Shown: positions 1-64,000 of the stretch, in pieces
How positions within the stretch are numbered: position 1 is the first letter of the stretch
How the letters are laid out: every line of letters begins with the position of its first letter
DNA from: Burkholderiales bacterium PBB1
GTDB lineage: Bacteria; Pseudomonadota; Gammaproteobacteria; Burkholderiales; Burkholderiaceae_C
Direction of reading: 5' to 3'
DNA: 64,000 nt
NCBI GenBank assembly: GCA_002255905.1
Contig: NKIN01000004.1
Span: 310,001 to 374,000, forward strand
The notes under the pieces: model-generated
What the model was told of the DNA's origin: nothing
Databases searched by the model: none
Seen by the model: the letters and a program-made list of their open reading frames with translations, nothing else
Translations under genes and position numbers: made by a program

Positions 1-1
1 C

Positions 2-412
2 TACCTGCGCACCGAAGGCGAGTACCACACGCTCGAACTCACGGCCAGCGCGCGCGAGGTGCTGCGCGGCGAGGTGCAACTGCTGCTGCGCGAGCCGAGC
101 GCTGCAACCTCGACAGCGCGCGGCAAGCGCCGCGGCGCGGCCACCTCACGCGGCAGCAGCACCAAGGACAAGGCGCCGCCCGTTCCGCTGGACGACGAAG
201 CCACCGAGCGCTTCGGCGCCTTGAAGGCCTGGCGCGCCGAAGTGGCCCGCGAGCACAACCTGCCGGCCTATGTGGTGTTCCACGATGCCACGCTGGCCGA
301 GATGGCGCGTGCGCAGCCGCAGTCGCTGGACGACCTCGCGCAGATCAGCGGTGTCGGTGCGAAGAAGCTCGAAGCCTACGGACGAGAGATCCTGCGGGTA
401 TTGCAAGGCTAG
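2..412 (+). CDS. recQ: ATP-dependent DNA helicase RecQ, C-terminal fragment
   Basis: Only the last 136 codons are present; the gene enters from the left edge. The fragment begins in the RQC-to-HRDC region (YHTLELTASAREVLRGE) and ends with an HRDC domain (about residues 65-136) carrying the helix-hairpin-helix-like SGVGAKKLEAYG. RecQ is a 3'-5' helicase acting in recombination and fork repair, and HRDC modulates DNA binding. The helicase motor lies outside the window, so the RecQ name rests on this tail. The restriction-modification cassette starts 53 bp downstream. Confidence 0.85.
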   Translation, partial: YLRTEGEYHTLELTASAREVLRGEVQLLLREPSAATSTARGKRRGAATSRGSSTKDKAPPVPLDDEATERFGALKAWRAEVAREHNLPAYVVFHDATLAEMARAQPQSLDDLAQISGVGAKKLEAYGREILRVLQG

Positions 413-465
413 GTGAATGAGAATTCCGGATCTCAAGTGCCTAGCTGACTCCGGACACGACTCCC

Positions 466-1068
466 ATGACCGTCAAACGAAACAAGCTTGACCCAGCGAA
501 GCTGAATCAGAACGCCTCACTGCCCTTCGAGCTGCGCCTTGAAGATTTCCGACTGGCGATCCAGGATGTCTACGATTTCTTTTTCGACGTAAACAACCAT
601 CTGGTTGGTAAAGGCTTGGAACGCCTCGATGACACCTTGCGTCCGGCCATCATGTCTGGGGTCCTATCGGACATGTTGACGGCTAGCTTGGCCAAGCACT
701 CGCGAACGCTGATCGTGAATGCCTATTTCAATGGTCATCCAGACTTGGTCGTCAGAGGGCGATACCCAAACAATGCCATTAAATCTGGCGAACATGGCGT
801 TGAGATCAAGACCACTCGAAAGTCGGGCGGGGCTGTCGACACCCACGGGGCCCGGCAACAGTGGATGTGCGTGTTTGTTTACCAAGTCGACAACAGTACC
901 GAGCCCGCGACGGAGCGTCGCCCTATGACGTTCACCGAGGTGTATCTTGGGCAAGTCGAGGTGGCTGACTTTCGGAAAAACGCGCGTAGTGAGTTGGGTA
1001 CGCGTACTGCAACCCTGCATGCAGAAGGAATTGCCAAGCTCAGAAAGAGTTGGCTGTACTTGAGTTGA
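466..1068 (+). CDS. Putative Type II restriction endonuclease (PD-(D/E)XK)
   Basis: A 200-residue protein with a PD-(D/E)XK-type core: Pro92-Asp93 (HPDLVVRGRYPNN) followed by Glu113-Ile-Lys115 (GVEIKTTRK), the usual metal-binding and catalytic spacing of restriction nucleases. It converges tail to tail with a DNA methyltransferase gene, leaving 5 bp between the stop codons, which is typical of Type II systems. Its bases and codons are clearly less GC-rich than the flanking recQ and lpxR-like genes, suggesting horizontal acquisition. The recognition sequence cannot be read from the protein. I infer that it cuts the site protected by the adjacent methyltransferase. Confidence 0.78.
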   Translation: MTVKRNKLDPAKLNQNASLPFELRLEDFRLAIQDVYDFFFDVNNHLVGKGLERLDDTLRPAIMSGVLSDMLTASLAKHSRTLIVNAYFNGHPDLVVRGRYPNNAIKSGEHGVEIKTTRKSGGAVDTHGARQQWMCVFVYQVDNSTEPATERRPMTFTEVYLGQVEVADFRKNARSELGTRTATLHAEGIAKLRKSWLYLS

Positions 1069-1073
1069 GGTTG

Positions 1074-2204
1074 TCAGTTGGAGTCGACCCGCAGCGCTGC
1101 CAATCGGGGAATGGCTTCACGTGCCAAGTCGAAGTACGTCGGATCTCGTTCGACGCCGACACTTTGATAGCCAACTGCTTCGGCCGCAGCCAAAGTGGAC
1201 CCCGAGCCTGCAAAGGGATCTGCAACCAGCCCTTCACCGAGCGGCAGCACGCCACGTACAACCTTCCTGAGAAACGTTTGCGGTTTCAGGCTGGGGTGGC
1301 CGGCTATGTTGCGCTCCGTGGTGCGCGTAGGCGCTGACTCGATGACATCACCAAAAGGCTGGTCAGCGGAAATGCGCCGAAAGCCCCCAGTGCCCCATTT
1401 GCGCAAATTGTCCTGAACACGGCCCTCGATCGGCTTTCTAAAAAGCAGCCAAGGCTCCCACATCGATCGTGGCATCACGCTCACGCCTGAAAACTCGATA
1501 TGCGCGGCCTTCGGCCGATCGCCGCCGCGCATTGTCATGGTCAGACGAGCCAATTCACCTCGACGCTCGAGGCCGGAATGGGCCAGTGCACTGGACACGA
1601 TGTACGACAACAAGGGATTGCTAGCGACAACCACATTCGCGCCCGGCACCAATACTTTCATCAAGCGTCGCCCCCACGCCTGAAAGAACCTTTCAAGCTC
1701 CTTCAGATCGGCTGGCGTCAAAACAGTGAATCGCGGAAGAGGTGACCGCTTCGAGCCGTCAAAGCTCGGTGGAACTCTCCAAATGCCACCGCCTCTGCCC
1801 CGGCGCAATTTTTCTTGTTCTTCGACTGAATACTCGACCAATCCATAGGGCGGGTCTGTCACGACAGCATGGATCGAATTCGGCGGTTGCCGCTCCAACC
1901 ACGAATTGCAGTCGTCGAGAATCAACCGAGCTCTTCCAAACTGAAATGATTCCGACTCGTTGTTTGCGGCTTCTAGGCTAGGCCGTTCCGTCTCGGCAAA
2001 TCCATGCAAGGCGTACTGTGCTCGATCGGTGCGCGCGAATAGCGCGGGAGTATTCAAGCGAAGGTATGAGCGCACGGACGATGCAGGGACATCGCCAATC
2101 AACTCAATCACGCTACTGGTGATTTCTTGTAGCGTTGCACCCGAAGGCCGTTCCTCCAAAGTTTGGACGATGGCGTCTCGTACCTCCCCAGGTTTTCGTC
2201 TCAT
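1074..2204 (-). CDS. DNA methyltransferase (beta-class, probably N6-adenine) with N-terminal winged-helix-like region
   Basis: A 376-residue S-adenosylmethionine-dependent DNA methyltransferase. DPPY is at about residues 117-120 and the SAM-binding DPFAGSGS at about 329-336, so motif IV precedes motif I (beta order). DPPY favours N6-adenine, but N4-cytosine is not excluded. Residues 1-70 (GATLQEITSSVIELIG, then SVRSYLRLN) look like a winged helix and could contact DNA or regulate the cassette. An in-frame ATG exists at 2258, but the ATG at 2204 is chosen: GGAG (2212-2215) sits 7 nt before it, and a good promoter overlaps the longer N-terminus. It protects host DNA from the convergent endonuclease at 466-1068. 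Confidence 0.85.
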   Translation of the reverse strand: MRRKPGEVRDAIVQTLEERPSGATLQEITSSVIELIGDVPASSVRSYLRLNTPALFARTDRAQYALHGFAETERPSLEAANNESESFQFGRARLILDDCNSWLERQPPNSIHAVVTDPPYGLVEYSVEEQEKLRRGRGGGIWRVPPSFDGSKRSPLPRFTVLTPADLKELERFFQAWGRRLMKVLVPGANVVVASNPLLSYIVSSALAHSGLERRGELARLTMTMRGGDRPKAAHIEFSGVSVMPRSMWEPWLLFRKPIEGRVQDNLRKWGTGGFRRISADQPFGDVIESAPTRTTERNIAGHPSLKPQTFLRKVVRGVLPLGEGLVADPFAGSGSTLAAAEAVGYQSVGVERDPTYFDLAREAIPRLAALRVDSN

Positions 2205-2229
2205 GTTGAGCCTCCAAAAGCGAGGATTC

Positions 2230-2258
2230 AGTATAGACGTCTGGACGTCTTGGGACAA
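2230..2258 (-). promoter_or_regulatory. Methyltransferase promoter with palindromic operator in the spacer
   Basis: Read on the minus strand: -35 TTGTCC (2253-2258), a 17-nt spacer and -10 TATACT (2230-2235), about 25 nt before the chosen ATG. The perfect inverted repeat AGACGT-N4-ACGTCT (2235-2250) fills the spacer and touches the -10. This is a classical place for a repressor operator. No separate controller (C) protein gene is present, so the methyltransferase's own N-terminal domain is the obvious candidate regulator (inference). Confidence 0.6.
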
Positions 2259-2431
2259 AAGTATTTGGGAGCTGATGTACCGGCTGATCCCCTGATCTAT
2301 AGGGTGGCAGATTTATGTAAAGGCCGTTGCTGTCCATCCACGTGAACCCGGCTTGTGGCGCCGATGAGCGGTCTCTAAGCTCCGACGCGATTCATGTCAG
2401 GCGATGTGTCCGTTCGTTGCAAAATTCCCCG

Positions 2432-3532
2432 ATGTCGACATACACCCCACGGGTCGCCAGCCCTGCAACGTGGCTCCATGGCGCCAAGCGCGTCGTTTCG
2501 CTGACGGCCCTGATCGGCGTCTGTCTGTGCACCGAGGCGATCGCCCAGTCGTCCGCGGCCAGCCCGCCCCCCGGCGGCATCGGCAAGAACTCCTGGACCT
2601 TCGCCATGGACAACGACTTCCTGGCGTTGAGCAGCCGCGATGCAGGCTACTCCGGTGGATTCATGTTCACGATCTCGGGCCCCGATGCGGCGGACAACCT
2701 GGTGTCGCTCGACGGCGTGCTCGGCTTCCTCGACGACTGGTGGCTGCCCGGTGCGACCCGAACGTCGTCGAAAACCGGCCTGCAGTTCGGCGCCCAGGCC
2801 TACACCCCGGAAGACAAGAAATCCCGCGCACCGATCTACGACGACCGGCCCTACGCCGGTCTGTTCTCGCTGACCAGCACCCGCATGACCATCGCCGACG
2901 CCGGCCAGGTGGCGTGGTCCTCGGCGTTCACCGTCGGCGTGCTCGGCACCGGGCTGGGCAAGCACCTGCACCGGGGTTTTCACAGCCTGATCGGCAGCCA
3001 GAAACCCAACGGCTACAGCCACCAGATCTCCGAAGGCGGTGAGCCCACATTGAAGTACACCGCGCGCCGGCAGGGCCTGATCGCCAAGTACCGCTCGCTG
3101 GCGGGTGCGCGGGCCGACTTCAAGTGGGGCGCCGAAGCCAGCCTGGGCTACATGACCGAGGCCCGCGCGATGGTGTCCGGCCGCTGGGGCAAGTTCTCCA
3201 CACCGTGGTGGTCGCTGTACCCGGAGCGCAGCGAGTACTACGCGCCCCCCGCCACCAGCATCGACGGCGATCTGTACCTGATGTACGGCGGCAGCGCCAG
3301 CCTGCGGGGCTACAACGTGCTGCTGCAGGGGCAGTTCCGTCATTCGGACGTCACCTTCTCGTCCAGCCAGCTCGAGCGGGTGGTGGGCGAGGCCTACCTG
3401 GGCGTGGTGTGGGGCATCACCCGCCAGACCAGCCTGAGCTACGTGGTCCGTTTCCAGTCGGCCGAGATCAAGCATGGCCCGGGTGCACGCGACACCTACG
3501 TCGGCAGCCTGTACCTGAACGTCGGGTTCTGA
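2432..3532 (+). CDS. LpxR-family outer-membrane lipid A deacylase
   Basis: A 366-residue protein of the LpxR (DUF2219) family, whose characterised members remove the 3'-acyloxyacyl chain of lipid A in the outer membrane. A signal peptide covers about residues 1-38 (cleavage near AIA/Q). The family signature [22 protein letters not shown] follows at 55-76 and contains the Asn-Asp pair typical of the active site. The [15 protein letters not shown] segment carries the conserved His region. The C-terminus ends in Phe (YLNVGF), as in beta-barrel proteins. The first in-frame ATG (2327) would add 35 residues with no signal-peptide logic, so the ATG at 2432 is preferred. uvrA begins 9 bp after the stop. 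Confidence 0.8.
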
Positions 3533-3541
3533 GCGCCGCGT

Positions 3542-6454
3542 GTGACCCGCGAGACTTCTCTGGAAGCACGCGTCATCCGCGTGCGGGGCGCCCGCACCCA
3601 CAACCTGAAGAACATCGATGTCGACATCCCGCGGCATCGGCTGGTCGTCATCACCGGCCTGAGCGGCTCGGGCAAGTCGAGCCTGGCGTTCGACACCTTG
3701 TATGCCGAAGGCCAGCGGCGCTATGTGGAAAGCCTCAACACCTACGCGCGGCAGTTCCTGCAGCTGATGGACAAGCCCGATGTCGACATCATCGAAGGCC
3801 TGAGCCCGGCGATCAGCATCGAGCAGAAGGCGACCTCGCACAACCCACGCTCCACCGTGGGCACCGTCACCGAGATCCACGACTACCTGCGCCTGCTCTA
3901 CGCCCGCGCCGGCACGCCGTTCTGCCCCGACCACCACCTGGCCCTGCAGGCTCAGAGCGTGAGCCAGATGGTCGATGCCACGCTGGCGCTGCCCGAGGGC
4001 ACGCGGCTGATGGTGCTGGCGCCGGTGGTGCGCGAGCGCAAGGGTGAGTTCGCCGAGCTGTTCGCCGAGATGCAGGCGCAGGGCTATGTGCGCTTTCGCA
4101 TCGACGGGACGGCATACGAGGCCAGCGACCTGCCTGTGCTGAAGAAGAACGAGAAGCACGACATCGACGTGGTGCTCGATCGCGTCAAGATCGTCCAACC
4201 CACCAGCGCCGAGGCCGACAGCGGACTTCAGCAGCGCCTGGCCGAAAGTTTCGAGGCCGCGCTGCGCATCGCCGATGGCCGGGCCATCGCGTTCGAGATG
4301 GACGATGGCCGTGAGCATCTCTTTTCCAGCAAGTTCGCCTGCCCGATCTGCAGCTACGCGCTGGCCGAGCTGGAGCCGCGGCTGTTTTCGTTCAATTCGC
4401 CGCAGGGTGCGTGCCCGACCTGCGACGGCATCGGCCACGTCACGGTGTTCGACCCGCAGCGCGTGGTCGGCTTCCCGAGCCTCAGCCTGGCGAGCGGTGC
4501 GGTCAAGGGCTGGGATCGGCGCAACAGCTACACCTTCACCTTGCTCGAAGCGGTGGCCAGGCACTACCGCTTCGACATCGACACGCCGTTCGATGCCCTG
4601 CCTGCAGCGATGCAGCAGGTGCTGCTCTATGGCTCGGGCGATGAAGAGATCAGCTTCGTCTACACCGCCGACGCGATCGGGCGTGGTGGCGCCACCAAGG
4701 CGCGCAGCGTCAAGCGCAAGCACCCCTTCGAAGGGATCATCCCGACGCTGGAGCGCCGCTACCGTGAAACCGATTCGGCGCTGGTGCGTGAAGACCTGGC
4801 GCGCTACCAGAACCCCAAGCCGTGCCCCGATTGCGGCGGCACCCGGCTGCGGCGCGAGGCGCGGCATGTGTTCCTGCAGGGTCTTGACGACGAGATCGGT
4901 GAGCCGATCTACCGTGTGGAAAGCACCACGCTGCGCGAGGGACTGGCCTACTTCGAGCGGCTGCAGCTCAAGGGCGCCAAGGCCGAGATCGCCGACAAGG
5001 TGATCCGCGAGATCCGTTCGCGGCTGAAGTTTCTCAACGACGTCGGCCTGAACTACCTGAGCCTGGACCGCAGTGCCGACACGCTGAGTGGCGGCGAGTC
5101 GCAGCGCATCCGGCTCGCCTCACAGATCGGCAGTGGCCTCACCGGCGTGATGTATGTGCTTGACGAGCCCAGCATCGGCCTGCACCAGCGCGACAACGAG
5201 CGGCTGCTCGGCACGCTGCGCCACCTGCGCGACATCGGCAACAGCGTGCTGGTGGTCGAGCACGACGAAGACGCGATCCGCGCCGCCGACCATGTGATCG
5301 ACATGGGCCCGGGTGCCGGCGTGCATGGCGGCCGCGTGATGGCGCAGGGCACGCCCGACGAGGTGGCCGCGAACCCCGCTTCGCTGACCGGCCAGTACCT
5401 GTCGCGGGCTCTGCGCATCGCTGTTCCGAAGCGGCGTGCGCCCACACCAGGCCAGGTGCTGCGCATTGCGAACGCGCGCGGCCACAATCTGAAGAACGTC
5501 AGCGTCGAGATCCCGATCGGCCTGCTGACCTGCGTGACCGGCGTCTCGGGTTCGGGCAAGAGCACGCTGGTCAACGACACGCTGTACGCGGCGGTCGCAC
5601 GCAAGCTCTACAACAGCCACGCCGAGGCCGCGCCGCACGATGCGATCGAAGGGCTCGACGCCTTCGACAAGGCCATCAACGTCGATCAGAGCCCGATCGG
5701 CCGCACGCCGCGCAGCAACCCGGCCACCTACACCGGCATGTTCACGCCCATCCGCGAGCTGTACGCCGAGATGAACACCGCGAAGGAGCGCGGCTACGGG
5801 CCCGGCCGCTTCAGCTTCAACGTCAGCGCGTCGGCCGGCGGCGGGCGCTGCGAGGCCTGCCAGGGCGATGGTGTGCTGAAGGTCGAGATGCACTTCCTGC
5901 CCGATGTCTACGTCACCTGCGACGTCTGCCAGGGCCAGCGCTACAACCGCGAGACGCTGGAGGTGCTCTACCGCGGCAAGAACATCACCGAGGTGCTGGC
6001 GCTGACCGTCGAGGACGCGCATGCGCATTTCAGTGCCGTGCCCAACATCGCGCGCCGGCTGCAGACGCTGCTCGACGTGGGGCTGGGCTACATCCGGCTC
6101 GGGCAGAGCGCGACCACGCTGTCGGGCGGCGAAGCGCAGCGGGTGAAGCTGGCGCTGGAGTTGAGCAAGCGCGACACCGGTCGCACGCTGTACATCCTCG
6201 ACGAGCCCACCACCGGACTGCACTTCGCCGACATTGCGCTGCTGCTGAAGGTGCTGCACCAGCTGCGCGACGCGGGCAACACCATCGTCGTGATCGAGCA
6301 CAACCTCGATGTCATCAAGACCGCCGACTGGCTGATCGACATGGGCCCCGAAGGCGGTGCCGGCGGCGGGCAGGTGGTGGTGGTGGGCACACCCGAAACC
6401 GTGGCGGCGTGCTCTGCGAGTGACACCGGGCGGTATCTGGGTCCGCTGCTGTAG
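3542..6454 (+). CDS. uvrA: Excinuclease ABC subunit A
   Basis: A full-length 970-residue UvrA, the ATPase that recognises lesions and loads UvrB in nucleotide excision repair. Two ABC modules are visible: Walker A GLSGSGKS at 39-46 and GVSGSGKS in the second half, with LSGGESQRI and LSGGEAQRV signatures. Zinc-binding CxxC pairs are present (CPIC/CPTC and CEAC/CDVC). The start is GTG, 9 bp after the LpxR-like gene, so the two may share a transcript. No LexA-type operator is evident in the short gap; any SOS promoter would lie inside or upstream of the lpxR-like gene. Confidence 0.97.
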
Positions 6455-6471
6455 GGATCTGCTGGAGGGGT

Positions 6472-6547
6472 TGGTGCGCCCGGCTGGGATCGAACCAGCA
6501 ACCCCTGCCTTCGGAGGGCAGTACTCTATCCATTGAGCTACGGACGC
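6472..6547 (-). tRNA. tRNA-Arg (anticodon CCG)
   Basis: The minus strand folds as a 76-nt cloverleaf including an encoded CCA. The acceptor strand GCGTCCG pairs with CGGGCGC through one T-G wobble. The anticodon stem CTGCC/GGCAG encloses the loop CTCCGAA, giving anticodon CCG, which reads the arginine codon CGG. The T arm is GCTGG-TTCGATC-CCAGC. It lies 17 bp past the uvrA stop on the opposite strand. No integrase or duplicated 3' end is seen nearby, so it shows no sign of use as an attachment site. Confidence 0.95.
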
Positions 6548-6557
6548 AACGCCCGCG

Positions 6558-6563
6558 ATTGTA
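6558..6563 (-). promoter_or_regulatory. Putative -10 box of tRNA-Arg
   Basis: TACAAT on the minus strand ends 10 nt before the mature 5' end of tRNA-Arg, a suitable distance for a -10 element. No convincing -35 is seen upstream. Confidence 0.45.
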
Positions 6564-6639
6564 GTGGGCGCCTCTGGCCAGGCGGCCGCGCGAGCCCTTC
6601 TGTCCTGCCGCGCAGCCCTCCAGTGACCACCCCCGGCTT

Positions 6640-6711
6640 TATACTTGGCGGCTGTGCTGACGCGGTCCGCTTCGGGTTGCGTCTCCGGGTCTTGCCGGAT
6701 CCGGACCGCGT
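6640..6711 (+). promoter_or_regulatory. -10 box and structured leader of the cytochrome c gene
   Basis: TATACT (6640-6645) is a good -10 match and would give a leader of about 115 nt before the ATG at 6769. The leader holds a perfect 10-bp inverted repeat, ACGCGGTCCG (6660-6669) with CGGACCGCGT (6702-6711). Nested inside is a small hairpin, TCCGG-N6-CCGGA (6684-6699). It could be an mRNA control or stability element. It matches no riboswitch consensus I can recognise. Confidence 0.4.
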
Positions 6712-6768
6712 GACGGCGCGCACGAATCCGATTTGCATATCAGCATCACCCCGCGATCCGAGGAATTC

Positions 6769-7689
6769 ATGAGCGACGCCAGCCACTCCCACGAAGAAGA
6801 AAACCACGAAGGACCGATCAAGACGCCCAAGCAGCTGATCGTCACGGTATTGCTCTCCTTCGTGGTGCCGGTGATCGCCATCGTGCTGCTCGCCAGCTAC
6901 GTCACCGCCGACAAGAAGCCGGCGGCCGGCAGCGACGTGTTGACGCCCGAGTCGATCGCTCGCCGCATCGCACCGGTCGGCTCGGTCACGATCAAGGACG
7001 TGGCCAACCCGGCGTCGTGGAAAACCGGCGAACAGGTGTTTGCGGCGCAGTGCTCGGCCTGCCACTCGGCAGGGCTGGCCGGTGCGCCGAAGTTCGGCGA
7101 CGCCGCGGCCTGGGCGCCGCGCATCGCGCAGGGATACGACGTGCTGCTGACCAGTGCGCTGAAAGGCAAGAATGCCATGGGCGCCCAGGGCGGCGGCGAT
7201 TACAGCGACATCGAGATCGGGCGTGCGGTCGTCTACATGGCCAACAAGGCCGGTGCCAAGTTCCCCGAGCCAGCGGCCCCCGGCGCGGCCCCGGCTGCTG
7301 ACGCGGCCCCGGCCGCCGAGCCCGCAGCCGAACCTGTCGCTGCTGCACCAGAGCCAGCGCCTGCTGCACCGGCCCCTGCGCCAGTGGAGTCGAAGCCGGC
7401 CCCAGCGCCTGCGGTGGTGGCCGCCGCTGCGGTACCTGCCGCCGCAGCGACCAATGCAGTTCCAGCGCTGTACACCCAGGTCTGCTCGGTCTGTCACGGT
7501 GCCGGGATCGCCGGTGCGCCGAAGCTGGGCGACAAGGCTGCCTGGGCGCCCCGTCTGGCACAGGGCATCGATGGCCTGACGGCAAACGCCATCAAGGGCA
7601 AGAACGCGATGCCGCCGCGTGGTGGCTCGCAAGGCAGCGATGCCGACATCAAGGCCGTGGTCACTTACATGGTCAATGCCGCCAAGTAA
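6769..7689 (+). CDS. Membrane-anchored di-heme cytochrome c5-like protein
   Basis: A 306-residue protein. A His/Glu-rich cytoplasmic tail (1-20) is followed by one transmembrane segment (about 23-45) and two class I cytochrome c domains with CSACH (95-99) and CSVCH (239-243). Met137 and Met281 in KGKNAM are the likely sixth heme ligands. A Pro/Ala linker (about 167-230) joins the domains, which are clearly internal duplicates. Such proteins shuttle electrons in the periplasm, for example towards terminal oxidases. The ATG at 6769 follows GAGGAA. The gene is monocistronic, with its own terminator at 7708. The partner oxidase is not in the window. Confidence 0.88.
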   Translation: MSDASHSHEEENHEGPIKTPKQLIVTVLLSFVVPVIAIVLLASYVTADKKPAAGSDVLTPESIARRIAPVGSVTIKDVANPASWKTGEQVFAAQCSACHSAGLAGAPKFGDAAAWAPRIAQGYDVLLTSALKGKNAMGAQGGGDYSDIEIGRAVVYMANKAGAKFPEPAAPGAAPAADAAPAAEPAAEPVAAAPEPAPAAPAPAPVESKPAPAPAVVAAAAVPAAAATNAVPALYTQVCSVCHGAGIAGAPKLGDKAAWAPRLAQGIDGLTANAIKGKNAMPPRGGSQGSDADIKAVVTYMVNAAK

Positions 7690-7707
7690 GCACCTGGCAC
7701 GCCGCTG

Positions 7708-7733
7708 AAAGCCGACCCTCGGGTCGGCTTTTT
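7708..7733 (+). terminator. Rho-independent terminator of the cytochrome c gene
   Basis: A 10-bp stem AAAGCCGACC/GGTCGGCTTT with a 4-nt loop runs into a T-tract 18 bp after the stop codon. This is the clearest intrinsic terminator in the window. Confidence 0.85.
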
Positions 7734-7886
7734 CATGCCCGGTCCCAGCGGGCTGGAAAAGGTTTTCGTGTTTCGTGGTGGCTGCTGCATCTGAAATGCG
7801 CAGTGGTTCGTTGTGGTGTCAGAGCGTCGCATGCAGTCGCTTTGGATTTCACCTTTCAACCACCCATTTCGTTGCGGAGCCTCCTC

Positions 7887-8426
7887 ATGAAATCAAACGT
7901 CTCTCTGTTCACCCTGGCCACCCTGTGCGCTGTGAGCTTTTGCGCCAGCGCGGCACCGTCTCCGGCCGTCGACAACGCCGCGTTGCCCGAGCCGGTGCGC
8001 GTGCCTGCGGGCCACAAGCAGTTGCTCTCAGCCACCGGCGTTGGCGAGCTGACCTATGAATGCCGCGAGAAGAAGGACGCTGCCGGCGTGTTCGAATGGG
8101 CCTTCGTCGGACCGGTGGCCAAGCTGTACTCGTCCGACAAGAAGGAGATCGGCAAGTACTACGCGGGCCCCACCTGGGAGTCTGTCGACGGCTCCAAGGT
8201 CACTGGCAAGCAGGTCGCCGTGGCGCCTGCCGCGCCGGGCAGCATCCCGCTGCAACTGGTCAAGGCCGAGCCCGCCCTGGCTGCGGGCGCGATGGCAGGC
8301 GTCAGCTACATCCAGCGTCTGAACACCAAGGGCGGCGTGGCACCGGCCGCCGCCTGCACCAGCGACACCAAGGGCGCGCGCCAGCAGGTGGCCTACGAGG
8401 CCGAGTACGTGTTCTACGGCAGCTGA
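7887..8426 (+). CDS. Secreted DUF3455 protein
   Basis: A 179-residue protein with a signal peptide (about 1-22, ending CASA). The mature part fits the DUF3455 family: VPAGHKQLLSATGVGELTYEC near the start, W-E-FVGPVAKLY and YYAGPTWES in the middle, and a VAYEAEYVFYG tail. The family is common in proteobacteria and fungi as a secreted protein, and its biochemical role is unknown to me. The ATG at 7887 is chosen because the signal peptide starts there; an upstream ATG at 7803 adds 28 unlikely residues. The last 13 bp overlap the convergent gene at 8414. Confidence 0.75.
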   Translation: MKSNVSLFTLATLCAVSFCASAAPSPAVDNAALPEPVRVPAGHKQLLSATGVGELTYECREKKDAAGVFEWAFVGPVAKLYSSDKKEIGKYYAGPTWESVDGSKVTGKQVAVAPAAPGSIPLQLVKAEPALAAGAMAGVSYIQRLNTKGGVAPAAACTSDTKGARQQVAYEAEYVFYGS

Positions 8427-8965
8427 GCGGCCGCATCCGATGCCGGGCTCAGCCGGTAACGGAATTGCCCGGGCAGGTCGGCGAACTTCGCTACGCCGAC
8501 CTGCCAGAGGCCACACTCGATCGCATCCGCGGCCGTCTCCATGTCCAGCGTGTGCACCAGGCCCAGACCGAGGTCGGTGGCCAGGAACAACCGCCCCTGC
8601 TCGTCGAGCCAGGCCGATGCGAACACCGCGGGCAGGCCGCTGTGGCTGTGCACGGCCACCTGCTGGCTTGAATCGATGCATTGCAGTCGCCATACCCACG
8701 GTGCGGCTTCCAGCTCGACATACACCCGCTGCGGCCCGTTCTGGAAGTACCAGGCGCCTGCCCCGTCGCAGGCGTAGTTGCGCTCGATGAACGCGCGCAG
8801 CCCGGCATGTTCGAGCCTGCTGCCCTTGGCGCGCGGGAAGCTGCCAGTTGACTGCACCCGGTCATCGCGCAGGTACCAGTCGCCGCGCGCGTCCAGCCCC
8901 AGCCAGCCGCGGCAATGCGGCACGTTCGGCCATTTCGCCAGCGCAGCGGCAACGATGTCGTCCAT
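8414..8965 (-). CDS. Conserved hypothetical protein (DUF2944-like, name uncertain)
   Basis: A 183-residue soluble protein starting MDDIVAAALAKWPNVPHCRGWLGLD, with a conserved central part (FIERNYACDGAGAWYFQNGPQRVYVELE). I recognise the pattern as a family seen in Burkholderiales genomes but know no function. There is no signal peptide, membrane segment or obvious catalytic motif. The in-frame ATG at 9055 would push into the upstream hydrolase gene, so the ATG at 8965 is preferred. The gene follows the YheT-type hydrolase by 16 bp on the same strand and is probably cotranscribed with it. Its 3' end overlaps the convergent DUF3455 gene. Confidence 0.65.
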   Translation of the reverse strand: MDDIVAAALAKWPNVPHCRGWLGLDARGDWYLRDDRVQSTGSFPRAKGSRLEHAGLRAFIERNYACDGAGAWYFQNGPQRVYVELEAAPWVWRLQCIDSSQQVAVHSHSGLPAVFASAWLDEQGRLFLATDLGLGLVHTLDMETAADAIECGLWQVGVAKFADLPGQFRYRLSPASDAAAQLP

Positions 8966-8981
8966 GGGGATCGTCTGCGGG

Positions 8982-9992
8982 TCAGCCGACGTGCGAACCC
9001 AGCCAGCGCAGCACCTGTTCGGGCATGTCCCGCAGGTGCCCGGGGAAGGTCCCACTGCCGAAGCCGGCGTGTCCGCCGCGCGCGGGCTGCCACAGCGTCA
9101 CATGGCGACCCACCTCGTGCGGGCCCGGCAACGAGGCCGCCGGCACGAACGGGTCGTTGCGCGCATTGAGCACGAGGCTGGGGATGCGGATGCGGTGCAG
9201 GTGCGGCTTGGCCGAGCCGCGGTGCCAGTAGTCCTCGGTGTTGCGGAAGCCATGCACCGGAGCGGTGTACAGGTTGTCGAACTCGTACAGATCGCCAGCG
9301 GCCAGCATCTTGTCGCGGTCGAACAGACCCGGATGGCTTTTCAGCTTCAGCAGCGTCTTCGGGCGCAGCGAACGCATGAACATGCGCGTGTAGGTGTGGC
9401 GGTTGAAACCGCGGCCGATGGCGTGCCCGCCGGCAGCCAGGTCGATCGGCGAGGACACCGCGGCCACGGCACCGACGGTGCCCGCAGCGGTCTCGCCAGC
9501 CTCTTCGGCCCAGCGCAACAAGGCATTGCCACCCAGCGACACGCCCACCGCGATGCGGGGGCCGGCATGCAGCGCGCTGAAGCGATCGAGGATCCAGCCG
9601 ACCTCTTCGAAGTCGCCCGAGTGATACGCGCGTGCAGTCAGGTTGGGTTCGCCCGAACAGCCACGAAAGTGGGGCACCGCATAGCGCCAACCCATCCGCT
9701 GCGCAGCCCATGCATAGGCACGCGCGTAGTGGCTGGACGACGAGCCCTCGAGGCCGTGGAACAGGATCAGCAAGGGCGTTGCCGGGTTGCTGGCGCCCGC
9801 CTCGGGTTCGAGCCAGTCGACGTCGATGAAGTCCGCGTCGGGGGTGATCCACCGTTGCCGTTGGTAGTGCGGCAGGGCCGTGCCGACACGCTTGCACACC
9901 AGCGCGGGCCAGATCGACTGCAGATTGCCGCCGATCGCGCCATCGCCCAACAGCCAGCCCGGCGAGCGGTACGACAGCCCCTCAGGATTCAA
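8982..9992 (-). CDS. YheT-family alpha/beta hydrolase
   Basis: About 336 residues of the YheT/EMB8 hydrolase family. It carries the oxyanion HGLEGSS, the nucleophile elbow GVSLGGN (Ser), an acid in ARNDPFVP (Asp) and GGHAGF (His), a complete Ser-Asp-His triad. The N-terminus shows the family start (YRSPGWLLGDGAIGGNLQSIWPAL). No ATG lies at the right place. The TTG at 9992 overlaps the stop of the upstream NTF2-like gene and gives the normal length, so translational coupling is likely. The frame stays open upstream to 10328, but that part is a shadow of the NTF2-like gene. The substrate is unknown; esterase activity on short acyl esters is typical. Confidence 0.82.
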   Translation of the reverse strand: MNPEGLSYRSPGWLLGDGAIGGNLQSIWPALVCKRVGTALPHYQRQRWITPDADFIDVDWLEPEAGASNPATPLLILFHGLEGSSSSHYARAYAWAAQRMGWRYAVPHFRGCSGEPNLTARAYHSGDFEEVGWILDRFSALHAGPRIAVGVSLGGNALLRWAEEAGETAAGTVGAVAAVSSPIDLAAGGHAIGRGFNRHTYTRMFMRSLRPKTLLKLKSHPGLFDRDKMLAAGDLYEFDNLYTAPVHGFRNTEDYWHRGSAKPHLHRIRIPSLVLNARNDPFVPAASLPGPHEVGRHVTLWQPARGGHAGFGSGTFPGHLRDMPEQVLRWLGSHVG

Positions 9993-10435
9993 TGCAGCAC
10001 GGCCGTCGATTCGAGTACTTCCTGTGCTTCGCGAGCGGTGCCGGGGCTGGCATGGTGGGCCACGAGCCGCCAGCCCATCGCGGTTTTCACATACACGTTG
10101 GTGGCAATCACCCACGCGGCCTGCCTGCCCTTGTCGGTCTGCACCTGCACACGCTCGAGCACGCTGTGCACGGCGCTGAAGTGGGAGTCGACGCGACGCA
10201 CCTTCTCCGGGTGCACATCGAGCGGTCCCTTGGAGAAGATGCCCGCGAAGCTTTCCCGGATCACCCCCACGCCGATCAGCCGCGGGCCACCGGGATGCAC
10301 GCAGGAGACCTCGTCCTCGTCGCTCCACACCGCCATGAAGCGATCCAGGTCGGCATGCTGCATCGATTCGTAAAACTGCTGCTCTGCTTCATCGGGCGAG
10401 GACAGCGCCATCGCCGGGGTTTTCGGAGTGTTCAT
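9989..10435 (-). CDS. NTF2/SnoaL-like domain protein
   Basis: A 148-residue protein with the NTF2-like cone fold pattern: AEQQFYESMQHADLDRFMAVWSDEDEVSCVHPGG, RESFAGIF, and the final strand pair WVIATNVYVKTAMGWRLVAHHASP. Such proteins are small enzymes or ligand-binding domains, and the specific role here cannot be read. The ATG at 10435 follows GAGGAAGGTGGA, a strong ribosome site. The gene leads an operon with the YheT-type hydrolase and the protein at 8414. It is divergent from the ECF sigma gene with 88 bp between starts, so the sigma factor could control it (inference). Confidence 0.78.
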   Translation of the reverse strand: MNTPKTPAMALSSPDEAEQQFYESMQHADLDRFMAVWSDEDEVSCVHPGGPRLIGVGVIRESFAGIFSKGPLDVHPEKVRRVDSHFSAVHSVLERVQVQTDKGRQAAWVIATNVYVKTAMGWRLVAHHASPGTAREAQEVLESTAVLH

Positions 10436-10507
10436 TCCACCTTCCTCTTCAGCAGATGGGCTGAAAGATTCGAGCCTGCCAACCGACTGTCGATTGTACG
10501 AAGCCCA

Positions 10508-10513
10508 TAGAAT
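10508..10513 (+). promoter_or_regulatory. Putative -10 box of the ECF sigma gene
   Basis: TAGAAT ends 10 nt before the sigma-factor ATG at 10524, implying a leader of only a few nucleotides. No good -35 accompanies it. Transcription from an ECF-type promoter is equally possible. Confidence 0.35.
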
Positions 10514-10523
10514 CCGCTCGCCC

Positions 10524-11159
10524 ATGCCCATCACCCCCACCGACTGGTCCGAAAAAAGCATCGACTTGTCGCGCCTGCTCGCACGCGCAGGTCTGGGTGA
10601 CCGTGCGGCTTTTGCCACACTTTACGAACGCACCAGCTCGCATCTGTTCGCGGTGGTGTTGCGTATCAATCGGGACCGCGGGCAGGCAGAAGATGTGCTT
10701 CAGGAGGTGTATGTCAATGTCTGGCGCGCCGCGCGCACCTTCGACGCAGCGCAAAGCCAGCCACTCACCTGGTTGACCAGCATCGCGCGCAACCGCGCCA
10801 TCGACAGCCTGCGGCGATCGGCAACGCAACCACAGGTTCAGATCAATCACACCTCGGATGAAGAAGACAGCGACGTGTACGACACCATGGCCGATCCCTC
10901 GTCCGGGCCGCTTGAGATGCTCAGCCAGGCATCGGAAGCGCGTGCGCTGACGCATTGCATGGACGGCCTGAGCGCGCAGCAGCGGCAGAGCGTGGCGCTT
11001 GCGTTCTACGACGGTTTGACCCACGCCGAGGTGGCCAGCCACCTCGGGCAGCCGTTGGGCACGGTGAAGTCTTGGGTGCGTCGTGCGCTGGCCGCCTTGA
11101 AGGGCTGTCTGGAGCAGGCCCGGCAACGCGACGAGCGCGACATCGAGGCGGTGCGCTGA
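10524..11159 (+). CDS. ECF RNA polymerase sigma factor (SigK-like)
   Basis: A 211-residue sigma-70 family factor lacking regions 1 and 3, as in ECF sigmas. Region 2 spans about residues 25-95 (AEDVLQEVYVNVWRAARTFD, with a WLTSIARNRAIDSLRR segment). Region 4 lies at 145-200 and carries the helix-turn-helix LTHAEVASHLGQPLGTVKSW. The next gene, 1 bp downstream, encodes an RskA-type anti-sigma factor, the usual arrangement. It would direct RNA polymerase to a small regulon on release. Target promoters are unknown; the divergent NTF2-like operon is a candidate. Confidence 0.9.
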   Translation: MPITPTDWSEKSIDLSRLLARAGLGDRAAFATLYERTSSHLFAVVLRINRDRGQAEDVLQEVYVNVWRAARTFDAAQSQPLTWLTSIARNRAIDSLRRSATQPQVQINHTSDEEDSDVYDTMADPSSGPLEMLSQASEARALTHCMDGLSAQQRQSVALAFYDGLTHAEVASHLGQPLGTVKSWVRRALAALKGCLEQARQRDERDIEAVR

Positions 11160-11160
11160 C

Positions 11161-11868
11161 ATGGACTACAGCCGCCCGGAACTCGTCGACCGCATCGCCG
11201 CTGAATACGTCAGCGGCACGCTGCGTGGAGGCGCCAGGCGCCGCGTCGAGCAGTTGCTGCCCGCGCACCCGGCGTTGCGCGAAGCGGTCGCGCGCTGGGA
11301 AGCGGGACTGATGCCACTGACCGCCAGCCTTGCCCCACAAACGCCGTCACCCGCGGTCTGGCGGCGCATCGTCTCGCGCATCGGGGGTGCGCCGGCACCC
11401 GTGGCCGACACCCCGTGGTGGTCGAACCTGTCGCTGCTGCGCACGCTGTCCTTCCTGTCGGTTGTGGGGGTGGTGGGCCTGTCGGCCTTGCTGTCCAACC
11501 CGCCGCCGGCGAAGCCACCGCTCATCGTGGTGCTGAACTCGACGACACCCACCGACACCCTGCCCGCCGGCACGACAGCCCCGCCGGCCATCATCGCCAG
11601 CATCAGCGGCGATGGCAGGGCGGTCGTGACGCGCACCTTGGTGAATGTCGGCGTGCAGCCCGATCGCACGCTGGAGTTGTGGGCGGTGCCTGGCGCTGGT
11701 TCACCGCGTTCGCTTGGTCTGATCTCGGCCTCTGGCGCCAGCGTGGTCCAGCGCAGCAAGGTGCCGCCCGGGACCGCGGCTCTGGCGGTGAGCCTCGAAC
11801 CGGCCGGCGGCTCGACCACCGGCGTGCCTACCGGGCCGGTGCTCTACGTCGGCAAGCTGGCGCTCTGA
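11161..11868 (+). CDS. RskA-type anti-sigma factor
   Basis: A 235-residue membrane protein. The cytoplasmic N-terminal region (1-85: AAEYVSGTLRGGARRRVEQLL) resembles anti-sigma domains but lacks the HxxxCxxC zinc motif. One transmembrane helix (about 92-112) is followed by a periplasmic RskA domain (TLELWAVPGAGSPRSLGLI, LAVSLEPAGGSTTGVPTGPVLYVG). It should hold the sigma factor encoded just upstream at the membrane. The genes are separated by 1 bp and are certainly cotranscribed. The final 25 bp overlap the 3' end of the convergent histidine kinase gene. Confidence 0.88.
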   Translation: MDYSRPELVDRIAAEYVSGTLRGGARRRVEQLLPAHPALREAVARWEAGLMPLTASLAPQTPSPAVWRRIVSRIGGAPAPVADTPWWSNLSLLRTLSFLSVVGVVGLSALLSNPPPAKPPLIVVLNSTTPTDTLPAGTTAPPAIIASISGDGRAVVTRTLVNVGVQPDRTLELWAVPGAGSPRSLGLISASGASVVQRSKVPPGTAALAVSLEPAGGSTTGVPTGPVLYVGKLAL

Positions 11869-13472
11869 GCGCCGGCACCTGCCGCGGCGATGGCCGGCAG
11901 GATCACGCTGAAGGTCGAGCCCTCACCCAGGGTGCTGCTGACTTCCAGGCGGCCCGACATCAGCTGAACCAGGCCACGCGTCACCGCCAGACCGATCCCG
12001 GTGCCTTGTATCCCGCTGTGCTGTTGATCGAGTCGATTGAACGGCTGGCCCAGAGCGGGCATCTGGGCTTCGGCGATGCCCACGCCGGTATCGATGACCT
12101 GGACCCGTACCCCGTCGGGCAACGACATCGCCACGAGCCGCACCGTGCCCTGCGGACGGTTGTATTTGATGGCGTTGCACACCAGGTTCAACAGCACCTG
12201 GCGCAGGCGTGTCGCATCGGCGTGCACCACCAGCGTGGGCGGTGCCTCGATGGGCAGCAAGCGCACCGAGGCCGTGTCGGCCAGCGGCTGCAGCATGTCC
12301 ATGCATTCACCCAGCAAGGCTGGCAGCGATACCTCGGCACATTCCAGCGCCAGTTGCCCGGACTCGATGCGCGTGAGATCGAGCAGCTCACTGATCATTT
12401 GCAACAGGTGGGCACCCGCTTCGTGGATCAGCGCCACCCGACGCCGCTGGTTCGGTGACAGCGGATCGCCTTCGTCGAGCTGCAGCAGCTGCGCAAAACC
12501 CATGACTGCATTGAGCGGTGTGCGCAGCTCGTGGCTCATGTGCGACAGGAACTCGGTCTTGGCCCGATTCGCTGCCTGCGCCATCGCTGCGGACTGGCGC
12601 GCCAGATGCAGCTCATGCACTTCGGTGGAGTCTTCGAAATAGCCGTACCACAGCACGCTGCCGTCGCTGTCGCGCTGTGGTGTCGAGGTGCCGGTCATCC
12701 AGCGCAGCGCGCCATCCGGGCGACGCATGCGGAAGTCGAAGCGCCACGGCGTCAGCGTGCGTGCCGACGCCTTCATCGCCTCGATGGTCGGCCCGTAGTG
12801 CTCACGCTCGATCATCCGCAGCACCGTCGCGCCGTCGCGCATCACCTCGCCGGCGGTCAGGCCCAGCACGTCGTAGCAGCTCTCGCTGACGTAGCAGAAG
12901 GCGCCGTCGCCTACACCGCTGTGGCGATACTGGTAGATCACGCCGGGCACATGACGAGCGGTCTCGCTCAACTGCGCTGCGATCGCCAGCGCGCGGCTCT
13001 CGGCCTGACGGCGCTGCGTGACGTCGACCAATGTGCCCACCACGCGCAAGGGTTGTCCGTCTGCGCTCCACTCTACGACGCGTCCGCGCTCGGCGATCCA
13101 GCGCCACTGGCCGTCCTTGGTGCGTGCGCGGTACTCGTGCTCGTAGAACGGGGACTCGCCGCGCGCATGCTCCTGATAGCGCGCTTCGTTGTCCGCCAGG
13201 TCGTCGGGGTGGATCAGTTGGTTCCACGCGTGCTGCGTGAGCCGGCTTTCCTCCGGGCTGTAGCCCAGCAGGGTCATGTCGGCATCGACGCCCGAAAGGG
13301 CATCGGTCTGCGGATTCCACTCCCACACCGAGGTGCCCGCACCCAGCAGTGCGGCCCGCACCAGGGTCTCGTAATCGCGTGCCGTGGGTTGGCTGTCGTT
13401 GTTCACGGGGTCTTTCACGGCCGCTGGGGCCGCTTGCCGCGCTGCGCGTTCAATGCGCGTGGATCTTTTCAC
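11844..13472 (-). CDS. PAS-domain sensor histidine kinase
   Basis: 542 residues with no membrane segment, so probably cytoplasmic. Two PAS domains lie at about 40-155 and 165-285 (WRWIAERGRVVEW and ALRWMTGTSTP are typical PAS_3 ends). HisKA follows with phospho-acceptor His314 in SHELRTPLNAVMGF. The HATPase domain carries the N-box LNLVCNAIKYN, DTGVGI, and a GTGIGLAV lid. No receiver domain is fused and no response regulator is adjacent, so the partner is elsewhere. The start at 13472 overlaps the upstream zf-CHCC gene by 23 bp; an in-frame GTG at 13415 is an alternative start. Confidence 0.88.
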   Translation of the reverse strand: MKRSTRIERAARQAAPAAVKDPVNNDSQPTARDYETLVRAALLGAGTSVWEWNPQTDALSGVDADMTLLGYSPEESRLTQHAWNQLIHPDDLADNEARYQEHARGESPFYEHEYRARTKDGQWRWIAERGRVVEWSADGQPLRVVGTLVDVTQRRQAESRALAIAAQLSETARHVPGVIYQYRHSGVGDGAFCYVSESCYDVLGLTAGEVMRDGATVLRMIEREHYGPTIEAMKASARTLTPWRFDFRMRRPDGALRWMTGTSTPQRDSDGSVLWYGYFEDSTEVHELHLARQSAAMAQAANRAKTEFLSHMSHELRTPLNAVMGFAQLLQLDEGDPLSPNQRRRVALIHEAGAHLLQMISELLDLTRIESGQLALECAEVSLPALLGECMDMLQPLADTASVRLLPIEAPPTLVVHADATRLRQVLLNLVCNAIKYNRPQGTVRLVAMSLPDGVRVQVIDTGVGIAEAQMPALGQPFNRLDQQHSGIQGTGIGLAVTRGLVQLMSGRLEVSSTLGEGSTFSVILPAIAAAGAGAQSASLPT

Positions 13473-13665
13473 CCGCCTTCAGCGAGTAGACCGTGCTGCA
13501 GTACGGGCACTTCCCCGAACCGGTGGTGGCCACGTCGATGAACACCTTCGGATGGTTGCTCCACAGCGGCATCTTCGGGTTCGGGCAGGTGATCGCGCCC
13601 GGGCCTTGCAGGTCGGTCGCGGTGACTTCGATGGGGGCAGACGTGGCAGATCGGGCTGTGCTCAT
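13450..13665 (-). CDS. zf-CHCC zinc-finger protein
   Basis: A 71-residue protein with the CHCC pattern: CPNPKMPLWSNHPKVFID, then CPYCSTVY. It is the bacterial counterpart of the small mitochondrial complex I subunit family. In Burkholderiales it commonly follows ilvE, as here (53 bp apart). A longer frame starts at 13737 but would overlap ilvE; the ATG at 13665 suits the family size. Its exact role is unknown. Confidence 0.82.
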   Translation of the reverse strand: MSTARSATSAPIEVTATDLQGPGAITCPNPKMPLWSNHPKVFIDVATTGSGKCPYCSTVYSLKAGEKIHAH

Positions 13666-13718
13666 GACCGGCTCCATGGGGTGTCGTGCAAGGGAGGTGT
13701 TCAGCCTGGCGCTTGGCC

Positions 13719-14642
13719 TCAGACGGGTGTCAGCCACTCGGCGTATTTCGCGTTGCGGCCGTTCACGATGTCGAAGAACGCTGACTGGATCTTCTCGGTG
13801 ATGGGCCCGCGCGAACCTTGGCCGATCTCCAGGCGGTCCAGTTCGCGGATGGGTGTCACTTCAGCGGCGGTGCCGGTGAAGAAGGCTTCGTCGGCGATGT
13901 AGATCTCGTCGCGGGTGATGCGCTTCTCGACGATCTTCAAACCCAGGTCGCTGCAGATTGCGAAGATGGTGTTGCGTGTGATGCCGTTGAGCGCACCGGC
14001 CGACAGGTCGGGCGTATAGACCACGCCGTTCTTGACGACGAACAGGTTCTCGCCAGCGCCTTCGCTGGCGAAGCCGCTGGCGTCGAGCAGCAGCGCTTCG
14101 TCGTAGCCATCGTCGGTGGCTTCCATGTTGGCGAGGATCGAGTTGGTGTAGTTGCTCACCGCCTTCGCCTGCGTCATCGTGATGTTGACGTGGTGACGGG
14201 TGTAGCTGCTGGTCTTCACGCGGATGCCGCGCTTCATGCCGTCTTCGCCCAGGTAGGCGCCCCAGGTCCACGCGGCGACCATCAGGTGGATGCTGTTGCC
14301 CTTCGGGCTGACGCCGAGCTTCTTGTCGCCGATCCAGGCCAGCGGCCGGATGTAGCCGCTTTCCAGCTTGTTCTCGCGCACCACACGGCGCTGGGCTTCC
14401 ATCACCTGATCGATGGAGAACGGGATCTTCATGCGCAGGATCTTGGCGCTGTTGAACAGCCGCTCGGTGTGCTCGCGCAGCCGGAAGATCGCCGTGCCTT
14501 GCTCGGTCTTGTACGCCCGCACGCCTTCGAAGGCGCCGCAGCCGTAGTGCAGCGTGTGAGACAGCACATGGATCTTGGCGTCGCGCCACTCCACCAACTC
14601 GCCATCCATCCAGATCTTCCCGTCACGATCGGCCATCGACAT
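13719..14642 (-). CDS. ilvE: Branched-chain amino acid aminotransferase
   Basis: A 307-residue fold-type IV PLP enzyme. The PLP lysine is Lys160 in TQAKAVSNYTNS. The HYGCGAFEGVRAY start and EGAGENLFVV, GITRNTI and FFTGTAAEVTPI blocks are the BCAT signature. It makes valine, leucine and isoleucine from their keto acids using glutamate. The start MSMADRDGKIW fits the family. A second possible ATG two codons in cannot be ruled out. It is likely cotranscribed with the zf-CHCC gene downstream. Confidence 0.95.
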   Translation of the reverse strand: MSMADRDGKIWMDGELVEWRDAKIHVLSHTLHYGCGAFEGVRAYKTEQGTAIFRLREHTERLFNSAKILRMKIPFSIDQVMEAQRRVVRENKLESGYIRPLAWIGDKKLGVSPKGNSIHLMVAAWTWGAYLGEDGMKRGIRVKTSSYTRHHVNITMTQAKAVSNYTNSILANMEATDDGYDEALLLDASGFASEGAGENLFVVKNGVVYTPDLSAGALNGITRNTIFAICSDLGLKIVEKRITRDEIYIADEAFFTGTAAEVTPIRELDRLEIGQGSRGPITEKIQSAFFDIVNGRNAKYAEWLTPV

Positions 14643-14739
14643 GGCGACACTCCAAGCTGTCAGTCAACCCTTGATTTTAGGCGCCCGCCCGGGCTGGTGC
14701 CGCGGCGATGCGCGCAGGCGAGTACTGCAGCGCCTCCGT

Positions 14740-16122
14740 TCACAAGCTGCGCAACAAGGCGATGGCTTCCTCGATGCGCTCCACCGCGTGGATCGTCAGG
14801 CCCTCGATGGCCTTCTTCGGCGCGTTGGCCTTGGGCACCACCGCGACACTGAAGCCGAGCTTGGCGGCTTCCTTCAAACGCTCCTGACCGCGCGGCGCGG
14901 GGCGCACCTCGCCGGCCAGCCCGACCTCGCCGAACGCGATGAAGCCACGCGGCAGGGGCCGCCCGCGCAAGCTGCTCTGGATGGCCAGCATCACCGCCAG
15001 GTCGGCCGCAGGCTCGGCGATGCGCACACCGCCCACCGCGTTGACGAACACATCCTGGTCGTTGCACGCAATGCCGGCATGGCGGTGCAGCACCGCGAGC
15101 ATCATCGCCAGCCGGTCGCGATCGAGCCCGACGCTGAGCCGCCGCGGGCTGGGCCCGCCGCTGTCGACCAGCGCCTGGATCTCCACCAGCAGTGGCCGCG
15201 TGCCTTCCAGCGTGACCAGCACGCACGAGCCAGCCACCGGATCGCCGTGCGTCGACAAGAAGATCGCGCTCGGATTCGCCACGCCCTTCAGGCCCCGCTC
15301 GGTCATCGCGAAGACGCCGATCTCGTTCACAGCACCGAAGCGGTTCTTGATCGCGCGCACCAACCGGAAGCTGCTGTGCGTGTCGCCCTCGAAATACAGC
15401 ACCGTGTCCACGATGTGTTCCAGCACGCGCGGCCCGGCCAGCGCGCCTTCCTTCGTCACGTGGCCGACCAGCACGATGGTCGTGCCACTCGACTTGGCGA
15501 TGCGCGTCAGCTGCGCCGCGCACTCACGCACCTGTGCGACGGAGCCGGGCGCGGAAGTGAGCTGATCGCTGTAGACGGTCTGGATCGAATCGACCACACA
15601 CACCACCGGCTGCTCGGCGGCGATGGTGGCGGCGATCTTCTCCAACTGGATTTCGGCGATCACACGCACCTGCGAACCGGCGGTGCCACCGCTGCCACCT
15701 TCACCCAGCCCCAGCCGCCGCGAGCGCAGCGCGACCTGCGCACCCGATTCCTCGCCGGTCACGTACAGCGTGCGCACATTGCGCGACAGCGCGTCCAGTG
15801 CCTGCAACAGCAGCGTCGATTTGCCGATGCCCGGGTCGCCGCCGATCAGCACCACACCCCCGGCGACGATGCCGCCGCCCAGCACGCGGTCGAGCTCGTC
15901 AATGCCAGTGGGCAGGCGGTCGACGTCAGACGCTTCGATGTCGGCCAGCGTCGCCACCGGCAGTGCACCCGCCAAGGATTGGTAGCGGTGCTTAGTCCCG
16001 CTGCTTTCAGCGACCGACTCGACCAGTGTGTTCCAGGCCTCGCATGACGGGCACTTGCCCAGCCACTTCGGGCTGGTGCCACCGCATTCGGTGCAGGTGT
16101 ACAGCGATTTGGGTTTGCTCAC
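14740..16122 (-). CDS. radA: DNA repair protein RadA
   Basis: A 460-residue RadA. It has an N-terminal C4 zinc finger (CTECGGTSPKWLGKCPSC), a RecA-like core with Walker A GGDPGIGKST, the RadA-specific KNRFG motif, and a C-terminal Lon-like domain (GGVRIAEPAADLAV...GEVGLAGEVRPAP). It drives branch migration of recombination intermediates. The open frame extends to 16290, but the family start is the GTG at 16122 (VSKPKSLYTC). A -10-like TACAGT sits 6 nt before that GTG. Confidence 0.95.
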   Translation of the reverse strand: MSKPKSLYTCTECGGTSPKWLGKCPSCEAWNTLVESVAESSGTKHRYQSLAGALPVATLADIEASDVDRLPTGIDELDRVLGGGIVAGGVVLIGGDPGIGKSTLLLQALDALSRNVRTLYVTGEESGAQVALRSRRLGLGEGGSGGTAGSQVRVIAEIQLEKIAATIAAEQPVVCVVDSIQTVYSDQLTSAPGSVAQVRECAAQLTRIAKSSGTTIVLVGHVTKEGALAGPRVLEHIVDTVLYFEGDTHSSFRLVRAIKNRFGAVNEIGVFAMTERGLKGVANPSAIFLSTHGDPVAGSCVLVTLEGTRPLLVEIQALVDSGGPSPRRLSVGLDRDRLAMMLAVLHRHAGIACNDQDVFVNAVGGVRIAEPAADLAVMLAIQSSLRGRPLPRGFIAFGEVGLAGEVRPAPRGQERLKEAAKLGFSVAVVPKANAPKKAIEGLTIHAVERIEEAIALLRSL

Positions 16123-16128
16123 GCGAGG

Positions 16129-16134
16129 ACTGTA
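16129..16134 (-). promoter_or_regulatory. Putative -10 box of radA (leaderless arrangement)
   Basis: TACAGT on the minus strand is separated from the radA GTG (16122) by 6 nt, so transcription would begin at or next to the start codon. No ribosome-binding site fits in between. It is one of several such cases in the window. Confidence 0.4.
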
Positions 16135-16153
16135 GCCGGCCGCTGCCAACGCC

Positions 16154-16564
16154 TCACTCGTGACCGACTTTGCCCCTCGAGGCCTTGACCTGCGCGCGGA
16201 TGCCTTTGCCTTCGAGCCGCCGCTGCGTTGAACCGTAGGTCGGCTTGGTGGGTCGGCGCACGCGCGGCGGTGTGGCGACGCTGTCGACAAGCTCCTGAAG
16301 CCGCGCCAGCGCGTCGGCCCGATTGGCCTCCTGGCTGCGCGAGGTCTGCGCCTTGATGACGACCACGCCCTCGTCGGTGATGCGCTGATCTCGCAGCGCG
16401 AGCAGCCGCTGCTTCACGTCGTCGGGCAGCGACGAGGCCTGCACGTCGTAGCGCAGGTGCACTGCGCTTGACACCTTGTTGACGTTCTGGCCCCCAGCGC
16501 CTTGCGCACGGATCGCGGTGATCTCGACCTCGTGTTCAGGCACGACGAAGCGCGGCGCGGTCAC
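16154..16564 (-). CDS. arfB: Alternative ribosome-rescue factor ArfB (YaeJ)
   Basis: A 136-residue peptidyl-tRNA hydrolase of the class I release-factor fold. The catalytic GGQ is at 24-26 (AQGAGGQNVNKV), and the basic C-terminal tail (RRLEGKGIRAQVKASRGK) is the part that enters the empty mRNA channel in stalled ribosomes. The size and lack of a codon-recognition domain separate it from PrfA/PrfB. It lies 12 bp after the thioesterase gene on the same strand and is probably cotranscribed with it. Confidence 0.93.
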   Translation of the reverse strand: MTAPRFVVPEHEVEITAIRAQGAGGQNVNKVSSAVHLRYDVQASSLPDDVKQRLLALRDQRITDEGVVVIKAQTSRSQEANRADALARLQELVDSVATPPRVRRPTKPTYGSTQRRLEGKGIRAQVKASRGKVGHE

Positions 16565-16576
16565 GTGTGCTGCGGC

Positions 16577-17086
16577 TCAGCTGCCGCCGTCAGTGGCGGC
16601 TGATGGCATGACCTTGAGCAGTGCGGCTTCGCGCTGCGCGAGCTCGGTGCGCAGCTGCTTGCGGATCTTCGCAGCCTCGAAGCGGCGGACCTCGTCGGGC
16701 GTGGCGGGCACGCGCGGCGGCACGGCCGTGGGGCGGCCGTCGTCGCCCATCGCCACCATCGTCAGGAAGCAGCTGTTGGCATGCCGCACGACCTGGGTGC
16801 GGATGTTCTCGGCAATCACCTTGACGCCGACCTCCATCGACGAGGTGCCGGTGTGGTTGACGCTGGCAAGGAAGGTCACGAGCTCGCCAACGTGGATCGG
16901 CTGCAGGAACAGCACGTGGTTCACCGACAGCGTGACCACATAGGTGCCTGCGTAGCGGCTGGCGCAGGCGTAAGCCACCTGGTCGAGCAGTTTCAGGATC
17001 GTGCCGCCGTGCACATTGCCGGAGAAATTGGCCATGTCCGGCGTCATCAGCACGGTCATCGACAGCATGTGGCTGGGCAGTTGCAT
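16577..17086 (-). CDS. Acyl-CoA thioesterase (YciA/BFIT-type hotdog)
   Basis: A 169-residue hotdog-fold thioesterase. The core GNVHGGTILKLLDQVAYACA contains the catalytic Asp and the glycines that bind CoA; a second family block is NHTGTSSMEVGVKVIAEN. Related enzymes hydrolyse medium- and long-chain acyl-CoAs to free fatty acids. The C-terminal 30 residues are charged and variable. It lies between alr (33 bp upstream on this strand) and arfB, so the three genes may form one transcript. Confidence 0.87.
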   Translation of the reverse strand: MQLPSHMLSMTVLMTPDMANFSGNVHGGTILKLLDQVAYACASRYAGTYVVTLSVNHVLFLQPIHVGELVTFLASVNHTGTSSMEVGVKVIAENIRTQVVRHANSCFLTMVAMGDDGRPTAVPPRVPATPDEVRRFEAAKIRKQLRTELAQREAALLKVMPSAATDGGS

Positions 17087-17119
17087 CGTGGGATCTCGGG
17101 GTGTCTAAGGGGCTGAGGC

Positions 17120-18229
17120 TCAGTCGGCAACCACCGTGGGCACGCGCATCGCCAGCGCACACATCAGCTCGTAGCCCACGGTGCCGGCCGCATGCGCGAC
17201 CTCGTCGATGGGCAACACGGCGCCACCTGGCCCCTGGCCCCACAGCGTGACCTCGCTGCCCACACATGCCGTGGGCACCGGTGTCAGATCGACCGTCACC
17301 ATGTCCATCGAGACGCGTCCGACCATCTCACAGCGCACCCCGTCGACCAGCATCGGGGTGCCGTTGGGTGCGCTGCGCGGGTAGCCATCGGCATAACCGC
17401 AGGCGACCACGCCGATGCGCATAGCCCGCGAGGCCGTGTAGCGGCTGCCGTAGCCCACGGTGTCGCCAGGCTGCAGGTCCTGCGTGGCGATCAGTTCGCT
17501 GCGCAGCGTCATCGCCGGCTGCAGGCCCCAGTCGGCGATGCCCCGCTCGGGGAAGTCAGGCGCAGAACCGTAGAGTGCGATGCCGGGGCGTACCCAGTCG
17601 CCCCGGACGGCAGCGTTCTCGGGCGCATGCCGCAGGGTCGCCGCGCTGTTGCACAGCGAGCGCTCGCCGGGCAGCTCGCGGGTCGCGGTGTCGAACACCG
17701 CCCACTGGCGGGCGATGCCACCGGCGGCATCGCTGCGGTCTGCATCGGCAAAGTGCGTCATCAGCGTGATGCTCTCCACCTGCGTCAAGCCACTCAGGCG
17801 CAACCAGGCCGAGCGGTAGGCCGACGGGGTGAAGCCCAGCCGGTTCATGCCGCTGTTGAGTTTCAGGAACACATGGTGTGGTGCCTGTGTCTTGTGGGCG
17901 GCCAGCCAGTCGATCTGCGCTTCGCGGTGCACCGTGTGCCACAGGTTCAGGCGCGAGCAGGTCTCCAGGTCGCGCGCCTCGAAGCAGCCTTCGAGCAGCA
18001 GGATCGGACCGCGCCAGCCGAGCGCGCGCAGGCGCTGTGCCTCGTCGAGGTCAAGCAAGGCGAAGCCATCGGCCCCTTGCAGTCCGGCAAAGGCACGCTC
18101 GATGCCGTGCCCATAGGCGTTGGCCTTGATGACGGCCCAGACGCGGGCATCGGGTGCGTGGACCTGCGCGCGCCGCAGGTTGTGCGCCAGCGCCTGCGGG
18201 TGAATCACGGCTTCGATGGGGCGTGGCAT
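17120..18229 (-). CDS. alr: Alanine racemase
   Basis: A 369-residue PLP-dependent racemase. Lys35 in [13 protein letters not shown] binds PLP, and [25 protein letters not shown] contains the catalytic Tyr. It interconverts L- and D-alanine for peptidoglycan. The ATG at 18229 ([14 protein letters not shown]) fits the family; the in-frame ATG at 18289 adds 20 residues with no homology pattern. It is divergent from lplT with 175 bp between starts. The D-alanine theme recurs in dat and the carboxypeptidase near 42 kb. Confidence 0.96.
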
Positions 18230-18354
18230 GGGGTGATGTTTCGTGAAATCCCATTCTGCCGCACAGGCCCTCAAGCCCTTGCCGCGCACGGGCCTGCAGG
18301 ACCGTTCGGCGGCAGCCCGCGTGCTATAACCCGCGCCGCAAGGAGACCCGTCGG

Positions 18355-18408
18355 ATGCACGGATTCGTCATCATGCCGACCTGGAAACTGAGCGCCACCA
18401 GCGAATGA
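18355..18408 (+). CDS. Small leader ORF coupled to lplT (17 codons)
   Basis: ATG at 18355 to TGA at 18406-18408 encodes [18 protein letters not shown] strong Shine-Dalgarno AAGGAG (18340-18345) lies 9 nt upstream, and a TATAAC -10-like box (18325-18330) lies just before it. The TGA overlaps the lplT ATG as ATGA, while lplT has no ribosome site of its own. The arrangement predicts that ribosomes translate the peptide and re-initiate at lplT. No homologue is known to me, and only the DNA layout supports it as a gene. Confidence 0.5.
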
Positions 18409-19682
18409 AAAAAGGTTTTTACACCATCATGGCGGCGCAGTTTTTCAGCTCGCTGGCTGATAACGCGCTGTTCGTGGCGGGGGTTGAACTGCTGAAAAGC
18501 TCGGGGCAGCCCGCGTGGCAGCCCGCCGCGCTGGTGCCCATGTTCGCGCTGTTCTATGTGATCCTGGCGCCCTTCGTCGGCGCGATCGCCGATGCGCTGC
18601 CCAAGGGCCGGGTGATGTTCTTCTCGAACCTCATCAAGGTTGTCGGCTGCCTGATGATGCTGTTCGGCAGCCACCCGCTGATGGCCTACGCCATCGTCGG
18701 GCTCGGTGCGGCGGCGTATTCCCCGGCCAAGTACGGCATCCTGACCGAGCTGCTGCCCAACTCGCAGCTGGTCAAGGCCAATGGCTGGATCGAGGGCCTG
18801 ACCATCCTGTCGATCATCCTCGGCGTGTTGCTCGGCGGGCAACTCATCGGCCACACCATTTCCAGCTACTTGCTGGCGTTCGATTTCCCCGGGTTCGACA
18901 CCGGGATCGACACTCCGCCCGAAGCGGCCATCGCGGCCATGGTGGGGCTCTATGCGCTGGCTGCCGCATTCAATCTGCGCATCCCGCGCACCGAGGCGCC
19001 GTTGCAGCCCATCGCCCACAGCGTGTTCGGGCTGGTGCGCGACTTCCAGACCTGCAACGTCCGCCTCTGGAGCGACAAGCTGGGCCAGATCTCGTTGGCC
19101 ACCACCACGTTGTTCTGGGGCGTTTCGGGCAACCTGCGCTACATCGTGCTGGCCTGGGCCGCGGTGGCGCTGAGCTACGAGACCACGCAGGCGTCGGCGC
19201 TGGTCGGCGTGGTCGCCATCGGCACCGCCGCCGGTGCCGTGGTGGCCTCGCTGCGCATGCGGCTCGATCAGGCCACATTCGTCATCCCACTGGGCATCGC
19301 CATGGGGCTGTTGGTGCTGGGCATGAACTTCATCACAAACCTGTGGGTTGCGGTGCCGTTCTTGATCCTGCTCGGCGCGCTGGGGGGCTTCCTGGTGGTG
19401 CCGATGAATGCCTTGTTGCAGCACCGCGGGCACAACCTGATGGGTGCGGGCCGGTCGATCGCGGTGCAGAACTTCAATGAGCAGGCGTGCATCCTGGTCC
19501 TGGGCGCCCTGTATGCCGGCATGACCAAGCTGGGCCTGTCGGCCTTCGGCGCAATCTCCATCTTCGGTGTGCTGGTGGCGGGGTTGATGTGGCTGATCCG
19601 CCGCTGGCATCAGCGCAACTGCATCAACCACCGGGTCGAAGTCGATCACCTGCTCGCGCTCGCGCGCAGCGACCAGCACTGA
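18405..19682 (+). CDS. lplT: Lysophospholipid transporter LplT
   Basis: A 425-residue major facilitator protein with about 12 membrane helices. The start (FYTIMAAQFFSSLADNALF) and AYSPAKYGILTELLP, NGWIEG and GAAAGAVVASLR segments are LplT signatures. It flips lysophosphatidylethanolamine across the inner membrane for re-acylation. The usual partner Aas acyltransferase is not adjacent. The ATG at 18405 fits the family start but has no Shine-Dalgarno; it overlaps the stop of the leader ORF at 18355. An EamA transporter follows immediately. Confidence 0.92.
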   Translation: MKKGFYTIMAAQFFSSLADNALFVAGVELLKSSGQPAWQPAALVPMFALFYVILAPFVGAIADALPKGRVMFFSNLIKVVGCLMMLFGSHPLMAYAIVGLGAAAYSPAKYGILTELLPNSQLVKANGWIEGLTILSIILGVLLGGQLIGHTISSYLLAFDFPGFDTGIDTPPEAAIAAMVGLYALAAAFNLRIPRTEAPLQPIAHSVFGLVRDFQTCNVRLWSDKLGQISLATTTLFWGVSGNLRYIVLAWAAVALSYETTQASALVGVVAIGTAAGAVVASLRMRLDQATFVIPLGIAMGLLVLGMNFITNLWVAVPFLILLGALGGFLVVPMNALLQHRGHNLMGAGRSIAVQNFNEQACILVLGALYAGMTKLGLSAFGAISIFGVLVAGLMWLIRRWHQRNCINHRVEVDHLLALARSDQH

Positions 19683-20593
19683 ACACCGCAGCATCCATCG
19701 GCGCGCGCTGGGCGGCACTCGCACTGGTCTTCAACGCGCTGGTGTGGGGCTTGTCGTGGTGGCCGTTTCGACAGCTCGAAGCGCAGGGCATCCACCCGCT
19801 GTGGGCCACGGTACTGGTCTATGTCCCCACGGCGGTGGTGATCGCGATGGTGCGTCCCGGCGCCGTCATTCAATTGCTGCGCGGTCGTTCTCTTTGGGTG
19901 GTCATGCTGGCAGCCGGCGCCACCAACGCGGCCTTCAACTGGGCCACCGTGGTGGGCGACGTGGTGCGGGTGGTGCTGCTGTTCTATCTGATGCCACTGT
20001 GGTCGGTGCTGCTCGCACGCTGGATCCTGAAGGAATCGTTGACGCGGGTGGCTGGCATCCGGATGGCGCTGGCGCTGGTCGGTGCAGCCATCGTGCTGGG
20101 TGAACCCGGTGCTGGGGGTGCACCGGTGCTGCCGCTGCCGCAGTCGCTGGCCGACTGGCTCGGCGTGCTCGGCGGTTTCTGCTTTGCGCTGAACAATGTG
20201 ATGCTCAAGCGGTCTGCCCATCTTCCCGAGGAGGGCCGTGTGCTGGCGATGTTCGTCGGTGGCGCGGTGGTGGCGGGGATGCTGGCCGTCGGGCTCAGTG
20301 TGCAAGGCGACATCGGCTGGCCGTTGTCGAGTGGCGTCGCTGCCCGGCCGTGGTGGGTGCCGGCGATGGTGTTGACGCTGAGCGCGCTGTTCCTGTGCAG
20401 CAACCTGGCGCTGCAGTTCGGTGCCGTGCGGCTGCCGGTCGAGGTCAGCTCGGTGCTGATGCTTAGCGAGGTGCTGTTCGCGTCGGTGTCGGCGGCCCTG
20501 CTGGGCGCCGGGCAGATCACCGCTCGCTTGCTGCTGGGTGGCGCCTTGATCGTGCTCACCGCGGTGTGGGCCGCGCGCGAACCCTCGCACTGA
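19679..20593 (+). CDS. EamA/DMT-family transporter
   Basis: About 304 residues with ten predicted membrane helices in two EamA repeats (ALVFNALVWGLSWWPFRQL in the first, FCFALNNVMLKRSA in the second). Members export metabolites such as amino acids; the substrate here is unknown. The start is uncertain: there is no ATG, GTG or TTG at the right place. The CTG at 19679 overlaps the lplT stop (CTGA) and gives normal length. The open frame runs back to an ATG at 19487 inside lplT, which is improbable. Confidence 0.8.
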   Translation: MNTAASIGARWAALALVFNALVWGLSWWPFRQLEAQGIHPLWATVLVYVPTAVVIAMVRPGAVIQLLRGRSLWVVMLAAGATNAAFNWATVVGDVVRVVLLFYLMPLWSVLLARWILKESLTRVAGIRMALALVGAAIVLGEPGAGGAPVLPLPQSLADWLGVLGGFCFALNNVMLKRSAHLPEEGRVLAMFVGGAVVAGMLAVGLSVQGDIGWPLSSGVAARPWWVPAMVLTLSALFLCSNLALQFGAVRLPVEVSSVLMLSEVLFASVSAALLGAGQITARLLLGGALIVLTAVWAAREPSH

Positions 20594-20647
20594 GCGGGGA
20601 GCCGCAGCGCTGCGCCCGGGCCCGGGGATACGATCCGGTGTTGCCAG

Positions 20648-20666
20648 GCCGTCGCGCAGCGACGGC
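20648..20666. other. Hairpin between the EamA gene and the peroxidase gene
   Basis: A perfect 8-bp inverted repeat GCCGTCGC/GCGACGGC encloses the triplet GCA, 55 bp after the EamA-transporter stop and 26 bp before the peroxidase ATG. It has no T-tract. It has the same shape as the hairpin at 40287-40305. Confidence 0.4.
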
Positions 20667-20692
20667 GACAAATTCATCACCCGAGGTTTTCG

Positions 20693-21190
20693 ATGACTGC
20701 ACCCAGCCCCACCGCCTTCGATTTCGACGCCATCGCGATCGATGGCACGCCCAGCCCTTTGTCGGCGCAGCGCGGTCGCGTGCTGCTGATCGTCAACACC
20801 GCCAGCGCCTGCGGTTTCACCCCGCAGTTTGCCGGGCTCGAAGCGCTGTGGAAGGCCCACGGCGAGCGCGGCCTGACGGTGATCGGATTCCCTTGCAACC
20901 AGTTCGGCGCGCAGGACCCGGGCAGTGATGCGGAGATCGGCAGCTTCTGCCAGAAGAACTACGGCGTCACCTTTCCGATGATGAGCAAGGTCGACGTGAA
21001 CGGCGCCTCGGCACACCCGCTGTGGAAGTGGCTGACCGCCGAGGCCCCGGGCCTGCTGGGCACCAAGGCCATCAAGTGGAACTTCACCAAGTTCCTGATC
21101 GGTCGCGATGGCCAGGTCATCAGACGCTACGCACCTACCGACACGCCAGCCTCGTTGAACGCCGACATCGAAGCTGCGCTGTCGGCCTGA
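20693..21190 (+). CDS. Glutathione peroxidase (Cys type)
   Basis: A 165-residue peroxidase. The peroxidatic Cys40 in NTASACGFTPQ replaces selenocysteine. The tetrad partners are in FPCNQFG (Gln) and KWNFTKFLI (Trp, Asn). Cys-type bacterial members often use thioredoxin rather than glutathione to reduce lipid and hydrogen peroxides. There is no signal peptide, so it is cytoplasmic. It is followed 55 bp later by tyrB; cotranscription is possible. Confidence 0.93.
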   Translation: MTAPSPTAFDFDAIAIDGTPSPLSAQRGRVLLIVNTASACGFTPQFAGLEALWKAHGERGLTVIGFPCNQFGAQDPGSDAEIGSFCQKNYGVTFPMMSKVDVNGASAHPLWKWLTAEAPGLLGTKAIKWNFTKFLIGRDGQVIRRYAPTDTPASLNADIEAALSA

Positions 21191-21245
21191 AGGCGTTGCC
21201 CGCGCCGTCGCCGTCATTCCTCTCATTTCTGTCCCACACGTCTCC

Positions 21246-22442
21246 ATGTTCGAGCACATCGATCCTTACGCCGGCGACCCGATCCTGACGCTGAACGAAT
21301 CGTTCGGCCGTGACCCGCGGGCGCACAAGATCAACCTGTCGATCGGCATCTACTTCGACGACGCGGGCCGCCTGCCGGTGATGGCCGCGGTGCGCGAAGC
21401 CGAGACGGCGATGCTGCAGCACATCGGTGCCCGGCCCTACCAGCCGATGGAAGGGGCGGCGAACTACCGGCTGGCGGTCCAGCACCTGCTGTTCGGTCCA
21501 GGGCATGAAGCCGTCCAGAGCGGCCGCATCGCGACGGTGCAGACCATTGGTGGCTCGGGCGGGCTGAAGGTCGGTGGCGATTTCCTCAAGCGCTATTTCC
21601 CGGGTTCGCAGGTGTGGGTCAGCGACCCGACCTGGGACAACCACCGCGCAATGTTCGAGGGTGCCGGCTTTGCGGTGCACACCTACCCCTACTACGACGC
21701 GGCCGGCGGTGGCCTGAAGTTCGGCGAGATGCTGGCGGCATTCCGGGCCTTGCCCGAACAGAGCATCGTGCTGCTGCATGCCTGCTGCCATAACCCGACC
21801 GGTGTCGACCTGAGCGCCGCGCAGTGGGCGGAGCTGATCCCGGTGATCCGCGCGCGGCGGCTGATCCCGTACGTCGACATCGCCTACCAGGGCTTCGGCG
21901 ACGGCATCGACGAAGACGCCGCCGCGATCCGCGCGCTGGCCGACGCGGACATTGCTTTTTTCTGTGCCAGCTCGTTTTCAAAGAGCTTCTCGCTGTACGG
22001 CGAGCGCTGCGGTGCCCTCAGCGTGGTCTGCCCCAACGCCGCCGAAGCCGAACTCGTGCTCGGCCAATTGCGTGCCACCGTGCGCAAGAACTACAGCAGC
22101 CCGCCCACGCACGGTGGGCAGATCGTCGCCCGCGTGCTCCAGACCCCGGCGCTGCGTGCCCAGTGGGCGGCCGAGCTCGATGCGATGCGCCAGCGTATCC
22201 ATGCAATGCGCCAGCGCCTGCACGCCGTGCTGGGCGACAAGCTGCCGGGGTGCAACGTCGATTACTTCGTCCGCCAGCGGGGCATGTTCAGCTACACCGG
22301 GCTGACTCCCGCGCAGGCAGACCGCTTGCGCGAAGAGCACGCGGTCTACGTGCTGCGCTCGGGGCGCATGTGCGTGGCCGGCCTGAACTCGTCGAACGTC
22401 GACGCGACGGCGGTGGCGATGGCGGCTGTGCTCGCCGGGTAG
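21246..22442 (+). CDS. tyrB: Aromatic amino acid aminotransferase
   Basis: A 398-residue class I aminotransferase of the aspartate/aromatic type. The PLP lysine is Lys246 (SSFSKSFSLYGERCG); other blocks are HACCHNPTGVD and the Arg-containing MCVAGLNSSN near the C-terminus. It forms tyrosine and phenylalanine from their keto acids, usually also accepting aspartate. TyrB and AspC are hard to separate by eye; TyrB is preferred for the overall pattern (SKSFSLYGERCGALS). Confidence 0.88.
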   Translation: MFEHIDPYAGDPILTLNESFGRDPRAHKINLSIGIYFDDAGRLPVMAAVREAETAMLQHIGARPYQPMEGAANYRLAVQHLLFGPGHEAVQSGRIATVQTIGGSGGLKVGGDFLKRYFPGSQVWVSDPTWDNHRAMFEGAGFAVHTYPYYDAAGGGLKFGEMLAAFRALPEQSIVLLHACCHNPTGVDLSAAQWAELIPVIRARRLIPYVDIAYQGFGDGIDEDAAAIRALADADIAFFCASSFSKSFSLYGERCGALSVVCPNAAEAELVLGQLRATVRKNYSSPPTHGGQIVARVLQTPALRAQWAAELDAMRQRIHAMRQRLHAVLGDKLPGCNVDYFVRQRGMFSYTGLTPAQADRLREEHAVYVLRSGRMCVAGLNSSNVDATAVAMAAVLAG

Positions 22443-22583
22443 CTCTCCAACGGTGTCGGAAGGCGGTCGAGCCACCTCAACGGGTGCTCAACCGGGTGCA
22501 GCAACACCGAGCTGGCTCAAGTCAGCGGCTGGTTGTGCCGAAATGGACCCAAGAGGCGTGTATTCCCGACGCTTGGTCTGTCC

Positions 22584-23921
22584 ATGAAATCTGACACCGT
22601 CATCGAAACCATCGAAGTCGCCGCGTTGACCATCGGCATGCACATCCACCTGGACGGTGGCTGGATGTCGCACCCGTTTCCGCGGTCCAGCTTCAAGATT
22701 TCCAGTCCTGAGCAGATTGCGACGCTGCGCTCGCTGGGCTTGCAGCGCGTGCGCTGGAGCCCGCAGGACAGCGATTTCAGCCACAGCACCGGCCGCTGGG
22801 ACACCGCCAGCCTGACAGGCGCTTCAGGCATGGACACCGCGGCGCCGGTGGCCTCCGATCTGCCGGCTCCCGCACCTGACAGCGCTGCCGAGGTCGCACC
22901 TGCCGTGAATGCGCCCACGCCGCAGGATCTCCGCCGTGCCGCACTGGCGGCTCAGCGTGCGGCACTGGCCGCCTGCGAGCGGCAGTTCGCCGACGCCACG
23001 CGCGTGGCCAAACAGGTCTTCGACGGGGTGGCGACCCAACCGGTCGCTGCCCGCCACAGTGCGCAGGCCCTGACACAGCAACTGGTCGATCAGATGATCG
23101 GCAGCCAGGAGCTGTGCATCCGGCTGCTCAGCGAGGGTGCCGGTGACAAGGCCGGCGCGCACGCATTGAACGTCAGCGTGATCTCGCTGCTGATGGGCCG
23201 CACCTTCAACCTCAGCGAGGCCGAGATGCTCGACCTCGGGCTGGGCGCGCTGCTGCACGACATCGGCAAGGCCGAGCTGCCGGAACGCTTTCGCCACCGT
23301 GAAGAACACTTCAACGCCTCCGAGCACAAGCTCTACGAGTCGCATGTCTCACTGGGCATCGCCCAGGCCCGGCGGATGGAGCTGGCCCCCGGAGCGTCGC
23401 TGGTCATCGCCCAGCACCACGAACACATCGACGGCAGCGGCTTTCCGCTGAAGCTGCAAAGCGACCGCACGACCGTGCCCTCGCGCATCGTGTCGCTGGT
23501 CGATCGCTACGACAAGCTGTGCAACCCCGCCAATCCGAGCAAGGCCATCACGCCGCACGAGGCGGTGGCGCTGATGTTTGCGCAGGGCAAGAACAAGTAC
23601 GACCCGGCCATCCTTGGCGCCTTCATCAAGATGATGGGCGTGTACCCGGCCGGCTCGGTGGTGCAGCTCACCGACGATCGCTACGCCATGGTGGTCGGTG
23701 TCAACTCCTCGCGGCCGCTGAAGCCGAAGGTGCTCGTGCACGAGCCCGGCGTGCCGCGCGATGAGGCGCTGGTGCTGGATCTCGAAACCGTCAGCGGTCT
23801 GGGCATCCGGCGCAGCCTGAAGCCGCTGGCCTTGCCACCCCGCACGCTCGATTACCTGTCGCCACGGCCGCGGGTCAGCTACTTCTTCGAGCCGACGCAG
23901 GACAGCGGGGCGCTGGCGTGA
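22584..23921 (+). CDS. HD-GYP cyclic-di-GMP phosphodiesterase with DUF3391
   Basis: 445 residues. An N-terminal DUF3391-type segment (about 1-85: VAALTIGMHIHLDGGWMSHPF) precedes an HD-GYP domain. The metal-binding HD is His225-Asp226 (LLHDIGK), followed by HHEHIDGSGFP, in which the name-giving GYP reads GFP (286-288). All metal-ligand histidines look intact, so c-di-GMP hydrolysis to GMP is expected. The ATG at 22584 is chosen over 22533 because the domain begins there. The stop overlaps or nearly touches the next gene, another c-di-GMP enzyme. Confidence 0.88.
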   Translation: MKSDTVIETIEVAALTIGMHIHLDGGWMSHPFPRSSFKISSPEQIATLRSLGLQRVRWSPQDSDFSHSTGRWDTASLTGASGMDTAAPVASDLPAPAPDSAAEVAPAVNAPTPQDLRRAALAAQRAALAACERQFADATRVAKQVFDGVATQPVAARHSAQALTQQLVDQMIGSQELCIRLLSEGAGDKAGAHALNVSVISLLMGRTFNLSEAEMLDLGLGALLHDIGKAELPERFRHREEHFNASEHKLYESHVSLGIAQARRMELAPGASLVIAQHHEHIDGSGFPLKLQSDRTTVPSRIVSLVDRYDKLCNPANPSKAITPHEAVALMFAQGKNKYDPAILGAFIKMMGVYPAGSVVQLTDDRYAMVVGVNSSRPLKPKVLVHEPGVPRDEALVLDLETVSGLGIRRSLKPLALPPRTLDYLSPRPRVSYFFEPTQDSGALA

Positions 23922-23923
23922 GG

Positions 23924-26134
23924 ATGTCGCGCAATCCGCCGCCCGCCACCACCACGGTGCCTGCACCGGTGGTGCCGGCCCGACGTGTGCGCAGCGGCGA
24001 TGGGGCGTCGGGTGCGCCGTCGCTGAACCAGCGCGCCATCGACGCCTGGCTGATGCCACCGCGCGCGCTGATCGAAGGCCTGCTCGATGCGGTCTGGCTG
24101 GTCGACCCGGAAAGCCTGCGCATCGTCGCGGCGAATGCCGCCTGCGGCACCCTGCTCGCTGTCGATGCCACCAGCCTGTGCGGGCAGGACATGCTGAGTC
24201 TGGCGGCCACCCCGGAAGACATGGCGTTCTGGCAGGAGGCGGCACTCGGTTGGGCCGACAGCGTCGAGTCGCACAGCTGGGTGCGGCGCGCCGATGGTGA
24301 ATTGGTGGCGGTGCTGCGGCGTGTCAGCCGGGTGATGCTCTCGTCGGACAAGGCGCTGTTCATGGTCGTGATGCACGACCGCAGCAGCGAGCGACGGGCG
24401 GAAGACGAATTGGCAGACCGGCTCGCCGAACTGGCCGCGACGCTGGAATCCACGCACGACGGCATCCTGGTCACGGACACCAATGGCCGCATCCGCAACT
24501 TCAACCAGCGCTTTGCCGCCCTGTGGGAGCTGCCCGACAGCCTGATGGTGCAGCGCGACGACGACGCCATCCTGTCGTGGATGCTGCGCCGCGTGGTCGA
24601 ACCTGCCGAGTACATGCGCCGGCTGGCCGCCATCGATGGGGTGCCCCAGATGCAGGCCAGCGACACCGTGACGCTGATCGGTGGCCGGGTGCTCGAGCGC
24701 GTCACGCTGCCGCAGTGCAGCCGCGGCAAGACGATCGGCCGTGTGTATTCCTTCCGCGACATCAGCGAGCGTCTGGAGGCCAACCGGCGCATCGAAACCC
24801 TGTCGCATACCGATGCCTTGACCGGGTTGCCGAACCGCCGCACGTTGCTCAGCCGCATCGACTACGCGCTGGCACTCGCACAGCGTGAAGGTGTTCCGTT
24901 CGCGCTGCTGTTCCTGAACCTCGACCGCTTCAAGCACATCAACGACACCCTCGGCCACAGCATGGGCGACCGGGTTCTGATCGAGGTGGCCGAGCGCCTG
25001 CTGCTGACACTCCGGCAGGTGGACACGGTCGCCCGCCTCGGTGCCGACGAGTATGTGCTGCTGGTCCATCAGGCCGATGCCGCGGGCGCCGAAGGCAGCG
25101 CGCGCCGCGTGCTCGACGCCATGCAGCGCCCTTTCACCCTTGATGACCTGAGCTTCACCGTCACCTGCAGCGTCGGCATTTCCCTGCACCCCGGCGACGG
25201 CAGCACCGCCGACGAAATGCTGCAGGCCGCCGATGCGGCGATGAACGAAGCACGCGAAAGCGGTCGCGCGGGGTTCCGGTTCCACCAGGCGCGCGCCGAA
25301 AGCACATCGAAGCTGCGCACGCGGATGAAGCTCGACCACGCGATGCGCCAGGCGCTGGCAGCCGGCCGCTTCCGGCTGCACTACCAGCCGCAGGTCGAGC
25401 TGAAGAGCGGCGAGATCGTCGGCGCTGAGGCGCTGATCCGCTGGCGCGATCCCGAGCTCGGCGACGTGCCACCGGTCGAGTTCATCCCGGTGGCCGAGCG
25501 CAGCGGCTTCATCGTGTCCATCGGCAGCTGGGTGCTGCGCCAGGCGGTGCAACAAGCGGCGCTGTGGCGCGAGCAGGGGCGCCATCTGCTGATGTCCATC
25601 AACGTCTCTGCGCTGCAGTTCCAGCAGGCCGATTTCGTCGACAGCGTGGCCCGGGCACTGGCCGAGGTGGGCCTGGATCCGCAGTGGCTCGAGCTCGAGC
25701 TCACCGAGTCGATCCTGATCCAGGATGCCCAGGAAGCCCTGCACCGCCTTCAGGCGCTGGCTGAGCTGGGCGTGAAGCTGGCGATCGACGACTTCGGCAC
25801 CGGCTACTCGAGCCTGGCCTACCTGAAACGTTTTCCGATCAGCCGGCTCAAGATCGACCGCAGCTTCATCCAGGGGCTGCCTGGCGATGAAAGCGATGCT
25901 GGCATCGTGCGGGCGATCGCCAACATGGCGCGTGCGCTGCGGCTGGAGCTGATTGCCGAAGGCGTGGAGAGCGAAGCCCAGCGGCAATTCATGCTGCAGG
26001 TCGGCTGCGAGCAGTACCAGGGCTTCCTGACGTCTCCGGCCATTGACGTGGTGTCGTTCGAGGCGATGCTCGATCGCCGTCGGCTGGCTGCCACCGAGCT
26101 GTCCGCCGCGCCCAACGACACACCGCCGCACTGA
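23924..26134 (+). CDS. PAS-GGDEF-EAL protein with degenerate GGDEF
   Basis: 736 residues. Two PAS domains (about 40-155 and 170-275) are followed by a GGDEF domain and an EAL domain. The GGDEF signature reads GADEY at 373-377, so cyclase activity is doubtful. The EAL motif is intact (502-504, EALIRW), with downstream DDFGTGYSSLAYLKRFP and KIDRSFI, so phosphodiesterase activity is likely. A GTG at 23918 overlapping the HD-GYP stop (GTGA) is an alternative start. The adjacent HD-GYP gene suggests a coupled pair that lowers c-di-GMP. Confidence 0.9.
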   Translation: MSRNPPPATTTVPAPVVPARRVRSGDGASGAPSLNQRAIDAWLMPPRALIEGLLDAVWLVDPESLRIVAANAACGTLLAVDATSLCGQDMLSLAATPEDMAFWQEAALGWADSVESHSWVRRADGELVAVLRRVSRVMLSSDKALFMVVMHDRSSERRAEDELADRLAELAATLESTHDGILVTDTNGRIRNFNQRFAALWELPDSLMVQRDDDAILSWMLRRVVEPAEYMRRLAAIDGVPQMQASDTVTLIGGRVLERVTLPQCSRGKTIGRVYSFRDISERLEANRRIETLSHTDALTGLPNRRTLLSRIDYALALAQREGVPFALLFLNLDRFKHINDTLGHSMGDRVLIEVAERLLLTLRQVDTVARLGADEYVLLVHQADAAGAEGSARRVLDAMQRPFTLDDLSFTVTCSVGISLHPGDGSTADEMLQAADAAMNEARESGRAGFRFHQARAESTSKLRTRMKLDHAMRQALAAGRFRLHYQPQVELKSGEIVGAEALIRWRDPELGDVPPVEFIPVAERSGFIVSIGSWVLRQAVQQAALWREQGRHLLMSINVSALQFQQADFVDSVARALAEVGLDPQWLELELTESILIQDAQEALHRLQALAELGVKLAIDDFGTGYSSLAYLKRFPISRLKIDRSFIQGLPGDESDAGIVRAIANMARALRLELIAEGVESEAQRQFMLQVGCEQYQGFLTSPAIDVVSFEAMLDRRRLAATELSAAPNDTPPH

Positions 26135-26187
26135 GCCGACGCACAATCTGCCACTGAGCGCTGCTTCCAGCGCGATCCCGGGGCACG

Positions 26188-26499
26188 ATGATCTACAAGT
26201 TCAAATCCAAGGCCGCGAGCGACCTCGTCATGCTGGGTCCGCAGGCTGAGCAGATCCTGCGCATCGTGGGCAAGGAGCCATCGGCCCAGGGTATCTTCGA
26301 GGTGAACAGCATGCCGGCGGCGATCAAGGCGATCGAGCAAGCCGTCGCGGCCGAAGAAGCCGCTGGCAGCACGGGCGCGGCCGGCGCCGCCCCGGACGAC
26401 TCCGCCGATCGCATCGGTTTGAGGCCGCGCGCCTGGCCGTTCCTCGAGATGCTCAAACGCTGCCACGCCGAAGGTGCGATCATCGTCTGGGGTGTGTGA
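26188..26499 (+). CDS. DUF1840 protein
   Basis: A 103-residue small protein with the DUF1840 start MIYKFKSKAASDLVMLGPQAEQILRI, a variable Ala/Glu middle, and a conserved end (WPFLEMLKRCHAEGAIIVWGV). The family is mostly beta- and gammaproteobacterial and of unknown function. It lies 4 bp before the histidine phosphatase gene and is probably cotranscribed with it. Confidence 0.82.
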   Translation: MIYKFKSKAASDLVMLGPQAEQILRIVGKEPSAQGIFEVNSMPAAIKAIEQAVAAEEAAGSTGAAGAAPDDSADRIGLRPRAWPFLEMLKRCHAEGAIIVWGV

Positions 26500-26503
26500 G
26501 GTG

Positions 26504-27169
26504 ATGCCGCCGGTGACCCGCATCGTCGCGATACGCCACGGGGAAACCGCCTGGAACGTCGATACCCGCATCCAGGGGCACCGCGACATCCCGCTCAATG
26601 CCACCGGCCGCTGGCAGGCGCAGCGAACGGCGCGCGCGCTGATCGACGAAGGCATCTCGGCGATCTATTCCAGCGACCTGCTGCGTGCACTGGAAACGGC
26701 GCAGGCGCTCGGCCGCGCCCTGGCGATGCCCGTCGTCACCGACACCCGGCTGCGTGAGCGCGCCTTCGGCCTCTTCGAGGCGCACACCTTCGCCGAGATC
26801 GAGGCGCGCTGGCCGGCCGAGGCGCGTCGCTGGGCCCAGCGTGAGCCCGACTTCGCGCCGGACGGTGGCGAGTCGTTGCGGCAGGTACAAGAACGCTGCG
26901 TCGCGGCAGCGCAGGCACTGGCCGCTGCCCATGCCGGCCAGACCATCGCGCTGGTGGCGCACGGCGGGGTGATGGACTGCCTGTACCGTGCAGCGACTCA
27001 GCTCGACCTGCAGGCCAAGCGCTCCTGGCCTCTGGGCAATGCCAGCATCAACCGGCTGCTGCACAACGGGGTCGGTCTGACGCTGATCGGCTGGAGCGAC
27101 ACCCGGCACCTCGACGATGCCACGGCCCTGGACGACTGGACGGACGCAGCCGGTGTGTCGCAGGCCTGA
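26504..27169 (+). CDS. Histidine phosphatase (phosphoglycerate mutase-like)
   Basis: 221 residues of the branch containing GpmB- and CobC-type phosphatases. The phospho-acceptor His is in AIRHGETAWN; a second block is IYSSDLLRALETAQAL and the second His is in ALVAHGGVMDCL. The substrate cannot be read; such proteins dephosphorylate sugars, nucleotides or cobalamin precursors. The ATG at 26504 fits the family; the frame stays open to 26474. It converges with ruvB, leaving 18 bp. Confidence 0.88.
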   Translation: MPPVTRIVAIRHGETAWNVDTRIQGHRDIPLNATGRWQAQRTARALIDEGISAIYSSDLLRALETAQALGRALAMPVVTDTRLRERAFGLFEAHTFAEIEARWPAEARRWAQREPDFAPDGGESLRQVQERCVAAAQALAAAHAGQTIALVAHGGVMDCLYRAATQLDLQAKRSWPLGNASINRLLHNGVGLTLIGWSDTRHLDDATALDDWTDAAGVSQA

Positions 27170-27187
27170 GCGCTGCCCTGCCCGGAT

Positions 27188-28243
27188 TCACTCGTCGAAG
27201 AGGTCGGCCGCCGCGCTGTGCTTTGGTGGCGTCACGCCGAGGTGCCTGAAGGCGGCCAGCGTCGCGATGCGACCGCGCGGCGTGCGCTGCAGGTAGCCCT
27301 GCTGGATCAGGTAGGGCTCGATCACATCCTCGATCGTGTCGCGCTCCTCGCCGATGGCCGCGGCCACGTTGTCGAGGCCGACCGGCCCACCATCGAAGCG
27401 GTGGATCACCGCCTCGAGCAGCTTGCGGTCCATCACGTCGAGCCCGTGCGGATCGACATCGAGCATCTTCAAGGCCAGATCGGCCAGCGCCTTCGTGATG
27501 CGGCCATTGCCCTTCACATCAGCGTAATCGCGCACGCGGCGCAACAGACGGTTGGCGATGCGCGGTGTGCCGCGTGAGCGGCGGGCGATCTCGAAGGCGC
27601 CCTCGGCATCCGTGGGCACGTTCAGCAGACCGGCCGAGCGGTTGACGATGCGCGCGAGTTCTTCCGACGTGTAGAACTCCAGCCGCGCCACGATGCCGAA
27701 GCGGTCGCGCAGCGGGTTGGTGAGCATGCCGGCGCGGGTGGTGGCGCCCACCAGCGTGAAGGGCTGCAGGTCGAGCTTGATCGAGCGCGCGGCCGGGCCC
27801 TCGCCGATCATGATGTCGATCTGGTAGTCCTCCAGTGCAGGGTAGAGGATCTCCTCGACCACCGGGCTCAGGCGGTGAATCTCGTCGATGAACAGCACGT
27901 CGTTGCGCTCGAGGTTGGTCAGTATCGCGGCCAGGTCCTTGGGCTTCTCCAGCACCGGGCCCGAGGTCTGGCGCAGGTTCACGCCGAGCTCGTTGGCGAT
28001 GATGTGCGACAGCGTGGTCTTGCCGAGGCCGGGCGGGCCGAACAGCAGCACGTGGTCCATCGCCTCGCTGCGCATCTTGGCCGCGCCGATGAAGATGGCC
28101 AGCTGCTCGCGCGCTTTCGCCTGACCAACGTACTCGGCCAGCCCCTTGGGCCGCAGCGCCCGCTCGATCGCGTCTTCGTTGGGCGAGGCGCTGGCCGCGC
28201 TGACCACGCGACGCGGCTCGAAATCGTCGGTCTGGATGCTCAT
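27188..28243 (-). CDS. ruvB: Holliday junction helicase motor RuvB
   Basis: A 351-residue AAA+ ATPase driving branch migration with RuvA. Walker [10 protein letters not shown], Walker [10 protein letters not shown], sensor [18 protein letters not shown] and the C-terminal winged helix ([12 protein letters not shown]) are all visible. It is normally directly after ruvA, but here ruvA lies 3.4 kb upstream at 31679-32248, with three plus-strand copper-related genes in between. A GATAAT box lies 5 nt before the ATG, giving ruvB its own promoter. Confidence 0.97.
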
Positions 28244-28302
28244 GCCGCATTATCGACACGGGTTCGCGCAGGCCAGCTGACGGCATCGCCTACACTCGCG
28301 CC
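28244..28302. promoter_or_regulatory. Divergent promoter region ruvB / DUF2946 gene
   Basis: This 59-bp gap has a -10-like box just before each start. For ruvB (minus), GATAAT (28249-28254) is 5 nt from the ATG. For the DUF2946 gene (plus), TACACT (28291-28296) is 6 nt from the GTG. Neither gene has a recognisable Shine-Dalgarno, so both transcripts could be leaderless. -35 boxes are weak or absent. Confidence 0.45.
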
Positions 28303-28710
28303 GTGAATTTTTTCAGGCACCGTCTCTGCTGGCTGCTGCGCATCGCGTTGATCGCGATGCTCGGCCTGGCGCTGGTGCCGACGCTGTCACGCCTGATGAC
28401 CCCTTCCGTGGGCAGCGGGCCATGGTCAGAGATCTGCTCGACCGCAGGCGCACGCTGGTTGGCGCAGACGGCCGCCCCGTCTGATGCCCCGGAGTCCGCC
28501 CCCACGCCGCTCGGCCAGACCCGCTCGGCGCACATGGATCATTGCCCACTGTGCTCGCTCGGCGCCACCGTCCTCGGGCTCCCACCGGCACCGACCACGA
28601 AGTTGCCGCTGGCTGCGGGCGCGGACCACCTGCCGGCGCTGTACAGCCAGGCACCCCGGCCTCTCTACGCCTGGGCAGCGGTCCAGGCGCGCGCACCGCC
28701 CACCCTCTGA
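28303..28710 (+). CDS. DUF2946-like membrane-anchored protein
   Basis: 135 residues starting with GTG. A hydrophobic segment (about 9-28: CWLLRIALIAMLGLALVPTL) anchors or exports the protein. A conserved MDHCPLCSL motif (His-Cys-x-x-Cys) follows at about 90-100. DUF2946 proteins are frequent neighbours of copper receptors and PCuAC chaperones; the CPLC/His motif could bind copper (inference). It is the first gene of a plus-strand copper cluster with the TonB receptor and PCuAC. Confidence 0.78.
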   Translation: MNFFRHRLCWLLRIALIAMLGLALVPTLSRLMTPSVGSGPWSEICSTAGARWLAQTAAPSDAPESAPTPLGQTRSAHMDHCPLCSLGATVLGLPPAPTTKLPLAAGADHLPALYSQAPRPLYAWAAVQARAPPTL

Positions 28711-28820
28711 ACGCCGTGATCGACCGCGCCAGGTAGCCGACTGCATCGGCTCGACGCGCGGCCCTGGCTGCTCGACCTGCGCGTCGACCAGCCGCCGACA
28801 CCCCGTTTCAGGAGGTCGCC

Positions 28821-31118
28821 TTGCGACACACCTCTCATTTGTTTCTGCTCGCCTGTGCGGGCGTCTGTTGCAGCGTCAGCGTTGCCGCCGACGAATCCCG
28901 GACCGATCCCCACGCCGATGCCAACCAGGCGCGCACGCTCGAGCGCGTCGTCGTCACCGGCGGGCGTCCCTCGACGCTGCCGCTGGAGATTCCCACCACC
29001 ACCGAAGGCATCACCGGCGCGCAGATCGAGCGCAGCATCAACGCCACCGACGCGTCCGATGCACTGAAGTACTTTCCCAGCCTCGTCGTGCGCAAGCGCA
29101 ACATCGGCGACTACGACCACGCGGTGCTGGCGTCGCGTGCCTCAGGCACTGGCAACAGTGCCCGCTCGCTGGTGTTTGCCGATGGCATCCTGCTGTCGAA
29201 CCTGCTGGGCAATGGCGCCGAGTTCACGCCCCGCTGGGGTCTGGTGTCACCGGACGAGATCGAGCGGGTCGATGTGCTGTACGGCCCGTTCTCGGCCGCG
29301 TACTCCGGGAATTCGGCCGGTGCGATCGTCGACTACGTGACGCGCATGCCCACGCGTTTCGAGGCACACATCAAGGTGCAGGCCCACACCCAGAAGTACC
29401 AGCTGTACCAGACCGACGAGCGCTTTTCCGGGCACCAGGAAAGCGCATCGATCGGCAGCCGCGCCGGTGCGCTCTCATGGTGGATCCACCTGAATCGGCA
29501 GGACAGCGACGGACAACCGCTGGTCATTGCGCGGGTCAACCGTTCAAGCACCGTCAGCGCGGCGGGCACGCCGGTCACTGGTGCGGTGGCAGACCGCAAC
29601 CACCTGGGCGTGCCGGTCTACAACGTCGGGACCAGCGCGCAGACAGGCTCGGTGCAAGACGGTGGCAAGCTCAAGCTGGCGTATGACCTCACCTCGACGC
29701 TGCGTGCCAGCTACACGCTGGGCTTCTGGCGCAACGATGCCAAACGGTCGGCCGACAGCTTCCTGCGCGACGGTTCGGGCAACCCGGTCTACGGCGGCCA
29801 GATCAACATCGGCGGCAGCGTCTACAGCATGCCTGCGCTGACGCCCAGCCAGGCGGAGCTACAGCACATCGCGCACGGCTTGACGATCAAGAGCCGTACC
29901 CTCGGTGTCTGGGACTGGGAGGCCGCTGCCAGCGTGTACGACTACCACCAAGACCGCGTGCGCACACCCAACGCCAGTGTGCTGTTGCCCGGCGCACTGT
30001 CGGGTGGGGCGGGGCGCGTGGTCAATCTGGCCGGTACCGGCTGGAACACGCTGGCGCTGAAAGGCATCTGGCGCCCCGAGGGCGTGGAGGGCCGACACAT
30101 CGTCGAGATGGGCGTGCAGCGCGATACCTTCAAGTTGCGTCGCCGTGAGTCCAACACCGCCAATTGGGTCGGCAGCGAGGTGGGCACCCTGGCCGCGGCC
30201 TTCAGCGGTGAGACCAGCCTGACCAGCCTCTGGATTCAGGATGCGTGGCGCTTCGCGCCGCAATGGCGCACGGTGCTGGGTGGCCGCTACGAAGAGTGGC
30301 GCGCCCGCGACGGGCGTCGCCAGATCGGTACGGCAGCCGTGAGCTATGCGAGCCGTGATGAGTCGACGTTTTCTCCGAAGGCCGCCATCCTGTTCGACGC
30401 GACGGAAGACTGGACGCTGAAGGCCTCGATCGGCCGTGCGGTGCGCAACCCGACGGTCAATGAGCTGTTCCAGGGCGGCATCAATACCACCACGCAGCTG
30501 CCGACACTGAACAACCCGAACCTGCGGCCTGAGAAATCGGTGACCACCGAATTGACGGCGGAGCGGGCGTTGCCCCATGGCTTGCTGCGCACGACGGTCT
30601 TCCTGGAGCGCAGCCACGACGCGCTGTACTCGCAGACCACCACGGGCGGTACCCAGGTGAGCAACGTCGGCCGCATCGACACCAAGGGCGTCGAGCTGGC
30701 TCTGCAGCTGGACCGGGTATTCGTGCCCGGCCTGGAGCTCAGCAGCAGCCTGACCTACGCTGATTCGGAAATCCGCAAGAACAAGGGCTACCCCGACACC
30801 ATCGGCAAACGCCAGCCGCGCGTGCCAGCCTGGCGCGCCACGCTGCTCGCGAACTACCGATTCGACGAGCACTGGAGCGGCGCCTACGGGGCCCGGTTCA
30901 GCGGCAAACAATACGGACAGCTGAACAACAGCGACACCAACGGATACGCCTACCAAGGCTTCTCGCGCTATTTCGTTACCGATGTGCGGATCCAGTACCG
31001 CATCGACCGCCAGTGGCAGGCGAGCCTGGGCATCGACAACCTGAACAACTACCAGTACTGGGCCTTCCACCCGTACCCGCAACGCACCGTGCACGCCGAA
31101 CTGCGCTTCGATTACTGA
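28821..31118 (+). CDS. TonB-dependent outer-membrane receptor, probably copper
   Basis: 765 residues starting with TTG, supported by AGGAGG a few bases upstream. A signal peptide (about 1-22) is followed by the plug domain (ERVVVTGGR, DASDALKYFPSLVVRKR, VDVLYGPFSAAYSGNSAGAIV) and a 22-strand-type barrel ending with a C-terminal aromatic residue (ELRFDY). The TonB box is near VVVTG. Copper as ligand is inferred from the flanking DUF2946 and PCuAC genes; other metals or metallophores remain possible. It lies between ruvA and ruvB but on the opposite strand. Confidence 0.85.
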   Translation: MRHTSHLFLLACAGVCCSVSVAADESRTDPHADANQARTLERVVVTGGRPSTLPLEIPTTTEGITGAQIERSINATDASDALKYFPSLVVRKRNIGDYDHAVLASRASGTGNSARSLVFADGILLSNLLGNGAEFTPRWGLVSPDEIERVDVLYGPFSAAYSGNSAGAIVDYVTRMPTRFEAHIKVQAHTQKYQLYQTDERFSGHQESASIGSRAGALSWWIHLNRQDSDGQPLVIARVNRSSTVSAAGTPVTGAVADRNHLGVPVYNVGTSAQTGSVQDGGKLKLAYDLTSTLRASYTLGFWRNDAKRSADSFLRDGSGNPVYGGQINIGGSVYSMPALTPSQAELQHIAHGLTIKSRTLGVWDWEAAASVYDYHQDRVRTPNASVLLPGALSGGAGRVVNLAGTGWNTLALKGIWRPEGVEGRHIVEMGVQRDTFKLRRRESNTANWVGSEVGTLAAAFSGETSLTSLWIQDAWRFAPQWRTVLGGRYEEWRARDGRRQIGTAAVSYASRDESTFSPKAAILFDATEDWTLKASIGRAVRNPTVNELFQGGINTTTQLPTLNNPNLRPEKSVTTELTAERALPHGLLRTTVFLERSHDALYSQTTTGGTQVSNVGRIDTKGVELALQLDRVFVPGLELSSSLTYADSEIRKNKGYPDTIGKRQPRVPAWRATLLANYRFDEHWSGAYGARFSGKQYGQLNNSDTNGYAYQGFSRYFVTDVRIQYRIDRQWQASLGIDNLNNYQYWAFHPYPQRTVHAELRFDY

Positions 31119-31147
31119 CCCATCAACCTCGATCCCTGGAAGTCATC

Positions 31148-31630
31148 ATGAAAAGTCAATGTCTACAGAAGGCGCTCGTCGGCGCCACCCTCGTGCTGGC
31201 GGCGCTCGGCGCCGTGGCCCACAGTTTCAAGCTGGGCGAGATCGACATCGGCCATCCCTATGCGCGCCCGACCCGCGAAGGCCAGCTCGTTGCTGCCGGC
31301 TACCTCAAGCTCACGAACCAGGGCGCCGCCGATCGCCTGCTGTCGGCTCGCACACCGGCGGCCGACGCTGCTGAAATCCATTCGATGACGATGGATGGCA
31401 ATGTGATGAAGATGCGCCAGGTCGAGGCCATCGAACTCGCCACCGGTCAGACCGTGGAGCTCAAGCCAGGCGGCTATCACCTGATGCTCATGGGCTTGAA
31501 GGCGCCACTGAAGGCCGGCGACCAGATCCCCCTGACCTTGAAGTTCGAGAAGGCCGGCGAGGTGGTGGTGACGGTGAAGGTCGAGGAGCCGAAACCGCAA
31601 CCGGATGCTGCGGGCGTGCATGCCCACTAG
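31148..31630 (+). CDS. PCu(A)C periplasmic copper chaperone
   Basis: 160 residues. A signal peptide (about 1-24, ending AVAHS) precedes the PCuAC domain, with the copper-binding pattern EIHSMTMDGNVMKMR and later GGYHLMLMGL (H-x-M-type ligands, His and Met). The family delivers Cu(I), for example to cytochrome oxidase CuA sites. A His-rich end (GVHAH) may add metal binding. It lies 29 bp after the TonB receptor gene and is probably cotranscribed. A long perfect hairpin follows the stop. Confidence 0.92.
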   Translation: MKSQCLQKALVGATLVLAALGAVAHSFKLGEIDIGHPYARPTREGQLVAAGYLKLTNQGAADRLLSARTPAADAAEIHSMTMDGNVMKMRQVEAIELATGQTVELKPGGYHLMLMGLKAPLKAGDQIPLTLKFEKAGEVVVTVKVEEPKPQPDAAGVHAH

Positions 31631-31634
31631 TGGC

Positions 31635-31663
31635 GCACTGCGCGTGCGCTGAACGCGCAGTGC
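31635..31663. terminator. Hairpin between convergent PCuAC gene and ruvA
   Basis: A perfect 11-bp inverted repeat GCACTGCGCGT/ACGCGCAGTGC with a 7-nt loop lies 4 bp after the chaperone stop and 15 bp before the ruvA stop (convergent). There is no T-tract on either side. Its position suggests a bidirectional transcription block or RNA-end stabiliser. Confidence 0.6.
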
Positions 31664-31678
31664 CTGGCCGGGTCGGCG

Positions 31679-32248
31679 TCAGGCCAGTGATTTGAGGGCG
31701 AGCTTGATGCCGTCGCTGACGCTGATGTCGGCCGGCAGACTCTTCAGCACGGCGGCGGCTTCACGGTCGCTGTAGCCGAGAGCGATCAGCGCCTGCAGGA
31801 TGTCGGCCTGCGCATCGTTCGCCACCGTGGAGGGGGCGCTGATGGCCTCGGCGAGCTTGCCCTTGAGTTCGAGCAGCAGCCGCTCGGCGGTCTTCTTGCC
31901 GATGCCCGGCACCTTGACCAGCCTGCCGGTTTCCTGTCGCGCGACCGCCTGCGCGAGTTCGGTCACGCTCAAGCCCGACAGCAGCGACAGCGCCATCCGC
32001 GGCCCGACGCCGGTGATCTTGATCAGCAGCCGGAAGGTCTGTCGCTCGTCGTGCGTGAGGAAGCCGAACAGGGTCTGGGCGTCTTCGCGGACGATGAAGT
32101 GCGTCAGCAGCGTGACGCGTTCGCCGAGTGCGGGCAGGTTGTAGAAGCTGCTCATCGGCACGTCGACCTCGTAGCCGACGCCGTTCACATCGATGAGCAC
32201 TTGCGGTGGCGATTTGTCCGCGAGGAGGCCGGTGAGTCGTCCGATCAT
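31679..32248 (-). CDS. ruvA: Holliday junction DNA-binding protein RuvA
   Basis: 189 residues. N-terminal OB fold ([31 protein letters not shown]), helix-hairpin-helix repeats ([38 protein letters not shown]) and the short C-terminal RuvB-contacting domain ([19 protein letters not shown]) are in order. It binds Holliday junctions as a tetramer and loads RuvB. ruvC is not in the window, and ruvB is 3.4 kb away with unrelated genes between. GATAAT lies 6 nt before the ATG. Confidence 0.96.
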
Positions 32249-32254
32249 CGAATG

Positions 32255-32260
32255 ATTATC
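32255..32260 (-). promoter_or_regulatory. Putative -10 box of ruvA (leaderless arrangement)
   Basis: GATAAT on the minus strand ends 6 nt before the ruvA ATG (32248), so a transcript would start at or next to the start codon. The -35 region is weak (CTGATC at an 18-nt spacing). Confidence 0.45.
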
Positions 32261-32295
32261 CCGGTGCGGTCGCCCGGTAGATCAGACGCGCTTGT

Positions 32296-32955
32296 TCAGC
32301 TGTCGAACAGTCCCAGTCGCTGGGCTTCCAGTGCCGCCTCGGCACGCGAGCTGACGTTGAGCTTGCGGTAGATCTGCTTGACGTAGTCGGCGATCGTGTG
32401 ACGCGAGAGGCTCAACTGCCCGCCGATCTCCGGCAGCGTGTAACCCTTGGCCACGCGCAGCAGCACCTCGTTCTCGCGGTCGGTGAGCAGCACATGCGGC
32501 ATCGAGTGCGCGCGCTGCTGCGTCTTGACCTTCGCCTGCGCGGCGAAGTGCGCGATCACGCGCCGCGCGATCGAAGGCGACAGCGGGGGCTCGCCACCGC
32601 TCATGCGCTTGAGTTGTTCGGCGATCAGCTCGCGCGCCTGCTCCTTCAGCAGGTAGCCGAAGGCGCCCGCTTGCAACGCAGGAAACAGGTGATCGTCGTC
32701 GTCGTGGATCGTCACCACCACCGACTGGCACTCCGGCTGCGATTCGCGCAACGCGCTGACCACGCTGACGCCCGAGCCATCGGGCAAGCCGAGATCGATC
32801 AGCGCCAGGTCGAACTTGATCGCGGTGACCAGTTCGAGCGCGTCGTGGATGCGTGCGGCTTCCTGGATGTGCGATTGCGGGAACACCTGAAGGATCAGCA
32901 CCTTCAGCCAGGCGCGGATCTCGGGCAGGTCTTCGAGCAGCAGGATGTTGTTCAT
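32296..32955 (-). CDS. LuxR/NarL-type response regulator
   Basis: 219 residues. The receiver domain (1-125) has the phospho-acceptor Asp54 in LALIDLGLPDGSG and Lys in YLLKEQARE. The LuxR helix-turn-helix lies at about 155-215 (LTDRENEVLLRVAKGYTLPEIGGQLSLSRHTIADYVKQ in overlapping blocks). The ATG at 32955 is preferred over 33006; GGAG lies 5-8 nt before it. It pairs with the sensor kinase encoded 73 bp upstream on the same strand. Confidence 0.92.
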   Translation of the reverse strand: MNNILLLEDLPEIRAWLKVLILQVFPQSHIQEAARIHDALELVTAIKFDLALIDLGLPDGSGVSVVSALRESQPECQSVVVTIHDDDDHLFPALQAGAFGYLLKEQARELIAEQLKRMSGGEPPLSPSIARRVIAHFAAQAKVKTQQRAHSMPHVLLTDRENEVLLRVAKGYTLPEIGGQLSLSRHTIADYVKQIYRKLNVSSRAEAALEAQRLGLFDS

Positions 32956-33028
32956 GGGGACTCCGTCGGTCGCTTTATCGGCGATATCAACGCAGTTCTG
33001 ATCCAAATGGATGCTGAACGTGCATGAA

Positions 33029-34858
33029 TTACAGCGGAATCGTGAGTCTGATCACGGTGCCGTAGCCTGGGCCCGACTCCACCAGGCACTGTCCGGACAG
33101 CTGCTTGGCGCGGTGCTTCATGCTCGACATGCCGTGGCCTCGGTCGAGCTTGCCATCGAGCTCCATCGGAATGCCATTGCCGTTGTCTTGCACCAGCAAG
33201 CCGAAATGCACCCCATCGACCGACGTGCGCACCTTGCAGTGCGAGGCACCGCTGTGCTTGATGATGTTGCTGACGGCCTCGCGCAGGATGCGCGTGGTCT
33301 GCACCAGCACCCGCGCGCTGAGCTTTTGTTGAAGATCGTCGGGCGGATTGCGCCAGTCGACCTCGATGTTGGCCTGCCCCAGGCGCGACACCACCTCGGC
33401 ACGCCAATCGGCCAATGCATCGGCGAGCTGCACCGGCTTGCCGGTCAGCCCACGCACCGACAGGCGCATTTCTTCGAGCGCCTCTCGCGCCAACGTGGAG
33501 ATGCGCTCGCTCTCACTGGTGTGCACGATGGTCAGCAGCTTGGCACCCAGGTCGTCATGGAGGTCGGCCGCGATGCGCTTGCGCTCCTTTTCGGTCACCT
33601 GCTCGACGCGCAACGCCGACATCTGCGCAAAGTTGCTCTCGATCTCCGCGGTGGCTTCCCGCACCCGGATCTCGAGCTGTGCGCGGTTGATCTCGGCGGC
33701 CTGCAAGGCCCGCCCGAACACCTGCAGCAGCCGCGAGCCGATGCCCAGCAACAACACCGGCAGCGCAAAGTTCAGCGGCTGCACCGCGTGCATCGGCAGC
33801 CATCCGTACTGCACCGTCAACTCGAGCACCACCACGACACCCATGCCGCCCGCGGTCAGACCCATCGGCCAGAAATCGACCCGGCGACGCTTCCAGACGA
33901 TGCGAAGGTAGTAGACGATGGAGGCAATCAGCTCCGCCGACATCAATGCGAACCAGGCATTCGCAAGCAGGAAGAAGTGGTCGGCGTCCAGCGCCAGCAA
34001 GCTGGCCGGAATCAGCACGCATTGCAGCAGCAAAGCGCCGGCAATGCGGGGCGAGCGCACACCGGCATAGCTCAGGAAAAACTGCACCGCGACGCCCACC
34101 ACTGGCGCAAATGCGCTGCACACCAGCAACTCGAAGCTCCGCGTCTCCAGCGGCCAGTTCGGCCACCAGACACGCAGCGACAGCAGCGACCAACCGATCA
34201 GCAGCGCGCCGAAGTACTTGAGGTAGCGCTCCTTGCGATTGATCCAGCTCAGCACCAGCAGGAAGCCGCCGAGCGCGATCAGCGTGACGCTTGCAATCTG
34301 CACGGTGGTGATGCCCCAGAACTCGCGCTGGGCGTACATCGCCCCCAATTCCGAGGCCGGGCCGATGCGCAACGCCGACAGGCTGCCTGCGCGCGTGCGC
34401 ACCGCGACATGCTTGAGCGCCGAGCCGCGCACCTGGATGTCCAGCACGTTGCCCAACGGACTCAACAGCGCTGCCGGCAGACTCACCAGTTGCGGTCGGT
34501 AGCAGTTGCGGGTCAACGGCTCCTGCATGTGGCCACCGCTGTAGATGCGATGCCCGTTCAGGTGCACCTCGAGGTTGGTGCACACGCGCTCGATGTACAG
34601 CGCCAGCAGCTCGTCGTCGCCGATGCCCGCTGGCCTCTCGAAGCGCGCCCGGTACCACACGCTGCCATCGTGATCCGGCCGCGACCGTGACCACTCGTCG
34701 GGCAGGGCGGTCGGCACGGCCGCTGCTTCGGCAGGAAAGTGGGCAGCGTCGCTTTGCACGGACTGCGCTGATGTGATCGTCAGCACGGCGGCCTGCGAAT
34801 CACCGACGGCCAGCCACAGCCACAGGGCCAGGATGGGCAACACGGCTCGGATTCGCAT
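33029..34858 (-). CDS. 7TMR-DISM sensor histidine kinase (HisKA_3)
   Basis: 609 residues. A signal/anchor (about 1-24) is followed by a periplasmic DISM sensory domain (about 25-180, WYRARFERPAGIGDDELLALYIER), about seven membrane helices (about 185-380), a coiled segment, a HisKA_3 box with ERKRIAADLHDDLGAKLL, and HATPase (REAVSNIIKHS, VQDNGNGIP). It should phosphorylate the LuxR regulator encoded downstream. DISM domains often sense carbohydrates or small ligands; the signal is unknown. The ATG at 34858 is chosen; an ATG 8 codons upstream is in frame. Confidence 0.9.
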   Translation of the reverse strand: MRIRAVLPILALWLWLAVGDSQAAVLTITSAQSVQSDAAHFPAEAAAVPTALPDEWSRSRPDHDGSVWYRARFERPAGIGDDELLALYIERVCTNLEVHLNGHRIYSGGHMQEPLTRNCYRPQLVSLPAALLSPLGNVLDIQVRGSALKHVAVRTRAGSLSALRIGPASELGAMYAQREFWGITTVQIASVTLIALGGFLLVLSWINRKERYLKYFGALLIGWSLLSLRVWWPNWPLETRSFELLVCSAFAPVVGVAVQFFLSYAGVRSPRIAGALLLQCVLIPASLLALDADHFFLLANAWFALMSAELIASIVYYLRIVWKRRRVDFWPMGLTAGGMGVVVVLELTVQYGWLPMHAVQPLNFALPVLLLGIGSRLLQVFGRALQAAEINRAQLEIRVREATAEIESNFAQMSALRVEQVTEKERKRIAADLHDDLGAKLLTIVHTSESERISTLAREALEEMRLSVRGLTGKPVQLADALADWRAEVVSRLGQANIEVDWRNPPDDLQQKLSARVLVQTTRILREAVSNIIKHSGASHCKVRTSVDGVHFGLLVQDNGNGIPMELDGKLDRGHGMSSMKHRAKQLSGQCLVESGPGYGTVIRLTIPL

Positions 34859-34866
34859 GGGCGGCG

Positions 34867-34872
34867 ATTGTG
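34867..34872 (-). promoter_or_regulatory. Putative -10 box of the sensor kinase operon
   Basis: CACAAT on the minus strand ends 8 nt before the ATG at 34858, again implying a very short or absent leader. The in-frame ATG at 34882 lies upstream of this box. Confidence 0.35.
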
Positions 34873-34974
34873 CAGGAGGCATGCCGCCCCGCCCCGTTCC
34901 TGGCCCCGCTTTGCCCGCCTTCCGTCACGAAGCTGACGCCACAATAGGGCCTTGCCCAGACGCATCGACCCATC

Positions 34975-35985
34975 TTGATCCTCAGACACGCGTTCTTTCC
35001 GCTCGACAACACCCGACTGGCCCACCTGTGCGGGCCACTGGACGCGCATCTGCGCGACATCGAGTCTGCGTTCGACGTCACGATCACCCGACGCAACGAA
35101 TCGTTCAGCATCGAAGGCGGCAAGGCGCAGGCCGAGCGCGCGGTCGGTCTGTTGCAGTCGCTGTACGACCGCGCCCGGCTGCCACTGGCGGCCGATGCCT
35201 TCCAGCTGTCACTGGTGGAGGCCGCAGCCGATGCGGCCGGACGCGCGATCCCGCAGACCCATCGGCCCGCGCGGGACCGTTCCGAGACCGCCGAGCCCAT
35301 CGCTGCGACGACCCCGCCTGCCACGGTGCTGCGCACCCGCCGCGCCGATCTGGCCGGCCGCACCCCCAACCAGCAGGTGTACCTGAGCAACATCCAGTCG
35401 CACGACATCACGTTCGGCATCGGCCCGGCGGGCACTGGCAAGACCTTCCTGGCCGTGGCCTGTGCGATCGATGCGCTGGAGCGCAGCAGCGTGCAGCGCA
35501 TCGTGCTGACGCGGCCCGCCGTCGAAGCCGGCGAACGGCTGGGTTTCCTGCCCGGCGATCTGGCGCAGAAGGTCGACCCCTATCTGCGCCCGTTGTACGA
35601 CGCGCTCTACGACCTGATGGGATTCGACAAGGTCACCCGCGCGTTCGAGAAGGCCACCATCGAGATCGCGCCGCTGGCCTTCATGCGCGGGCGCACATTG
35701 AACAACGCGTTCGTGATCCTCGACGAGGCGCAGAACACCACGCCCGAGCAGATGAAGATGTTCCTGACGCGCATCGGTTTCGGCAGCAAGTGCGTGATCA
35801 CCGGCGACGTCAGCCAGATCGATCTGCCTCGCGGCCAGATGAGCGGCCTCATCGACGCCGAGCGGGTGCTTCGGCGCGTGCGCGGCATCGCCACCACCCG
35901 CTTCACCTCGGCCGACGTGGTGCGTCACCCGCTGGTCGCGCGCATCGTCGATGCCTACGAAGCGTCGCGCCCGGACCCGGCCTGA
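34975..35985 (+). CDS. ybeZ: PhoH-family ATPase (YbeZ)
   Basis: 336 residues starting with TTG. The start [18 protein letters not shown] matches the YbeZ family, followed by a KH-like segment (about 30-70) and the PhoH ATPase domain with Walker [14 protein letters not shown] and Walker [12 protein letters not shown]. YbeZ works with the YbeY RNase in rRNA maturation and ribosome quality control. ybeY starts 1 nt after the stop, so the genes are cotranscribed. Confidence 0.92.
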
Positions 35986-35986
35986 G

Positions 35987-36442
35987 ATGATCCGGCCGGC
36001 GTTGACCCTGTCATTGCAGTTCGCGCGCGACGATCTTCCTCGCGCGCACCGGGCGCAGCTGCCGCGGCACCGCGTCGCGCGCTGGATCCGTGCGGCACTT
36101 GAGGCGCCGGCAGAAATCACCGTGCGCGTTGTCGGCACCGATGAAGCCCGCGCACTGAACCGCGACTTCCGCGGCAAGGATCACGCGACCAACGTGCTCA
36201 CCTTCGACTACAGCCACGCGCCGCAGGTGCATGCCGATCTGGTGCTGTGCGCCGACGTGGTCGAGGCCGAGGCGCGCGCTCAGTCACGCCCGCTCGAAGC
36301 CCACTATGCGCATCTGCTGATCCACGGCACGTTGCACGCCCAAGGCCACGACCACGCGCGCGACGACGAGGCCGAACGGATGGAAGCCCGCGAGAGCGAG
36401 CTGATGCGCGCGCTGGGTTTTGCCGATCCGTATTCGTCCTGA
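35987..36442 (+). CDS. ybeY: Endoribonuclease YbeY
   Basis: 151 residues. The zinc-binding motif HLLIHGTLHAQGHDH near residues 108-122 gives three His ligands (H3xH5xH pattern). The central block ALNRDFRGKDHATNVLTF is the family core. It trims the 16S rRNA 3' end and takes part in 70S quality control. The ATG at 35987 follows the ybeZ stop by 1 nt; the in-frame ATG at 35951 would overlap ybeZ. Confidence 0.95.
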   Translation: MIRPALTLSLQFARDDLPRAHRAQLPRHRVARWIRAALEAPAEITVRVVGTDEARALNRDFRGKDHATNVLTFDYSHAPQVHADLVLCADVVEAEARAQSRPLEAHYAHLLIHGTLHAQGHDHARDDEAERMEARESELMRALGFADPYSS

Positions 36443-36484
36443 ACTGCGGCCTGTGGGCCACCGAGGCCCGGCGCGCGCGCTGTC

Positions 36485-37603
36485 TCAGCGCGACGAACTC
36501 AGGTAGCGCTTGCGCCAGAAGAACACGCTCAGCCCGATGCCGACTGCCAGCATGCCAAGGAAGATGGTCCAGAAGCCGGTGCGGCTGTGGATCAGCGGCA
36601 GGCCCTCGAAATTCATCCCGAAGAAACCCGTCACCAGGTTCAAGGGCATGAAGATGGCCGTCAGGACCGTGAGCGTGCGCATGATGGAGTTGGTGCGGTT
36701 GCTCTGCGCCGAGAAATGCATCTGCACCGCGGTCTCGGCCGAGGATTCGAGCCTGCGCACATGGCCCAGCACCCGCTCGATGTGCTCGAGCACGTCGCGC
36801 GAGCGCACGCGCAGCAGTTCGCGCTCGCGGCGTGCACTGTCGTCGGCCTCGACTGGCCATTCGTCGAGCGCATCGATCCATTCGGTGATCGCGCTGCGCT
36901 GATCCTCGCAGGTGTCCTCGAGCAGGTGCAGCGAGTTGCGCGAATCCAGCAACATCTGCCAGTTGTCGAAGCGGCTGCGCGGATTGAACAGCTCCTGCTG
37001 AAGGTAGCTCAGTTGCTTGGTCAGCAAGCGCCGCAGTTCGAGATAGCTGTCGACCATGTGGTTGACCATGCGCAGCATCAGATCGGCCGGGCTGGTCGGT
37101 AGGCGTGCCGTGCTGCGACCTTCGGCACCGCGCGCATCGCCTGCCGACGGCAGGGTCTGTTGCTGCAGCCGGTTGGCGAAGAACTCGCGCACCAGACAGT
37201 CGGTCGGGTGCACTGTCAGCAGCACGCGGTCGAACAGGGCGAAGCCGACCGGGCTGGTGTCGATCGCGTCCAGCGCCGCACGGGCGCTGCTGAGCGTGCC
37301 CTTGCTGTCGTCGAGGAACATCGGCGCGCTGCCCTCGCCGGCGGCCAGCCGGCGGAACACCAGCATGTCGTACCAGGAGGTGTAGTCGAAGTGCGAGGGC
37401 AGCTGGTTGTTCAGCAGGTCGGCGATGTGCAGATCGACCAGTTGCCCGCCGGTCCAGCGCTGCAGCGCGGCCTGCAGCGCCGCGGTTTGCACCTCGAATT
37501 CACGGCGTGCGGTGCCTATCCACAGGTAGCCGGTCGCCGGCAGGGACTCGGGCAGCCCATCGAGTTCGCTGAACTGATCGCCGCTGATGTGGAAGACGCG
37601 CAT
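36485..37603 (-). CDS. CorA-family divalent metal transporter
   Basis: 372 residues. A large cytoplasmic N-terminal domain with coiled-coil helices is followed by two C-terminal membrane helices (about 310-365). The pore signature is GMN in FFGMNFEGLPLI, and the C-terminus is basic (FFWRKRYLSSSR). CorA proteins take up Mg2+, Co2+ or Ni2+; some relatives (ZntB) move Zn2+. The ion cannot be assigned. It lies 19 bp after hemB on the same strand. Confidence 0.88.
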   Translation of the reverse strand: MRVFHISGDQFSELDGLPESLPATGYLWIGTARREFEVQTAALQAALQRWTGGQLVDLHIADLLNNQLPSHFDYTSWYDMLVFRRLAAGEGSAPMFLDDSKGTLSSARAALDAIDTSPVGFALFDRVLLTVHPTDCLVREFFANRLQQQTLPSAGDARGAEGRSTARLPTSPADLMLRMVNHMVDSYLELRRLLTKQLSYLQQELFNPRSRFDNWQMLLDSRNSLHLLEDTCEDQRSAITEWIDALDEWPVEADDSARRERELLRVRSRDVLEHIERVLGHVRRLESSAETAVQMHFSAQSNRTNSIMRTLTVLTAIFMPLNLVTGFFGMNFEGLPLIHSRTGFWTIFLGMLAVGIGLSVFFWRKRYLSSSR

Positions 37604-37622
37604 CGCCTCGCCAGCACCGGTG

Positions 37623-40258
<2,636 letters not shown>

Positions 40259-40286
40259 GCGTACAGGTGGTTGCGCCTGCAACACC

Positions 40287-40305
40287 GAGGCGCTGCAAGC
40301 GCCTC
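40287..40305. other. Hairpin upstream of the 2Fe-2S protein gene
   Basis: A perfect 8-bp inverted repeat GAGGCGCT/AGCGCCTC with loop GCA lies between the vanZ-like stop (40258) and the TAGAAT box of the next gene. It may terminate the upstream transcript or be an operator overlapping the -35 region of the ferredoxin promoter. Confidence 0.4.
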
Positions 40306-40307
40306 CG

Positions 40308-40313
40308 TAGAAT
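40308..40313 (+). promoter_or_regulatory. Putative -10 box of the 2Fe-2S protein gene
   Basis: TAGAAT ends 6 nt before the ATG at 40320, again leaving no room for a ribosome-binding site. Confidence 0.4.
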
Positions 40314-40319
40314 CCCTGC

Positions 40320-40646
40320 ATGAGTTATTTCAGCCGCCATGTCTTCTTTTGCCTGAACCAGCGTGACAACGGCGAGAGCTCCTGCGCCAGCCATGGCGCA
40401 CAGGCTGGCTTCGACCGGTGCAAGTCGCGCATCAAGGCGGCCGGCCTCTCCGGGCCGGGGCAGGTCAGGGTGAACAAGGCCGGCTGCCTGGACCGCTGCG
40501 CCGGTGGGCCGGTGGCGGTGGTCTATCCCGAGGCGGTCTGGTACACCTTTGTCGACAACGACGACATCGACGAGATCGTCGACTCGCATCTGCTGAACGG
40601 GCAGATCGTCGAGCGTCTGCTGTTGCCTCCGTCGGTTGGCAAGTGA
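40320..40646 (+). CDS. Thioredoxin-like [2Fe-2S] ferredoxin
   Basis: 108 residues. Cysteines in FFCLNQRDNGESSC and NKAGCLDRCAGGP form the four-cysteine pattern of thioredoxin-like 2Fe-2S ferredoxins (as in the NuoE C-terminal fold). Members are stand-alone electron carriers with unclear partners. It is followed 34 bp later by an alpha/beta hydrolase gene on the same strand, a pairing I have seen in Burkholderiales. Confidence 0.88.
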   Translation: MSYFSRHVFFCLNQRDNGESSCASHGAQAGFDRCKSRIKAAGLSGPGQVRVNKAGCLDRCAGGPVAVVYPEAVWYTFVDNDDIDEIVDSHLLNGQIVERLLLPPSVGK

Positions 40647-40680
40647 CACATCGCCCGTATCGGGCGCCCCCACCCGCACC

Positions 40681-41301
40681 ATGAATTCGCAGACTCAGAA
40701 GACCACATGCCCCGGCCCGACGGGCCTGCTGGAATGCGCGCTCGACGCCCCTGCCGGAGCGCCGGTCGGCCTGGCAGTGGTGTGCCACCCGCATCCTTTG
40801 TTCGGCGGCACGATGGACAACAAGGTGGTGCAGACTGTTGCGCGCGCCTTGCTGGCGCTGGGCTGGGCGACGGTGCGCTTCAACTACCGAGGTGTGGGCC
40901 AGTCCGCAGGGAGCTGGGACGACGGGCGCGGCGAAGTCGAAGATGCGCTCGCGGTGGTGGCCCAGCACCGTGTCCCAGGGCAACCGTTGCTGCTGGCGGG
41001 TTTTTCATTCGGCGGCTACGTGGCAGCCGAAGCCGCCTCGCGGCTGCCCGAAGCGCAGCGCCCGCAGCGCCTGTTGCTGGTCGGGCCGTCGACCGAAAAG
41101 CAGCAGGTGCCGGTGGTGCCCGAAGACACCGTGGTCATCCATGGTGAAAGCGACGAGGTGGTTCCGCTGTCGGCCACGCTGGCCTGGGCGCAGCCGCAGT
41201 CGTTGTCGGTCATCGTGTTGCCCGGCGTCGGGCACTTCTTCCATGGGCAACTCGGCTGGCTCAAGCGCGTCGTGACGCAACAGTTGCAGCCCCGAGGCTG
41301 A
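40681..41301 (+). CDS. Small alpha/beta hydrolase
   Basis: 206 residues. The CHPHPLFGGTMDNKVV start is typical of a bacterial hydrolase subfamily related to dienelactone hydrolases. The nucleophile is Ser in GFSFGGY, the acid Asp in HGESDEVVPL and the base His in GVGHFFHG. There is no signal peptide. The substrate is unknown. The ATG at 40681 is preferred to 40636, which overlaps the ferredoxin gene. Confidence 0.85.
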   Translation: MNSQTQKTTCPGPTGLLECALDAPAGAPVGLAVVCHPHPLFGGTMDNKVVQTVARALLALGWATVRFNYRGVGQSAGSWDDGRGEVEDALAVVAQHRVPGQPLLLAGFSFGGYVAAEAASRLPEAQRPQRLLLVGPSTEKQQVPVVPEDTVVIHGESDEVVPLSATLAWAQPQSLSVIVLPGVGHFFHGQLGWLKRVVTQQLQPRG

Positions 41302-41336
41302 TGCCCTCGCTCCTTCCTCTCACAGATTGATCCCCG

Positions 41337-42536
41337 ATGCCTGTCTTGCGTTCTGTCCTGTCGCGTTCGTTCTCCATCGGCCTCCTGTGGCTCGCCGCCA
41401 GTTTTGCAGGCGCCCAGGCCCAGGCGCCGCTGCCGCCTGAAATCGCTGCGCGCAGCTACTTGCTGCTCGACATGACCAGCAACCAGACGCTGGCCGAGCG
41501 CGATGCCGATGCACCCGCCGATCCGGCATCGCTGACCAAGCTGATGACCGCCTATGTGGTGTTCGCCGCGTTGCACGACAAGAAGCTGTCGCTGACGCAG
41601 CCGATCGCGGTGTCGCGTCGCGCCTGGGACGAGCGCAAGGGGGGCGGCTCGCTGATGTTCATCGACACCACGATGACGCCGACCGTTGATGAACTGCTCA
41701 AGGGCATGATCGTCCAGTCGGGCAACGACGCGTCGGTGGCGCTGGCCGAGGCGGTGGGTGGCACGCTCGAGCAGTTCGTCGCGATGATGAACCGGCAGGC
41801 GCAAGCGTGGGGCCTGAAGAACACCAGCTTCAGGAATGTCACGGGCCTCACAGAGCCGGGCCACAAGAGCACCGCGCGAGACCTTGCGGTTATCGCCAGC
41901 CACATCATCCGCGACTACCCGACGGAGTACGCGTATTACTCGATCAAGGACTACCGCTACAACAACATCACCCAGCCCAACCGCAACCTGCTGTTGCGCC
42001 GCGATCCGAGTGTCGATGGCATGAAGACCGGCTACACCGAAGCGGCCGGCTACTGCCTGATCGCCAGCGCGCAGCGCGAGTTTCCGAACCTGGGGGCGGC
42101 TGGCACGGGCGGCGGGCCCCGGCGTTTGCTGAGCGTCGTGCTGAACACCACCTCGATGGAGGCGCGTGCCAACGAAAGCCAGAAGCTGCTGAACTGGGGC
42201 TATGCCGCCTTCGAGACGGTGCGGCTGTTCGAGTCGAGCAAGCCCGTGACCACGGTGCCGGTGTGGAAGGGCAAGTCGGCGCAGGCGGCGCTGGGCGCCC
42301 AAGGCGGTGTGTTTGTCACCATGCCCCGAGGCGAAGGCGGCAAGTTGCAGACCAAGATCGAGCGCACCGACCCGCTGATCGCGCCGCTGGTCAAGGGGCA
42401 GCGCGTGGGCACGATCAAGGTCAGCACCGCCGCCGGCACGCCGGTCGTCGATGTGCCGCTGGTGGTGCTGGAGCCGGTGGAGATCGCCGGGATATTCAGC
42501 CGCGCCTGGGATGCCTTGCGGCTCTGGATCAAGTAA
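41337..42536 (+). CDS. dacA: D-alanyl-D-alanine carboxypeptidase (PBP5/6 type)
   Basis: 399 residues. A signal peptide (about 1-29, AQA) precedes the peptidase S11 domain: SxxK = Ser65-Leu-Thr-Lys68 (PASLTKLMTAYV), SxN in VQSGNDAS, KTG in DGMKTGYTE. A PBP5 C-terminal beta domain and an amphipathic membrane-anchoring tail (IFSRAWDALRLWIK) follow. It trims the terminal D-Ala of peptidoglycan pentapeptides in the periplasm. dacA versus dacC cannot be decided by eye. It leads the dat-ybeD-lipB-lipA run. Confidence 0.93.
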   Translation: MPVLRSVLSRSFSIGLLWLAASFAGAQAQAPLPPEIAARSYLLLDMTSNQTLAERDADAPADPASLTKLMTAYVVFAALHDKKLSLTQPIAVSRRAWDERKGGGSLMFIDTTMTPTVDELLKGMIVQSGNDASVALAEAVGGTLEQFVAMMNRQAQAWGLKNTSFRNVTGLTEPGHKSTARDLAVIASHIIRDYPTEYAYYSIKDYRYNNITQPNRNLLLRRDPSVDGMKTGYTEAAGYCLIASAQREFPNLGAAGTGGGPRRLLSVVLNTTSMEARANESQKLLNWGYAAFETVRLFESSKPVTTVPVWKGKSAQAALGAQGGVFVTMPRGEGGKLQTKIERTDPLIAPLVKGQRVGTIKVSTAAGTPVVDVPLVVLEPVEIAGIFSRAWDALRLWIK

Positions 42537-42588
42537 TCTGTGCAGGCGTGTTCGATGAGCCCGCACGCTCGCCCGCGGAGAACCTGCC

Positions 42589-43464
42589 ATGCCAAGCCTG
42601 CCCGACACGCTGTGCTACTTGAATGGTGACTACACGCCGCTGAACCTGGCCAAGGTGTCGGTGCTGGACCGCGGGTTCCTGTTCGGCGACGGCATCTACG
42701 AGGTGCTGCCGGTGTACGGGCACAGGCTGTTTCGCTTCGATGAGCACATGGCCCGCCTGGATCGCAGCCTGGCCAAGGTGCGCATGGCCAATCCGCACAC
42801 TGCCGCCGAATGGCTGGAGCGCTGCCGCAGGCTGATCGACGCGAACGCCGCTCCCGATCAGCTGCTTTACCTGCAGGTGACCCGCGGTGTGGCGCCGCGC
42901 GACCATGTGATGCCCGCCGGCATCGAGCCCACGGTGTTCATGATGACCAGCGCGATGAAGCCGCCCAGCGCCGCCCAGCGTCATCGTGGCGTGGCCTGCG
43001 TCACGGCGCGTGACTTTCGCTGGGAGCGCGGCGACATCAAGAGCATTTCCTTGCTGGGCAATGTGCTGGCCCGGCAGATCTCGGCCGATCACGGCGCGGC
43101 AGAGACCATCATGTTCCGCGAGGGCTTCCTGACCGAGGGCGCCGCCTGCAATGTGTGGGTGGTGCATGAGGGCGCGGTGCTGGGTCCGCCCAAGAGCGAA
43201 CATGTGCTCGAAGGCATCCGCTTCGAGCTGATTCGCGCGTTGTGCGAGGAAGAGGGCATCGCCTTCAACTTGCGGCCGGTCTCCGAAGGCGAGGTGATGG
43301 CGGCCGATGAACTGATGCTGAGTTCGGCCACCAAGGAGGTGCTGCCGGTGACCACGCTCGATGGTGAGCCCGTCGGTCATGGTGCGTTGCGTGGCAAGCC
43401 GGGCCCGGTCTACGCCAGGCTGTATGCCGCCTATCAACGCGCCAAGTCGGCGCAACTTTCGTGA
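42589..43464 (+). CDS. dat: D-amino acid aminotransferase
   Basis: A 291-residue fold-type IV PLP enzyme. The PLP Lys is at about residue 151 in GDIKSISLLGNVLARQ, the D-amino acid transaminase pattern. VLDRGFLFGDGIYEVLPVY is the family start. It makes D-glutamate or interconverts D-amino acids. The neighbouring carboxypeptidase suggests a cell-wall link. The stop overlaps the ybeD GTG (GTGA), so translation is coupled. Confidence 0.9.
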   Translation: MPSLPDTLCYLNGDYTPLNLAKVSVLDRGFLFGDGIYEVLPVYGHRLFRFDEHMARLDRSLAKVRMANPHTAAEWLERCRRLIDANAAPDQLLYLQVTRGVAPRDHVMPAGIEPTVFMMTSAMKPPSAAQRHRGVACVTARDFRWERGDIKSISLLGNVLARQISADHGAAETIMFREGFLTEGAACNVWVVHEGAVLGPPKSEHVLEGIRFELIRALCEEEGIAFNLRPVSEGEVMAADELMLSSATKEVLPVTTLDGEPVGHGALRGKPGPVYARLYAAYQRAKSAQLS

Positions 43465-43751
43465 GCCAGACATTGATGCCAACCACCCCCTCCGAGCAGT
43501 CGCTGATCGAGTACCCGTCGCTGTTCCCGATCAAGGTGATGGGTGCCAACGTCGATGGCTACGCTGAAGCGGTGCTTGAAGTGGCGCGGCGCTTCGATCC
43601 GCTGCTCGACGACAGCCGCATCGAAACACGCCTGAGTTCGGGCAACAAGTACCTGGCCCTCACCGTGACGGTCACCGCCACCAGCCGCGAGCAACTCGAC
43701 GAGCTGTACCGCGCGCTGAGTTCGCACCCGATGGTCAAGGTGGTGCTCTAG
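43461..43751 (+). CDS. ybeD: YbeD-family (DUF493) protein
   Basis: 96 residues starting with GTG overlapping the dat stop by 4 bp. EYPSLFPIKVMGANVDGYAEAVLEVARRF and KYLALTVTVTATSREQLDELYRALSSHPMVKVVL are the DUF493 ACT-like fold. In many proteobacteria it lies between a D-Ala carboxypeptidase gene and lipB, as here; a regulatory role in lipoate metabolism is proposed but not established. Confidence 0.9.
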   Translation: MSQTLMPTTPSEQSLIEYPSLFPIKVMGANVDGYAEAVLEVARRFDPLLDDSRIETRLSSGNKYLALTVTVTATSREQLDELYRALSSHPMVKVVL

Positions 43752-43775
43752 GGTGGCAGGGCGGGACGCCGGCGC

Positions 43776-44483
43776 ATGACCTCGCCGACCCTGGTTCACA
43801 AGGGGCGGGTGGACGCCGCCGCAACGATCGCGGCCATGCGCGCCTACACCGACGCCCGCATCGCAGCGACCGAACCGATGCCCGACGAGATCTGGCTGTG
43901 CGAGCACCCGCCGGTCTATACCCAGGGGCTGGCCGGCCGAGCGGAGCACCTGCATCAGCCGGGTGACATTCCCGTCATCCAGACCAACCGTGGCGGGCAG
44001 GTCACGTACCACGGTCCGGGCCAGGTGGTGGCCTACCCGCTGATCGACCTGAAGCGGTTGGGCATCTACGTGAAGGAATACGTCTACCGCTTGGAGCACT
44101 GCGTGCTGCAAACCCTGGAAGGGCTGGGTGTCACCGGCCACCGCGTGCCCGGCGCACCAGGCATCTATGTGCGGCTGGACGACCCGTTCGGCCATGCGCC
44201 GCTGGAGCCGCGGCCGCCGAACGAGCGGCTGGGGGTGGCTGCGCCCGATGCCTTCAAGGGGCTGGGCAAGATCGCGGCTCTTGGCATCAAGGTCAGCCGG
44301 CACTGCACGTACCACGGCGTGGCGCTGAACGTGGCGATGGATCTGAGCCCCTTCCAGCGCATCGACCCCTGTGGCTACGCCGGCCTGGCCACGGTCGATC
44401 TGGCTACACTGGGTGTCCATGTCGATGCAGCGTCGGTGGCTCAACGGCTCGGCGCGCGGCTTGCTGCCCATCTGGTGCCCTGA
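43776..44483 (+). CDS. lipB: Octanoyl-[ACP]:protein N-octanoyltransferase
   Basis: 235 residues. [22 protein letters not shown] is the family signature; [23 protein letters not shown] carries the catalytic Lys and Cys. It moves octanoyl from ACP to lipoyl domains of 2-oxoacid dehydrogenases and GcvH. It lies 24 bp after ybeD and 38 bp before lipA, and the two enzymes complete lipoate synthesis. The ATG at 43776 is the first start in frame. Confidence 0.96.
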
Positions 44484-44521
44484 CTACCGCGTGCCGCCGA
44501 CACCGCCCCCGAAAGACCGAG

Positions 44522-45544
44522 ATGCCCTCCGATTCCGTGACCCCCGTTGCCACTGGCGACACCCCGAGCGCCAGCGGATACGACGCCAGCGCCAAGCAGA
44601 AGTCCCAGGCCAAGACCTCGCGCATCCCGATCAAGATCGTTCCGGCCGAGACGCTGAAGAAGCCGGACTGGATCCGGGTCAAGGCGGGCTCGGCCAGCAG
44701 CCGCTTCTACGAGATCAAGCAGATCCTGCGCGAGCACCAGCTGCACACCGTCTGCGAGGAAGCCTCGTGCCCGAACATCGGCGAATGCTTCGGCAAGGGC
44801 ACCGCGACCTTCATGATCATGGGCGACAAGTGCACCCGGCGCTGCCCGTTCTGCGATGTCGGCCACGGCCGCCCCGACCCGCTGGACGCGAACGAGCCGC
44901 TGAACCTGGCCAAGACGATCGCCGCGCTGAATCTGAACTACGTGGTCATCACCAGCGTCGACCGCGACGATCTGCGCGACGGCGGCGCTGCGCATTTCGT
45001 CGAGTGCATCCGCCAGACGCGCGCCTTGTCGCCGGCCACCCGCATCGAGGTGTTGGTGCCCGACTTTCGCGGCCGCGACGACCGCGCGCTCGAGATCCTG
45101 AAGGCCGCGCCGCCCGATGTGATGAACCACAACCTGGAAACCGCGCCACGCCTGTACAAGGAAGCGCGGCCCGGCAGCGATTACGCCTTCAGCCTGAACC
45201 TGCTGAAGAAGTTCAAGGCGCTGCACCCTGACGTACCGACCAAGAGCGGTCTGATGGTGGGCCTGGGTGAGACCGATGAGGAAATCCTGCAGGTCATGCG
45301 CGACATGCGCGCCCACGACATCGACATGCTGACGATCGGCCAGTACCTCGCCCCCAGCGGCCACCACCTGCCGGTGCGCCGCTATGTGCACCCCGACACC
45401 TTCCGCATGTTCGAGGAAGCGGCGGCCAAGATGGGCTTCACCCACGCCGCCGTCGGTGCGATGGTGCGCAGCAGCTACCACGCCGACCAGCAGGCGCACG
45501 CGGCGGGTGTGGCCGGGGTCGACAGCCCGCTGCCACGGCACTGA
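44522..45544 (+). CDS. lipA: Lipoyl synthase
   Basis: A 340-residue radical SAM enzyme. The auxiliary cluster motif is [12 protein letters not shown]; the radical SAM CxxxCxxC is CTRRCPFC. It inserts two sulfur atoms into octanoyl chains attached by LipB. The N-terminal 50 residues are polar and variable. An [10 protein letters not shown]-terminus is typical. It ends 21 bp from the convergent TlpA-like gene. Confidence 0.97.
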
Positions 45545-45565
45545 GGCCGCCGCTGGCCGGGCGCT

Positions 45566-46087
45566 TCAACGCGCCGAGAGCAATTTCTCGATCGATGTGT
45601 CCAAGGCCGCGAAGTCGAGCCGGTCGACATGCCGCTCGACGATCTCACCGCGCCGGTTGATCAGCAGGCTGGTCGGCGTGGCCACCACCTGGCCGAAGCG
45701 TTCGGCCAGGCTGCCGTCGTGGTCGATGGCCACTTGGAATGGCAGGGCATGCGCCTCGGTGTACCTCACCACGTTGATCGGTGGGTCGTAGGCCATGGCG
45801 ATCGCCAGCGTCTCGAAGCCGCGTGCCTTGAAACGTGCATGCGTCGCGACCAGGTCGGGCATCTCCTGCAGGCACACGGCGCAACTGGTCGCCCAGAAGT
45901 TGACCAACACGACCCGGCCGGTCAACTGGGCCGTGTGGGCCGGCGTTCCGTTGAGCAGGGTGTATGCCGCTGGCGCAAGGACATCGGGTGCTGCCACACT
46001 GCGCAGCACGCCGTAAGCGATCGCGGCCACCGCGCCAGCAGCGCACACCGCGAGCAACGCTTTCCTTTTCAACGAACGCACGATCAT
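45566..46087 (-). CDS. TlpA/ResA-like thiol-disulfide protein
   Basis: 173 residues. One N-terminal membrane segment (about 8-30) anchors a periplasmic thioredoxin-like domain with CAVC in FWATSCAVCLQEMPDL, and cis-Pro in VVATPTSLLINRRGEIV. Such proteins reduce cytochrome c heme-site cysteines or other periplasmic thiols. The ATG at 46087 is chosen; an in-frame ATG at 46105 would overlap the divergent DUF4197 gene. Only 12 bp separate the two divergent starts. Confidence 0.85.
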   Translation of the reverse strand: MIVRSLKRKALLAVCAAGAVAAIAYGVLRSVAAPDVLAPAAYTLLNGTPAHTAQLTGRVVLVNFWATSCAVCLQEMPDLVATHARFKARGFETLAIAMAYDPPINVVRYTEAHALPFQVAIDHDGSLAERFGQVVATPTSLLINRRGEIVERHVDRLDFAALDTSIEKLLSAR

Positions 46088-46099
46088 CGGGAGACGTCC

Positions 46100-46804
46100 A
46101 TGCAACGCAGAAAGTTCACCATCGGTCTATTGTCGGGCGCAGGGCTCTGTGGGGTCGGTGTGCCACCGGCGCAGGCCGCGTCTCTGCTGGGCTCGCTCAG
46201 CGACGGCGATGCGGCATCGGGCATACGTGCCGCGCTCGAGCGCGGGGCCGAATCGGCGGTGGGTCTGCTGGGCAAGACCGACGGCTTTCTTGGCAACCCG
46301 AAGGTCAAGATCCCCCTGCCCGGCGTGCTGAAAAAAGCGGCCAAGCTGCTCAAGGCCACGGGTCAGGGCGATGCAGTCGATGAGTTGATCACTGCGATGA
46401 ACCGCGCGGCGGAGGCGGCGGTGCCGCAGGCGAAGGACCTGCTGCTGGGCGCGGTCAAGACCATGAGCGTCGACGATGGTCGCAAGATCCTGACCGGTGG
46501 CGACCGTTCCGTCACCGACTTCTTTTCGGCCAAGACCCGGGAACCGCTGGGCGTGAAGTTCCTGCCCATCGTGACCCAGGCCACCGAAAAGGTCGATTTG
46601 GCCAACAAGTACAACGCGGTGGCCGGCAAGGCCGCAGGGTTGGGCCTGCTCGACAAGAAGGACGCGAATGTTCAGCAGTACGTGACCGGCAAGGCGCTGG
46701 ATGGGCTGTACTTCATGATCGGCGAGGAAGAGAAAAAGATCCGCAAGGATCCCATCGGAACCGGCAGCGACATCCTGAAGAAGGTGTTCGGCTCGCTGAA
46801 GTAG
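46100..46804 (+). CDS. DUF4197 protein with a Tat-like signal
   Basis: 234 residues. The N-terminus RRKFTIGLLSGAGL is a twin-arginine-type signal, with likely cleavage after AQA (about 26). The mature protein fits DUF4197: helical, with GFLGNPKVKIPLPGVLKKA, ILTGGDRSVTDFF and a KKVFGSLK end. The family is proteobacterial and its function unknown to me. The start overlaps no gene; GGGAG lies 7-11 nt upstream. A near-perfect hairpin begins on the stop codon. Confidence 0.82.
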   Translation: MQRRKFTIGLLSGAGLCGVGVPPAQAASLLGSLSDGDAASGIRAALERGAESAVGLLGKTDGFLGNPKVKIPLPGVLKKAAKLLKATGQGDAVDELITAMNRAAEAAVPQAKDLLLGAVKTMSVDDGRKILTGGDRSVTDFFSAKTREPLGVKFLPIVTQATEKVDLANKYNAVAGKAAGLGLLDKKDANVQQYVTGKALDGLYFMIGEEEKKIRKDPIGTGSDILKKVFGSLK

Positions 46805-46831
46805 ACGCGCATACGCCGGCGTCTGCGCGTC
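46804..46831. terminator. Palindrome between convergent genes
   Basis: A 28-bp near-perfect palindrome (14-bp arms GACGCGCATACGCC / GGCGTCTGCGCGTC, one mismatch) starts on the last base of the DUF4197 stop and ends 4 bp before the stop of the convergent gene at 46836. No T-tract is seen. Its position suggests a bidirectional terminator. Confidence 0.55.
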
Positions 46832-46835
46832 GCTG

Positions 46836-47960
46836 TCATAGGGTCTTCGACAGCTCGAACATCAGCACCGACGGCAGCGCCGCCTCGATGGCGTCCTGTC
46901 CCACGCGCGCCCGCTCGATGCCGCTGTCGTCGGACACGTTGAATTCATTGCCTTCTTCCACGATGTCGATGAACGGAAACCCCGGCACCTCGGCGCGGAT
47001 GTCGGCGCGAAAGCGCTCGAGGCGGTCACCCTGCAGGATGCCTTCGACGATGATGGCGTGCGGCAGGCCGTCGCTGCAGAAGTCGATGGCTTCATCGATC
47101 GAAGCAACCATGTCGACGATCAGCCCCATGTGCTGCAGCGCGTCGCGGATGCGCGAGCGCATGCTGCGCCGCGAGGCGATCACCACCACATGGCTGCCGG
47201 CCAGCGGCTTCGAGTTGATCGAGCTGTCGAAGCCCTGATCGATATCGACCGGGCTGACGCCTTCGATGTCGGCATTGGCTGGCAGCGCGAATTCCAGTGT
47301 GACCGCCACCTGGCGGTCGTTCACCTGGCGCGTGAGCCCCAGTTGCATCGCCAGGGCAGTCTGCTCGAGGAGCCGCCAGGCCAAGGTGTCGATGGGCGTG
47401 ATCGGCGAAGCAGGCGTTCCGGCGTCGGCCTGCTCGAAGCGGCAGATCAGGCGCGCATGACCTTTCCAGGTGTCCACATCGATGAGCAGATCGATCGCCG
47501 AGCGGGTCTGGCTCAGCGCCCAGTCGAGCAGGGTGTTGAGCAGGCTGAACATGAGCGACGCATCGACGATCACATCCACTGGGGTGGCCGACGGCTGCAC
47601 CGTGATGCCGCGTGCATCCATCTCGCGCTTGCGGTGCGTGAGCACCGACTGCAAGGTGTCGTGCAAGGCCACGCGCTCGCGCGACTGGGCCAGCCCGGCG
47701 CTGGCGAAGCGGGCGAGCAGCTGCGCCGTCATGCCCAGCTGGCGCGCGGTTTCGATCTCTTCGCGCAGCAGGCGCAGTCCGGCGCGGTCGATTTGTCCGC
47801 TGGACGTCAGCGCATTGACGCGCTCCAGTGCCAGCGTCAGTGGATGTGCGATTTCGGCACCGAGCTCAGCGATCAGGTTACGCCATCGCACGCCATCTTC
47901 CTGGGAGGCCAGCGTCCGCTGTGCTGGTATCGACATGGGGGAGGTGATGGTTGCGCTCAT
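46836..47960 (-). CDS. Degenerate histidine-kinase-like protein with pseudo-receiver
   Basis: 374 residues. An N-terminal H-box-like segment (LGAEIAHPLTLALERVNAL) is followed by a HATPase-like region in which the N-box reads LLNTLLDWAL, with the second Asn replaced by Asp, and no clear G1/G2 glycine motifs. After a linker, a receiver-like domain (SHVVVIASRRSMRSRIRDALQ) has HAIIVEGIL where the phospho-acceptor Asp should be. Both halves look catalytically inactive, suggesting a scaffold or non-phosphorylated regulator. The start (47960 or 47936) is uncertain; no clear ribosome site is seen. Confidence 0.65.
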   Translation of the reverse strand: MSATITSPMSIPAQRTLASQEDGVRWRNLIAELGAEIAHPLTLALERVNALTSSGQIDRAGLRLLREEIETARQLGMTAQLLARFASAGLAQSRERVALHDTLQSVLTHRKREMDARGITVQPSATPVDVIVDASLMFSLLNTLLDWALSQTRSAIDLLIDVDTWKGHARLICRFEQADAGTPASPITPIDTLAWRLLEQTALAMQLGLTRQVNDRQVAVTLEFALPANADIEGVSPVDIDQGFDSSINSKPLAGSHVVVIASRRSMRSRIRDALQHMGLIVDMVASIDEAIDFCSDGLPHAIIVEGILQGDRLERFRADIRAEVPGFPFIDIVEEGNEFNVSDDSGIERARVGQDAIEAALPSVLMFELSKTL

Positions 47961-48056
47961 GGGGCATCGGAATCGGCGGCGGCCAGACAACGGTAGTGTT
48001 CACCCCCGGACGGCACTTCGCCAGACGGCAAGACCTGTTGGCACCAGACCCAGGGT

Positions 48057-48069
48057 GTGAATATTTCAC
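48057..48069. promoter_or_regulatory. Palindromic operator-like site GTGAA-TAT-TTCAC
   Basis: A perfect inverted repeat with 5-bp arms and a 3-bp centre, in an AT-rich island within the 200-bp divergent gap between the pseudo-kinase and lipoprotein genes. It resembles a CRP half-site pair but with 5 rather than 6 central bases, so the regulator is unknown. Confidence 0.35.
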
Positions 48070-48146
48070 GGGTAGCGCCATCGCGCGTGGAACCATAGGC
48101 CCGTCGGACGCAGCCACGGCTTGTGGTGTCACGGCCTGCACCCCTC

Positions 48147-48152
48147 GATAAT
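48147..48152 (+). promoter_or_regulatory. Putative -10 box of the lipoprotein gene
   Basis: GATAAT ends 8 nt before the ATG at 48161 (5 nt before an in-frame GTG at 48158). There is no Shine-Dalgarno; another very short leader is implied. Confidence 0.4.
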
Positions 48153-48160
48153 CATCCGTG

Positions 48161-48715
48161 ATGAAGTCCTTGATGGCTTGCCCTCCGAGGCTGATCGCCG
48201 CGCTGTCTGTCACCGTGATCGGGGGGCTGGTCGCCTGTTCGCCTGCGCTCAACTGGCGTGAGGTCCGTCCGCCCGACAGCCTGGTTACCGCGATGTTTCC
48301 CTGCAAGCCCGATCACCACATTCGCCGGGTGACGGTGGCTGGCGTCGAACTCTCCATGCAGCTGTCCTCGTGCACGGCGTCCGACAACGTCTATGCCCTC
48401 AGCCACATCGATGCCGGTCTGGCCGATCGAGTGACCCCTGTGCTGGAGGCCTTGCGCCAGGTGGCGGCCGAGAACGTCGGGGGGCCGACCACGGTGAAAG
48501 GCGCCCAGCCCGTGCCCGGTATGGCGCCACATCCGCTGGCACAGCGTCTGGCATGGAGCAGCGTGCGGGCCGACGGGTCAACCATCGCAGCGCAGGCCGC
48601 GTTTTTTACCCAGGGGACGCAGGTCTACCAAGCCACGATCGTCGGCACGCGGCTCGATGCCGAGGCAGCAGACACCTTCTTTGCCGGATTGAAGCTGCCC
48701 TTGAAGCTGCCCTGA
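48161..48715 (+). CDS. Putative lipoprotein of unknown function
   Basis: 184 residues. The signal sequence ends in the lipobox GLVAC, with Cys26 as the lipidated residue, followed by SPALNWREVRPPDSLVTAMFPCKP. The mature part has three further cysteines or fewer and a central variable region; I recognise no family. GTG at 48158 is an alternative start. By position it is unrelated to the PTS genes 91 bp downstream, which have their own -10-like box. Confidence 0.75.
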   Translation: MKSLMACPPRLIAALSVTVIGGLVACSPALNWREVRPPDSLVTAMFPCKPDHHIRRVTVAGVELSMQLSSCTASDNVYALSHIDAGLADRVTPVLEALRQVAAENVGGPTTVKGAQPVPGMAPHPLAQRLAWSSVRADGSTIAAQAAFFTQGTQVYQATIVGTRLDAEAADTFFAGLKLPLKLP

Positions 48716-48792
48716 GTGGCAGGGCGTTGTGTATTCCACCACGCCGCGTGTCTGAGGTTGGGGTTTTGGCGACTCAGCCTGGTTGAACTACC

Positions 48793-48798
48793 CATAAT
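48793..48798 (+). promoter_or_regulatory. Putative -10 box of the EIIA-HPr genes
   Basis: CATAAT ends 8 nt before the ATG at 48807. No Shine-Dalgarno is visible. Confidence 0.35.
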
Positions 48799-48806
48799 CA
48801 CCCGCC

Positions 48807-49265
48807 ATGCCAGGAATGCTGATCATTGCCCACGCCCCGCTGGCTTCAGCACTGAAGACAGTGGCGAGCCACACATTCCCCGACTGCGCGAAATCACTGG
48901 AAGTACTTGATGTGGCGCCGGAGATGCCCGTCGAGCAGATCGAGGCCTTGGCCGCCGGGTTGCTGGCCCAGGTGCGCAACCCACAGGCGCTGATCCTCAC
49001 CGATGTCTTTGGCGCCACACCTTGCAACGTGGCGCAACGGCTGGCCAGTCTGAGTGAATTCGGGCAGGTGAAGGTGGTCACCGGGGTGAATGTGCCGATG
49101 CTGTGGCGGGCCTTGTGCTATCTCCACGAACCCCTGGATGCCGTGGTTGCGCGTGCGGTGGCTGGCGCCACGCAGGGCGTGATGCAGGTGTCCATTTCCC
49201 GACCTCAGAACCAGGCGACACAGCCCGGCAACCATGATCCGAACCAGCGTCACCATCAGCAATAA
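48807..49265 (+). CDS. PTS EIIA component, mannose/fructose type
   Basis: 152 residues. The phosphorylated His9 lies in MLIIAHAPLASAL, and ILTDVFGATPCNVAQRLA is the EIIA-Man signature. No EIIB, EIIC or EIID gene is near, so the protein is probably regulatory, as known for incomplete PTS systems in betaproteobacteria. The C-terminal tail (QPGNHDPNQRHHQQ) overlaps the HPr gene by 32 bp, so translation of HPr is likely coupled to it. Confidence 0.9.
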   Translation: MPGMLIIAHAPLASALKTVASHTFPDCAKSLEVLDVAPEMPVEQIEALAAGLLAQVRNPQALILTDVFGATPCNVAQRLASLSEFGQVKVVTGVNVPMLWRALCYLHEPLDAVVARAVAGATQGVMQVSISRPQNQATQPGNHDPNQRHHQQ

Positions 49266-49503
49266 GCTCGGTCTGCATGCCCGGGCCTCGGCCAAGCTCA
49301 CCAAGACGGCCAGTGGCTTTCGAAGCGATGTCTTCATCACCCGTGGCGACCGCCGAGTCAATGCCAAGAGCATCATGGGCGTGATGATGCTGGCGGCCGG
49401 ATTGGGCGTCGCGGTGGAGATCGACGCCGAGGGCGAAGACGAGCAGGCCGCCGTTCAGGCCCTGGTGGCCCTGATCGAGGACAAGTTCGGCGAAGGTGAA
49501 TGA
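49234..49503 (+). CDS. ptsH: Phosphocarrier protein HPr
   Basis: 89 residues. His15 in NKLGLHARASAKL accepts phosphate from EI, and Ser46 in AKSIMGVMMLAAG is the regulatory site equivalent. It overlaps the EIIA gene by 32 bp. Its usual neighbour ptsI lies 1.06 kb downstream, after an olsB-like gene on the opposite strand. It should relay phosphate from EI to EIIA. Confidence 0.95.
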   Translation: MIRTSVTISNKLGLHARASAKLTKTASGFRSDVFITRGDRRVNAKSIMGVMMLAAGLGVAVEIDAEGEDEQAAVQALVALIEDKFGEGE

Positions 49504-49542
49504 CCGCGTTTCCGCCGCCTGGCGCAGAGGACGCGAACCGTA

Positions 49543-50412
49543 TCAGGCCGCTCCGGTGCCCAGAAAGTGCCGGCGATAGTGGACTGGCAGGTCTTCCATG
49601 CGCATCATCATTGGCAAATCGGCGGTGTTGAAGTCCGGGTCCCAGGCGGGCGGACCCAGCACCTGGGCGCCGCAGCGCAGGTAACCACGGATCAACGCGG
49701 GCGCCTCGATGCGCAGATCGCTTTGCAGATCGGCGATCGGCAGCGGGAGGCGTGGGGGCACCTGCCGTTCGACGGGGGCCAGGTGAGTTTGCTGCAGCTG
49801 CGCCCACAGGCTGGCTGCGGCGTGCCCGCCGTCACGCATGCTGATGCTGGCGCAACCGATCATGGTGTCGAGCTGGTTGCGCTGCATGAAGTCGGTGAGC
49901 GCACTCCACAGTGCCAGGATCACGCCACCGCGGCGCCAGTCGGGGTGCACGCAGGAGCGGCCCAGTTCCACCATCTTGGGTCGCAGCGCACGCAGTCGCG
50001 TCAGGTCGAACTCGGTTTCGCTGTACAGGCCACCGATGCGCTTCGCCGCGGCCGGGGTCAGGACACGGTAGGTGCCGACCACCTCACCGCGCTCCCCTGC
50101 CTCGTGATCGGTGCTGCGCACCAGCAGATGTTCGCAGTACGCATCGAAGACGTCGATGTCGTGGCCGGCCGGCGCGCCGCGCGGCAGCGTCAGGCGCGCG
50201 CCCATCTCGGTGACGAACACCCGGTAGCGCAGCCGCTGAGCAGCCCGAACCTCGTCGTCGTGGCGAGCCCAGCTCACCTCGAAGCCGCGCGGTCGATCCA
50301 GCGCCATGGGGCGATGGCCGGTGTGCGGCTGCATCGGACCGCCGGTGCCCGTGCGTGACGCCAGCGGCAACTGCGTCCGAGCCCGGTGGGCCAGCGAATC
50401 GTGACTGTTCAT
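49543..50412 (-). CDS. OlsB-like GNAT acyltransferase
   Basis: 289 residues of the GNAT branch containing OlsB, which transfers a 3-hydroxyacyl group from ACP to ornithine to make lyso-ornithine lipid. AQRLRYRVFVTEMGARL, VELGRSCVHPDWRRGGVILALW and MIGCASISM are typical. The partner OlsA acyltransferase is not in the window, so the product is inferred. The frame is open to 50565; the ATG at 50412 gives a reasonable length, with another ATG at 50334 possible. It sits between ptsH and ptsI on the opposite strand. Confidence 0.8.
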   Translation of the reverse strand: MNSHDSLAHRARTQLPLASRTGTGGPMQPHTGHRPMALDRPRGFEVSWARHDDEVRAAQRLRYRVFVTEMGARLTLPRGAPAGHDIDVFDAYCEHLLVRSTDHEAGERGEVVGTYRVLTPAAAKRIGGLYSETEFDLTRLRALRPKMVELGRSCVHPDWRRGGVILALWSALTDFMQRNQLDTMIGCASISMRDGGHAAASLWAQLQQTHLAPVERQVPPRLPLPIADLQSDLRIEAPALIRGYLRCGAQVLGPPAWDPDFNTADLPMMMRMEDLPVHYRRHFLGTGAA

Positions 50413-50552
50413 GCCCGGATGCTGGCGCGCCCGGGTGACCGCCTCATGAAGATCGGGTGACGCTGCGGTGACAGCCGTGGCGAGGTCGGAGTGCCGTGCC
50501 CGGTGCGTGGGCGCCCGTGACAACCCGGTGCGCTGCAGTGGGGTGGCGCTGC

Positions 50553-50558
50553 TAGCAT
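50553..50558 (+). promoter_or_regulatory. Putative -10 box of ptsI
   Basis: TAGCAT ends 5 nt before the ptsI ATG at 50564. It would give ptsI a separate promoter, independent of EIIA-HPr, with no leader. No -35 is clear. Confidence 0.35.
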
Positions 50559-50563
50559 GACTC

Positions 50564-52363
50564 ATGAGCTTTCAGTTGTTCGGGCTGCCCGTGTCGCGCG
50601 GGGTGGCCATCGGTCGTGCCGTGCTGGTGTCCTCCAGCCGGATCGACGTTGCGCACTACTTCGTCCCGGTGGCCGAAGTGGGGGCCGAGATTTCGCGCCT
50701 TCGCGCGGCCCGCGATGCGGTCGTCGCTGAGCTGACCGCCCTGCAGGAGGATTTGCCTGGCGATGCGCCGGCGGAGTTGTCGGCCCTGCTGGACGTGCAC
50801 CTGATGCTGCTCAACGACGAGACGCTGGAGGTCGCCACCAAGCAGTGGATCGAGGAGCGCTGCTACAACGCCGAGTGGGCGCTGTCAGCGCAGTTCGAGG
50901 TGCTGGCGCGGCAGTTCGACGACATGGAGGACGACTACCTGCGCGAGCGCAAGGCCGACGTCGAACAGGTGGTCGAACGGCTGTTGCGGGCGATGGCGCG
51001 CGGTTCCCCTGCGTTGATCGATGCCAACTCGAAGCCCGCCAACCCGGACGCCCACAACGAGCCGCTGGTGCTGGTGGCCAACGACATCGCGCCGGCCGAC
51101 ATGCTGCATTTCAAGCGCACGGTGTTCGCCGGCTTTGTCACCGACGTGGGTGGCATCACCTCGCACACCGCGATCGTGGCGCGCAGCCTGGACATTCCGG
51201 CGGTGGTCGGTGCGCGCGAGGGCTCACGCGTGATCCGCCAGGACGATTTGGTGGTGATCGACGGCGATGCCGGCCTGGTGATCGTGAACCCGTCGGACAT
51301 CGTGCTCGAGGAGTACCGGTTCCGCCAGCGCCAGCGCGATGTCGAGCGCCAGCGGCTGTCGCGTCTGCGGAACACCCCGGCCGTGACGCTGGACGGTGAG
51401 CCCGTCGAGATGCTGGCCAACATCGAACTGCCTGGCGATGCCGCTGCGGCCGTGGCCGCCGGCGCCGTGGGAGTGGGCCTGTTTCGCAGCGAGTTCCTGT
51501 TCATGAACCGTGCCGGCGAGCTCCCGGGCGAAGACGAGCAGTTCGAGGCCTACCGGCAGGTGGTGGTCGCGATGAGCGGCCTGCCGGTGACCATCCGCAC
51601 GGTGGATGTCGGTGCCGACAAGCCGCTGGACCGGATGTCGGTCAACGAACTGCGGCACGAGCATGCGCTGAACCCGGCGCTGGGCTTGCGCGCCATCCGC
51701 TGGAGCCTGTCGGAGCCGGCCATGTTCCGCCAGCAGATCCGCGCGATCCTGCGGGCCAGCGCCTTCGGCAAGGTCAAGCTGCTGGTGCCGATGCTGGCGC
51801 ACCTCGGTGAAGCCCGGCAGACCTTGGACGCCATCGCCCGCGCCAAGCAGCAACTGGCCGATGCTGGCAAGCCGTTCGGCCAGGTCGAGGTGGGCGCGAT
51901 GATCGAGGTTCCGGCCGCGGCGCTGGTGCTGCCCAGCCTGCTCAAGCTCTTCGATTTCGTCTCGCTGGGTACCAACGACCTGATCCAGTACACCTTGGCG
52001 ATCGATCGCGGCGACGAATCGGTCGCCCACCTCTACGACCCCTGGCATCCGGCGGTGCTGCAGCTGATCGAAAGCGTGATCCGCCAGGCCAGAAAGGCCG
52101 GCAAGGCCGTCAGCGTGTGCGGCGAAATGGCCGGCGACGCGGCGTTCACCGAGGTGCTGTTGGCCATGGGCCTGCGCAGTTTCTCGATGCATCCATCGCA
52201 GATCGCGTCGGTCAAGCAGATCATCCTGCGCGCCAACAGCAAGCGCTTGCTGCCGTTGATCGAAGGGGCCTTCCGCTCCGACGACATCTGGCTCGGCTGT
52301 GAGCGCCTGCGCGCAGCGGCCACCGGCCGGGCCATGGCCGAACTGCAGCCGGCTGCTGGCTGA
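50564..52363 (+). CDS. ptsI: PTS enzyme I (phosphoenolpyruvate-protein phosphotransferase)
   Basis: 599 residues. The phospho-His is His201 in GGITSHTAIVARS, the PEP-binding TIM barrel has FRSEFLFMNR and TIRTVDVGADKPL, and the catalytic Cys is in VCGEMAGD. It starts the PEP-to-HPr phosphate relay. Separation from ptsH by an opposite-strand gene is unusual. The stop is 4 bp from the stop of the convergent UbiH-family gene. Confidence 0.96.
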   Translation: MSFQLFGLPVSRGVAIGRAVLVSSSRIDVAHYFVPVAEVGAEISRLRAARDAVVAELTALQEDLPGDAPAELSALLDVHLMLLNDETLEVATKQWIEERCYNAEWALSAQFEVLARQFDDMEDDYLRERKADVEQVVERLLRAMARGSPALIDANSKPANPDAHNEPLVLVANDIAPADMLHFKRTVFAGFVTDVGGITSHTAIVARSLDIPAVVGAREGSRVIRQDDLVVIDGDAGLVIVNPSDIVLEEYRFRQRQRDVERQRLSRLRNTPAVTLDGEPVEMLANIELPGDAAAAVAAGAVGVGLFRSEFLFMNRAGELPGEDEQFEAYRQVVVAMSGLPVTIRTVDVGADKPLDRMSVNELRHEHALNPALGLRAIRWSLSEPAMFRQQIRAILRASAFGKVKLLVPMLAHLGEARQTLDAIARAKQQLADAGKPFGQVEVGAMIEVPAAALVLPSLLKLFDFVSLGTNDLIQYTLAIDRGDESVAHLYDPWHPAVLQLIESVIRQARKAGKAVSVCGEMAGDAAFTEVLLAMGLRSFSMHPSQIASVKQIILRANSKRLLPLIEGAFRSDDIWLGCERLRAAATGRAMAELQPAAG

Positions 52364-52367
52364 CGCG

Positions 52368-53630
52368 TCAGCGCCGCCCGTACATCATCTGTCGGGTCAG
52401 CGCCGACTTCAGCGGCGAGATGGCTTGTACCGCCGCCAAGCCCAGACCACGGGCCGTGCTTGCCCCTGGGAACTGCCAGGTGAAGCTGCGCGCAAGGAAG
52501 TCGGTGGCCGCGATCGTGGCCCAGCGGTCGGGGGCGCGTTGCCGGTTCAGCCGCCGCAGCGCCTGATCCACATCGTCCGAGCGCACCAGCGCGCGCACCA
52601 GCACGAACGCGTCGCGCAAGCCCAGGTTGAGCCCCTGGCCCGCCACCGGATGCAGCGTCTGCGCGGCGTTGCCGATGCGCGCGATGCGGCCGTCGGCGGC
52701 GCTGGTCAGGCTGCGCTCGGCGTTCAGACCCAGTGGGAAGCGCTTGAGCGAACTCACGCTGGTGATGCGGCCGGCTTCGGTCGGGAAGATCGTGTTCAGC
52801 ACGCAGCGGCGTTGGTCATCGTTCAGTGCCGCCACCGGGTCGTTGCTGCCGTCGACGCACCACACCAGCGCCGCGCGACCGGGTGCCAGTGGCAGCAGCG
52901 CCGCCGGCCCATGGCGAGTGAAGCGTTCGTAGGCCACGCCATCGCGGGCGCCGTCGAGTGTCACCCGCCCCACCCAGGCCACCTGGCCGTAGTCGCGGGT
53001 GATCGCCTTGCGTGCCTGGTCGGCGAAGACGCCGCCTTCGGCGATCACCGCCAGATCGAAGGTCTCGGCAATGTCCGCATCCACCTCCACGCCACCCGAG
53101 CCCAGCGATTTCAGTGAGCGCACCGGTGTGGCGAAACGGCTGACCAGCCGCTGGGGCTCGGCGGCGCTGGCCGTCATCCAGGCCTGTTGCAGGGCGGTGG
53201 TGACGCTGCCGTACGACAGCACGGCGCCCAGCAGGTCCACGCCGCTGTCCGACGCGCGTATGCGCACCTGCGGTTCGCCTTCGGCCCGGCCCCACCACCG
53301 GCCGACCATGTCGCCCACGAGTCCGACCAGCGACGGCATGTGTTGCGAGACATGCACCTCGGTGATCGGCTGTGCCGCCTCCTCGCGCCAGGCGCCCAGG
53401 CGTTGCAGCAGCTGCACGCTGCCCAGCGACATCGCCAATGTGCGTGGGTCGCCCGACACGTCGGCGTCGAGGGCGCGGGTGTCGAACAGGCTGATCTGCG
53501 CCTGCGGCAGCGCCCGTGCGGCGTGCACTGCCAGGGACAAGCCCACCGGTCCGGCGCCGACCACCGCCATCCGAAGCGGACGGTCTTGGGCCGGAGCCAC
53601 AAACCGGGGCGCCGATTCGAGGGACGTCAT
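52368..53630 (-). CDS. UbiH/UbiF/COQ6-family FAD monooxygenase
   Basis: 420 residues. The FAD-binding GxGxxG is in MAVVGAGPVGLSLAVHAARAL, and HPVAGQGLNLGLRDAFVLVRAL is the UbiH/COQ6 second flavin motif. It should hydroxylate the ubiquinone ring. Which position (UbiH, UbiF, UbiM type) cannot be assigned by eye. It follows pepP by 57 bp, as in the classical pepP-ubiH pair. Confidence 0.88.
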   Translation of the reverse strand: MTSLESAPRFVAPAQDRPLRMAVVGAGPVGLSLAVHAARALPQAQISLFDTRALDADVSGDPRTLAMSLGSVQLLQRLGAWREEAAQPITEVHVSQHMPSLVGLVGDMVGRWWGRAEGEPQVRIRASDSGVDLLGAVLSYGSVTTALQQAWMTASAAEPQRLVSRFATPVRSLKSLGSGGVEVDADIAETFDLAVIAEGGVFADQARKAITRDYGQVAWVGRVTLDGARDGVAYERFTRHGPAALLPLAPGRAALVWCVDGSNDPVAALNDDQRRCVLNTIFPTEAGRITSVSSLKRFPLGLNAERSLTSAADGRIARIGNAAQTLHPVAGQGLNLGLRDAFVLVRALVRSDDVDQALRRLNRQRAPDRWATIAATDFLARSFTWQFPGASTARGLGLAAVQAISPLKSALTRQMMYGRR

Positions 53631-53687
53631 GTCGCGGTCACGGGCAAGTGGAGGGGCAGTCGCATCGTAGTGCCTTCGACGTGCCGT

Positions 53688-55073
53688 TCAGCCTCGCATC
53701 CACGCTTCGATCTCGTCCGGTGCCACCGGCACCCCGCGGGTGATCAGCTCGCAGCCGCTGTGGGTAACGATCGCGTCGTCTTCGATCCGGATGCCGATGT
53801 GCCAGTAGCGCTCGGGCACCTCTGGTGCCGGGCGCACGTACAGGCCGGGCTCCAGCGTCACCACCATGCCCGGCTGCAGCACCCGCGAGGGTCGCTTGAC
53901 CACCGTGCCACCGAGCCCGTCGGGCTGCTCGATCGGGGCTTCGCCGAGCGAGAGGTACTCGCCGACGTCGTGCACATCGCGCCCCAGCCAGTGACCGGTG
54001 CCGTGCATGTAGAAGGTCCGATAGGCCGCGTTGGCGATCACGTCGTCGACGGTGCCGTGCACATCACGCGACAACAGGCCCAACTCGAGCAGGCCCTGTG
54101 ACAGCACCCGGACCGCGGCGTGGTGGGCATCGCGCTGGCGCAGGCCGGGCTGGGTCGCATCGATCGCAGCCTGCTGCGCGGCCAGCACCACCTCGTACAG
54201 GGTGCGTTGCGGACCGCTGAAGCAGCCGCTGGCCGGGAAGGTGCGGGTGATGTCGCTGGCGTAGCCGTCGAGCTCGCAACCTGCGTCGACCAGGCACAGC
54301 TCGTCGGGCAGCAGCCGCGCCGGGCCGGCCGGATGGTGCAGCACACAGGCGTTGGCCCCGGCGGCCACGATGCTCGGGTAGGCCGGGCCCTGAGCGCCGT
54401 GACGGCGAAATTCATGCAGCAGCTCGGCCTCGATCTCGTACTCGTGCACTGCCGACGCACCTTGCCGGAAGCGGTGCGCGCAATAGCGCATCGCGCGTTG
54501 GTGCGCGCCCGCGGAAATCGAGGCCGCGCGGCGCATCGTTGCCAGCTCGCCGGCATCTTTGATCAGCCGCATCTCGGCGATCAGCGGGTGCAGGTCGCGG
54601 CACTGGGTCGGGCATTCGACGCCGCGGCGCTCCTGCGCCCGCAATGTGGCCAGCCAACCCTCGACCTGCCCCGACAGCTCGTGTGGCCGCCCGAACGCGA
54701 ACCACACAGTGCCCTGACCTGCCAGCAGCCCCGGCATCGCATCGTTCAGGCGATCGATCGTCAGCGCTTCATCCACGCCCAGCGCCTGCGGTGCCGCTTC
54801 GGCACCCAGACGGTGTCCGTGCCACACCGCCTGCTCCGGGTCGGCAGCGCGGCAGAACAAGGTGCTGCGGCCATCGCTGCGCAGCACCAGCCAAGCTTGA
54901 GGCTCGTCGAAACCGGTCAGGTAGTGGAAGTGGCTGTCGTGCCGGTAGGGGTGCTCGCTGTCGCCATTGCGCAGGCACTCCGGCGCGGTGGGCAAGAGGG
55001 CCACACCGCCACCAGCGGCACGCAGCCGTTCAGCGAGCTGGGCACGGCGCGCCGCAAAGATGCTGAAACTCAT
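53688..55073 (-). CDS. pepP: Xaa-Pro aminopeptidase (aminopeptidase P)
   Basis: 461 residues. The creatinase-type N-terminal domain precedes the pita-bread metallopeptidase with metal ligands Asp/Asp (VDAGCELDGYASDITRTFP), His (HGTGHWLGRDVHD), Glu (VTLEPGLYV) and Glu (IRIEDDAIV). It removes N-terminal residues before proline. The ATG at 55073 suits the family; the frame runs to 55145. TATAGT lies 6 nt before this ATG. Confidence 0.95.
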   Translation of the reverse strand: MSFSIFAARRAQLAERLRAAGGGVALLPTAPECLRNGDSEHPYRHDSHFHYLTGFDEPQAWLVLRSDGRSTLFCRAADPEQAVWHGHRLGAEAAPQALGVDEALTIDRLNDAMPGLLAGQGTVWFAFGRPHELSGQVEGWLATLRAQERRGVECPTQCRDLHPLIAEMRLIKDAGELATMRRAASISAGAHQRAMRYCAHRFRQGASAVHEYEIEAELLHEFRRHGAQGPAYPSIVAAGANACVLHHPAGPARLLPDELCLVDAGCELDGYASDITRTFPASGCFSGPQRTLYEVVLAAQQAAIDATQPGLRQRDAHHAAVRVLSQGLLELGLLSRDVHGTVDDVIANAAYRTFYMHGTGHWLGRDVHDVGEYLSLGEAPIEQPDGLGGTVVKRPSRVLQPGMVVTLEPGLYVRPAPEVPERYWHIGIRIEDDAIVTHSGCELITRGVPVAPDEIEAWMRG

Positions 55074-55079
55074 CAAGGC

Positions 55080-55085
55080 ACTATA
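55080..55085 (-). promoter_or_regulatory. Putative -10 box of pepP (leaderless arrangement)
   Basis: TATAGT on the minus strand (5 of 6 consensus bases) ends 6 nt before the pepP ATG. It is the best-matched hexamer among the leaderless candidates in this window. Confidence 0.5.
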
Positions 55086-55248
55086 GCCACGGCCAGCGCA
55101 GCGCCGTGCACGACGTCTCTGATGCTGATTCGTCGGGATGGACATCTGGGGCCGCCATCGGCTCGTTTACGCTCGCCACTGTGCGCTGCTCACGTTTCTG
55201 CTGCCGTGTCACCGCGCCGCGTTTGCCACCTCGACCGCCTCAACGCCC

Positions 55249-56355
55249 ATGAACACCCACACCCACGACCTCACCCCCTGGCAGCACAGCCACGTGTTCG
55301 ACAGCGGCAATCGCCGGGGCGAGGTGCGCACCCGCGCCGTGCTGGCAGTGACCGTCATCACCATGGTGGCCGAGATCGTGGCGGGCTGGCTGACCGGCTC
55401 GATGGCGCTGCTGGCCGATGGCTGGCACATGGGCACGCATGCACTGGCGCTGGGCGTGGCCACGGTGGCCTATGCACTGGCACGGCGCCACTCGCGCGAC
55501 AACCGCTACGCCTTCGGCACGTGGAAGATCGAGGTGCTGGGCGGTTTTGCCAGCGCACTGGTGCTGGCGATCGTGGCGGCGGGCATCGCCTTCGAATCGT
55601 CTCTGCGGCTGTGGCATGGCACGCCGATCGACGCTGCCGCGGCGTTGTGGGTGGCTTGCATCGGTCTGGCGGTCAATCTGGTGTCGGCCTGGCTGCTGCA
55701 CGGTGCCGATGACGCGCCGCACGACCATGATCACGGCCTTGCCGCGCACGGTCATGCGCACGGACAGTCACACGGCCAGGCGCATGACCACGCACATGAT
55801 CATTCCCACGGTCATGCACATCACGACCACCATGATCACCACGGCGCGATCCCTGCGCACACCGATCACCCCATCGCCACTGCCGACGGCGGCCACGACC
55901 TGAACCTGCGGGCTGCCTATGTGCATGTGCTGGCCGACGCACTGACCTCGGTGCTGGCCATCCTCGCCCTGGCCGCGGCCTTGTGGCTGGGTTGGCAGTG
56001 GCTCGACCCCCTGGTCGGCGTGCTGGGCGCGGTGGTCATCGGCGCATGGTCCGTGGGTCTGCTGCGTCAGACGTCAGCGGTGCTGCTTGATCGTGAAATG
56101 GACCACCCGCTGGTCGAGCAGATCCGCTCCGCGATCGAGTCCGACGGCGACGCCCGGGTGGCCGATCTGCATCTGTGGCGTGTGGGCCGCCAGCAGTACG
56201 CAGCCATCGCCAGCATCGTCGCCGATGCGCCTTTGCCAACGGCCGACTACCGTGCCCGTCTGGCGATCTACCCGGCGCTGGTGCACCTCTCGTTGGAGGT
56301 CAATCGCTGCCCGCACGCGCCTCAGGCGCCAGCGGTGTTCAACGCCTCCCACTGA
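55249..56355 (+). CDS. dmeF: Cation diffusion facilitator (DmeF-like)
   Basis: 368 residues with six predicted membrane helices. The transport-site motif is MALLADGWHMGTHALAL and a second one is YVHVLADALTSVLAI (D/H pairs). Between helices IV and V lies a long histidine-rich loop (about 155-210) with many His-Asp/His-Gly repeats, as in Co/Ni exporters of the DmeF type. It exports divalent metals against protons. The ion is inferred. The gene lies between the minus-strand pepP and murU-like genes; its 3' end overlaps murU by 34 bp. Confidence 0.85.
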   Translation: MNTHTHDLTPWQHSHVFDSGNRRGEVRTRAVLAVTVITMVAEIVAGWLTGSMALLADGWHMGTHALALGVATVAYALARRHSRDNRYAFGTWKIEVLGGFASALVLAIVAAGIAFESSLRLWHGTPIDAAAALWVACIGLAVNLVSAWLLHGADDAPHDHDHGLAAHGHAHGQSHGQAHDHAHDHSHGHAHHDHHDHHGAIPAHTDHPIATADGGHDLNLRAAYVHVLADALTSVLAILALAAALWLGWQWLDPLVGVLGAVVIGAWSVGLLRQTSAVLLDREMDHPLVEQIRSAIESDGDARVADLHLWRVGRQQYAAIASIVADAPLPTADYRARLAIYPALVHLSLEVNRCPHAPQAPAVFNASH

Positions 56356-57044
56356 GCCGGCGTGCCGACGTTCTCCCACGGTCCCCGGTAGATCTCGGCC
56401 GTCACCCGCTGCGCCCGCATTGCCTCGAACAGCAGGGGCCCGAGCGCACACCGCGTGCCCGGTGCAATGCCGTCGAACAGCGCCGCGCGGCACAGCGCGA
56501 TGTTCGCGTAGGTCCAGCGCTGGCCGTCGGGTCCTGCGCCATCGGGCAGACCCAGGCCGTCAGCGGCGAGTCCGAAATCTCCCTGCGGGTGGTACGGCGG
56601 ATTGGGCACCAGCCACAGGTGGGCGAGCCGGTCGCTGGCAGCAAAGCGCTGCGCCTGGGTGGCATCAAAGCGGAACTCGGGGACAAAAATGTCGCCCGAC
56701 ACCACCCAGAAGCACCCTGCATCCGGCGCCGGACTCGCTCCGCACAGCAGCGGCAGTGCGGTCGCGATGCCCCCGGCCGTCTCGAGCGCGCCGCCGTGGT
56801 CGCGGCCTTCCTGCGAGTAATGCAGCGACACGCCGAAACGCGAGCCATCGCCCAGCGTGTCGACGATCTGTTCCTCCAACCACGCGGTGTTGACAACCAC
56901 CTCACGGATGCCGTCCCGCGCCAGCGCATGGAGATGCCATTCGATCAGCGGCTTGCCGCGCACCGGCAGCAGCGGCTTCGGGGTGACGTCCGTCAACGGA
57001 CGCATGCGTTCGCCGCGGCCCGCCGCCAACACGATGGCTTTCAC
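56322..57044 (-). CDS. murU: MurU-like nucleotidyltransferase
   Basis: 240 residues from a GTG at 57044 (VKAIVLAAGRGERMRPLTD). The sugar-nucleotidyltransferase signature is followed by TPKPLLPVRGKPLIEW and VVSGDIFV (metal Asp), the pattern of MurU, which makes UDP-MurNAc from MurNAc-1-P in cell-wall recycling. The partner kinase gene amgK, usually adjacent, is absent; tkt lies upstream, divergent. An in-frame ATG at 57107 adds 21 unlikely residues. A different nucleotide-sugar product is possible. Confidence 0.78.
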   Translation of the reverse strand: MKAIVLAAGRGERMRPLTDVTPKPLLPVRGKPLIEWHLHALARDGIREVVVNTAWLEEQIVDTLGDGSRFGVSLHYSQEGRDHGGALETAGGIATALPLLCGASPAPDAGCFWVVSGDIFVPEFRFDATQAQRFAASDRLAHLWLVPNPPYHPQGDFGLAADGLGLPDGAGPDGQRWTYANIALCRAALFDGIAPGTRCALGPLLFEAMRAQRVTAEIYRGPWENVGTPAQWEALNTAGA

Positions 57045-57120
57045 AGCGGACCGCTCGAAGGGCGGCTGTCGAGGACAGCGATCGGTGTGGGGCGCGGCAT
57101 CGGGCAAATTATCGAGGCCT

Positions 57121-57133
57121 CCTAGAATCTAGG
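57121..57133 (+). promoter_or_regulatory. Palindrome overlapping the tkt -10 box
   Basis: CCTAGAATCTAGG has perfect 6-bp arms around one base and contains TAGAAT (57123-57128), a plausible -10 for tkt with a leader of about 30 nt before the ATG at 57165. A regulator bound here would block the promoter. Confidence 0.4.
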
Positions 57134-57164
57134 GTTTCTATCGACCGCCACCTCAGGGATCCGC

Positions 57165-60240
<3,076 letters not shown>

Positions 60241-60270
60241 GGCGCGCCAGTGCCCTGTCTGCCGTGGCGA

Positions 60271-60915
60271 TCAGCGCGCGGTGCAGGGCGTGAAGCTGCG
60301 GCCGATCACGCTGGCCGGCAGCGCTTCCAGCACCGCCACCTCGGCAGGGGTGGCATCGACGCGCAAGTGATGCTGCGGCGCCGAGGGGGCGCTGGCAGCG
60401 TCTGACGCCATCTGTACCCACCGGCGGGCGATGCGGCGGGTTTTCGCATTGGCGGCCAGGGCGGTTTCCGCCGCAGCGAGCGCGGTACCGCTGAACGGCC
60501 CGGCTTCCAGGCAGCGCGTGCCGGGTGGGGGCGGGGGTGGTGGCGCCAGGGTGGGCGTCGATGCCACGGCAGACGCTCCAGAAGCCGCTGCCGATGCCGC
60601 GATCGCCGCCGAGGCACTGACCTCGGCCGTCGCGGGTCCGGAGGCCGCCTCGGCACTGCTGGCGGCACTGGCCGCTTCGGGTCCGCTGGCGCTCAGGTCT
60701 GTCGCAGTCGCTGCAGAAGGGGTTGAGGCAGGCGTCGGGGCAGCGACCACCGGTCTCAGCAGTTGCACGGCTTCGGGGTGCACCTGGCGCGACAACCGCT
60801 CGGGCTCGCGCTGACCGCCTGCAGCGCCGCCATCGGCATTCCCCAGCCCGCCCTGCGACCAGACGAAGAAGACCAGGTTGGCCAGCAGCAAGGCCAGCAG
60901 CAGGCCTCTCAGCAT
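60271..60915 (-). CDS. SPOR-like membrane-anchored hypothetical protein
   Basis: 214 residues. One N-terminal membrane segment (about 3-20: RGLLLALLLANLVFFVWSQGG) is followed by a long Ala/Ser/Pro-rich linker (about 50-130, ending in a run of prolines) and a C-terminal domain with CLEAGPFSG and LPASVIGRSFTPC that looks like a diverged SPOR domain. SPOR domains bind denuded glycan at the septum. The two cysteines may form a disulfide. It starts 4 bp after the birA stop and is cotranscribed with it. Confidence 0.68.
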   Translation of the reverse strand: MLRGLLLALLLANLVFFVWSQGGLGNADGGAAGGQREPERLSRQVHPEAVQLLRPVVAAPTPASTPSAATATDLSASGPEAASAASSAEAASGPATAEVSASAAIAASAAASGASAVASTPTLAPPPPPPPGTRCLEAGPFSGTALAAAETALAANAKTRRIARRWVQMASDAASAPSAPQHHLRVDATPAEVAVLEALPASVIGRSFTPCTAR

Positions 60916-60919
60916 GGTG

Positions 60920-61921
60920 TCAGCGAGCCCCTGCGGCAGGTCGCAGCCGAACGCTGACCTCGCCCGACATCACCTCGCGCAGTCCGTCGCCCGGCACGCG
61001 CACGCGCAGCGCCCCCGTGTTGGACACGCCTTCGGCGACGCCTTCGATGCCCGTTGCCGTGCGGATCAGCGCTTCGGAGCCCACCACACCGGCAGCACCC
61101 GCCTGCACGGCCCGGCCGCGCAGCACATCACGCGCCGCGAAGCGATCGGCGAAGCCGGCGAAACCCTCGCGCCCGAAGCGCTGCAGTGCGTCGACCAGCG
61201 GCACGACAACGCGCGCCAGGACCTGCGGTGCGCTGGCGTCGGGATCGATCTCCTGCAGACAGGCAAAGCCGCTGCTGGCCTGTGCGTGGGCCAAGGACAG
61301 GGGCAGCACGTTCAGCCCGATCCCGACCACCGCCAACCGCATGTCGCCGGCCGGCACGGTCTCGATCAGCAAGCCGCCGAGCTTGCGCCCTTCGGCGCTT
61401 GCGCCACCGGCGGGCATCAGCCACAGGTCATTCGGCCACTTGATGCCGATCCAGGGAGTCGTCGCAGCCGCCGTGTTCGATGCGTAGCCTGCGCATCCTG
61501 CCGGGTCGAGGGCATCGGCCAGCGCCACCCCGACCGCCAGCGAGAAGCCAGACCAATCGACCGGTGACAGGGGCATCGCCAGTGAGAAGGTCAGCGAAGC
61601 CCCCGCTTCGGACTGCCAGACCCGGCCGTGCCGGCCGCGGCCCTGCGTCTGGTGCTCGGCCACCAGCAGGCAGGGCTGGTGGTCCGCCGTGCGCCGCCCG
61701 AATGCCTGGCTTTCGGTGCTGCGGCGCACCTGAGCGAGGTCACCCTCGAACGACAGCCGGGTCGCGACCCGGGCCCGTTCGAGCAGTGCCGAATTGGTCG
61801 AGGCGATCTCGGAGACCACCTCGATGCTCAGGTTTGGCAGGCGGGGCGCCAGTTGGTGATACAGCTGCTCCACATTCCAGTTCAGACCTTGATCGGCGGT
61901 GAGCGACGCAGAGGAGTTCAT
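60920..61921 (-). CDS. birA: Biotin-[acetyl-CoA-carboxylase] ligase
   Basis: 333 residues. The catalytic GRGRHGRVWQSEAGASLTFS biotinyl-AMP loop and IKWPNDLWL (Lys) are typical. Only about 35 residues precede the catalytic domain, so the E. coli-type winged-helix repressor domain is missing; this is a ligase without DNA-binding regulation. The ATG at 61921 overlaps the SET gene stop (ATGA). The usual downstream coaX gene is not present. Confidence 0.9.
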   Translation of the reverse strand: MNSSASLTADQGLNWNVEQLYHQLAPRLPNLSIEVVSEIASTNSALLERARVATRLSFEGDLAQVRRSTESQAFGRRTADHQPCLLVAEHQTQGRGRHGRVWQSEAGASLTFSLAMPLSPVDWSGFSLAVGVALADALDPAGCAGYASNTAAATTPWIGIKWPNDLWLMPAGGASAEGRKLGGLLIETVPAGDMRLAVVGIGLNVLPLSLAHAQASSGFACLQEIDPDASAPQVLARVVVPLVDALQRFGREGFAGFADRFAARDVLRGRAVQAGAAGVVGSEALIRTATGIEGVAEGVSNTGALRVRVPGDGLREVMSGEVSVRLRPAAGAR

Positions 61922-62424
61922 CGTGATTTCGGTGCCAGCATGGTGCCGCGACAGGAGGGGCTGCCGCAACGGCAGGCGTATTGCTTCTTCAATTTCGCCG
62001 TCTGGCGCTCGTCGAGCACCAGACCGTAGTCGTAGAACAGTTCGTCGCCCGGTTGCAGATCGCGCAGCGCCCGGATGAACACCCGTCCGTCGGTTTCATC
62101 GGCCTGGCAGTTGGGCTCGCAGGCATGGTTGATCCAGCGCGAACTGTTGCCCCCGACCTTGGCATCGATCACCAGACCGCCTTCTAGGCTGAAGTAGAAG
62201 GTATGGTTGGGGTCGTCCGGATCGTGTGGGTGGCGGCGCAGGGCCTCGGGCCAGTCGATGACCTCGCCGGTGTATTCGATGATCTGCTCGTCGCGGGCGA
62301 TCGGTGCGACCGCGAACACGCCTCGACCATGCACGCTGCTGCGCCGTACCTGGATGCGCCGTTTCGATGTGTGGGGGGGGCTGTTTCGCACCGTCACTTG
62401 CGTCGTCGACTTCTTTGGGTACAT
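61918..62424 (-). CDS. SET-domain protein (putative lysine methyltransferase)
   Basis: 168 residues. A basic N-terminus (1-24) precedes the SET domain: SSVHGRGVFAVAPIARDEQIIEYTGEVID, WINHACEPNC (the knot-forming NHxCxPNC), and LFYDYGL. A post-SET cysteine motif CRCGSPSCRG ends it. All SAM-binding and catalytic elements look intact. Its protein substrate in bacteria is unknown; ribosomal or chromatin proteins are only guesses. It is translationally coupled to birA by a 4-bp overlap and divergent from topB. Confidence 0.85.
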   Translation of the reverse strand: MYPKKSTTQVTVRNSPPHTSKRRIQVRRSSVHGRGVFAVAPIARDEQIIEYTGEVIDWPEALRRHPHDPDDPNHTFYFSLEGGLVIDAKVGGNSSRWINHACEPNCQADETDGRVFIRALRDLQPGDELFYDYGLVLDERQTAKLKKQYACRCGSPSCRGTMLAPKSR

Positions 62425-62551
62425 TGAAATTGTGGGCGTGCGCCCGTGCGTGTGTGCGCGCGAGACGGTGAATTGTAGAGAGGCGCACGTTGCGCATCGA
62501 GCCGGTGTCGATCAACCCCACGGCACCCTTCCAGCGTTCTGACCAGAAAAC

Positions 62552-64000
62552 ATGACCAAGACTTTGATCATTGCCGAGAAGCCCAGCGTCGCACAGGACA
62601 TCGTGCGCGCGCTCACCCCTGTGGCTGGCAAGTTCGACAAGCAAGCCGATCATTTCGAGAACGACCGCTATGTCGTCACCTCGGCGGTGGGCCACCTGGT
62701 GGAGATCAAGGCGCCGGAGGAGTTCGACGTCAAGCGAGGCAAGTGGAGCTTCAACAACCTGCCGGTGATCCCGCCGCACTTCGACCTGGCGCCGATCGAC
62801 AAGGCCAAGTCGCGGCTGCAGGCCGTCGTCAAGCTGGTCAAGCGCAAAGATGTGACGGCACTGATCAACGCCTGCGATGCGGGTCGTGAAGGTGAGCTGA
62901 TCTTCCGGCTGATCGTGCAGTACGCCGGCAGCGAGAAGAAGCCGATCGACAAGCCCATCCAGCGCTTGTGGCTGCAGAGCATGACGCCGCAGGCGATCCG
63001 CGACGGCTTCGATCGGCTGCGCGGCGACACCGAGATGCAGGGCCTGTCGGATGCGGCACGCAGCCGCAGCGAGGCCGACTGGCTGGTCGGCATCAACGGC
63101 ACCCGCGCCATGACCGCGTTCAATTCGCGCGACGGCGGCTTCTTCCTGACCACGGTGGGCCGGGTGCAGACGCCGACGCTCAGCGTGGTGGTCGAGCGCG
63201 AGGAGAAGATCCGCAAGCACGTGTCGAGGCCGTACTGGGAAATCAAGGCCACCTTTGCGGCCGCGGCGGGCGAGTACGACGGCAAGTGGTTCGACCCGAA
63301 GTGGAAGAAGAACCCCGACGATCCCGAGCTGCGCAACGACCGCGTCTGGAGCGAGGCCGACGCGCAGGCCATCGCGCAGGCCGTGCGCGGCCAGCCCGCC
63401 AGCGTCACCGAAGAGGCCAAGCCGAGCTCACAAAGCGCGCCCGGCCTGTACGACCTGACCACCTTGCAGCGCGAGGCCAACTCGCGCTTCGGCTTCAGCG
63501 CCAAGACGACGCTGTCGATCGCGCAGGCGCTGTACGAGAAGCACAAGGTGCTGACTTACCCGCGTACCGACAGCAAGGCGCTGCCCGAGGACTACCTCCC
63601 GGTGGTCAAGGACACGATGGCGATGCTGGCCGACGAGGACCTGCCCGGACCGCTGAGGGCCCTGTCAGGCCACGCGCGCAAGGCGCTGAACGACGGCTAT
63701 GTGAAGCCGAACAAGCGCATCTTCGACAACGCCAAGGTGTCCGACCACTTCGCCATCATTCCGACACTGCTGGCGCCGAAGAGCCTGACCGAGATCGAGG
63801 CCAAGCTCTACGACATGGTCGTCAAGCGCTTCCTCGCGGTGTTCTATCCGCCGGCCGAGTTCATGGTCACGACCCGCATCTCCACGGTCAAGGCCGCGGA
63901 CAAGGAGCTGAGCTTCCAGACCAACGGCAAGGTGATGGTCAAGCCGGGCTGGCTGGCGGTCTATGGCCGCGAAGCACAGGAAGACGATGCCAACCTGGTC
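62552..64000 (+). CDS. topB: DNA topoisomerase III, N-terminal part
   Basis: 483 codons are present; the gene runs off the right edge. The Toprim domain starts at residue 3 (LIIAEKPSVAQDI, catalytic Glu) with NACDAGREGELIF (DxD region), and the active-site Tyr336 is in VLTYPRTDS. It decatenates and relaxes negatively supercoiled DNA by nicking one strand. The C-terminal zinc or basic tail lies outside. The 127-bp gap to the divergent SET gene contains no clear promoter that I can support. Confidence 0.93.
   Translation, partial: MTKTLIIAEKPSVAQDIVRALTPVAGKFDKQADHFENDRYVVTSAVGHLVEIKAPEEFDVKRGKWSFNNLPVIPPHFDLAPIDKAKSRLQAVVKLVKRKDVTALINACDAGREGELIFRLIVQYAGSEKKPIDKPIQRLWLQSMTPQAIRDGFDRLRGDTEMQGLSDAARSRSEADWLVGINGTRAMTAFNSRDGGFFLTTVGRVQTPTLSVVVEREEKIRKHVSRPYWEIKATFAAAAGEYDGKWFDPKWKKNPDDPELRNDRVWSEADAQAIAQAVRGQPASVTEEAKPSSQSAPGLYDLTTLQREANSRFGFSAKTTLSIAQALYEKHKVLTYPRTDSKALPEDYLPVVKDTMAMLADEDLPGPLRALSGHARKALNDGYVKPNKRIFDNAKVSDHFAIIPTLLAPKSLTEIEAKLYDMVVKRFLAVFYPPAEFMVTTRISTVKAADKELSFQTNGKVMVKPGWLAVYGREAQEDDANLV

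What the first reader, a model, noticed from the sequence alone, without database searches (positions are those of the whole stretch)
2204..2258. Palindromic operator in the methyltransferase promoter: possible self-repression
The inverted repeat AGACGT-N4-ACGTCT sits exactly in the 17-nt spacer of a TTGTCC/TATACT promoter. The encoded methyltransferase has an extra N-terminal winged-helix-like region, and no C-protein gene is present. Some methyltransferases are known to repress their own gene by an N-terminal HTH; this cassette would fit that type.
Basis: partly seen in the sequence, partly recalled or inferred. Interest (0 to 1): 0.6.

Follow-up and report, generated by a model that had tools for sequence, protein, structure and literature searches.

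The report
Self-repressing methyltransferase operator, conserved across phyla
A DNA-modifying enzyme of a bacterial restriction-modification defence cassette most likely switches its own gene off by binding, through a built-in winged-helix domain, a twin GACGTC palindrome inside its promoter; this element is unchanged in more than 100 related cassettes from many bacterial phyla.

Summary
GACGTC-TG-GACGTC (2236-2249) lies inside the 17-nt spacer of a TTGTCC/TATACT promoter of a beta-class DNA methyltransferase gene (1074-2204, minus strand), convergent with a PD-ExK nuclease gene (466-1068). The 16-bp dyad occurs once in the genome. In 81 of 81 loci (window plus 80 relatives, many phyla) GACGTC-N2-GACGTC lies 20-72 bp before the methyltransferase start, all 12 specified bases invariant, mostly in the promoter spacer. 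Residues 1-74 are predicted with good confidence as a winged helix. In three actinobacterial plasmid cassettes this domain is a separate small gene before the methyltransferase gene, and the operator stays. Twenty-nine relatives lacking the domain also lack the operator; two of them carry a different (XRE) fused HTH. Most likely: autorepression by the fused winged-helix domain, as in SsoII-type regulatory methyltransferases, but with another DNA-binding fold, another methyltransferase class and a convergent layout. Caveats: binding and repression are not shown; domain gain or loss maps to one event on the tree; and since each half-site is itself a palindrome, GACGTC could also be the enzyme's own recognition site (promoter-methylation feedback). 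New variant of a known kind.

The parts
466..1068 (+). R: putative type II restriction endonuclease, 200 aa, convergent with M
   Evidence: ORF; no Pfam or NCBIfam match; homologue beside M in most related loci; invariant P92-D93 ... E113-x-K115, i.e. PD-ExK signature, in 57 aligned sequences
1074..2204 (-). M: DNA methyltransferase, 376 aa, beta class (TDPPY at 116-120), N6_N4_Mtase
   Evidence: PF01555 E 2.7e-14; predicted fold matches CcrM, TTHA0409, M.RsrI and others
2004..2204 (-). N-terminal winged-helix domain of M (residues 1-67)
   Evidence: AlphaFold2 pLDDT 84 for residues 1-74, order H-(E)-H-H-E-E; PDB winged-helix matches Z 8.5-10; weak HARE-HTH/DUF7669 matches in relatives
2055..2084 (-). 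Third helix of the winged helix (residues 41-50, ASSVRSYLRL), presumed recognition helix
   Evidence: DSSP H41-50; S42 S43 R45 S46 L48 invariant in 48 aligned sequences
2211..2215 (-). Ribosome-binding site GGAGG
   Evidence: sequence
2230..2235 (-). -10 hexamer TATACT
   Evidence: sequence; best promoter
2236..2249 (.).
   Evidence: 16-bp dyad unique in genome; 12/12 bases invariant in 81/81 loci
2253..2258 (-). -35 hexamer TTGTCC
   Evidence: sequence

Best explanation
The element is the operator of the methyltransferase gene. The N-terminal winged-helix domain of the methyltransferase binds it, presumably as two subunits, one per GACGTC, eight bp apart centre to centre on a two-fold axis. 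Bound protein covers the spacer between -35 and -10 and shuts RNA polymerase out of the promoter. After entry into a new cell the promoter is free and M is made fast; as M builds up it represses itself and settles at a low level, while the convergent nuclease gene is read from its own promoter (no such operator there). This gives M-before-R timing and dosage control without a C-protein gene. Shown: the sequence element, its invariance, its place in the promoter, the predicted fold, and co-occurrence of domain and operator. Inferred: that the domain binds it, the stoichiometry, repression rather than activation, and the effect on R.
For: 81/81 loci carry GACGTC-N2-GACGTC 20-72 bp before M; all 12 bases invariant although flanks and the middle dinucleotide vary; spacing is 2 in 83 of 85 successive pairs; operator start is 8-10 nt after the start of the best -35 in 68 of 81, i.e. 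inside the spacer. N-terminal winged helix predicted, third helix nearly invariant. Census over several phyla: domain and pair both present in 121 rows (about 112 distinct loci), both absent in 32 rows (29 distinct), domain without intact pair in one locus only, seen twice (L098/L181), an orphan M without R that keeps one intact half. 0 of 29 domain-less relatives have even one GACGTC in 330 nt upstream. In L089, L090 and L091 the domain is a separate 72-74-aa ORF overlapping or abutting the M ORF, with the operator before it. In L141 and L158 an XRE-type HTH (Pfam HTH_31, E 5e-14 and 5e-17) replaces the winged helix at the N-terminus of the same M family. No pair upstream of R in 60 loci. Fixed spacing fits a protein dimer better than a plain methylation mark.
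Against: No binding or expression data. On the M tree the domain-less rows need only one change, so co-occurrence of domain and operator counts as about one event. Each half-site is a perfect palindrome and tolerates no change in 81 loci, which is unusual for a winged-helix half-site and would be natural for the enzyme's own recognition sequence. An activator role is not formally excluded.
Confidence: 0.72

Rival explanations
1. Promoter-methylation feedback: GACGTC is the recognition sequence of this R-M system itself, and M represses its gene by methylating the two sites in its promoter (as reported for CfrBI, LlaDII and AhdI), without the winged helix acting as a repressor.
For: Each half is a palindromic hexamer, as type II recognition sites usually are, and not one base varies in 81 loci. 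Reviews describe promoter-site methylation as a known control of M genes (PMC3874152; PMC12707154).
Against: A spacing of exactly 2 bp is not needed for it. Relatives that share the invariant residues of the presumed target-recognition region but have no winged helix have no GACGTC upstream of M (0 of 29; residues). GACGTC is not notably avoided in M and R coding sequence (49 seen, 60 expected), own genome (O/E 0.84), or carrier genomes (0.81) against non-carriers (0.90), though lack of avoidance is weak evidence.
Confidence: 0.13
2. The winged-helix protein is an activator or a dual regulator in the manner of C proteins rather than a plain repressor.
For: In actinobacterial plasmids it is a separate small gene before M, like a C gene. 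MerR-type activators act from within the spacer (general knowledge).
Against: Spacers are mostly 16-18 nt and many -35/-10 hexamers are near consensus, so no activator is needed; no operator before R.
Confidence: 0.08
3. The element is bound by a host protein, or is inherited without function.
For: Nothing positive was found; kept for completeness.
Against: It is invariant in cassettes from many phyla and on plasmids of unrelated hosts, while the rest of the intergenic DNA is unalike.
Confidence: 0.03

Closest known systems
Regulatory methyltransferases of SsoII/Ecl18kI type (N-terminal HTH represses own gene; PMC6100179, PMC12707154)
   Same: DNA-binding domain of about 70 residues fused to the N-terminus of M; palindromic site overlapping the M promoter and nearly unique in the genome; no separate C gene
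   Different: Winged helix instead of a C-protein-like HTH; beta-class N6/N4 methyltransferase instead of C5-cytosine; convergent R instead of divergent; operator in the promoter spacer instead of +7 to +21; same element across many phyla
Promoter-methylation control (CfrBI, LlaDII, AhdI)
   Same: Palindromic hexamers of a type that could be recognition sites lie in the M promoter
   Different: Two copies at fixed 2-bp spacing, tied to the presence of a DNA-binding domain; specificity of this M unknown
C proteins of type II R-M systems
   Same: In three actinobacterial relatives the regulator is a separate small gene at the head of the M operon
   Different: Winged helix, not XRE/lambda-type HTH; element before M, none before R
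HARE-HTH and winged helices that read DNA methylation (DpnI, SAMD1, KAT6A)
   Same: Winged-helix fold; weak profile resemblance to HARE-HTH
   Different: HARE-HTH best E only 3e-3; no evidence here that methylation is sensed

Membership tests
SsoII-type regulatory methyltransferase | DNA-binding domain fused to the N-terminus of M | tested here: met
   Winged helix predicted, pLDDT 84; PDB winged-helix matches
SsoII-type regulatory methyltransferase | Palindromic operator overlapping the M promoter | tested here: met
   2236-2249 in the 17-nt spacer; conserved 81/81
SsoII-type regulatory methyltransferase | C5-cytosine methyltransferase catalytic domain (as in the described members) | tested here: not met
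   PF01555 N6_N4_Mtase with TDPPY; structure nearest CcrM
SsoII-type regulatory methyltransferase | C-protein-like (XRE) HTH | tested here: not met
   No XRE family match; winged-helix order of elements. XRE form seen only in relatives L141 and L158
SsoII-type regulatory methyltransferase | M binds the operator and represses its own gene | not testable with these tools
   needs gel shift and reporter assay
Promoter-methylation control (CfrBI/LlaDII/AhdI) | Cognate recognition site in the M promoter | tested here: inconclusive
   Specificity unknown; no avoidance signal for GACGTC; no site in domain-less relatives
C-protein controlled R-M | Separate XRE-type C gene | tested here: not met
   Only M and R in the cassette
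Type II R-M cassette | M gene beside a nuclease gene of PD-(D/E)xK type, conserved as a pair | tested here: met
Type II R-M cassette | Restriction activity | not testable with these tools
   needs an enzyme or plating assay
HARE-HTH (PF05066) | Profile match of the domain | tested here: inconclusive
   8 of 48 relatives match weakly, best E 0.0032; the window's own domain does not

The most novel reading that the evidence does not exclude
Both readings at once: GACGTC is also the sequence that this methyltransferase modifies, and the winged helix reads the same sequence and its methylation state, so that the promoter directly senses how fully the cell's DNA is protected.
Probability: 0.15. Interest if true: 0.82.

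Novelty: new variant of a known kind. Interest (0 to 1): 0.6.

Why it matters
Autorepressing methyltransferases are described for C5-cytosine enzymes with a C-protein-like HTH. Here a beta-class enzyme appears to use a winged helix, and its operator is unchanged across many phyla, which suggests a self-contained control circuit that travels with the cassette and needs no host factor. The family also shows the regulatory part as a fused domain, as a separate gene, and swapped for an XRE domain, so it is a good natural test case for how R-M control evolves. Because the half-sites are palindromic hexamers, one methylome and one gel shift would decide whether operator and methylation target are the same sequence.

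Tried and rejected
TTG start at 2258: rejected, relatives align from ATG 2204. Scan of viral contigs for AGACGTCNNGACGTCT: 28 places, none near M, R or the domain, so the bare element elsewhere is probably chance. Winged-helix profile over 398 Pseudomonadota genomes, viral contigs and the domain against plasmids: apart from one lone copy, only the same M family, so no other partner shows what the domain binds. That lone divergent copy next to M in L088 has GACGCT-GC-GACGTC before it, an anecdote. Self-site and genome avoidance of GACGTC: no clear signal, and no other palindrome stood out, so the specificity stays unknown. Literature on GACGTC methylomes: two haloarchaea with a GACGTC motif; whether their enzymes belong to this family could not be checked. 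Papers on AatII/ZraI genes: nothing useful. The CfrBI and LlaDII originals are not held; cited through reviews. XRE-fused relatives L141/L158 have other short dyads near their promoters, too short to count as evidence.

Full report
What is there. The window holds a two-gene cassette between the end of a recQ-like gene (HRDC domain) and an lpxR-like gene followed by uvrA. R (466-1068, plus) and M (1074-2204, minus) are convergent, five bases apart. M is a DNA methylase (PF01555, E 2.7e-14) with TDPPY before the cofactor motif, i.e. beta class; its model is nearest to CcrM, TTHA0409 and other N6/N4 enzymes. R has no profile match but P92-D93 ... E113-x-K115 are invariant in 57 aligned sequences, the PD-ExK signature.

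The promoter element. On the minus strand: TTGTCC, 17 nt, TATACT, GGAGG, ATG. The spacer holds GACGTC-CA-GACGTC (plus strand 2236-2249, GACGTC-TG-GACGTC). The longer 16-bp dyad occurs once in 3.25 Mb. One genome-contig scan with M gave 80 loci of 61-77% identity, from Pseudomonadota, Nitrospirota, Chloroflexota, Acidobacteriota, Verrucomicrobiota, Planctomycetota, Gemmatimonadota, Myxococcota and others; R lies beside M in most. All 80, and the window, have GACGTC-N2-GACGTC 20-72 bp before M. The 12 specified bases do not vary once. The middle two bases do (TA 25, CA 24, TG 14, CC 9, others 9), as do the flanks. Of 85 successive GACGTC pairs upstream, 83 are spaced by 2. In 68 of 81 the element begins 8-10 nt after the start of the best -35 hexamer, that is, it fills the spacer; in seven the best -35 overlaps its first half (TTGACG). 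The loci were chosen by M protein alone, so the upstream agreement is not built in.

The N-terminal domain. Residues 1-74 fold alone with pLDDT 84 as helix-(strand)-helix-helix-strand-strand. VIA-align finds winged-helix proteins at Z 8.5-10 over about 60-70 residues (TtgV, Fur family, BlaI/MecI, SAMD1 and KAT6A winged helices); Foldseek E-values are weak (0.03 at best), as expected for so small a domain. P5, G6, R9, D10 and the third-helix residues S42, S43, R45, S46, L48 are invariant in 48 sequences that are otherwise 41-70% identical to the window's. No curated family claims it; HARE-HTH and DUF7669 are the nearest, and weak.

Domain and operator go together. Plasmid cassettes from Klebsiella, Raoultella, Pseudomonas, Rhizobium, Microvirga and Gordonia carry both. 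In Mycobacterium avium (L089), Gordonia hongkongensis (L090) and Iamia (L091) plasmids the domain is in another frame than M: a complete ORF of 72-74 codons that ends at about the M start (a GTGA overlap is possible in L089 and L090), with the operator before it. So the domain works as a unit of its own. In Nitrospirota, Chloroflexota, Verrucomicrobiota and Pseudomonadota samples, together with the earlier loci, 121 rows have domain and operator, 32 have neither, and 2 rows (one locus, L098 = L181) have the domain but only one intact half-site; that locus has no R. Without duplicates: about 112, 29 and 1. The 29 domain-less relatives share residues that are invariant in the presumed target-recognition region (RGGDRPK, PR, EPW, TG, RR), yet have no GACGTC at all in 330 nt upstream. 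Two of them, L141 and L158, carry an XRE-type HTH at the same place in the protein; L083/L084 have a separate MerR-type ORF before M. The family thus swaps its regulatory part.

How strong is this? The tree of the catalytic domain needs one change for the domain-less rows, so the domain-operator link is about one evolutionary event and must not be counted as 140 independent ones. What does not depend on that is the invariance: over the depth of the domain-bearing group the rest of the upstream DNA has been randomised, and these 12 bases have not.

Mechanism. A paired winged-helix protein on a fixed-spacing dyad inside the promoter spacer is a classical repressor site; spacers are near optimal and hexamers often near consensus, so an activator is not needed. 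R has no such site (0 of 60). I therefore take it as autorepression by M, giving a burst of M on entry and a low set level later. SsoII-type enzymes do this with another HTH (PMC6100179: N-terminal residues 1-55 bind a 15-bp palindrome and repress the M gene; also PMC12707154, and PMC3874152). The steps after 'operator exists' are inference.

The open alternative. Each half is itself a palindrome. For a monomer's half-site that is unexpected; for a type II recognition sequence it is the rule (GACGTC is the site of AatII and ZraI, from general knowledge). Promoter-site methylation is a known control (CfrBI, LlaDII, AhdI). I looked for signs that GACGTC is the target: it is in the middle of the palindrome list, not depleted, in cassette coding sequence, own genome, carriers and non-carriers. 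This neither supports nor excludes it. The two readings can also both hold. A methylome of E. coli expressing M would settle it.

Verdict. Real, far more than chance, and best read as a regulatory methyltransferase of a new make: winged helix, beta class, convergent R, with the operator preserved across phyla. It is not a member of the SsoII group as defined (two defining features not met), but it most likely works like one.

Noticed in passing
window 59-465 and L004, L005, L006, L008, L013, L021: In seven loci, the window's and six others (mostly burkholderial), the R end of the cassette sits directly downstream of the recQ-type HRDC end, suggesting a shared insertion point or vertical inheritance there.
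   Followed up: partly
L141, L158: Same methyltransferase family with an XRE-type HTH fused at the N-terminus instead of the winged helix, and other short dyads near the promoter.
   Followed up: partly
L089:2340-2561, L090:2343-2558, L091:2265-2480: Winged-helix regulator as a separate, mostly unannotated small gene overlapping or abutting M in actinobacterial plasmids; a possible new kind of C-like gene.
   Followed up: partly
L088:2102-2284 (-): Unannotated standalone winged-helix ORF, 67 aa, divergent from M, with a near-operator GACGCT-GC-GACGTC upstream.
   Followed up: partly
L054, L052, L086/L094/L095: Operator variants: two pairs (L054), three half-sites in register (L052), an extra GACGTC 16 nt upstream (Klebsiella-type plasmids).
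   Followed up: no
L099: On a viral contig R and M are tandem (R then M), with the pair between them, instead of convergent.
   Followed up: no
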